Of a stretch of DNA of 44,536 nucleotides, positions 1 through 44,536 are shown one piece after another. Position 1 is the stretch's first letter, and each line of letters opens with the position of its first letter. Position numbers and translations under genes: made by a program. The DNA is taken from contig KQ965767.1 in NCBI GenBank assembly GCA_001574975.1, forward strand, positions 272,433 through 316,968, read 5' to 3'. This stretch comes from Gonapodya prolifera JEL478 (taxonomy: Eukaryota > Monoblepharomycota > Monoblepharidomycetes > Monoblepharidales > Gonapodyaceae). The notes beneath the pieces were generated by a model. That model was not told the DNA's origin. It saw only the letters and a program-made list of their open reading frames with translations, and made no database searches.

Positions 1-1590
1 GGCCGAGGGCCATCGGACGACGCGCGGGCGATGAGTTGGGGTCGTCGCTGCTCGGAGCTTCCTCTGGCTTGAGTCGCCCTCTTTGCGCCTCCAATGAAGG
101 ACAGCGGCCCGATGCCCAGGTCGTGCGAGGGCCGAGACGGGGACTCCACGGCGAGGGGCGAGTCCGCGTCCATTGTGCACGAATCGATGCGCTCGCCCGG
201 TGCGGACGGTGCGCGGGCTTCGTGGGCTTGAGTTGTGGCTCCCAATAAGGGCGGGTTTGGGTGATTCGCCGACTGCAAAACAGACCCTGCGAGTAGCTGA
301 AGCAACCGCGAGTGTCTCGAATTCCGCGAGTTCTTTGCGCTCTCTTTTCGCCGACTATCCTTCTTCAGGGCTGGAGTCTGTGCAGGTTCGCCTTTCCCCG
401 ACTCAAGGTCTTTTGATCTTCAAATATATTCAGTCCGCCTCAACATAACCCCCAGACGCGTATTCTCGCTCGGACCACTCATCCTCCCCTCATTTCATCT
501 CTAACTACCCGTGCCAAGGGAAAAACATAAATGCCAACAACTCAAGGTCATGTGGCGCAAACAACTTTGACCTTTTTCCGTCGATTTATCCACAAACTCC
601 ATCCGAGCGGCCCGCGTTCGATCATCGAGGCTAGATGCTCCTTCGCTTCATAATAGCGTGAAAATTGAATCAACAGCCCGCGAGCATCGTTCTGCAGATG
701 GACAGGATAGGGACAGGTAATGGCCTCCGCCGCCCTTCGGGACGTAAAACAAACATCTCCAGAAAACGTCTCCAAATGGATCCTTCAGCCTGGAGCTGGG
801 CGATGGTAGCTTAAAATTAAACCCAAGTTTTGCTCTCCCCCCTTGTGTCGAGTGATTGTAAGATAAAGTTTCGGTCAATTGGAAGCATTATTCGACCGGA
901 AGGTATTTGCACTGCAGCGTGAGGCAATGCCAGCATCAAATACTCCACTGTGTGGTTTTATTGGATCATTTATGTATGCCATCGCGGAAGTGGGATTGGG
1001 TAGGTTTGGGTTGCGAAATCTTTGCGCCAAGGATGACGTGTTCGTTCCCTCTGCGGTCAATGCGAATTGATCAATTCCACGATTATGTAACAAGAAAAGA
1101 CTCGCGGTACTTTATATCATTGCGGGTTGGGCTGGGAAAACTCTCGCCAAGAAGATGTGCTGATTCCCCGACTTGGGGGTCAATGCACATTGAGTGTTTG
1201 CACACTTTGCCACAAATAAAATCGCATGGAAAGCATATCAAAATCCCGGATTTCAGGATGAGGGTAATGACGGTGGTGCATCCGCATTCCGTCAGGTGAA
1301 CAAAAAACGGCCCGAGATTTGGACCTGTATATTTTTCACCTGGAGGTCGAAAGCCCCAAAAGCCCGGATAATATGAAACTGGTCGAGAGCGCCACAGCTA
1401 ATTGGTATCGATCTCATTTCATCCGAGAAGGGTAGGCAAAAAGGTGTCGATACCTGTGCGGTCCAATAACTGCCCGTCGAATTTGTAACCCAATCTTGGC
1501 GGAGCACACCAATCCACCACTACGATCACATATAGCGCATATAACCGCGATAGTATCTTCATCCTCTACAAAGCGATTGCTGCATCTCCT
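1..1590. other. Left flank, no gene recognised
   Basis: No open frame here has recognisable protein motifs. The first 250 bases are G+C-rich and the rest is of mixed composition with several short frames on both strands that lack domain-like content. It may hold the end of a gene lying outside the window, but nothing supports a call. Confidence 0.4.
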
Positions 1591-1700
1591 CGTGGGAGTG
1601 TACAGAATGAGGATTGGTGCCTGCACAATGCGCGCAAACCTTGGCTGAACCCTTTTCCTAAGGGGCGCGGAGCAGTTGATGAGAAATAGTTGACCGACCG

Positions 1701-1752
1701 CTGTACCCCATCGGCATTGCAGTCTCCCTCTCCCTCGGTCGGTGGTTATATG
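1701..1752 (+). promoter_or_regulatory. Conserved box plus TATA upstream of transporter copy 1
   Basis: The 16-base box CTGTACCCCATCGGCA lies 143 bases before the ATG of transporter copy 1, with a TATA-like TTATAT at about 1746-1751. Near-identical boxes precede copies 2 and 3 (3726-3741 and 5274-5289), and a looser form lies on the minus strand before copy 4. Its persistence in front of decayed copies shows that the promoter was duplicated with the gene. A regulatory role is inferred from position and conservation only. Confidence 0.5.
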
Positions 1753-1858
1753 GAGACGCTTGACCCTCTCGGCATCTCGCCTGCACACTTGCATTTCTTA
1801 AGCACCTCAGTTCACCGCCCCCACCACCACCCACCACCCACACCCTCATCTCGAGACC

Positions 1859-3024
1859 ATGGCATCCGAAAAGTCATCACTCCCGTGGAACCCCGAAGTC
1901 CCCATCAAGATCAACGCCCATGCAACCAGCGCTGTGAGTCCACTGAACGCCTTTGACCGCCTTCGCTCCATCGATCCTCACCCCTATGCGCCCCTTCGAT
2001 GCACACCCGACTCAGAACTCGCTCGCGTTCGGTCTCTTCGGATTTGCGACGCAAGTCACGCTGATCGGACTCCTGAGCGCTGGTCTGATTGGTGGGTTCC
2101 CATCGCTCGTTCGTGGCTTTCGTTGTCCGAGTATTGACCGTAACCCCGACTGGACGCAACATGAACAGAAGGATCCGGTGCCGCCATCGTCTTCACCTTC
2201 TTCGTCGTCACGGGCGTGCTTCAACTCATCGTCGCTGGGATCCAGCTTACTGGAAGGGTGAGTTCAGTGGCGACAAGGCTTGATACGTGAAGATGGTCGG
2301 CATGAACAGTTTTGATCGTGTCCCCAGGGCGACCTCCTCGGCAACACCGCCATGATGACTTTCGGCGCATACGTTACCTCTTTGGGCGTGTTCAACCTTC
2401 TGGCGATGAGCGGTACAATCAACCCTGGTAAATCAGAGCGCGCAATCACGGCCCTCCTCATGTCAGGCGCACTCATCCCATCCCACACAAATATTCATAT
2501 TGTTCCAGGTGGCCCCACCAAGGACGCCATGACCGCTATCTTCTCGCTCTACACCTACGTCACCTTCGTGTTCCTTATCGCTGCCCTGAAGATCAACGTC
2601 GCTACCGTTATCAATTTCGCCGGTGTTATGCTCCTGTTTGCTCTTTCTGTGAGCGCGACGTCGGGTGTTGAGAGCACTCACTCGAATGCGTGCTCATCAT
2701 CTTGAACTCTGTCTCCAGGCCGCTGGCTCCCACACTGGAAGCGCTGCTATTAACACTGCTTCGGGTTGGGTCGGAATCTTCACCGGAATCTCCGTGAGTA
2801 CCCCCTTCATTCCTCATCACCCTACCACCCCACTCAACCACGCCACATCTTCGCACGTACAGGGCTACTACGCAGCCACCGGCCTCTTCCTCGGCGAGTG
2901 GTTCCAGTACCCCGTCCTTCCCGCTGGCGACTTGAGCGGATTCTGGATTCGCCGCGCTGAGAGGGCCAGGGCCGGCCGCGTTCAGTCTGAAGCGACAATT
3001 CTTGTCGCCCGCGAATCTGTTTAG
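1859..3024 (+). CDS. GPR1/FUN34/YaaH-family membrane transporter, copy 1 (intact)
   Basis: Predicted 238-residue polytopic membrane protein of the GPR1/FUN34/YaaH (acetate transporter-like) family. Seven exons: 1859-1933, 2016-2091, 2169-2257, 2328-2427, 2509-2648, 2719-2793, 2863-3024; all introns are GT-AG and the frame closes. After a hydrophilic start there are about six hydrophobic segments. The first contains the family-like stretch NSLAFGLFGFATQVTLIG, a later one FGAYVTSLGVFNLL, and the last pair flanks GWVGIFTGISGYYAATGLF, which matches the G-rich final helices of the family. Members move acetate, ammonium or related small solutes across the plasma membrane, but the substrate here cannot be read from sequence. 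It heads a tandem array and is the only copy with all frames open. The ATG was chosen because the N-terminal peptide is repeated in copies 2 and 4. Confidence 0.8.
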
Positions 3025-3129
3025 TACTTTTCTCTGGTCATCACGCTTTTTCATAAATACTGTACTGTACAATTTTGTATGTGATATGAAATATCACCCT
3101 TAGCCAGACGATACATATTCTGTTCTCAT

Positions 3130-3400
3130 CGAGAGTTTTTTGTCAGGGAGGACGGGAGGGGGTGGGGAGTGGGGACCTGGGCACGCAATTAGTGTTCGAG
3201 AGAGACGGACTGGGCGAGAGCTGAGACGAGATATCTGGTCACCGAGTGAGAGAGGGAGACGTTAGCAACACGAGAGACCACGAGCGTGCGGCCTGAGAGA
3301 GAGATGAGTAACGGGAAAGATCACGGGCGTGTGACCTCGGGGTTGAGACGAGCGAGCGGGTGCGAGCGAGACGAGACAAGTACGAAGCTGGTTAACTCTT
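3130..3400. repeat. GAGA/CGAG purine-rich low-complexity tract
   Basis: The 3' flank of transporter copy 1 is rich in GAGAGA, GAGACGAG and CGAGCGAG words with many interruptions. It is not a clean tandem repeat. A similar short stretch lies near 14270-14300. It could be a nucleosome-depleted spacer or a decayed simple repeat. No coding signal was seen. Confidence 0.45.
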
Positions 3401-3725
3401 TTTAGAGCAATTTGGACCAGCTGTGCCCATGGCGCAAGCAGGGTGAGGAAGTGATCTGGTCGCGAGAGTTGAGGTGGTACCAAAGCAACCGTGATCTGGG
3501 GGTCCCTCACACTACTATGTGTCAAAAACTTTGTCGCAGGTACTTGCGTCCGGACTGGGGTTTGACCCTCAATCAGCTCCAGGACGGTACAGAATGAGGA
3601 GTGGCGACGCCGCACTGTGTGCCAACCTAGGTTGAACAGACTTTAGGCGCGTTTCTTGGACCGTCCAGTCCCCACCATCATGCTTGGAGCGCGGGCGAGT
3701 AGATAGCAAGACTGATCGTCCGACT

Positions 3726-3764
3726 CTGTCCCCCATCGGCAACTCCCGTCCTTGGCGGTTATAA
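3726..3764 (+). promoter_or_regulatory. Conserved box plus TATA upstream of transporter copy 2
   Basis: The box CTGTCCCCCATCGGCA (3726-3741) is followed by TTATAA (3759-3764), in the same order as upstream of copy 1. Farther upstream, GTACAGAATGAGGA (about 3586) is also shared with copy 1 (about 1600), so the duplication includes at least 250 bases of 5' flank. Confidence 0.5.
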
Positions 3765-3849
3765 GGGGACCCACGTCGGTGTCGCCCACACAACCTGGCC
3801 TCGCACTTCTATTTTCAATTCCTCGGTCACATATCCTCAACCGGTACTC

Positions 3850-4944
3850 ATGGCATCGGAGAAGGCAGCAACATGGAACCCCGATGTTCCCATCACAGTA
3901 AACGCTCATGCAACGAGCGCTGTGAGTTCATCGAATCGCGTTTTGGTGTTGCGCGCTGGCCACCGATATTTACTGTCTGTGCATCCCTGCGATTGCAACG
4001 GGTCCAAAACTCTCTTGCGTTCGGTCTCTTCGGATTCACAACGGACGTCACGTTGATCGGATCCTTAGTACGGGACTCATTAGTGGGTGCCAAATGTAGA
4101 AAACGTAACGTGATGTTCGACATGGAGTACTGGGCGCATTCCCGACTGGACGAACAGAGGCATCTGAGGCTGGCATCATCTTCACATTCTTCACCGTGAC
4201 GGGTCTCCTTCAACTCGTCATTGCTGGTATCCAGCTTACTGGAAAGGTGAGATCTACAGTGGCAACGTCGCACATAATGGAGCTAATAGCCAACTGTGTC
4301 GATTCTGTTCAAGGTTGATCTCCTTGGTACGACCGCCATGATGACTTTTGGTTCATATTTTACGAGACTGGGTTTACAATTTTCTGGCGATTAGCGGTTC
4401 TATTCAACCCGGTAAGTACATACAGTCAGAGTCCAAACATCACAGACTTCAACCGACGCATCCATAATTTCAGGTGGACTCACCAAAGACGCCATGACTG
4501 CCGTTTTCTCTCTCTACATCTTCGTTACGTTTTTTTTCCTCATCGCTTCCCTGAAACCAACGTCGCCTCTGATAATCCTTGGCGTTATGCTTCTGTTTGC
4601 TCTTTCCGTGAGTACCACGTTGACAGTATATGTAGATACCGGAATTTATGCTCATGTGCGTGGACTCATCCGTCAGGCCGCCCCGCAACACACCGGGAGT
4701 GCGGCGATTACCACTGCGTCTGTTGGGTTGGAATCCTTTCTGGGATTGCTGTGAGTACACCTTCGGTCTATTCAATCCCATGACACCTTCGTTTCAGTGA
4801 TACTACGCAGCTACTCGTCTCTTCCTTGGAGAGTGGTTTCAATATCCAGTTCTGCCCGAGGGAGACTTGAGCGGGTTCTGGCCTCAACGAGCGGAGAGGG
4901 CTCGCCGCATTCAATCGGAAGCGACTATTCTTGTGTCGAGCTGA
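3850..4944 (+). pseudogene. GPR1/FUN34/YaaH-family transporter, copy 2 (decayed)
   Basis: Full-length tandem duplicate of copy 1 with all seven exons traceable, but disrupted. Exon 1 (3850-3921) is intact. Exon 2 has a one-base deletion near 4065 that shifts the frame. Exon 4 has lost about two bases in the TSLGVFN region (near 4370), producing an early stop. Exon 5 keeps DAMTAVFSLYIFVTFFFLIA but lacks part of the loop after it. Exon 6 is frameshifted near 4722. Exon 7 begins with TGA in place of the Gly codon (about 4797), then reads YYAATRLFLGEWFQYPVLP as in copy 1. Most splice donors and acceptors are still GT and AG. It cannot make the transporter in one piece. It lies downstream of copy 1 in the same orientation. 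Confidence 0.8.
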
Positions 4945-5273
4945 TCGGTTTAGTTCTTTTTCATGTTGACCATGTACCTTTTATTGTAAACACGGAAATA
5001 ACTTCCGAAAATCCTGGATGTGATTTACTGATACTTGGTGGTTGGCTGGTTGTAGTCTGATACCGTGTTTGCAAACAGCGACAAACTCCCACCACCCCGA
5101 TGACATGCCTCAACATTCGTAGATGCGGAACATCCTGTCATCCACGATAGACGTCACCAACAACATTCGGGCTCAGCCGAATGCTGTGGCATGTCATCGG
5201 CTACAGCCACGGTTTTCCTAATGCCGGATCAGGTTCACGGGGTGATGGATGAGAAAAAGTGTGAGGGTCGACA

Positions 5274-5318
5274 CTGTCCCCCGTCGGCAGGTTCTTCTTA
5301 CTTGGCATTTAAAAAAGC
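5274..5318 (+). promoter_or_regulatory. Conserved box upstream of transporter copy 3
   Basis: CTGTCCCCCGTCGGCA (5274-5289) differs by one base from the box of copy 2 and is followed by the A/T-rich CATTTAAAAAAG where a TATA element would lie. The gene it once served (from 5379) is a pseudogene, so the box is probably a relic. Confidence 0.4.
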
Positions 5319-5378
5319 CCACAAACGGAGAGGTCATATTTCGTTAATACATACGCATTCGTCTTACAGAAAGCAAGC

Positions 5379-6470
5379 ATGGCATCAAGACTGGACCCTG
5401 AAGCGCTGATGTTCCCGTCATGCATGCAAGGAGGGCTTTGAGCTCATTGAATTAGCTTACAGTCTGCTGCATTCGATGCTCACTGCCGTGGGTCAACCGG
5501 TCGAGTAGATCTCACTTGCGTTCGGCCTCTTCGGATTCGCGACACAGGTCACATTGATAGGACTGCTCAGGGTGGGACTCATTTGTGAGTTCCCATGACT
5601 CGCATCGAGATATTTCAACATCGATTACTGAGCGATATACCCGCCTGACCCAACAGAAGGATCTGGAGCCGGACTCGTTTTCACCTTCTTCGTCGTAACG
5701 GGTGTACTTCAACTGATTGTCGCTGGTATTCAACTCACTGGAAAGGTGAGATCCGTGTCAGCAGAGCCTCGTGCAAATGGAAGGTGGCAACCAAACAAAA
5801 TCGACTCTTTTCCCAGGGTGATCTTCTTGGCAATACCGCCAGATGACATTCGGGTCATATGTTACGACCTTGGGCGTTTACAATCTAATGGTGATGGCCG
5901 GTACTATCCAACCCGATAAGTACATACAGTCAGAGTCCAAACATCACAGACTTCAACCGAATCATCCACACTTTCAGGTGGCCCCACCAAAGAAGCCATG
6001 ACTGCCGTATTCTCTCTCTACACCTACATCACGCTTGTTTTCTTTATCGCTGCCCTGAAAATCAACGTCGCAACCGTCATCAACTTCGCGGGTGTTATGC
6101 TCCTCTTTGCTCTTTCTATAAGTACTACGTGGGCAATTAGCAATACCCACACGACTATCTACTTACGCGCTTGGACTTATCTGCAGGCCGCCGGGTCGCA
6201 CACTGGAAGTGCTTCCGTGAACACTGCCGCTGGATGGGTTGGAGTCTTCACAAGAATCTCTATAAGCAACAGACGATTGGTACGCTCTTGGGGGCATTTC
6301 TAAAGTCACATGATCTTCGCGCATAGGGATACTACACAGCCACAGCCGTATTCCTCGGCGAGTAGTTCCAATACCCAGTGTTGCCGGCGGGAGACTTGAG
6401 CGGCTTCTGGATCCGACGAACTGGGGTCACACTTCGGGCCCAATCTGAAGCTACAATTTCTGAAACGAAC
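5379..6470 (+). pseudogene. GPR1/FUN34/YaaH-family transporter, copy 3 (heavily decayed)
   Basis: Third tandem copy in the same orientation. The N-terminal exon after the ATG at 5379 is scrambled. Exon 2 (about 5510-5585) and exon 3 (about 5659-5744) still read like copy 1. Exon 4 has a two-base loss where copy 1 has the double Met (about 5842). The donors after exons 4, 5 and 6 have changed from GT to AT at 5916, 6118 and 6262. A Trp codon in the last exon has become TAG (6363-6365), and the C terminus has drifted. The exon 5 peptide KINVATVINFAGVML is identical to copy 1, so decay is uneven. The homology fades near 6470. Confidence 0.8.
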
Positions 6471-6721
6471 CTCTCAGTAAAGTTCGCAATCACAGTGGTT
6501 AATTATCATGCAGCCGGCTTGTCCAATTATATCGTATATTGCAATTTCGCATGTTGGAATTATTACCTCCCGAATCTCTATGCTTTTCTCTGAGATGTAC
6601 TTTCTGTCCGTCAGGCTTCCGTCTTTTCGGGAAAAGTAGTTGAAACTTGGTGGGTTGAGGGTTGCTGTGGACGCGTTCCCTTTCAGCTTGTCCGTTAGAT
6701 CAAAATCACACGTTGTTTTCG

Positions 6722-9700
6722 ATGGCAGACGAGGAGGACAAGGTAATGTCGGTGGAGAATGACTCTCTGGACGAGGCTGTTTCTCGGACAGTGCTGGAGA
6801 CTGGAAAGGACGCGCAAGCAGAGAGCAGGGAGCCTACCGGATAAGCAAACACGACTACAAAGGGATGTACGGCAGAGGAGGAACGATAGCAACCGAATCG
6901 GAGCAGAAATGATGGGAAAAGTTGGCCTTAAAAACTCGGACACGTTTCACAATATTTGGACTTCACTTCCACTCTTCGCCTCTTCCACCATCCCACCCGT
7001 CCGCAACCAAGGTTCGCGCAAAGCGTCTCGCACGTCTCGGTGGTCCCACTCCAGGAGGTGCCTCGTCGTCGTCGAGCGCAGCCTCCGATCGACCTTTGAA
7101 TCCCCAGAGTACAGATTCCAGTAAACCAACATTGACTCCTCTGCCGGTCCTCGCTGCCACCCCTGTGCCTCAAAAGCCTACAGTAAAGGCGGCAGCGGTA
7201 CAGAAACCCGTTGCGACACCGCAGAAGACCCCAACAACGGTGGCCACACCCTCAGCTACAACATACTCGCCGGTTGCACAAGCTAAGAAACCAGGTCTTT
7301 CCCCGAAAGCGTACGTAGAGGCATTTTTAGCGGACCAGGATTTCGAGCACAAACTTGTTACGGGTATTCTTGGAGTCACCTTGACAGTGAGTTCCCTTCA
7401 TTCTTGTTTCGACCACGTTTTAGCAACTTCTTCAATTAATTTCACCGCCACGTACCTTGCGTATCTATGTCGATTTAGGGATCTGCTCTTTCGTCAGATT
7501 TTCCTGTTCCTCGCTTCCCCCCTACTCCCACACCAGTACCACAGCTCATTGACGAACTCGCTGATAACCCCAGTTCGATTGCCGATCCAGCATCCTTTAA
7601 ACTGTCGTCGTCAAACTTCGAAGCGGCCTTGTTTGCCCGCCTGAGCCTCCCTTCGAACGCACTGGACCACTCGGAACCCCTTCCGGACTACCTCATTGCA
7701 TGTTGGCGTCGGACAGGGGAGTGGAAACGTCGCCTCACAGGTGTCACGGCTCGAGTGGATGAACTAGAAAAGGACACGGGAAGTGGCTCGCCAGATGAAA
7801 GAGCGGTCCTCGTTTCCGCAGCCAGGGGCCTCATCGCGGAGAGGGAGGCTGATTTGAACCGGTTTGTTGGATTGCTGGTGAACTATACCGGACTCATACT
7901 CGGTGAAGCGAGCGAGATGTTTAGTGTCCAAGAAAGGTGTGTTGGTCCGTTTGAGTCTTTCGAGATGACTCGGAGCTTCAACGTGCGCTCGTTTTCCTTG
8001 ACAGTATTCGCTCCCTCGGACCTCGCTACGTGGCGCAACATCTTCTGATCCCAGACGCCGAAGAAGCGGAGCGGCGCGTTCCCAAGGGATTTCTTGCGGA
8101 TATAGTCAAACAGTGAGCTCCTTCTGTCCACTAGCGGTGCATTGTTGGGGTCACAAACCGAAGTGGTCTAGGTCTGACGCTGACACTGTCCCGGGTCTCT
8201 TGGGCCCACTTGTACAATTCGTTTCGGACACGATGAGGAAGCGTGGACTTGTCTCAAAAGGAAGCGAGTGGCAACTGCCCGTTAGAGCACTGGGAAATCT
8301 CATATCTATCTCCGAGGTAGCACTCCAGGTGCGATACGGTTTGAACTCCGATGAGACGGTACTTCCAGACTAAATGACCGTCTTGGCATGGTATTGATTT
8401 CAGATCCCAAAACTCCCCACATTCAAGAGCGAGGGTATTGCCGCCAATCTCGTTGAGCGGGAAACAATCCTGGGCCCCTTTCTTGCCGCCGGCTCGCTGA
8501 TGCCAGACTCAGATCCAGAACTGTCCTCGACTTATTTTGCTTCACCGGAAGGAACAATCCGGACTATTTCTGAGCGGTCGGACGAAGGAACGGAAGATTT
8601 GAATGACTATGGTGGTCGAAATCCAGGGGATGTGAAGAGCGCAGTGGAGAGTCTTCGTGGTATCGGAGGATCTCTACAGGTGCTTCTAACAAACTTCTCG
8701 ACGTCATTCGCCGTCCAATTTCATTTCATTGGTTTTGCGACTTTAGAGTGCAATTTTCAACACAATCGTAATGCCTCTGATCAAAACATCACCAGAAGCC
8801 AGAGACGCCGTCCTCACTTACATTGCGCAAAGCATTGCTGCAAATGAAGATCGCGCCAAGATGCAGTTTGATCGCAGAGTGACCTCGACAGACGGATTCT
8901 TGTTTGGATTTTTGCGCCACCTTCATCGCCTCGCTGAGCCATTCCTGGAGCCGAGTTACTCGAAGTTGAGCCTGTTGGATCCGGACTACTTCTTCCGATC
9001 ATCTCGGTGGCCCAAACAGTTTGTGACTGGCATCACGCGTGTTGTCGCCGACGCACGTGAAGCAGAAGAGCGTTCGAAAGAACTGGAAGCCAAGTCCACA
9101 GGAAACTACAAGGCTCATTTTGTATCTGAGGTCTTCCATCTTTCCCTTGCGAGCGCCCAGTACGGTGTTATGTCGGCGATAAGGTCTTTTGGTGGTATGT
9201 CGCGACATCTGGGAGAGATCCGTCGAGCAATCGAGGGACTTCGACGAGGAAGGAGCGGATGGAGTGAGCGAGAGAGACTCACAAACGAGGTGATGTTGCG
9301 CAGACTTGCGGTGAGTTGTGAATTCGTTCAGCCCGCTTCCACGTTTGCATTGATGCATCGCTGGTATACTGCAGACGATGTACGACAAGTTCCTCGGGGA
9401 CCGCTTTGCGACATCCTCGGCATTGCTCGACCCAAACTTTCTCCTCGTCCACCTCCGTTTGCTCTCATTCACGATCGCACACCTACTCCGCACCGCCCTC
9501 GTTGGTTTGGGTGCCAGTCCCACAGGAACTGACTGGCGCCTCGTAGCCCGTGGCATTACATTGAAAGTCCCTACTCCAGCAGGAGAGCTTGTCCTAGCTC
9601 ATCTACCGGATCCGCCGTCTGTTTGGCGATGCCTTCCGGAGTGGCTCGTAGATGACGTGTGCGAGTTCTACGTCTTCGTCTGCCGCAACGCCCTTCCGAC

Positions 9701-11459
9701 TTTCGAGCAGTTCCAACGGGACGAGATCGTCACCTTGTGCATGTGGCTGCTACTCAACCCGAAATGGGTCCGCAACCCTTACCTCAAGGCTAAACTCGTC
9801 GACGTGGTGAGTACAGATAACAGCACGATGAACGCTCCTATCTGGTGCTTACAGTCGCCACCTGTGCAGTTGTTCCATTTCACCCAACCCATGTATCGCA
9901 CTGCGGATGGCAGGGGTGTCGGAAGACTGGACGACATTTTCTCTTCGCATCCCATGTGCAGGGAATACCTGGTTGAAGCGTTGACCAGGTTCTATGTCGG
10001 TGAGTTCGAGTGGATGTGGGGGTATACGCGTTCTTGAGGCAAATGGCATTTTCCACATCCTAGATGTCGAACAAACCGGGACTCACACGCAATTCTACGA
10101 TAAGTTCAACATCCGATACAATATCTCCACCATCCTTCGCACCGTGTGGACCGACCAAAACCACCGTTCCCGACTCGTCGCCTTGTCCCGTGACCGTGAA
10201 CTGGGAGGGTTCGTCCGGTTCGTCAACATGTTGGTCAACGACGTGACATTCTTGCTGGACGAGGGGATTTCCAAGTTGGTGGAAATTCGCACGGTTCAAC
10301 AGGAAATGGCGGATGCGCGGACTTGGGGTGCTCAAACTGAAGTACGTTCGCGTGCATTCGTCAGTTCCTTGGAGACGGCATCGCTCACCCCATTCACCCC
10401 ATCGACCTCTTCCCGCAGGACCACCGCCGTGACAGGGAGCAGGTACTCACCTCCGCAGAACGCCAAGCCTCCTCGTACATGTCTCTCGCCAACGAGACCG
10501 TGAACATGTTTGCTCGCATGACGGGGGACGAGCACATTGCTGCAGCATTTGCGGCGCCTGAGTTGGTGGGAAGGATGGCGCTAATGTTAAACCACAATCT
10601 GGCGACGTTGGTCGGTCCGAAGTGTACCGAGTTGAAGGTGAGAGTTGGTACAAGGGATAGTAACTTGCGTCGTGAAGTAATGTTTCACCTTGTGCTAATA
10701 TTTTACTGCGTAACGTAGGTTCAAAACCCAGACCGATACTTTTTCAACCCCAAACGGCTTCTCAATGAGCTTGTGCAGATCTATATGAACTTGAGCCGAC
10801 GAGATGAGTTCGTCGTGGCTGTAGCGCAGGACACGAGGAACTACAAGCGAGGGTACTTCGAAAGGGCCAAAGATATCTTGGTTGTGAGAACCAGAATGAG
10901 GAACGAGGTGCGTGATGGAAGTCGATGTGATGCCGACGTGGGAGCGCGGATAGATTGATGATGTTTGTTACGCAAGAACGAACTGCGCCCTCTCGAAGAG
11001 TTCGTATTAAAAGTGGATGCAGCTGTCATCGCTGGAGAGCAGGAAGAAGAGGATATTGGGGATTTCCCCGAGGAGTACCGAGGTGAGTTGATAAGGAAGG
11101 AAGGTCACAGATGGGGAGTTTAACGTGACTTGCCAATATCAGATGCAATCCTCTACACACTTATGGAGGACCCTGTCCAACTCCCCTCGAGCAAGGCCAT
11201 CGTGGACCGCTCCACGATTCGAACCCAGCTGCTCAACGACCCACACGACCCGTTCAACCGCCAACCTCTTCGGTACGAAGAGCTCGTGCCATGTAAGTTC
11301 TTCCTAATCTGGCTTTGTTTGATTGAGGACTGGTGGCGAAATAGTAACGATCTCGCGTGGACATCTTTGCCAGTGCCCGACCTCAAGAAGGAGATTTCGG
11401 AGTGGAAGGCTGCTCGTCGGAGACCAAGAGATGGCCCTGTGCCCATGGACTTGAGTTAA
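6722..11459 (+). CDS. UFD2: UFD2-like ubiquitin conjugation factor E4 (U-box)
   Basis: Predicted 1182-residue E4 ubiquitin ligase/elongation factor, which in yeast extends ubiquitin chains on substrates handed over by Cdc48. Fifteen exons: 6722-6742, 7012-7386, 7479-7936, 8005-8112, 8172-8328, 8404-8679, 8747-9310, 9375-9806, 9870-9999, 10064-10341, 10419-10637, 10719-10907, 10977-11082, 11143-11292, 11374-11459. The start gives MADEEDKVRAKRLARLGG, a typical basic N-terminal helix. A Pro/Ala/Thr-rich linker follows (about 20-120), then the all-helical Ufd2P core with hallmarks such as NEDRAKMQF, FLRHLHRLAEPFL and FVRFVNMLVNDVTFLLDE. The C-terminal U-box (about 1104-1175) contains DAILYTLMEDPVQLPS and PFNRQPL and lacks zinc ligands, as expected. 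Length is normal to slightly long. The first intron (269 nt) is the longest. The boundaries at 10907/10977 and 8112/8172 are the least certain. Confidence 0.94.
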
Positions 11460-11942
11460 TCGACGTGTAGTCATGCGCTGCATGAAAAACCGAGAGAATA
11501 CATCGCAACATTATATACCCAACAGTCCACTTCTCATCCATTGTGCAGACCGGCAAACTCGTAGGGGGCACCGATTCCCTCCACCAGATACACCCACGAC
11601 CGAAAGGTTTATGCTAGCAGAAAATGGCGAGATGCTTCGAAAAAAGAAACTTTGACAGTGACACGGGTGGAAGCAACAGCATCGGATGGACTTTCGATTT
11701 TCATGAAAGTGCCTTAGGAGATGGCGAAGACTATCTGGGCGTTGGGGGCCTCCACTTCTGAGTAATAAGATGGCTGAGCACTGCGTGTGTGCTGACGAGC
11801 GGAGGGTGATAGAGCGAGCGAACTCGTGTGGGAGTCCTTGATCCAACGTCGCAAATGAATGAATTCCCGGATCACCGTCGGGTCATGTGAGCCTTTAGTC
11901 ATACAGCAATAAAATTTGAGACTGATGCTCCTGTTACATGAA
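11460..11942. other. Convergent 3' intergenic region
   Basis: This stretch separates the 3' ends of the UFD2 gene and the glutaredoxin gene, which converge here. It is of mixed composition with no open frame worth calling. An AATAAAA word at about 11909 lies upstream of the plus-strand side; no clear poly(A) signal was seen for the minus strand. Confidence 0.4.
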
Positions 11943-12640
11943 TTACAACTTCAAGGGGAAAAGCTTGGCGACCTCGTCGGACTCTCCCTCCAAAATCAGC
12001 TTCAAGGCACCGCGAGCCTCCGCGGCGTGAATGTCGTCACATCCCCCGACGTGACGGTTTCGAATGAAGATGTTGGGGACTGTCGACTGGCGGGTGAGGT
12101 CGCGGAGGGCGGACTGCATGGCGGAGCCTTGGGCTGGTGGAATGTGGGTCAATGGTGTCGTCTGGCAACCGACTTCAACCAGTAGACGCAAGAAATGAAT
12201 ACAAACCATCTACGTCGAGCTCGACGGCACGGAATTTGACGCCGAGGCGGTTGAGTAGGGACTTTGCTCTGTTGCAGTATCTGAAATGCGGTTCCAAGTG
12301 TCAGATTGTGTTCAGTATGGCGGCAATAGAGAGATGCGATTATAATTGTTTATGTCCGATGACTTTGCGGTGAGAAACGTCTGTGCTGGCGATAGGATGG
12401 CCAGCAAGGGAAGTCCGATGTGAATTCGCAAAGCATCCACACGTAGTCCCCACGAACAGTCCACAGGGTCAATATCGGCCACTTGACCATCACTCCGGAT
12501 CCTGGTATCATCAAACGAGGGACTCACGGGCAGTATGACTTGGAGAAGACCATGACCTCGTTCTCGTGAACGTATTTCAGGACCAGGTCCAGAACTTCCT
12601 TGGAGGACGAAGACGACGCGCCGCGCGAGAGCCAGGACAT
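11943..12640 (-). CDS. Dithiol glutaredoxin (CPYC)
   Basis: Predicted 123-residue glutaredoxin, a small cytosolic oxidoreductase that uses glutathione to reduce disulfides and mixed glutathione adducts. Three minus-strand exons: 12640-12528, 12280-12207 and 12127-11943. The active site reads SKSYCPYCNRAK with Cys at about residues 37 and 40; the codon for the Pro is split by the first intron. Other class-I hallmarks are STVPNIFI (cis-Pro loop) and GGCDDIHA (glutathione-binding turn), followed by the C-terminal helix. The two-Cys motif indicates a dithiol enzyme like yeast Grx1/Grx2 rather than a monothiol CGFS type. There is no obvious presequence beyond a short Ser-rich N terminus. It converges with UFD2. 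The intron between exons 1 and 2 is long (247 nt) for this window. Confidence 0.93.
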
Positions 12641-12934
12641 TGCGAGGGGAAAGATGGGCGGGTGTTGGATGTGGGAGTGTGGTTTGGAGATATCAGAGGC
12701 TTCGGCTGCGGTCGCTTATGTCAGTTCCATTACGAAAGTCTTACTAGAATCTTGTTTCGTTAGGCGGAAACGGAAATAAAGTAGGCACGTTTGTGTCACT
12801 GGGTGTTTTCATTTGCGAGAGTGTTGAGTGTGTCAGAGGGTCCTATGTGAACGAAATGTGAAGACGACACTTTCGCCACCCAAAATGACTTCCGTTCCAC
12901 CTGTTCCCACACTTTCGCCGGCGAGACTGCTAAA

Positions 12935-14375
12935 ATGCTGGACGAGAACAAGATTTCACCCCTCGTCCTGGTTGGAATCAAGGAGGTTGCACAAACAAGT
13001 CGAGATTTCGATGACGGTGCGTGACTTCCTGCTGTACGCATCAATCGACTGACACTCGATCAACAACAATGTGATGTCGCTCTCAGAGCACCCACGTCTC
13101 AGAACGTTCCGTCGGTACCTTGAGAATCAGGGAGTGACTGATCAACAAACCCATTCTCCGCATTTGGCTTCTCCTCACGAAACTCCCGCCGAAAAGATAA
13201 GGTCCCACACGCCATCATCAAGCGATGCGCCTTCGTTGCATTTGCTTCCTGGAAAGTTCCTCGCTAGGGCTCTCCGTTCCGCGGGGGTTTACGTCACGAT
13301 GATCGGTGGGTACGACAGAACAAGCCTCCCTGTGGCGAGAAAATTTTTTTGACCTATTAAAATGTGTTTTATGAACGAACTTGACAGAGTTGAACCGTGG
13401 TGTTCCAGAAAACACCCGCGAATCCACCACTCCAAGTTCCTCTGACCAGCTGTCAAATGACAAACAAAGTCTAATTGCGAAGAGCGTCGAGCCAGCTCAA
13501 TCCTCCAAACTTGCGCCTGACGCGCTTGGTCCACCGTCATCGCAAGAGGCACGGGAGAGTCGACTTTCAAAATTGATCATGAGGAGATCAACTCGCCGGC
13601 GATTGGATCAGCTTCCTACAGCGGTAACGAGCGTCGCCATACCATCCCACCGTGATTCTCGGTAATGTCCAATCCGACGGTCCACCTGATCAACTCGCAC
13701 CGGCGGGCGAGTCTCCTTACCCCGACACGCAAGAAGGAAAAGGGAAGACCATGTGCAAGCAGGCGGCCGCGGAGTGGACGGGAGCTGTACCTTCGGGAAA
13801 CAACAGCCTGCTCTCTGCTTCAGGGATCGACGAACTACCTCATGTCGAGCCTCACACGAAACCTCCTCCGTCCGTCATTCTCGGAGCTCCTCGATCAACA
13901 GGCCAAGGAGAGCCAAGCATACAACCGACGCATGAGATATCAAGCCCACCAGAAGATCGGGTGGAACCAGACGACGCTGATCTTACACCGGCCGTTCTCG
14001 CTTTTGCCACCACCCATCTGCGCGCAATGGTCGAGTTCGTGCAGCACCATGTCAAGACTCTCGACCTCAAATCTTCGTGGGACAATCTCGGTTCAAGCAC
14101 TGCTTTGGTCCTCGGGCACGGTCGTATGCCGTCTACAACTCAAAGCCCAGAAGCTGTGCAACAAGGTCGACACCGGCATAGTGTTACCAGCCTACACAAC
14201 AGACACAGTAGCCCCAACGGACCGTTCATGGTTCTCCTTCGTCCAAGCACCTTTCTTATCACACCGGGGAGACGAGACGAGCGAGAGACGAGATGGAGAA
14301 GCGGGAGACTCCAAGTCAGAACATTCTTGTTACTTTGCAGTGTTTTACATTCATTTATATATCGCCAAATTCTAG
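12935..14375 (+). CDS. Unidentified four-exon gene (hypothetical protein)
   Basis: I do not recognise this protein. A model of 392 residues closes with exons 12935-13016, 13087-13305, 13388-13623 and 13734-14375, all with GT-AG borders and matching phases (1, 1, 0). The N-terminal part is polar with a basic patch (RLRTFRRYLENQG). Exon 3 is Ser/Pro-rich and ends in a basic segment (KLIMRRSTRRRL). Exon 4 carries a helix-like stretch (NYLMSSLTRNLLRPSFSELL) and weakly hydrophobic segments near the end. A second frame (13652-14611, no ATG) is also open across exon 4 and contains the helix-like MVEFVQHHVKTLDLKSSW. A frameshift or different splicing between the two frames near 14020 is therefore possible. 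Start and final exon are uncertain, and it could be a decayed gene. Confidence 0.4.
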
Positions 14376-14817
14376 TTTACGCTTTTCTTTACAAGGGTGA
14401 AGTCCAACTGCTGGGTGAAGTCCAAATGGTTCCAGTGTTGATGAAGCGCGGTGCCAAAGGAGGTGGCCACAGCATCTTTCGACGGGTGGTGGATGTGCTT
14501 GGACCAAAGCAAGAACTCGTTGACCCGAAGTCCAAACTTCTAATAATGTGTTCAGCTATCACTTACAAAGGGCACAGTGAGCATGAGAAAATAGGTATAT
14601 TCAGACTGTAGCGCAGTAAATTTAATTATACCACTTTGTGCTGCTTCAATGGGTGATCCGCTACCGTATACCGATATCGTCCGACTGCAAGTATTTGAAA
14701 ACAGTACGATAAGCGTCGTGTTCTTGTATCCTCGTTTTACACCATCCAAATTTGACATTCCAGAAAACTCTCCACGTCCAACGTTCAAATGTACTAACAG
14801 TGTTGTACGAGTCAGGC

Positions 14818-17800
14818 TCACTCCGTTGGCGACGAAATGCTTCCTGTCTCCGCCAGCTCGCTCTTGTTTGCAATGATCATCACGCTGGTCTTTGTGCTCC
14901 ACCGAACCTTTTTGCCAGGCTCACTCTTACGCCGAGCGAGACCACCTGGCATTGCGAAGGGCGCCGTCGACGGTCCAGCGGGACCCGCTGCTGGGGATGT
15001 GGTGACCGGAGCGGTAGTAGTTCGCACAGGTGGGGATGGTGGGGGTGTGATGGGAGCACGAGGACTGGCAGATCGAGCCCGGCGGAGTGACGTGCTCCGA
15101 TCAGGAAGGTGTGGGGTGGGGGAATCACTGCGAGCTCTGTAACGACACAAAAGTAAGTTCATAGCAACGGAAGTTTTAAGATTACCTAAAACTCACCGTC
15201 GCAGCAACACTTCAACCACTCGCACAACCTGGACCCCAACCGTTCCTGCTCGCTCTAATTCCCCGGTACTGAGCTCTTCCAATTTCACACATCCCCACAT
15301 GGCCTCCTTCTCGCCGTCGTCTACCTCAGGGTGCGCCTCCACGTACGCCGTGACGGCTCGCATGGCCTCGGACGCCGACCACCGCGTGGGTTCCACCCCA
15401 GTGGCGTACTCAACCAGGGCGGCAAAAAACCTGGGACTGAGAGACGATATGCTCTTCTCGAAAGCGGCAGTGTCCGCGTCGGGTCCCAAGTGCTCGGCCA
15501 GGTTTCGAGATACACACTCCATCAAGGCATCCTTGTCCACACCAGGATCGTCGTACGCCAGATCGAGCTCCTTGGACGGCAGCTCCTCGAAGCGGACCTT
15601 GGACCAAAGCATTCCCATTTCCGCTGGTGTGAGTCTGTGCCCCCGACGAACTCGGTTGAAAACGTAGCGTCGAGCCATGGCAAAGTTCTTTCCAGCTTCC
15701 CCAGGCAAATCCGACAGTGTCGTGAGCAGGTGCAAGAGGGAGTCGGAAACTCCTGTCGGGGTCAATGGTGCGACAGCATCCTCGCGTCCTGCTGATGATC
15801 CAGAGCTCGAAGCGGAAAGGGGCTCCGCCTCGTCAGGTGTCGTAGGAGACATCACATCGCCAGGCGCAAACTGTGATGCCGCTGATCCGGGTCTCGATGG
15901 AGCCTCGAACGGTAACTCCCAGTGAGGACCGTCATCTTCCACCATGTCCACCATCTGAACTTCCGATCGGCTGTTCCAACCGTTACTTGACAGGGGCGGA
16001 ACATTCGAAGGGGCCGCGGTTTGCATCAGAGCGGGTGGAGCCGCTCCCTCGCCTGTCTCTTCCTCCGCTACCAGTTGTAAGCCGTACTCGTCCCTGCGCT
16101 CCATCGAGTCTCGCTCATCCCTTTCATCATCGCTTCCACCCAGAACAACACCAACCTCGCTCTTCCCATCCGGAAGAACCCCGGGGCTTGGAACAACCTC
16201 CACCTTTCTCTCTACGCCTCCGTCCACCAAAGGTCCGGGGAAGACGGTACTCGATCTCTTGGCTACATCTTCTCGCCTGGCAAACCTGCTCCCAGCTGGC
16301 GCCCCTTCACCCTGCGACTCGCTCAAGCCCCAACGAGGAACCCAGGGCTCCACCACGGGGGGTTCGATGAACACTCCTGGAGCCAATCCGATCGCCGCTT
16401 CGCGATCTCTCGGAGCCGAAACCGCACTAGCCGGAGGCGCCCTCCTGTGCGCGGGCTGCTTTGGCGCCGGGTAGTTTCCCACCGCCGGTCTTGCCGGAGA
16501 AGTGGACGTGGCCGCGGGCGACGGGCCTCTCGACGAACTCCCCGTCGGTGTCTTAGATCGTGCCGGCTGGTCTGGCGTCTGCGCCTGAATCCGATCTCGT
16601 TGCTCAGGGGTCTTGGAGCGCAATTGACGGTCTGGTTGGAAGTCGTGCTGTGCTGTCGGCACGAGCGCTGCGAGTGTGGGCCACGACGGCGCGCGGTGAA
16701 CCTCCACGGGATCGGCGGCAGGGGCCATTGCGGTGATTGTGCGGGTGAAGTCCATCGACCGACGCGTGGTATCCATACTTCCCCGCGGCCGTTCCTCCGC
16801 TTGCCATCCCCCGCGGGTATCCAAACTGCGCCGCGGTTGCTCCCTGGCCATCTCCCTCTCGTCTTCCACCCTGCCAGCCTGTCCCGCTCTGTCTCTCCCA
16901 ATGTCCTCCCAAATTCCTGCGAACGATCTCGACCTCCGGTGCACACCAGAGTCCGCCTCGTCCGCCACGGACCGAGACCTCCTCCGAACATCACCTCCCT
17001 CGTCCATACCCGCAAACGATCGCGACCTGCGATGTCCCCCGCCGTTGGCATCGTCGCCATTTCCTCCGACGGCGTTCGCCACAAAGTTACGCAACCGGGA
17101 AGCCATCGCCCCAGCCCCGCTTGGACGACGGACGTGGTGGCGTTCCCGATTTTCCTCGGGGGCAGGGGCAGGGGCAGGAGTAGGGGCCAGTCGAGGTGCA
17201 GGCGGGGTACTGGTCGACGCTGCAGCCGCTTCCCACCTCGCGCGAGCGTCGTCGCGTCGCGTGGAGGAGGCGGAACTTGCGGGGTCTTCGGGTGATGGGG
17301 TGGTGGTTTGACTGGGTCGAGGAGGTCCGCGGGGTGCGTGAGCGACGGTGGGGGTCGTCGCAAGGAAGAAGTTGGAGGGTGGAAGTGTGGGAGGCGGGGC
17401 GGGTGTGTATGTAGGTGGTGGAGGAGAGAGCTGCACATCCGCACCATGCGTTAGAAACGTGGACCAGGCACAAACAAACGAACGAGACAAATCACCGGTC
17501 CTTCCCCTCTTCCCAACGACGGCACGCTCTCCTCTCTCAAACTGGACGCACTGCCCTTCCTCGCCGCAGGCGCATACGCTGTCATCTGAGACGGCTGGCG
17601 GGCCACGCCTCCCCTCGGGCCCGGCGAGGACCCAGAACGCGCAACGGGGCGATCCATTGTCCGGTCCCGCTCCGACTGCGCCCCGCCAGATCCAGACCGC
17701 GCCACGGGCCTGTCGATACTTCGGTCAACGGAGCCCAGCCCCGACGGCGTGGGCGACCGGCCCTGCCCCAGGGGCGTCGCGGACCGGCTCGCGTTGGGCG

Positions 17801-19688
17801 TTGGCGACCTTCCATGCGGCACGGGGCTTGGCGCCGCTCTCTGCTGCCCTTGCGCCGGGGGTGGGGGGTAGAACGACCCCATGGACGAGCTTGACGACGG
17901 CGACGGCGCCGGGGATCCCCGCACGGCCAACGCGGGCGAGGAGGGCGATCGGTACGGTTGGGGCCCGAGATTGGGCGACCCTCCCAAGGGGGAGTTGAGC
18001 GAGGCGGAGGAGGGTGCCGAGCCGGGGAGGTAGGAGTAGTACATGTCGGGGTCGGTCGGTGCGCGGCGGATGGTGGGGTGGCCTGCGCCGCCGGGGGAGG
18101 AAATGGACGAGGAGGGCGGGCCGTAGATCGCCCCCGACAGTGTTGGCGATTCGAGCGACATTTGGAGGTCGTGGTCGAGTTTGTCGGAGGCAACGAAGCG
18201 GGATATGGTTCGGCGGGGGGGCGGGCGCGAATTTGACGGGGCGGAGGTGGATCCTTGGGGTTGGGCCTGGGATGGGCCAGGTTGTGGTAGTTGTTGTGTA
18301 GCCGGTGCTTGACGCTGCGACGACGTCCTTGGAGGCCGCGGCAACGTATCATCCCACGGCAGCAATGACACGTCCGGCGCTTGTGCCTGTGCAGCCATCG
18401 CTTCCGCACGGTCGAACGACTTCCGCGCCCGGTCAGCCGCTTCTGTAGATCGGTCGAGCGATTTACGCGGCCGTTCTCGGTCGGTGGATTGTCGCGGGGC
18501 GGGGAGGGACGCCGGGTTCGGGTTGGGGCTCGGGGGAGGTTGGTAGTTGGAGGCGGAGTAGGAAGCGGAGCGGGATGAGGGTCGAGATTGGGGTTGTGCT
18601 TGGCCGGCCGAGCGCGAGTCGCCGCGGGGGTCCCATTGCGCTGAGGTGGAGGGGTCCCATGCATCGCGCTGGTCACGCTGGTCACGCTGGTCACGCTGGT
18701 CACGCGGGTCACGCGGGTCACGCGGGTCACGCGGGTCACGACCATACGCGTCGCGTGTATAGTCCCGCTGATCCCGCTGATCGCGCGTCTCCCTCCCCGA
18801 CCGCGACTCCCGCGTTTCTCGGTGCTGGTCCCGGAAGTCCCTCTGAGCTCTCTCCCACTCTCGCATCTCCCGTTCCCGTTCCCGTTCCCGTTCCCTCGAC
18901 CTCCCCGCACTCAAAGCCGCTGCCAAATCCTGCCCCGAAAACTGCTGCGCCTGTTGCGACTGCAAGTACTGCTGTTGCGATTTGGAGTACACGCCCCACC
19001 CGGGCGGGAGGCCGCCGTCGGTTTGGTCCCATGTGTAGGGTACGTCGGGGTTGGGGTTGGAGCCGGGACCTGGGCGGGATCGAGCACGGGGTTCGGACGC
19101 GAATCCGCGGGGGTCGGAGTTGGTGAGTTGCGGTTGCGAGGAAGAAGGTAAAGGCGGTACGTAAGGATTCGAAGGGCGTCGTGAAGGTCGCGCGATGGTG
19201 TCGTGCGGTGGTGTTTGGGAAGGCCGGGCGTTGGAGTACGGCGTGTTCCCCGATTGGTGCAGTTGTTGCGGGACCCGGCGCTCGCGTTCCCTTCCTTCGA
19301 ACTCCCGCTCCCGCTCTCGTTCCCTGTCGAAAGATTTGCGCAACCCCACCGGTGGGCCACGCACGTCCACGTCGTCGATGCTCGGCCCGTCCAACCCCCC
19401 GGTATTGAACCGCAGCCGCACCGCCGCGGCTTCTTCGAGGTTGTCGTAAGGGTGACGTGGGTTGGGGGGTTGGGTTGAGTAGGTCCGGTGTGGGGGTGCG
19501 CGGGAGGAGGCGGTGGAGGGGTGAGGAGGGGAGTTGGAGTAGGAAGGGTTCGGGTATGGGTTGGGAGGGGAGTTGGAGTAGGAGGTGTAGGAGGGGTTGG
19601 GAGGCGGGTTGGAGGTGGATGTGGAGGTGGAGTTGGACGGGTGGTGGTAAGATGCCCGAGCGGTGCGGTCGCGGGAATCGCCGAACAT
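14818..19688 (-). CDS. Gene C: large disordered protein with C-terminal BTB-associated-type helical module
   Basis: Predicted 1581-residue protein from three minus-strand exons: 19688-17496, 17430-15197 and 15136-14818, all GT-AG with matching phases. Residues 1 to about 1280 are low complexity: Asn/Pro/Ser/Tyr at the start, Arg-Asp-Gln/Pro triplets near 325-350 encoded by a 9-bp repeat, Pro/Ser-rich tracts, and three RRSRS boxes near the start of exon 2 that look like basophilic kinase or 14-3-3 sites. Residues about 1285-1476 fold-predictably differ: they contain MLWSKVRFEELPSKELD, FFAALVEYAT and AMWGCVKLEELSTGELE, clearly related to the modules in genes A and B. No BTB domain was found. 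The last exon is Ser/Pro/Arg-rich again. An alternative start at 17490 would skip exon 1, but the in-phase splice favours one gene. Function unknown; a scaffold or adaptor is a guess. Confidence 0.7.
18668..18741 (+). repeat. 9-bp coding minisatellite (GGTCACGCT/G)n in gene C
   Basis: About eight 9-base units in a row, four GGTCACGCT then four GGTCACGCG, lie in exon 1 of gene C. On the coding (minus) strand they encode repeated Arg-Asp-Pro and Arg-Asp-Gln triplets. A looser set of the same triplets continues outward. Unit number is likely to vary between strains, since the frame is kept by any whole-unit change. Confidence 0.9.
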
Positions 19689-21205
19689 TGAGGAGAAGAA
19701 ACCTTTGATTGGGAAGAGGGGAGGGTGGGGGATGGGTGGAGGGGTCAGTATATGTTGGCGGGTGAGAGGGTGTCAAATGCTCCAACGGCGAGAGGGAGAG
19801 AGATTCACTCCGCGTGGCATCTCCGCGTTGGAGCACTCGCCTCCGGCAAAGTCCTCGGTCAGTGCATACCGTCCTGCGAGATTTTGCGTGCGGCAAGTAC
19901 AACCCCTCAACCAGTGGGTCTGTCCCAGATTCCCCTCCTGCCCGTCCTCCCAACAACGTTTTCTGACACTTTGCGTACAATCCGGTAGTCTCCGTGATCC
20001 GCTCGCTGCTGTGTCTCCCCTCGCACGAGTCCCTGTCTCCCATAGCCTCTCTCCGCGGATCACTCCCCTCCGGCGGACGTCTCACTTCACTCGCCAGTCT
20101 CGGTCAGTACCTAGCGGCGCTTAGGCCTCGGAGTCCTCCCTCCGCTCGCGTTTCGCGCTCCGGTCGGACCGCTCACCCCCCACCCGCCCTACCTAGCAAC
20201 TCACCAGTTCTGCCTCTCCGCCCCTCGCCCTCGCCCTCCTTCCCACCCAGCCTGGGCATCGTCGCCGCCTGGCCCCTCGCCTCGTCTCTGCTCATCCGCC
20301 TGTCCTTGACCTCCCACGCCCCCCTTCTGTCCAGACCGGCCCCCCCGCCCATCCCGTCGCCCCGCATGGGCACAAACCCCTCGACGCTGAACGACATCAT
20401 GCGCTACCGTCGCTGTGGCGGAGTGCAGAGAGTCTCCGCGGGATCAATCTCGCCCCCTCCCAGAGTGCCGAAATGCCTCACGTGCGTGCACAGCAGGTGG
20501 CCAGACCCGTCCCACTCCCGCTGCCCACTGTCCCACCTCGCACTCCGCTTTTGGAAATACTGCGTCTCCTCGCCTGCCGCACGCCACTCTCCTCTCTAAC
20601 CGCAATCGCTGCTCTGGCTTGTGCCCAGGATGGAAGGTGCTCGCTCTCCCGTCCCTTCAGCCACGCACTCGCTGTTGCCTCCGCACTCTCCGCACGTGGC
20701 CCTGTCCTCAGTCTGCTCTCTCTGCCGCTGCGCTCTTCTGCCGCACCTGCTGTCCACCTGCGGCTGCGTGGTGTCCGCCCTGTCGGTGTCTGCCAGATAT
20801 TCCGTGCTGATCAGCCCCTGCCCTGGGTCGGTCGCACCCCTGCCCGACGCTCTACCTCGCGCGGCGTCAAAACAAAAAGACAGACAAGGCGCAATCCCTT
20901 CCCTGTCTCGCGCTGCCGCTCGTCTCGCTGCAATGCCACAAGGTGTGCCCGTTCAGGAAACGTGGCTGCCTGAGGCGACCCGCCACCCGTGCCACACACG
21001 ACTTTGCTTTTTGCCGGGGATCTGAAGCGGATAAACCCCTCCCGCCGCTTCCGACACAGCGTGTCTGTCCCCCAGGCGAATCCCACTGCGAAGCGGTGTA
21101 GTTTAATTCACGTCCCGTTGCACCCACACCCACAACACTGCGCCCCGCCCTGCACTCCCACGCCACGCGCCAAGATACCTATCGCCACCTGACGGCCCTG
21201 GCAGT
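19689..21205. other. C-rich upstream region of gene C
   Basis: No gene recognised. The plus strand is strongly pyrimidine-rich (CCCTC, CTCTC words), especially 20100-20900, and many overlapping frames are open only because of composition. This is probably the promoter and 5' leader of gene C, possibly with untranslated exons. Confidence 0.45.
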
Positions 21206-23229
21206 GTGACCCCAAAAGCCAAACTCAAATCTGCGGTCTGGCGTGCACCCGTGCCCAGGAATCCTCCATCAACCGTTTGCATGTCCCTCATGCAATTATC
21301 GTGCGACGAGGTCACCTTGTTGAACGGGATCCATTCATATTTACATGCAGGTGAAACAAAAGCTGTTGCAAAACAAATAAAAAAACTTCGCAAATATTTG
21401 GACAAACCCGACGGGTCATCAATGCAGCCAGCTGTCGCGAGGCGAGGCGAGGCCCGAGGAACCGGAACCGTTCCCCTGTCCATCAATAAATGTCTGCACT
21501 TGCACTTGGCAAGTAAGTTCTCGCCCGACTCGCAAACCTACGCGACTGCGAATGAAACAGATTGCGCGACCACGTCTCGTTATGTTGAGACTCAACTTGC
21601 GAGATATATCCGAACTGTTCCCACACCCGGCGGACGGCGGAGACCCCTTCCAGATCCGGCAACGGAGACTCTCCCCGAGAGTAACCCCGCACGTAGAGGT
21701 CGAGGAAACGTGAAAGTTGAAACTCTCGCTTGTTGCCGAGGTCTAGATCTTGGTGGTGAATACTGCATTGATCTGGTTGATTGCGCTCATCAACGCGTTC
21801 CCATCGTCTTGACGCTCGAGAGATACCCAACCCAAAATCCCAACTCGAGTTTAAGTTTCACCCGTGCACGTCCCGTGTGTGCCTCTGGCAGGTCGGACGC
21901 AAAAAGTCTGCCGTGTCCTCTTTCTGAAGCCGATCCGAGCAGAGGAAAACATTTTGGGAGCTTTCTGTCAGGCTTTGAGGAATCTGCGAAGAATGGCGTC
22001 GCTAATTTGGTCAATGTGATTTAAAAGTTTCTTCCTGGTGCAGCCACAGCACAACGTTGTAAAGATCGGAATGCTAATGTAATACGTCAGTTGTTTGACG
22101 TCACCAGTTTTCCGACTTCCAGGGACTGCCAGACTATACACGCCTTATTGCCGGGACATCAACAAGCTCGCACAGGGTTCCGTTGGGGAACAATCAGCCT
22201 CGTGCAGGGCAAACTGATGTCCAAAATGGAGTAAACCGTTTCGTGGCGACGACAAATAACCAACCAAGCCAGAACAGGAGATAGACGAATGACGCAAGCT
22301 TAATATAATCATATGTGTTAGTAAAATAGCGGGAACTCCAAGTTATTATGTGGACTAGAAAGCCTCTGTCTGGTTGGAAGCACCTATCATTAATTTGACG
22401 TCAGCGGTCTTGACGGGGACATATCATCCCAGGCCGGCAACGAGATCGGATTGACGTCCAAAAAATAGTGCAAAAATAGTACGTTTATGGCAAACTCTCT
22501 CCAGAGGGCAGAGGCAGATCAGAGTAGGCAAACAAGGTTGAGCATGCAAACAGTGTGAATACCAGTACAAACACTCGCCACCATTGTGCTAACAAGTTCT
22601 GGGTCAGACCATACGACGTTCGATAAATGGCACGACTGAACTGATGTATACGGCTCAATATGTTCCATAACGCAAAAAGAAGACGGCATTGGTTCCAGCA
22701 GCAGTAGAACAAGCTCTTCAGATTCAAAAATAAACGCGGATGCTACGGCTTATGATATCTTGTGAAAAGAACTCTTCTCCATGAACTTTAGTTGCCAAAG
22801 CCCAAAATGCCGCCATGACGACAACCTCCCGATACAACTTGAAAGAAGAGCAGTTGCATTGGTTGGAATTGTCGATCGAGGGTTGCTCAAGCAGAGAATA
22901 AATCGATGAAGACTGTCATCAGATCAGTTGTCGAGTATATCAACACACGAACAAAAGCACAAGTGCGACAATGTTCCACTGCAAACCAGGCAAAGCATCT
23001 CCGGCCCGCACCACTTATCGTTTGTGACGTCCGTGGAATGTAAGGTAAGCTTCCAATAACTACACAAATCTTCCTAGTGAGGCTCATGAGCACGTCCCCA
23101 GTACAGGTCGCATCGCACTTTAAAACAATGTATCTAATCGCCACAGATGAACAATTTCATGAATATGCAGAATTCTTTGTTAGTCTTTGAGCTCTAATGG
23201 CAGCCACAGGAAGCCTGCGGAATCACTGT
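21206..23229. other. Gene-poor interval
   Basis: From 22025 on there is no long frame on either strand and the A+T content rises. At 21206-22024 a plus-strand frame of 272 codons is open but has no early ATG, no recognisable motif and no clear codon preference, so it is not called. This interval starts the decayed, repeat-rich part of the window. Confidence 0.4.
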
Positions 23230-24090
23230 TCTCTTGAAGACAGAAGAAGTCTGTAAATTTTTGACGGATTCGCCAACCTGTGTGACTCTGGCAGGCCTTG
23301 CTCGGCTGTCTGCCCATCGTCCAACGTCCTCAATCTGATCTTAAACGTTTCCAAAGCCCTTTGAACCTGTTCCAGATCCAGCAGTTTCCCGAACACGACA
23401 TCAAGCTCTTACATCCGGTTGACGAATATCGATTGAGACAGAACAGCTCCCGTATTTACGTCATACCGGAACCGCACGAGAAAATCGCCTTCCCATACCT
23501 CGTCGTATACAGTTTTGATGATGTGCCCTGTCGCCCCGAAACAGTTGCCGTCCTCCAAGTCGGTGACGAAAGGCCTTGTCTTGAGACGATTTCCTGTGTC
23601 GCCTGGCGTTGATGGGGGAGGTCACAACAAATATTGGACAGCATATGAATTGGTTGATCAACGACTACAAGAACAAGGAAGACACTGAAGCGCACTGTCA
23701 CGCCATAATGAAGAACGTTCATGAACACGGACCAAAATGCAGAATCGTGGTTGGAAAGCGGCTTAAACTATCCAAAATATGTTTTGCTCTGTGAAAAGAG
23801 CGGAAAAGCCCCATCCGCTCGTCATGTGTGCTACTTACTTGATCCACTTCCCCACAAAGTACACCGAAGACTCGGCCGCGACGTCGTCTGTTTTGCCCTT
23901 TAAAAGGTCTCGTAGTTGCGTCGGAGCTCCGAGAGTACTTTTTGCTTTATCGGATCTTCGGAGTCGGCCTGGCTGGTGTGCGACTGAGACTGATGGTGGT
24001 GGGAATCACCCGAAATGCCCACCGCAGCAGCTCGAGGAGGCGCGTATGGAGGTGTCCAATGTCCAGTCAACCATGGTATCGTGTAAACGG
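23230..24090 (-). pseudogene. Unknown repeated family, copy 1 (pseudogene)
   Basis: Broken relative of the intact gene at 30603-31457, same exon order on the minus strand. The first exon (about 24085-23842) keeps IKQKVLSELRRNYETF but then hits TAA, and the downstream part continues in another frame as VYFVGKWIK up to a GTAAGT donor. The second exon (about 23770-23700) reads FWSVFMNVLHYGVT. The third (about 23600-23250) reads LEDGNCFGATGHIIK and RYDVNTGAVLSQSIF, then has an in-frame TAA where the intact copy has Glu (about 23419). After this stop the peptide is still alignable (VQRALETFKIRLRTLDD). The family is not recognised. Confidence 0.65.
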
Positions 24091-24539
24091 CTGTTTGCCA
24101 AAAGGTTGGCCCCAAGCTAGAAATATTGTCCAAACAAGCCGACCACAACAAATCCCGCACATCGACAAAACCTCCACCCCCAGGCACCATCCATCAAATC
24201 AAAAGAAGCAAAATCACGGACAGCCATCTTTTCCATGATTTTGTTGAACGAAATCGCTCCTCCAACGACTTCCTCCCTCCCGAACATTTCCGTCACATGT
24301 CTCCCTTCCCCTGGACGCTTTCATCACAAGCGTGTCCCAATCGTCATTTCACGCGGCGATTTGAGATGCTGTCCGTCAAATTCGATCAGCGGCGGGTTGG
24401 TGCCAGGAGTACCTCTCGCCAATTCTGAAGCTCTGATCTCAAGCGCTCATCCCAGGTTCGTTTCCATAGTGTTTGCAAGGCACTCTCCAAGAATAACAGA
24501 ACGTATGAATCAATTGATGATTTGTAAGTATTTGACTTA

Positions 24540-24900
24540 CGTATTCTAATGGCATCTGCATGCCGTATTATGGTCCTATGTTGCAACTGTATCCTGGATG
24601 GTCCAATTACGAGGGACAGGTACGAATTGTACCGCTGTAAGTGTTGAATGGTATTTGCAAATTTTGCGACCGTCAGTGACAATTTTTTCCTTCCTTCTCC
24701 CTCAGGTGAGTTCCCTGGATGCAAACGCGCCTTCAACACTTCCGGACACCTTTCTCGACATTCCCGGGGGCATAATTCGGACAGTCGGCCTTATGCTTGC
24801 CCAATACCTGCGTGTGGAGCGAAATTTACGAAAAAAAAAAAACATGCAGCTGTACGTGCCCGCCTTAACTAGGCAAAATGGATTCAGACTGATCGAACCA
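24540..24900 (+). pseudogene. C2H2 zinc-finger remnant with poly-A frameshift
   Basis: Two tandem C2H2 fingers can be read across an intron. An upstream exon ends with YELYR and the first base of a Cys codon, then a GTAAGT donor (about 24638), and an acceptor at about 24705 restores the Cys. The first finger reads C-GEFPG-C-KRAFNTSGHLSRHSRGH with both His present. The second starts YACPIPACGAKF, then runs into 12 A residues (24829-24841), after which the expected His pair is lost in that frame. The other frame resumes with NMQLYVPAL, resembling a finger end with His changed to Tyr. The paired fingers resemble fungal stress or nutrient regulators, but the rest of the gene was not found. Confidence 0.6.
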
Positions 24901-25279
24901 TGCCCAAAGTCACGCCAAAGCCCATTCCCGACGCCTTGGTATTCCTGTACCCCCAGACCTTTCAAACGAAGTTGAACCCTCCCAACACATCACCACAGAT
25001 GGGTTGGCCAGCATTTAAGATGAGGGGAGCTGTGTGGCAAAAAGGTGCGAACCAATGTAGTACAGCAGGTGTACAACATCGATACTATATTGACCCTCGA
25101 CTCCCGGTCCTGGCCCCGCCTGCGCTCACACCACATGCTACCCGAGTACATAGTTGCGCAACCCGGGACGGATCGTCCTCCGCGATCCATGTCTCTCACC
25201 TCTCTGGATGCGGAGATTGTCGCCACAACGTACACACCACCACTGGAGACTTGGGACCCGTTATTGCGTCTTGAACAAC

Positions 25280-25406
25280 GCAGATCGGTCACGTTTGTAG
25301 GTTAGCCTTCACCAATCACCGCTCCACCCCTGGCACTATCATCACCGGGAGGAAACCGAAATCCTGGGAGGACTTTTTTAAAGAGAATAAAGCTGCTTTG
25401 CTGTAG
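25280..25406 (+). pseudogene. 3' stub of an NmrA-like gene
   Basis: This stretch matches the end of the last exon of the NmrA-like gene at 25986-27416. In frame it reads RLAFTNHRSTPGTIITG and RKPKSWEDFFKENKAALL followed by TAG, against RLAFTNHRFTTGTVEIITAR in the intact gene. The similarity continues about 50 bases past the stop (GGCCAGTAATGAAG...). Upstream of 25280 the similarity is lost, so only the final exon end and 3' flank were duplicated or kept. No Rossmann motif is present. Confidence 0.75.
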
Positions 25407-25985
25407 TGTATTGGGCCAGTAATGAAGATTTTATGTAAAGAGTATGGCCCCGACATATGCACGCCGCGCCGAAACTCCTCTCAGTCGTGCAAAGAGTCCG
25501 CAGGCAAGGCGTGTATTTGCGGCCACACCCAATGATGCAAACGCACCGCCCATATTGGCGTTGCTGCACAGGGGATACATTATTTTCCAGCAGTAGATTA
25601 CAGAACACATCGTCCACCCCATGGCCCGTTGGCAGTGCGCCCTTGTGCGTCGAACGTGACTATGATACATTGATGTGCTTTCTTGTCTTCTTCACGCATC
25701 ACGTACCGGTTGAACCCTAGTTGTGTCATTTGACCACGATGACCGTGAGGGGGAAACAGTGAAGAAGGACATCGCGAGCCGAGACAATTCATCGGCGACT
25801 GTCCGTCTTTGCTGACAGGAGACGCGAGGCGAAAGAACGAGCGCAAAGAGATGAGAGGAAGTGTTCCTCGGGCCGAATTCGCGCCTTTTAGCCGGGTGCA
25901 CAGCTCCCGCGTTTCATAAGCACCCAAACTTAAACTCACCCGTTAGAGATGCAAGAGTGTCTGCGGCTGAGTACTACCAGCTGCG

Positions 25986-27416
25986 ATGGCTGGAAACAGA
26001 ATATTTGGTGAGCACCAATCGATATCACGTCGGAATGCATCTTGACGTGATTTTCGTGAAATTGCCTCTGTAGTGACGGGTGCGACCGGCCAAGTCGGGC
26101 AGCACTTGCTCAAGATTCTTTGCCATAAGGTGTGTGGATCAATGCCGGCGGGATAGACGAAGTAACAACCTTCTAAGTTACACTGGTACCAAACTACCTT
26201 TCAGGGAGCGCAAGTTACTGCGTTTGTTCGAAATCCAGGCAAGGTCGAGGCGCTTGGCCTCCCCGTAAAGGTTGCTGTCGGTGACATGAATGATATTCAG
26301 TCCTTTGAGAACGGTAAGCTGCCTGACTACGATAATGTCGGTTCACCCCATCGTTCCCCCTCAAACCTCTGACCAACATATACGCAACTGAAATACACCT
26401 CCTTCCAGCAATCCCTGGTCACACGCACCTGTTCATCCTCTCCGCCTGGGACACAAGCCGTGAAGCGGCGCTCGTGTCTGCCGCCATCAAGGCCGCCCCT
26501 GCGCTGGTTCACGTCGTAAAGTTATCTGCCTTGGGTGCAAGTGCAAGCGGCGAACCAGGAACGGTAGCAGCGCTGCATGGCAAGGCGGAATTGGAGATTG
26601 CAGAAACAGTGAAAGCACATGGAAAGGAGTCGACTGTTGCTGTGACGTACTTAAGGTGAATGAGCCACTTCCCTGGCCAGCGGGTGCGTGTGACGGCGCG
26701 TTACATGTGGCCACTGCCCACTGACCCCACAACTGATGTCGACATGTTCGGTTTTCAAGGCCCCACGATTTCATGGACAATATCCTCCTTTTGGATGCAC
26801 CGAGCATCAAGGCCGACTCCACCATCCGCGGCAACTACAGCGACTCGGCCATCGGGTCGATTTCCGCGTGGGACGTGGCGAACGTCGCTGCAACCGTGCT
26901 CACATCCAACGAGGAAGAGAGGGTCAGATACGCTGGGCTTGGGTTCACTCTCACTGGTACGCTTCACGGAGTTCGAGACGAGGGTTGAGGAAAAGGGGGA
27001 ACGAGCTGTAACAAACACTCATACATGCAGGTCCACAAGCAGTTACATCCGCAGAGAAGTGCGCTCTTGTCAGCAAAGTGATTGGCAAGGAGGTGAAATA
27101 TGTTGATGTTGGTGATGCTGCTTTATATCAGGTACGCTACGGATCTCGGATTGCATTTTATGTGTGATCTTGACATCTCATGAACATATGCTGCCACGAC
27201 CATCGGCCATCCGCCCGCATATCACGAACGGGTCCACAGGCTCTTCTCCCCCACGTGGTACCCTCTATTGCGTATGGAGTGATGCAGATTGGTCAAGCTT
27301 TCAGGTTAGCCTTCACCAACCACCGCTTCACTACAGGCACTGTGGAAATCATCACCGCGAGGAAACCTAAATCGTGGGAGGAGTTTCTCGGAGAGAATAG
27401 AGCTGCTTTGTTGTAA
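25986..27416 (+). CDS. NmrA-like NAD(P)-binding protein
   Basis: Predicted 302-residue atypical short-chain dehydrogenase of the NmrA-like type. Seven exons: 25986-26007, 26074-26129, 26205-26313, 26409-26655, 26760-26956, 27031-27131, 27240-27416. The N terminus reads MAGNRIFVTGATGQVGQHLL, giving the GxxGxxG dinucleotide-binding turn directly after the first strand; the Val codon is split by intron 1. Then come QVTAFVRNPGKVEAL (second strand, Arg as in NADP binders), VGDMNDIQSFENAIPG and HVVKLSALGAS, where the catalytic Tyr-x3-Lys of classical SDRs is absent, as usual in the family. Members serve as redox sensors (NmrA, HSCARG) or as quinone or secondary-metabolite reductases; which applies cannot be told here. 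A C-terminal stub of a second copy lies 0.6 kb upstream. Confidence 0.87.
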
Positions 27417-27847
27417 ATTATGGAGCAAATAATGAAGTTTGGAAGAGTGTGGCCCCAACTTACATTGACCCAACGGTGCGAGTAAGTCCCAACCATCTAT
27501 TGAATCTGCGACCGGCACTCACCAATCAACTTCTCTACCAATGCCCACTACTTCCACCGCTGCACTTCTTGGGGGAAAATCGCCATCCTGTTCAAGATAT
27601 GCTCCAACAACTGTCTAGAATGGCATAAGTGATGTCAGTGAACGACACACTTGAACACGCAACCAGCGCACACAGCATATCTTACCGGACGAAAAGCAAT
27701 CCACCACTGAAAGAGCGTGACCAGGAAGCAGTCATGAAGGAATTTCATTCGATCTGGACGAAGCGTGTTTGGGGAGAGCTAAACAGGAAACTCATGCCAG
27801 GAGATAGCAAATGCAATACCCACACGGATCATCACGTCATGCCGTGA

Positions 27848-27998
27848 CGAACATTCGCGAAGTTCGAGTTCGCTTCGAAATTGCGAACTCGAACTCGAAT
27901 GGGTGTGTTGGGGTGTTCGGTGTTCGGGTGTCAAATCGAACACGAACACGAATGTGGGACGTGTTCGTAGTTGCACCAAAGATTCGCGAATGTATTCG
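27848..27998. repeat. Small fold-back (inverted-repeat) element, MITE-like
   Basis: Outer arms CGAACATTCGCGAA (27848-27861) and TTCGCGAATGTATTCG (27983-27998) are near-perfect inverted repeats. Inner arms are GTGTTCGGTGTTCG (about 27914-27927) and CGAACACGAACAC (about 27937-27949). The whole stretch is made of GTTCG and CGAAC words and would fold into a long hairpin. Size and structure suggest a non-autonomous DNA element. No clear target-site duplication was identified, and it could instead be a simple-sequence expansion. Confidence 0.5.
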
Positions 27999-28559
27999 AG
28001 GAAATATCAATGTAGGCCTCCCTAGAGCTATTTAAAATTGACATCTTGAATCCAGAATGTCTTGAAGCATGGCGATCGTGATGGATCGGGGAGAGTGAAT
28101 CCTCATTCCACCTCCCAGAGGAAGCAATGCCCTACGCCCCAATCAATCATGGCAGCCTCTCCATCTCCACCGGTACCTTTGGATGATGAGATTATCGGAT
28201 GGTGAGGAGGAAACGAGGTTGGGACTTGGGTTGGTGCCGATTGGCCGAACACTCAACTCCACGGACGTCGATGCGCCAATCCCAATACAAATAACTGCAT
28301 AAAAAAGGGCGCGATGGCAGGATGGCTTAAATACGACAAGTTTTTCACCTTTTGGGACGCCGGTGCCGGAAAAACTGTCACAGACAGTGATAATCATTTT
28401 GCACACTGTAATTGCAAGAAATGCAGGCGGGAGTCACTGTTTTCCCGTCGTCAAGTATTGTTTTTACATCTGTATTAACATTTCTACTTTGGCCAAAGTA
28501 ACAAAAAAATAATTGCAAAGTCCAACCCCCATTCTCCACACTCACCTTTAATTCAATTC

Positions 28560-29400
28560 AGCTCTAAAGGTGTCAAAGTGGTTCGTCATGGCATGATCAT
28601 CATGAAGGACAAGGATTGCCAGACAGAGATCTTATGAGGAAAGCCAGATTTGTTGCTAAGGGATATATCAGCAAGTTACTGGAGACACGAGCACACCTGT
28701 TGGACATTCCACATCATTCAAAATCTTCTTTGCTCTCGTTCCTCTTCTCAGTCTGGAACCCAACCTGATTGACTTTGACACAGCATTCCTTCAGGCTGAG
28801 CTCCCACTTGAAAAGTACCATTTCATCCGCTTACCTGACAACACCCCAGATTACATCCTGGACAAGTATGGTTGGGAGAAAGGCCAGGTAGTGCTGGTGG
28901 TGAAGCCGCTGTATGGATCAAGGGAAGCACCTAGAGAGTGGTATGACGGCATCACGGAATACTTCCAGAAGGAATGTGGTCTCACACCTACCAAAACGGA
29001 TCCATGTCTGTTTATCAAGCCAGAAGGAGGACTTGCACTTGTGCACGTCAACAATGTCTTCCAGGCAAACCCAAAAGGATCTGGAGGGAATGAATGTCTC
29101 ACGGAAACAGGAAACAATTTGCAATTAAAGATCTTGGCGTACCTTGTATTGGTCTCAGACATGAGATCAGAATCAGTAATGGGAGTGTAACACTCTTGAA
29201 CGTGAAGTACACAGAGGAAATGTTAACAAAGTTTGGAATTTGTCACTAGCACAGATAACCTTGCTGACGTATTCACAAAGCCACTCAAACGCGCAGCATT
29301 CAGGAAAATTAGAAGCTTCATGAATCTCTCAAACATTGGAGACAAAAAAAGGGACTGGAAACATGGATGTTGTCAAATGGGGTAGAATTGAAATTCTGCC
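28560..29400 (+). mobile_element. Ty1/copia retrotransposon fragment, internally deleted
   Basis: Reads as the reverse-transcriptase part of a copia-type polyprotein. From about 28640 it reads ARFVAKGY, then frameshifts, then STPVGHSTSFKIFFALVPL, then LIDFDTAFLQAELPLEKYHF (DTAFLQ is an RT motif), VKPLYGSREAPREWYD and LTPTKTDPCLF. The box that should be YVDD reads VHVNNV (about 29044-29060), so both catalytic Asp residues are lost. Near 29190-29250 most of RNase H is missing, and the tail TDNLADVFTKPLKRAAFRKI (about 29251-29310) marks the end of pol. A polypurine tract (about 29342-29356) is followed by TGGATGTTGTCAA, a plausible 3' LTR start. Gag, protease, integrase and the 5' LTR are not seen. 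The element is dead. Confidence 0.85.
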
Positions 29401-29599
29401 AGACATCCAATCATATTTGACCACGTAGAAAGAGCTAGTTTGATAAGCTAGTAGTTTATCCATTTCTTTTGTCTTCGTTCTTGGACAGAATCATATTGAC
29501 GGGTGTGGACCAGCTACAATTCAAACATAAGCATGAATTGGTCGGACCAAGACTTCTGGAACCTGAAACTCAGTTTGACACCATTATGTGGAGCGATCA

Positions 29600-29835
29600 T
29601 GAGCACGGCTTCAAAGCCTCGCCCACATCTTTGTCCGCACTTTCGCCTTTCAAAAGGTCTCATAGTTGTGTCAGAGCTCCGAGACTACCTTTTGCTTTAT
29701 TGGGTCTTTGGAGGCCGGCAGCGGGGGCTGGCTTGTATGCGACTAAAGCTAACGGAGTGAAATTCACCCAATATGCCCTCTGAAGCAGCTTGAGGAGGTG
29801 CGGTGGAGGTGTCTGGTGTCCAGCCAACCATGGTA
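29600..29835 (-). pseudogene. Unknown repeated family, copy 3 (first-exon fragment)
   Basis: About 200 bases align, by eye at roughly three quarters identity, with the first-exon region of copy 1 (23890-24085) on the same strand. Shared words include CAAAAGGTCT, AGCTCCGAGA, TTTTGCTTTAT and CAACCATGGTAT. The frame is interrupted by stops (for example the TAA after RPPKTQ on the minus strand). The second and third exons are absent; the copia fragment lies just beyond where they would be. A very short match to the 5' flank of the intact copy also occurs near 30141-30172. Confidence 0.55.
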
Positions 29836-30602
29836 TTTGTTAAAGAAAGGATTTGGAGGGGCGAATAATGGCTGACGTTTGAGTCCTTTGATCAGGTGAC
29901 GATCAAAAAGCTTTGACGCCATCGAAGAAAAGCGGTAAAGGGTCTATTGCCTGGTGGGAGAGAATGACGCCATCTCCACTACAAAGGGCAATGTGCCGCA
30001 TTGAGAGTTGAGAATAACACCGTATTTCTTTCGGTTTGTCAAAGAATGAAGCCGACCTCAATGATCCACGTAGGCTGTCTCGCGTTCTCATTCACCTCCA
30101 TTCTGCGCCGATTGAGCACCTCATGTGGGTGCGTTGGTCGTGGCGGATGCCCGGACAGTTATGGAACCGTACTACCTTGGTTTACGAGTTTATACGGTAC
30201 GACAATGCCCGTCGAGATCAATTGCCCACCAACGGCAGTCCGGACTCCAAAGTCCCAAAGAGTGAAACTCCATTACGCTTTCTGATGTGCAAACGTATTC
30301 CAAGACTCTTTCATTGAAGCAGTCAAAGCCCAACACCCAAACTGTCGCCCCCGTGATCCTTTCCATCTTATCTGACTTCCTAATTTGTAATACTCTTCAT
30401 CGGTGCCTTACATCTACGGAAGGCCCACACGTGGCAGTCCAACACTTTGGCCTGCCCAATCTCCCTCGTGTCATTTTGACGATAAGGCTCATCATTTCTC
30501 GACGCTTTGAACGCTCTATAGTTTGTCAGGCACTTCATACATGAGATATGAATATAAATATAGATGAAATCATATAAGAATGTTGCAAAAATTCCACGAA
30601 TT

Positions 30603-31457
30603 CTAGTGTTCGATTGTCCTGGCAGCCCACAAATTGGTCTCTTGAAGAAGTTTGGCGATTTTGGATGGATTTGCCAACTGGTGCGACTCCGGCAGGTTTT
30701 GCTCTGTCGTATTGACATCGTTCAAAGTCCTCAACTTGATCCCGAACGTTTCCAGTGCGCGTTGAACGTCTTCAAGATCCAGCATTTTTCCCAAAACGGC
30801 ATCGAGCTCTTCCATTCGTTCGGCGAATATGGATTGAGACAAGATGGCACCCGTGGCAACATCGTACCGATACCGCACCAGGAGATTGCCTTGCCACGCT
30901 TGTGCAAAGACGTTTTTGATGAAATGGTTCGACACCCCGAAGCAGTTGCCGTCCTCCAAGCTGGTGACGGTGAATTGTTCGTCCGAAGTAATGTCCTAAT
31001 GACACGTGGGTTGGTGCAGGCGGGTCACGTCGCGTCCGTTGCGTCCGTTTAGTCCGATGAAACTGCGCGGGCGAAGAAGGTGCAACGTACCGTGACGCCA
31101 AAGTGAAGCACGATCATAAACACCGACCAGAAAGCCCCAGCGTTCGTTGGGAATCGGCCAAGGCTATCAACGAATGTGGTGTGCCCGAAATACATTCATG
31201 GTGGAACAATTACGTGGCGACTAAGCAGCCTGGACTCACTTCTTCCACTGCCCGACAAAGCCCGCAGTATACGAAGGGACTGCATCGTCCTCCTTCAATC
31301 GACCTTTCACGTAGTTCACATAGTTCCCTCGTATCGCCGTGAGTACTTTTTGTTTTATCAGGGCTGTGTGGTCCCCGGGACCGGCAGCTTGCGCCGGTTG
31401 GCCGAGATGGGCAAAATCACCGGAGATTTTCTCTCCGGTGGACCCCAGAGGCGCCAT
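30603..31457 (-). CDS. Unknown repeated family, copy 2 (intact, hypothetical protein)
   Basis: I do not recognise this protein. Predicted 227 residues from three minus-strand exons, 31457-31240, 31163-31091 and 30995-30603, with GT-AG borders, matching phases and no stops. Residues 1-73 include IKQKVLTAIRGNYVNYVKGR and end in FVGQWK. The second exon encodes a Phe/Val-rich stretch, AFWSVFMIVLHFGVT, that could be one membrane or buried helix. The third has SLEDGNCFGVSNHFIK, LLVRYRYDVATGAILSQSIF and a predicted helical end (LDLEDVQRALETFGIKLRTL). A decayed copy (23230-24090) keeps the same exons, so the structure is supported by comparison. The start at 31457 is the first ATG of the open frame; extra upstream exons are possible. 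It may be a host gene family or a passenger of a mobile element. Confidence 0.5.
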
Positions 31458-31849
31458 CGGTGTGTCTTTTGTGGCGAATGCCCGGTCAGTTATGGTGCCG
31501 TCCCTTTTTAGGAGTTGCGGTGGTGCAGGGCGGTGCCCTTCGTCAACTTGTCTGGGTCACACATTTGGGCACACGCGTTCATGGTGGAAACGTGACTCGC
31601 GACGAGACACCAAGCCTGCGTATAGTTTGAATCATTCGCGCCATCGAAAGCAGAAATGGAAAGAGATTACATCCCACACCGAGCTCCGATAAGTTTCGTT
31701 TGGCACGATGTATTACGTCAGAAGCATGCAGTTACAATATACATGAAATAATGGGGATGAATCAGCCAGTGATCTGTAAAGTGTTTGTACGAATATAGCT
31801 ACCTTTGACTGGGGGACTGTTCTCTTGAAGAAGTTTCCTGTGGGTGTTG

Positions 31850-32629
31850 TGAACGTCGTACTAGAATCAAGAGCAAACAGGAGTAAGACTCCCAAGAACG
31901 TGACGACAGTGGTGACGGTGGTTTTCAGGGCAGCAATGACGAAAACAAATGTGATTTAGGTGTAGATAGCGAAGACGGCTTCCTTGGTAGGTCCACCTGG
32001 AAGGATGGTTTTGTGTGGGTTGAGCACGCCCAACATTGTGATTATGCTTCTTTCTCTTACCAGGGTTGATAGTACCGCTCATCGCCAAAAGATTATAAAC
32101 ACCCAAACTTGTGACATATCCACCGAATGTCGTCATGGCGGTGTTACCAAAGAGATCCATGGGAACAGATCAATTGACGACTGTTGGATACCAGCTCCAT
32201 TATGTCCTTCTCTCCCGATGCCCTCTATCCTCACCTTTCCCGTGAGCTGGATCCCAGCGACAATCAGTTGAAGGAGACCAGTCACGGCAAAAAAAGTGAA
32301 AACAACTCCCGCCCCGGATGCTCCTGTTGGTCCAATCCAGTTTTAAGCTCAGTATTAAATGTCAAAACACACGATACGTGCAATGGGAACCGATCCCACC
32401 AATGAGTCCCGCACTGAGTAGTCCAACCAACATGACCTGAGCTGAGAATCCGAAGAGACCAAACGCAATCGAGTTCTAGTCTGGTTGGAATCGTAGAGGC
32501 GCACAGTATCGATTGCCTGCAGGCTGCAGATGCAACCCAATTCGACAAACTCACAGCGCTCGTTGCATGGGCGTTGACTTTGATCGGAACATCAGTGCTC
32601 AAAGGTGCTGCCGCAATGTCGGATGCCAT
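31850..32629 (-). pseudogene. GPR1/FUN34/YaaH-family transporter, copy 4 (inverted, 3'-truncated)
   Basis: Distant fourth copy, 25 kb from the array and inverted. Exon 1 from 32629 reads MASDIAAAPLSTDVPIKVN then HATSA, close to copy 1. Exon 2 (about 32471-32396) reads NSIAFGLFGFSAQVMLVGLL, exon 3 (about 32335-32248) GASGAGVVFTFFAVTGLLQL, and exon 4 (about 32159-32066) GNTAMTTFGGYVTSLGVYNL. Exon 5 (about 32005-31870) has lost three codons and has TAA in place of a Tyr codon (about 31963). Exons 6 and 7 are missing; the sequence diverges after about 31850. The copy differs from all three array members by many substitutions, so it is an old duplicate. Confidence 0.8.
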
Positions 32630-32686
32630 GATATCGATTTAGGACTATGTGGGTGGGTCAGTCAGATGAAGTGTCGCAATAGTATA

Positions 32687-32703
32687 TGTTATGGGGGGCA
32701 GAG
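32687..32703 (-). promoter_or_regulatory. Diverged promoter box of transporter copy 4
   Basis: On the minus strand CTCTGCCCCCCATAACA lies 58 bases before the ATG of copy 4. It matches the array box CTCTGTCCCCCATCGGCA in its first half only. The match is short and C-rich, so chance cannot be excluded. Confidence 0.3.
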
Positions 32704-33132
32704 TTGGTCAACGTTTTCGATTATCCCTCCCCGCATGCAGGTGGGTAGGTGGGTGACAGCGCACGGAGTGGTAGGCCTGACAGCGGGAGGCAAATCAATA
32801 CCAGATGAAAAGAGAGTAAATACACATTACATTTCCTACATATGATCCATTCACCACCAACAACGAGGTACCGGTTAGCGCAATGAGTTAAGATCGTTGA
32901 GAAGAAGGCGGGAAGAACAATATTAAGTATGTACATAGCCAGGAAACGACTACATTCATCGAGCTCCAAAGTCGACGCTCTCCCATTCTGTTCTGCCGGC
33001 AAAATGCACTCCACGTGGCTACCGTCCATTTTAAGAAAGAGATGAATGTGCAAACAGGTAGGGCGGATGCATATGTGCCACAATTGTGCAGTTCCGACAA
33101 CTCCACCCGAAATTCGAACACAACACCCAATC

Positions 33133-34405
33133 ATGTCCGGTGATAGTGCATCTGTTGAGTCACGACTTAAGTCGACGGACGAAACTGGCCGTCGGAGAGC
33201 CATCCTCATCACAGGTTAGTTGTAAATCATGTCGGAGTATGACATCCGACAATGCGTGCGATTCCGCCGCCGGGTGAGCCAGAGACTCACCGTTCTACGT
33301 GCGCTAGGCTCGGCGTCTGGGATCGGACTCGAAACGGCCAGAATTTTCAACTCGCATGGGTGGTTCGTGGTTGCGGTGGACAATAATGCCACCACCTCGA
33401 CGGACAAAGCAACCGGCCGCCCACGACGCGGTCTAGACGAGCTAAAAACCGAGTTTGGCGACGCAAATGTACACACCGCCGTCGTCGACGTGTCCAAGAA
33501 AGACGCCTTTGATGCCCTCATCTCGGAATTGGAGACGATCCTACCAGAACGATGCGGCTCTTCCATGGCAGTTCTGGACGTCGTCTTCGCAAACGCTGGA
33601 ATCGGGAGAGGTGGTCTTTGGTCCGAGCAGGCGTGGCAAGACCACCTTGATGTTGTAAACATCAACTTCGTTGGAGTAATGGTGACAATATACAGTGCGC
33701 TCAAGCTCATGAAGGGGACGCCAGGTGGTCTCGTATTCTCGACTAGCTCCTGTAGTGCAATGGTGAGTGGGCAACCGGACGAATATCGTACGAAGGGTCA
33801 TTCATCGCCGTTGTTTCTATTTTTAGTACAGCATGCCAGGTATTGCGACGTACTCCGCAGCCAAGCACGCTGTGAAGGGCCTGACCGAGGCGCTCTCCAT
33901 CGAGCTTGGCTCCTTTGGAATTCGTGTCGCTGATACCCTCCCAGGAACAATCAACACGCCACGTGGGTATCCTCTAGCGTCTGCCGGCATATCCATCGTC
34001 ACTGGTGATGACTTTTCCTTCCAGTCATGCCCACTGCCTCGGCAGAAAAAGCTTCAGCTGCACCCGAGAAATCCCCGTTCCGCCTGATCGAACCAGCACA
34101 AGTAGCAGAGTGTGTTTGGAAGTCATGGGTAAATGACCCCGACGGCAAAGATGCGCTCGGTGATTCGACGCAAGATCGAATCCACTGGTACGTCCCAGAA
34201 GAGTTGCAGGTGAGACTCTGGTTTCCGCTTTTACAATCGGCACGCAGCAACCAACATGCGTTTTTTGCGACAGAGCGATGTCGATGCTGTCGTCAACACT
34301 CGTGGAGGTGCAGAAAAGATCAGAGGTCTGTACCGAGAGACTATGTGGAAACAATGGGAGGCGGCAATTCAGGCCGCTGCTGCTGCAAAGGCAGCTGATG
34401 TTTAA
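33133..34405 (+). CDS. Short-chain dehydrogenase/reductase (SDR)
   Basis: Predicted 329-residue classical SDR, an NAD(P)-dependent alcohol/ketone oxidoreductase; substrate unknown. Five exons: 33133-33214, 33308-33762, 33827-33962, 34025-34209, 34274-34405. The nucleotide-binding motif TGSASGIG (about residues 27-34) is split by intron 1. NAG occurs in FANAGIGRGG, the catalytic Ser lies in the run FSTSSCSAM, and the catalytic pair is YSAAKHAVK (Tyr-x3-Lys) in exon 3. The second strand ends VVAVDNN, where the Asp suggests NAD rather than NADP. The C-terminal 90 residues (from about PLMPTASAEK) are polar, then end in an Ala-rich helix. It is divergent from transporter copy 4, about 500 bases away, and ends 25 bases before the next possible start codon. 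Confidence 0.9.
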
Positions 34406-34851
34406 TTTAGGACTGTAATCTATACTTACAATGTCGGGAAAATCGAAGCTTTCAGCTGAGCGCTTTTATCGCAGTTCAGTTGAATCGCAACCAAATCCCA
34501 ATGGTGAGTCTCCCGATGGGTCCTCTGGAGGCGGAAATCCGAGTATGTGATGCTGTGACTGTCCTGCGCCGGGATAGTGGATGGCGTGGGTCGGGATGGC
34601 CGTGAAGAGTGTCCACGTCGACGATCGACATGCTTGCAGTTAAGCCAATGTCCGACTGGATTTACTAACAGCTGGCTCACTACGCTGGTTGTCGATGCCA
34701 AGACACTACTGTATCTGATACGTGGAATCATCATGAGCTCTCAGTGAAAAGGATCAGAGCTGTCGGCAAAAGGACGGTTTCTTGCAATGGCCATCAGCGC
34801 ATCCATCCTCCACCCGGAGCTTTCCAGCTGATGCTCCTTTAAATGTCTTCC

Positions 34852-35193
34852 TAGGCTTCACCTCTGACTATCCCTCCCGGCACTGACCTCGTCGCCTTGC
34901 AAGCCGAACAACTCAGACAAATCGAGGAGCTGAAAGCGAAAGTGGCAGCCGCCGAAGCCCGGTCTGCCGAGCTCGACCGCGAAAACGAGGAGATACAGGC
35001 CAAGATAATGGAGCTGGCCGCCAAGAATGCGGAGCTGGCCTCGAGTAATTTGGAGGCGGCAAAGAGGAACGCAGATCTGGAGAGGGAGAATGCTGAGTTG
35101 GAAAAGGCGCTGGGTATGGAACCCGGAGCGCCGCTTCCAGGAGAAGTCCGAGAAGGGGAATCACCCGTGGGCGCTGCGGCAACTGCTCCGTGA
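34852..35193 (+). CDS. Small coiled-coil protein (5' end uncertain)
   Basis: An open frame after a CTAG splice-acceptor-like site (34851-34854) encodes about 113 residues: a short Pro-rich lead (SPLTIPPGTDLVAL), then about 70 residues of strong heptad pattern rich in Ala, Glu, Leu and Lys (for example IEELKAKVAAAEARSAELD), then a Pro/Gly/Ala tail and TGA. The coiled coil suggests a dimer; nothing else can be inferred. The start is unresolved. An ATG at 34843 is in frame but is followed by TAG at its fourth codon, and an ATG at 34431 opens a 38-codon exon (MSGKSKLSAERFYRSS) whose donors do not match the phase. Either a missed middle exon or a nonsense mutation explains this. Confidence 0.5.
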
Positions 35194-35700
35194 TGTGGAA
35201 GGTGTTTCAAAGACTTGAACTCGTCATTATGTATCCCGGTACCTTAAACTTCACAGCGTGGCGGCGAGGTCTCGGACCCACTTGAGATACTGCGAAATAT
35301 GTATTCAACTATTTCTTTCCCCAATAGCACGATAGTATGACAGTTTCAGTTGCTTTTTGAGTTCCCACTCCCAAAAGTACACTAAATACCAACAATCTAT
35401 TCCAAAGCTGTACACAAAAGCGTTCATACGTCATGTTGTCATCTCTTAATGCGGAATGCCAGTACCTGCGCGTATGTAAGATACAATGGAAGCACACATC
35501 CGTCCCCCGTCCAGCGTCCTGCTGATAATTCGACAACCCAAAAGTCAAAGTCCCGGTTTCAAAAATTCTCGAACTGCTACGAAAATTGCCGTGAGTAGCG
35601 GCGAAAGAGGGTCGCGGTAGGTTGTGTGCGAGTACACTTGGATACGTTCCCATTCTTTCCTTTCCTCTTCATGCGACCTTGAGCGTGCTGACGTCCATGA

Positions 35701-38700
35701 TCACCGCGACGATACACCCCAATTTGACAACAAGCTTTCCAGCGACTTCTGCGGCTGCCGCTGCGCTCCCGCTTGCTCGCGTCCGCTCCTGGGGCCCCAA
35801 GACCCCAGAAGAGGCGGACCCGAGTTCACGGGTGTCCCAACCCCCACATTCATCGACACGGCGCTACGCCCGCTTCCGCCAGACTCCTGGTCAGCTCGGT
35901 CTTCCGAAAGAAGACGACCGTCGGGACCGTACGCCGCCACTGGTATATTGGTCAAACTGAGTGACCGGCGTAACCTCGGGCGCCCATGGAACTCTCCAGA
36001 ACTACTCGGACTCATCGAGGGCTGACTCTCGGAATGGTGCGCTGTCCCACCACCATGTTGCTCCTGAACGGTTTGTGGCGGCTGCCCCGCATCCTTGTTC
36101 AAATCCTCTCTTGACGTCTCCGACGGTTGGAACGTCTGCGACAAGGGCCGTGACCTCTGTGCGTACTCTGGGAGCGGAGGGCGGAGCGAGGAGGCCGTCG
36201 ACGAGGATGAATTGAGATGTTGCTGGTGTTGGTTGTACTGGGTGTTGTTGGCGGCTCCGGACGAGGACGACGAGGAGAGGTTGTAGCGGTGGTTGTTAAC
36301 GGCGCCGGACGAGGCCGAAGAGGAGAGATTGGACGCAATAGAGGAATCGCTGTGACTTCTGCTGTACCTGCATTGAGCAGCAGGGTTAGCATCAATACCA
36401 CGCATGCTCAAAAGGGACACTTACATGGCCAACATTGCGTCAATCAGCATCTGCGTCGGTGCAATGCTCTCCCGCCTCGCCCTATCCAGCTGATCGTACG
36501 TCATGCCCGAAAACTTTACTTCGCTCCACAGTGCGTGTCTTGTGCGTTCAGTCAGGGCCGCCCCGCGAGACACGGCGTACGACTTGACGGCCTCGTACTG
36601 CGCCAAAGGAGATAAGTGCGGTGGGCCACTCGTGGCCGTCGTGCCGTGCTCGAGAGCAGCAGAAAAGAAGTCGGACGAGGCCATGTTGAGCGCCGACGGG
36701 TTCGATGCCAGAAGCGTGGCCGCCGCGTCCAAAATCAGTGCGATGGGGACAGCAGGGTCCTCGAATCCCCGTTCCAAATCCGGTACAGGTACTTGCGTGA
36801 AGGGAACCCTAGCCCATAGGTCCGCCTTGACCGAGGGCGGGAGTGCCGCGCGAAGGGCCGACCGATGCGTGATGTACTCCCGAATGAAGGTGAACCGCTT
36901 TGCAGGCTCGAGACCGTCCACGACGTGCAAGATACTGACCAGAGGCGACGAGAACCCGTCCGCGTGCACCGCACCCGATGATCCCTCAGTCCGTGCCGGC
37001 CTCGGTGGCGGTCTCGGGGCCACAGCGACAGCGTTTGTGTGAGACGGTGGAGCAGCCGAGGCGCTCTGGGTCCTCGCGTGGGCGCCATTCTGCCCCGCTC
37101 CGTCATAGTACGACCCAGGCCGCCCATTGGGAGTCGTGATGTTCAGCGCGACCGCTGCAGCGCGGGATGCGTACATGCCCTGCGACCCCGAGGACGCATT
37201 GAGCGGGTCCATGGATGGCTGCCGGCTCGGTGGGGCACTTCCCTGCCCTTGCCCCTGCCCCTGCCCTTGTGCTTGTGCTTGTACTTGGGCTTGAATTTGG
37301 GCGTGGTATTGTATTTGGGCGTACGTTTGCGATTGCCCTGGCACACTCATCGTGGGCGGGAGTGCCGGGACCCCCGGGGAGCTCTGGTTGGAGTTCAGGG
37401 CCTCCCGCGAAGTCTGCCTGCTCACGACCTGTGCGTGGGACTGTGCGAATGGCGCGCCCAGTTGTGACGCGGTGAACGTGGATCTGTGGCCGGGGCCTGC
37501 TACGGCGCTTGGCGCAGACTCCGGGGGGAATTGAACGTCCGAAGAGCTAATGTTAGTTGGCGGTGTTGGGAGCATCTCGCGCGAGGGTTCTCGCCGGACC
37601 GCCCCCGCGCCCCCGACGTTGGTGTTGTAGGCCCGGAGCTGGGGCGATGAAGATTGTGTGGAGGATTCGAGGCCACGGGATACATTGACAAGATACGAAT
37701 CGTACGAGCCGGGCTGGGTATCTGCACCAGACGCCTGCTGCTGAGAGGGCCTCATGCGTGGAGCGCCCTGCCCCGCTTGCCCCTGCCCCTGCCCCCCTGA
37801 ATGCGACAAGGAGCTCTGCAGGTGCGGTTGGCTCGCCGTCTGGGGCATCTGCGACTGCAACGCGTGCTCCCTCCCCAAAATAGCGCTGGATCGGTTCCCC
37901 GGCTGCAGGAGCGGGTCGGACAGGGACTGCGGGATGGCGTTGGCGTTGGCGTTGGGACCCGTTGGCGGGCCAGAGGGGCGCAGTGTCAGCGCGCGGATGA
38001 TGGTGTGGTAGGTCGCTTTGCTGGCGGCCGGGATGCTGGGGTCTTGTAACCTGGTGAGGGAGGGGAGCGGGGGTTCGGGGATCGGGGTGAGAAAGGGACG
38101 GGACGTACACCGGGACCGCTCAAAGGCAGGAGGCACAAGGACACTGAAAACTCACAGCTCCACAAGGTACTCAAACATCAACTCCCCCGGCGGGCCATCT
38201 CCACTTCCCAAGAACCCTGCCAACTCGTCCACGCTCATGACTCGGAACGGCACCTGCCGCCACAGCGCCTTGACCGTATGCGGGCCCGTGTCGGGGTGCT
38301 TTGCAAGGAACCCGCGCACCATCTCCCCCTGCACGACGGCCGGGATCGGCTGCGTAGGGGACGAGGTGGCGTGTTCGAGCACAGCCTCGAACAGGTCTTG
38401 CGTTGTCGAGTCCAGCGCGGCAGGGTTCCGAAGCGCCATTGCAGTCGCTGCGTCGAGGATGAGCACGACGGGGATCGTGGGGTCCTGGAAACCGGCCTCG
38501 AGTTCGGCCAGGGACAACCCGCGGAACGACACTTTACTCCACAGCTCCGACGCGGCGTCCGGTGCTACGGGCGAGGCAGAGTTGTTGCGCGTGTTGAGGT
38601 ACTTGCGCACCACTTCGAACTGCTGCGGCGGTTCGATATGCTCGATCGCCACGCCCAGCCGCGCGGGGGTCATGTTGAACAGCTCGGGGCCGTCTAGGTC

Positions 38701-39788
38701 CGCCGTGCGCTCGTACAGCTCCGCAAGCCTTCCCATGGCCCGCCTCCGCACGTCCACGAGGCCCCAGGCTTGGGCTTCCCGCGCGATGGCGTCCAAGTCA
38801 TCCGGTGTGCCCTTGTGCCCCTCGATGGCGTCGGCGATGGCGCGTTCGGATTCCGCCGTGAAGTGCGTCATGTCCATGGCCCCGGCCACGCGGAGGACCC
38901 CGACGATTTCGTCCCATTTGGTGTCTTGAACGGCGAGAGACCAGGATTCGAGGTTGTAGAGGGCCCAAAGGATTTTTCCGACGACTTCGTGGAGGGAGCG
39001 GTGCGGGGGTAAAGGGGGGAGTTGGTAGACGGGAAGGAGGACTCCGGGGAGTTGGGGGGTCGTGGAGGTTGGGGGGTTGGGTGTGGAGGCGAAGAGGGTT
39101 TCGAAAAAGTCGGAGCGGAGGGAGAGGACGAGGCGGTGGCAGGGGACGGTCGTCATCTGTGGTGGGAGGGAGGAGCGTCAGCGGTGTGATGGTTTCGGCG
39201 AAGGGGACATGGGATCGTTCCGGTTTTCGTGTCCCCTTCGACTCCCATTGTGTCTTCCCCCCACTCCACTCCATTCATTCCATTCGGCTTCCCATCCTCT
39301 TATCTCTTTCATTTCTCTCCTTGTCTCCCACTTCATTTCTCCTCCTCCCTTCTCAGTCCCGTTGCCATACCTCACCCCAAACTCTCAATTCTCATTCCAC
39401 ACCACTCAACTCTCCATTCGCTTCACTAGTCTCCCATCGCTCCCATCAGTCCTCTGTCTCCCACTTCTCTCCCCTCTCTTCTTCGCACCACCTTTGGGAC
39501 CGTTGCTCGAACTCAACCCACCTTGTTATCCGTCGTCTTGATCTTGAGCAGCGCATCCGCGTACTTTGCCAGCTTCAAGTACCCATGTAAGCCACCCTTC
39601 CTTAAAAACGGGGACTCCCTCACTCCGCTGTTGGGTCGGCCCCGGGATGGCGACGATTCACGTGCCGAGCCTGAGTGGGTGGCCCGGTCACGACTGCCGG
39701 CCCGGCGGGGCCTGTCCCGCGACTGGCTCCGGCGACGGTTGGGTGGGGGGTTTGGGTCGGAGGAGGAGGATTCGCCGTTGGTGAGCAT
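35701..39788 (-). CDS. Gene A: BTB-domain protein with two copies of an unnamed helical module
   Basis: Predicted 1186-residue protein. Four minus-strand exons: 39788-39522, 39156-38156, 38050-36425, 36367-35701. After a Ser/Arg-rich lead, a BTB (POZ) dimerisation domain (about residues 70-165) reads KYADALLKIKTTDNK, then VPCHRLVLSLRSDFFETLF and LHEVVGKILWALYNL. A helical BACK-like linker follows. Module A1 (about 270-423) contains FEVVRKYL, LWSKVSFRGLSLAELEAGF, PVVLILDAATAMALRNP and LWRQVPFRVMSVDEL. A Gln/Pro/Ser-rich linker of about 370 residues leads to module A2 (about 800-965) with LWARVPFTQVPVPDLERGF, IALILDAAATLLASNP and LWSEVKFSGMTYDQL. The tail is Ser/Asn-rich. BTB proteins often act as Cul3 adaptors or as self-associating scaffolds; which applies is unknown. 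Intron 1 (365 nt) is long. It lies head to head with its relative, gene B. Confidence 0.82.
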
Positions 39789-40416
39789 GTGGGGCGTGGA
39801 GGGGTGGTGTTATGGAGTGAAGGTGTGGATATATGGAGCAGATAGGAGAAGACAAGCACAATGGCTGCAGAGTCCCCTGACTCGCGAGGGCACCACCAGA
39901 GGCAGGGCGGATTCAAGCAGTGGGCGACGTGCGTGCGTGTACGAGCGAGGGGCTCATGCAGGCGTGTGGTTGGGTGTTGGGAGTGCGAGGAAGCCAACGG
40001 ATACTCTCGGAGACTTTGTCATACCCAACTCCAAGGGTGCAGGTGCAAAAAAGTCCCGCCCAGCAAAAATATAGACTGAGCAAAGAATGTCTGCAGTCTT
40101 CTACAGAGCTGTCTTAGATACTGTATCGCTCTCCTGCTAACTGCTGCTCACTCCATCCACCGCTCGGATTCGCCGACACCGTCCCCGCCCTGTCGCCCCG
40201 CCCCACAATCTCCACGCGCCACGCACTCCCACGCACTCCCTACACGCTCTGCTGCACTCTCACGCCCTTTTCCATTTCCGCACATATTTGGTGTTTTTTC
40301 CGGATGCGAGGAGGCACACCACACCGCGCCACACGCCACCGCATGGCCCGTGCCGATTGCCCACTGCCTTCTCTCTGGTAAGGACAGAGAACACTACCCC
40401 ACTCGCAGCCGCAGAC
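39789..40416. promoter_or_regulatory. Shared divergent promoter region of genes A and B
   Basis: The 628 bases between the two start codons hold no gene. A run of G+C-rich sequence with a pyrimidine-rich CACTCCCACGCACTCCC stretch (about 40220-40240) lies nearer gene B, and TATA-like words are weak (ATATATGG near 39829 and AAAATATAG near 40067). Co-regulation of the two paralogues from this region is inferred from layout only. Confidence 0.4.
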
Positions 40417-43400
40417 ATGATGGGCGACTCGCCGATGTCGCCGCAGCTGGACGCAGCGGACGTGGTCCAGAACGGAGGTGAGTTGAGTCTTCCCTGGACA
40501 TGTCCTTGGGGGAAACACTTGGAGCAACAGACTGACACGGCTCGATTCCNTCCCTCCCCAGGCCCGCAACAACCAGCGCTGACGGCGTTTCTGCCCTGTG
40601 AGTCGTCTTTCCCTAGGGAGTGTACCCCCCGTGTCTGATCCAACTCACGTGCCGCGTCGGACGATCCACATCCCGCAATCCCGCAGACCTCAAGGCCGCN
40701 AAGTACGCTGACGCGGTGCTCAAGATAAAGACAACGGACAACAAGGTGTGTTTCTCCTGCCCTGTGCCCTTGTGTCTCTCTCCACCTTACCTCGCCTTCC
40801 ACCTTCCCTTCCCTTCCCCCCAACCTCCGCCACCCCACCACCCCATCCCCACCACGCAGATCAACACCGTCCCCGTCCACCGCGTCCTCCTCTCCTACCG
40901 CTCGCCCTTCTTCGAAGACCTCTTTTCCCAAACACTCCCCACCGAGACAAACTCCAAAGGGTTGCCCATGTACCCGCTCCCAGTTCTGCCGAGTCATAAA
41001 GCACTGCATGAGGTGCTGGGGTTGAGTTTGTGGTGGATTTGTGAGTGTTGCGTGGGGACAAAGGGGGTGGGTGGGGGTGGATGCGGAGCGAGGCGGAGCG
41101 AGGCGGGAGGTGGGAGGTGGGGGAGGGAGACGGGAGGACGGGGCATGAACAGATGCACGGGTGGGATAGACCAATCGGTCGTCACACGAGAGCACTTTGT
41201 CTATTATTGCGACACAGGGTGGATTCAGCGGGCGTCGGGACGAGAGATCTCGATGTCGGGTGGAGGAACAACGGCGCGGAAGACTTGGGCAACCCGGAGA
41301 GGACCCGAGGTTCTCTCATCGCTCGGCTCTCTCGAAACCTTTCGCTTTCGTGCCAGTCGTCTCGTGCGGAGTGGACCTCCACTGCTATGGAGGCGCATGG
41401 ACCAGGAACAGGACCAGACACGCGGTAGGGTAGAGTGGACGCAGAGGGCTCGAATCCTCTTCTCCGACGACGAGCACGACCGAAATGGAAAACGTGCGGT
41501 GGGCGGTAGGCGGCGGGCGGCGGGGTGCGGAGGATTGGGCGTTTTCGTTATCCGCCTTTCCACCCTCAACTGCCACATCACGTTCCCTTTTCCTTCCTTC
41601 TTACACCTCTTCTATCCAACTAACCCTGCCCCTTCCAACCCCCTCCTTCCTTTCCCATCTCCCACCTAACAAACCCCCCCCCGGCCCCCCTGTTCTCCTC
41701 CCCATCCCACCCCTCACAAGACTCAATGGAAGACAACGAAATCTCCATCCCCGAATCCAAATGGGACCAGATCGTCGGCGTGCGGCATGTCGCGGAGATT
41801 TTCGAGTTGCCGAGGTTGCATTCGTGTGAGTGCGGGGTGTGGGGTGTGGGGTGTGGGGNGGGGGGGGGGGGGGGACCGGAGTGGACGCGTGAACGTCAGA
41901 GCTAGCGACGATCGTGCTCTGGGGAGGTGGACTGTGTCGCTTGCCGGTACTGCGTCACGGAAGAGTCGAGGATGTGGGATATGGACCGGAGATGGAGACA
42001 ATTGACGCGCGCGCGGGCGGGGAATCGATCAAGTGTTGGAGCGAAGACGGGGGGTAGAGTTTTCCCTGCGCTTGTACCGTTGACGCAACCATTGATATCT
42101 CCACCCCCCGCAACCCACACCACCCCAACCTCCGCCAACCAGACTCTGACCGCGTCCTCAAAACCTCGATCGAAAACCCCACCTCCACGCCCGACGACAT
42201 CTTCACCATCGCCGACGAAGCCGCTAAATGGGGCGTGCGCGACATTGAGAACCTCGCCATCGACCGCCTCGTTGACTTGCTCGCGTCCCCCGCGACCGAT
42301 GACGATACATTGGCCGTCACGAGTTTTACGACGTTTAGTGCGATTCTGGACCATACGGACCCGACAAAGCACTTTGCGCTTGTCAGGCGGTACGTGGCTG
42401 CACGGTCACGCCCGCACCTGGTCCTTCCGAGCGACCAATCCGCCGCGCTGTGGAACCGTGTTCCCTTTGACGCCCTGGGCGTGGAAGATATCGAGAACGC
42501 CTTCGTGGACAACAACGTGCCCATCTCGCTCGTCCTCGACGCCGCCTCGTCCAAGATTGCGACCGACTCGCACGCCTTGCTCCGTGCCTCGTTCGACCTG
42601 TTCTTTGCCACGGTCGACCACGCCACCGCCGACGTCCTGGATGCGGAACCGAGCCACCTGTTCGTGCCATGGCCGGCAAACCAGACGTACCAGATGGTCA
42701 GGGCGTATGTCCATGCGAATCCGGATTTGGATGGCGGGCAGAGAGAGGATTTGTGGTCAAAAGTGAGGTTGGAGGATTTGACGTTGGATGAGCTCGAGGA
42801 GGCCAATAGGGATGGAAGCGCGCCGAGGAATGCGCTTGTTACGGCGTTGTTTGCAAAGTAGGTGGTGGCTGTCGCTCAGCATTGGAGGTCGCTCAACGTT
42901 TCCTTCTCCTTCTACTCATCCTTAACTCTACGTACTTTCTCTCTTTTACCTCACACACCGACTCCACCCACCTAACCCCACACCCCACACCCCACACCCA
43001 CTCACCTCTCCCAACTTCACCAACAAAGACTCCGCACACCCGGTGCCGGTGGCCCCTCCTCCTTCATGGTGGGCTCCTTCGGCGGCGGCGGCGGCGGCGG
43101 GGGTGGGAGCGGCGGCCCACCATCGCTCCAAAGCCGCCCCTCGGTCGCCTCCTTCCCCCGGGGTTTGCCCCCGACTCCGCAGTCGCATCAGGGGTCCTCG
43201 TCATCGTCCATGTCCCGTCTCCCACCCTCCATCTCGTCAGGTGGTGGGAGCCAAGGGGGCCCGTACACGTTGGGCCCCCAGCCCGTGATCGACACGCAGT
43301 TGGGCGTGGACTTGCCCTGGGCCACGCCCGGCCAGGTAGGGGGGTTGGATAACTCGGACGCCCAGAGTGTGGGGACTGTGCCGGTGCCGTTGAGTCCCCC

Positions 43401-43572
43401 TGCGTCCATGGGGGGTGCGAGTGGAGGAGGGGCTGGGGCTGTTAATGGAGGAGGGAGCAATGGGAATGGAGCGGCGGCACCGCCCCCGACGACGTCAGGG
43501 AAGGCGGTGAGCGTGTCGGGCAAGAAGGGCGCGGGGATTCAGAGGTTTTTGAGGGAGTCGTTGATTGGGTAG
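40417..43572 (+). CDS. Gene B: BTB-domain protein with one helical module
   Basis: Predicted 566-residue paralogue of gene A. Seven exons: 40417-40477, 40562-40597, 40687-40745, 40860-41040, 41721-41825, 42143-42857, 43029-43572. The BTB domain (about residues 33-115) begins YLKAAKYADAVLKIKTTDNK and continues VPVHRVLLSYRSPFFEDLF and LHEVLGLSLWWIY. The intron after TTDNK sits at the same place and phase as in gene A. A helical linker (SKWDQIVGVRHVAEIFELP) precedes the module (about 220-386) with FALVRRYV, LWNRVPFDALGVEDIENAF, ISLVLDAASSKIA and LWSKVRLEDLTLDELEEA. The tail is Gly/Ser/Pro-rich with a poly-Gly run. Intron 4 (680 nt) and intron 5 (317 nt) are unusually long. Undetermined bases lie at 40550 (intron), 40700 (a silent Ala position) and 41859 (intron). 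Function unknown. Confidence 0.82.
41855..41874 (+). repeat. Poly-G run in intron 5 of gene B
   Basis: About 20 G in a row, one reported as N (41859), preceded by repeated GGGGTGT units. Its true length is probably unresolved in the assembly. It lies inside an intron, so the protein is not affected. Confidence 0.85.
42976..43000 (+). repeat. CCCCACA tandem repeat in intron 6 of gene B
   Basis: Three to four units of CCCCACA lie between the exon 6 donor and the pyrimidine-rich acceptor region. A short simple repeat with no coding role. Confidence 0.7.
43081..43101 (+). repeat. GGC trinucleotide repeat (poly-Gly) in gene B
   Basis: Seven GGC codons followed by further Gly codons begin the last exon's low-complexity part. 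The length could vary between strains. Confidence 0.8.
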
Positions 43573-44486
43573 AGGCGTGGTGGGGACGTTGGATGTGGGA
43601 TGTGGGAGCAGTGGGAGGAGGGTAGAGGAAGTGGACGTGTGGGCAGTGGGAGGTTGGCAAGTGGGAAGAGGGTTGTGGGTTGTGGACGTGTGGGTTGGAG
43701 GGAGTTGGAAGACTGGGATGCCTGGTCGTGGGACAATTGAATTCGACGCTGACAGGGGTTGACGAGGTGCGGCGACGGAAAGAAAAGAATAAACGAGGGG
43801 GCGGATCGTAATGGGCGTGACTTTGAGTTTTGGAAGGACACAATGAAAGAATGACGTGACGTGATTAGATGAGACCACCACCCTCCCCTTTTTTTTTTCT
43901 TTACAAGCTAGCGATGTAGCAGTACTGTTCTGTTTGTATGGACGCGGGGGGAGTGGGAGAAGTAATTGTACAGTGAAGTGTTTTGGAGTGTGCAGTGTGT
44001 GGACAAGTGTGCAGTTGGTGTGGCACAGGGGTGTGGTTGACGCCTCTTGGTTGTGTTTTCTGGAGCAACGGGCAAGGCGCCGTATCGCGCTGTGCACCTT
44101 GGTTGGCAGATGAGACTGTCACGTGAGAATTGCAGGAATGACAGGGTCGCACCTTTCAGGGACGAGATCATCAAGCGATGACCGTTTGTTTTGGTAGTGC
44201 CAGGTTTTGTGGCTTTTGGCTCTTTTTTTTTTTTTTCCTCGCGTTGAGGGTCTTGTGCCAGGGATTGGTTGTTTCCAAAACAGGGCAGTTGTGCCGAAGC
44301 ACTGCGTCCTATCGCTTTTGTGCGGCTGAGACTCGTGGAGAGAACGGAGAGAAAAGAAGGCGCAAGGAAAGGAGACGGAACGGAGAGAGAAAAGAGAGAA
44401 GAGAGAGCAGGAAGGGCAGAGTGCAGCGGATCGACGAGTGTGCTGGGTGCGGGTGGAGCGAAGCGGAGACGGCAGAGTGCGCAGAC
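43573..44486. other. 3' flank of gene B and upstream region of the next gene
   Basis: No gene recognised. The first 150 bases are G-rich repeats of GTGGGA/GTGGAC words, a T run follows at about 43889-43899, another (about 14 T) at about 44222-44236, and a purine-rich GAGA stretch at about 44335-44415 precedes the possible start at 44487. The last tract may be a 5' leader. Confidence 0.4.
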
Positions 44487-44536
44487 ATGGACTCGTACGG
44501 ACGCAGCGTGAGTGATGCGGCGAGTGTTGCGGCAGG
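44487..44536 (+). CDS. Possible gene start running off the window
   Basis: An ATG at 44487 opens MDSYGRSVSDAASVAA to the window edge. A GTGAGT donor-like site (44508) follows seven codons. The purine-rich stretch upstream could be its leader. Too little is present to identify it, and a chance ATG is possible. Confidence 0.3.
   Translation, partial: MDSYGRSVSDAASVAA

Follow-up and report, generated by a model that had tools for sequence, protein, structure and literature searches.

A doubled helical module in fungal BTB genes, BACK-like in position and model fold, with a second half resembling the C-terminal part of plant NPH3

The window analysed here, meaning the whole stretch of DNA, comprises 44,536 nt of Gonapodya prolifera JEL478 (GCA_001574975.1, KQ965767.1, positions 272,433–316,968, forward strand) and contains three genes that carry a common module (Table 1). 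Gene A, modelled with three GT-AG introns and an open frame, encodes in order a BTB domain, a 3-box-like hairpin, module A1, a long low-complexity spacer, module A2 and a Ser-rich tail; gene B encodes a BTB domain, a 3-box-like hairpin, one module and a Gly/Ser-rich tail. In both genes, KIKTTDNK directly precedes the intron that interrupts the BTB domain. The Pfam BTB profile (PF00651, cut-off 20.5 bits) matches gene A at 23.2 bits (residues 1–423 scanned) and residues 35–147 of gene B at 29.0 bits (386-aa form scanned), and no Kelch match was found by Pfam in the scanned parts of the two genes, which stop before the last exons. The module of gene C closes a long Ser/Arg/Pro-rich ORF (15193–17724) at its C terminus, and a BTB profile finds no BTB domain near it in the window.

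Table 1. Genes, modules and predicted helices; positions refer to the window unless given as model residues
Feature	Position	Strand	Details
Gene A	35701–39788	−	4 exons (39522–39788, 38156–39156, 36425–38050, 35701–36367); 1186 aa
3-box-like hairpin, A1	~38808–38695	−	Just upstream of module A1
Module A1	38155–38670	−	Half 1 ~38670–38425, half 2 ~38406–38155; hand-counted limits
Module A2	36424–36951	−	Half 1 ~36951–36700, half 2 ~36681–36424; hand-counted limits
Gene B	40417–43572	+	6 or 7 exons; 386 or 566 aa
Gene B, exons 1–6	40417–40477, 40562–40597, 40687–40745, 40860–41040, 41721–41825, 42143–42857	+
Gene B, optional last exon	43029–43572	+	Present, 566 aa; absent, 386 aa
3-box-like hairpin, gene B	~42190–42285	+	Hand-counted limits
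Module B	42319–42858	+	Half 1 ~42319–42567, half 2 ~42586–42858; hand-counted limits
Module B, half 1 helices	H62–69, H74–87, H97–105, H114–122, H128–141		Residues of model 1
Module B, half 2 helices	H151–162, H179–192, H198–206, H215–224, H229–238		Residues of model 1
Gene C (module-bearing stretch)	15193–15801	−	One module, no BTB
Gene C module	15196–15762	−	Half 1 ~15762–15487, half 2 ~15444–15196

The four modules of the window align over their full length with 17 invariant columns, including LW, V and F in half 1 and W and V in half 2. They are homologous to one another and to 14 further modules in the same genome, giving a family of 18 modules in about 16 genes; searches of that genome with the four window modules returned 37, 34, 27 and 35 matches at E ≤ 10, counts that include weak matches, split matches and allelic contigs. 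Against the 212 ORF pieces of the window (104 residues), the family profile gave seven matches of at least 54.9 bits, all inside the four modules, and the next-best piece reached 1.9 bits. The original prediction of a module shared by the neighbouring BTB genes, in two copies in gene A and one in gene B, is thus confirmed by whole-length alignment and profile score, and the modules are more alike than background. Its proposal of tandem half-units also holds: half 1 and half 2 align with a probability of 98.3, P = 1.7e-14 and a score of 72.7 (hhalign), compared with 16.9 for the best of 100 column-shuffled decoys. Close relatives were confirmed for none of 3 pattern matches in viral contigs and none of 14 in bacterial and archaeal genomes.

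Within the stretches examined, a BTB domain lies upstream of the module in 12 of the 16 genes, as judged with a BTB profile built without 6 of these 12, and the module occurs without BTB in the remaining four. The occurrence outside BTB proteins that had been claimed from gene C is therefore borne out. The conclusion drawn from it, that the module is a separate domain, fares less well, as the four BTB-less rows of a tree covering all but one of the 18 modules (the partial row L008:2132-2545 was left out) form one group (90/91), so that BTB loss in a single branch is as good an account as an independent domain, or a better one.

We next consider BACK, a domain of animal ubiquitin-ligase adaptors, of which the module had been suggested to be a derived form. 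In genes A and B, as in the other BTB genes, the module follows the BTB domain via a helical hairpin at the site of the 3-box (H17–30 and H33–48 in model 1), called 3-box-like from its position and helix pair alone. Two AlphaFold models, model 1 of gene B (start 42142; pLDDT 87, pTM 0.77; input alignment of 4 rows, from the window only) and model 2 of gene A, whose BTB part is poor (residues 1–98 under 50), are both all-helical in the module. The best solved matches to model 1 were human KLHL11 (4apf, Z 10.8) and 9ya0_KE (10.4), the third being ZSWIM8–CUL3 (6.8); those to model 2 were 9ya0_KE (10.9) and three KLHL11 entries (10.5, 10.5 and 9.7), with the next at 6.7; these values come from re-alignment of Foldseek's best 1000, and the aligner's notes permit Z of 10–11 for unrelated helical repeats. 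The chain 9ya0_KE, which ties with KLHL11 as the best fold match, belongs to the Toxoplasma pre-conoidal ring according to its entry title, and a literature search found no paper on it. Entries 3i3n and 4ap2 were among the matches listed for model 2 only. KLHL11 superposes on the models over 160–167 residues (Z 9.7–10.8, rmsd 4.7–4.9), and because its matched range, 149–329, seems by our estimate to begin before its 3-box, the register is not one-to-one. In KLHL3, the BACK topology is expected to comprise four helical hairpins (PMC3616122). The BACK structures of KLHL3, KEAP1 and gigaxonin were absent among the matches listed for both models, which is no proof of difference because the lists re-align Foldseek's best 1000. 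Foldseek itself found nothing in the PDB better than E 0.07. In BFVD, named BTB/Kelch proteins made up 4 of 7 matches to model 1 and 6 of 8 to model 2 with probability ≥ 0.95 among the 50 matches listed; the remaining matches at this level bore no telling name.

No strong match to a BACK profile was found by sequence. PF07707 matched none of the 18 modules at E ≤ 10, nor anything across the genome (control genomes were likewise without match) or in the scanned spliced stretches of genes A and B. With hhalign, BACK scored 23.2 as a profile and 11.6–21.1 as single sequences, one of which was typed by hand, hardly more than an ORF piece from a cullin locus (22.2). Module profiles gave only PDB matches at E 0.3 or weaker, and a BTB-containing profile found 4u2n best, in its BTB stretch (E 0.0014), BTB stretches making up most of the best 20. 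Two unrelated matches at E 0.4 touch later parts of that profile. The idea of a derived BACK domain thus stands as regards model fold and placement after BTB and hairpin, but not as regards PF07707: the module is BACK-like in position and in predicted fold. With the KLHL family (KLHL11, KLHL3) it has in common the BTB domain, the hairpin at the 3-box site and an all-helical domain, and its half 2 aligns weakly to the BACK core, with the VRL and following Leu strip of the latter; it differs in its doubled helical unit, in the missing PF07707 match and in having some members without BTB.

Over 93 columns, the final ~95 module residues can be aligned with the C-terminal part of plant NPH3 (hhalign score 48.3, P = 7.9e-8), at a low identity of 22–24%; the Pfam-covered portion of NPH3 alone scores 40.8, and a longer NPH3 form gives P = 7.5e-7. 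The NPH3 consensus was typed by hand, its longer form being scored as NPH3 by Pfam at 3.4e-102, and the comparison was made after the resemblance had been noticed. Maxima among controls were 16.8 for 60 decoys, 19.8 for 200 shuffles and 22.2 for 62 ORF pieces from cullin loci, which overlap (L020 and L021 have common DNA). In HMMER, NPH3 was the best of 5006 sequences, 5000 of them shuffles, at 17.5 bits. Among 200 pieces of the window that were also compared, two reached 98.1 and 87.6; these same scores belong to pieces beginning at 38865 (−) and 42058 (+), which lie in genes A and B and should have been filtered out. This likeness of half 2 was absent from the original prediction. Plant BTB-NPH3 (NRL) proteins (PF03000) have a BTB partner in common with the module, but the N-terminal part of NPH3 finds no match in it (score 10.3, P 0.59), and the Pfam score lies below cut-off (best 13 versus 27 bits, gene C, E 0.083). 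Of the 18 members, PF03000 matched a single one at E ≤ 10, and it found nothing in the genome. Nor did the family consensus match NPH3 in Pfam; its matches were LRV and Mersacidin, with HTH_62 and DUF6887 in addition for half 2. None of these was stronger than E 0.03, and the outcome counts against the NPH3 link. The reversed consensus gave one Pfam match, at 0.022. Nine Pfam families, NPH3 included, each matched one member; all but NPH3 were taken as chance, unaligned. The best of these was Mersacidin, which matched a different member from NPH3 and did so with a nominally better E value (0.0046 versus 0.083). A search with the hand-typed consensus for a solved NPH3 relative gave none at E ≤ 1, and a literature search with NPH3 peptide strings gave only papers unrelated by title.

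We consider it probable that the BTB-bearing genes encode CUL3-type adaptors with a divergent, doubled BACK-type domain, the second half of which has a common origin with the C-terminal portion of the NPH3 domain. A different account, in which a lineage-specific helical repeat was joined to BTB by shuffling and its BACK and NPH3 likenesses reflect generic stacking of helical hairpins, would explain why no curated family scores above cut-off, why no PDB match falls below E 0.07 (Foldseek) and why only part of NPH3 is matched, and middling Z values are common among helical repeats by the aligner's notes. We nevertheless regard it as unlikely: NPH3 scores 48 against at most 22 across several kinds of control, KLHL11 and 9ya0_KE lead for both models, 3 to 4 Z units ahead of the next match, and chance would not single out two families, NPH3 and BACK, that both accompany BTB.

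That the module is simply a diverged BACK domain, its NPH3 likeness coincidental, accords with its place after BTB and the 3-box-like hairpin, with KLHL11 among the top matches to both models and with the weak BACK alignment of half 2, but is improbable given the doubled unit and the far better sequence match to NPH3 than to BACK in two programs. Horizontal transfer of a plant NPH3 gene fragment into the fungus, which might be invoked because NPH3 proteins are described as plant-specific (PMC7242014, PMC1257465), is very hard to reconcile with the low identity, the 18 diverged modules, the unmatched NPH3 N terminus and a genome devoid of PF03000 matches.

On the preferred reading, of divergent doubled BACK-type adaptors, BTB and the 3-box would take hold of Cullin-3, with the doubled array of helices serving as a rigid protein-binding arm that presents a substrate or partner, much as the phototropism adaptor NPH3 presents phot1 in plants. 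BTB-less relatives (gene C and its kin) may be partners or scaffolds retaining only the arm. We infer these roles, like Cullin-3 binding itself and common descent of half 2 with NPH3 over convergence. A Cullin-3 gene is present (L017 ORF, 540 aa, 201.7 bits versus 112.3 for the best Cullin-4A), and no clear Phi-x-E motif was seen by eye in the α3–β4 region of the BTB domain.

More tentatively, and with somewhat less than even confidence, NPH3 may have arisen not in plants but within an ancient superfamily of BTB-linked helical domains, as one branch of it beside BACK, with the fungal doubled module as a surviving intermediate; the BACK–NPH3 link depends on this intermediate because direct comparison of the two shows nothing (score 16.5, P 0.08). 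If true, plant phototropism and animal Kelch adaptors would descend from one ancestor with BTB plus a helical arm. NPH3 would gain a testable fold and origin from a fungal relative whose BACK-like model can be read, and the predicted adaptors would add a CUL3-type family expanded in this genome and unnamed in the Pfam copy searched.

The absence of C37 counterparts for L001 and L002 is uninformative because the window's right-hand neighbour is nearly all N (9832 of 9901 bases). Three of the window's modules are under purifying selection, with dN/dS of 0.068 for A1, 0.021 for B and 0.031 for C.

The unit that the original prediction had described as recurring among genes A, B and C is a real module family. 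Its four copies in the window (A1 and A2 in gene A, one each in genes B and C) align with 17 invariant columns, and the pieces of window ORFs that match the family (7 of 212) all come from these four modules. Searched against their own genome (207 contigs, 47.6 Mb; E ≤ 10), the window modules gave 37, 34, 27 and 35 matches, counts that include weak, split and allelic ones. Besides itself, each query retrieved paralogues and, on contig C83, a nearly identical copy. Of 15 more stretches cut out, 13 are new loci, because L014 and L015 are copies of gene C (on C83) and of L004 (allelic), respectively. Each of the 15 stretches contains at least one match to a profile of the four window modules, 16 ORFs in all, and the family alignment comprises 18 modules, 14 of them in addition to A1, A2, B and C, from 16 genes, if both ORFs of L008 belong to one gene. 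Several module genes lie close together on the same contigs, which suggests tandem duplication. In the same genome, PF01644 (chitin synthase) has 9 matches, 8 above cut-off, and PF14775, a component of the dynein regulatory complex of flagella, has one; both would fit a flagellated, chytrid-like fungus.

Coordinates of the module genes and of other features noted
Feature	Sequence	Positions	Strand	Remark
Gene C	window	15193-19772	-	long Ser/Arg/Pro-rich stretches, as in other BTB-less members; copy L014
Module of gene C	window	15196-15762	-	
Gene A	window	35701-39788	-	
Gene A tail	window	35701-36367	-	contains basic-Ser motif RPRLRRSLSLTNIP
Module A2	window	36424-36960		dS to C83 copy only 0.05
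C83 copy of A2	C83	62298-62834		
Gene B	window	40417-43572	+	
Neighbouring module genes	C83	26019-83620		
Neighbouring module genes	C28	379429-385524		
Neighbouring module genes	C17	253077-258973		
Neighbouring module genes	C11	136681-155062		
Neighbouring module genes	C37	358815-366985		
N stretch directly right of window	C37	316969-326800		all N (9832 of the 9901 bases covered), may be a gap
Fold match	PDB 9ya0 chain KE	residues 288-513		level with KLHL11 as top match of models 1 and 2

The tandem half-unit structure first proposed by eye was also borne out. Judged by profile alignment, the module halves are homologous: hhalign matched half 1 to half 2 over 61 columns (probability 98.3, P 1.7e-14, score 72.7), and 100 column-shuffled decoys scored at most 16.9. 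In an AlphaFold2 model of module B (model 1), both halves allow a reading as five helices in identical order.

A BTB profile built from six family members, with B, L006, L007, L010, L011 and L012 left out of its construction, found BTB in 12 of the 16 module genes; it found none in the sequence searched for genes C, L008, L009 and L013, which for loci beyond the window extends just a few kb upstream. In a 17-row tree, all four BTB-less rows lie together to one side of a single branch (support 90/91, unstarred; only 2 of 14 inner branches are starred, and L009 and L013 sit on long branches), and 0 of 500 label shuffles were as low as this grouping. A DQR repeat is longer in the C83 copy of gene C than in the window copy. 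Genes A and B, oriented head to head, read as 1186 aa in 4 exons and as 386 or 566 aa in 6 or 7 exons, share KIKTTDNK directly 5′ of the intron that splits the BTB, and exceed the Pfam cut-off for BTB (20.5) as spliced proteins, with 23.2 and 29.0 bits, respectively. The basic-Ser motif in the gene A tail is of the kind linked to AGC kinases and 14-3-3. A C-terminal RxS site is also reported in plant NPH3 (PMC8531357).

By HMM, the module belongs to no named family. Pfam BACK (PF07707) matched 0 of 18 modules at E ≤ 10, the threshold at which nine Pfam families matched one member apiece, among them the plant BTB-linked NPH3 (PF03000; gene C, E 0.083, 13 bits, cut-off 27). We regard Mersacidin, the best Pfam match of a single member (0.0046), as chance. 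Genome searches with PF07707 (E ≤ 0.001) and PF03000 (E ≤ 10) gave no match, the control genomes of those searches being likewise empty.

Profile alignment places the C-terminal part of NPH3 on half 2 and the end of half 1 (score 48.3, P 7.9e-8, 93 columns); the N-terminal part gave no match to the module. Scores reached at most 16.8 for column-shuffled profiles against NPH3 (n = 60), 19.8 for shuffled NPH3 (n = 200), 22.2 for overlapping ORF pieces from cullin loci (n = 62) and 18.0 for non-module window pieces (n = 205), and reversed NPH3 scored 11.3. Query residues 1-78, approximately the Pfam-covered part, scored 40.8 on their own, and a 252-residue query gave P 7.5e-7. A weak point is that both query sequences were written-out consensuses rather than database records; Pfam recognises them (4.7e-44, 3.4e-102), but the final 26 residues extend past its match. 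With HMMER, NPH3 ranks first in a set of 5006 (17.5 bits, E 6.9e-4), ahead of the BACK consensus (8.8 bits) and, in third place, the top-scoring of 5000 shuffles (8.0). Because NPH3 was tested after Pfam had suggested it and the resemblance had been noticed, a many-family correction is due, which over 24736 families gives about 0.003 (24736 × 1.4e-7, from 6.9e-4 / 5006), or about 0.02 with the P of the 252-residue query. BTB-NPH3 is reported from Arabidopsis only among 17 genomes compared (PMC1257465), and one account terms NRL proteins plant-specific (PMC7242014); the matches listed from the open-access literature included no title on fungal or chytrid NPH3 or BACK proteins.

The suggestion that the module is a derived BACK domain fared unevenly, with HMM comparison against it and fold comparison in its favour. 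The BACK profile scored 23.2 against the module (decoys at most 15.8), single BACK sequences 11.6-21.1, and BACK against NPH3 directly 16.5 (P 0.08); since 11.6-23.2 compares with 22.2 for a cullin-locus piece, BACK is not established from sequence alone. Model 1, built on a four-row alignment from the window and including the 3-box-like hairpin between BTB and module, is entirely helical (pLDDT 87, pTM 0.77). Foldseek against the PDB gave it no match under E 0.07; VIA-align, run on Foldseek candidates, placed KLHL11 at the top (4apf; Z 10.8, rmsd 4.7, 167 residues), the Toxoplasma pre-conoidal ring chain 9ya0_KE second (Z 10.4) and a ZSWIM8-CUL3 chain next (Z 6.8). Model 2 covers gene A and a portion of its BTB (pLDDT 70.1, residues 1-98 under 50); here 9ya0_KE reached Z 10.9 and three KLHL11 entries 10.5, 10.5 and 9.7, followed by 6.7. 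The models share alignment rows and are therefore not independent, and helical repeats may reach such Z through arrangement alone. Among the best 50 rows per model from a viral library, 4 of 7 (model 1) and 6 of 8 (model 2) with probability ≥ 0.95 are named BTB/Kelch, the others having uninformative names, and E < 0.01 occurs in none. As the matched KLHL11 range starts before its 3-box (numbering estimated), the resemblance is to the general BTB-BACK helical stack, with no one-to-one register. Because 9ya0_KE ties with KLHL11, it may carry a BACK-like domain; a literature search on this chain found no paper.

The genome encodes a Cullin-3 (L017; 201.7 bits to Cullin-3 versus 112.3 to the best Cullin-4A), and searched pieces of its other cullins are nearest to Cullin-1, to Cullin-2 (Cullin-1 nearly tied) and to Cullin-4. 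KLHL3 is reported to bind Cullin-3 through both its BTB domain and BACK's 3-box hairpin (PMC3616122), and NPH3 to act as substrate adaptor for phot1 in a CUL3 ligase (PMC7242014). By analogy with both, we infer that BTB and 3-box of the fungal proteins would engage Cullin-3 and that the doubled module would hold a partner.

Against their C83 copies, A1, B and C show synonymous divergence of 0.36-0.39 and dN/dS of 0.068, 0.021 and 0.031, respectively. A2 differs (dS 0.053, dN/dS 0.384) and so, taken alone, is no evidence of strong constraint. This contrast between the homologous contigs C37 and C83 would fit a genome with two diverged copies in which A2 was recently homogenised.
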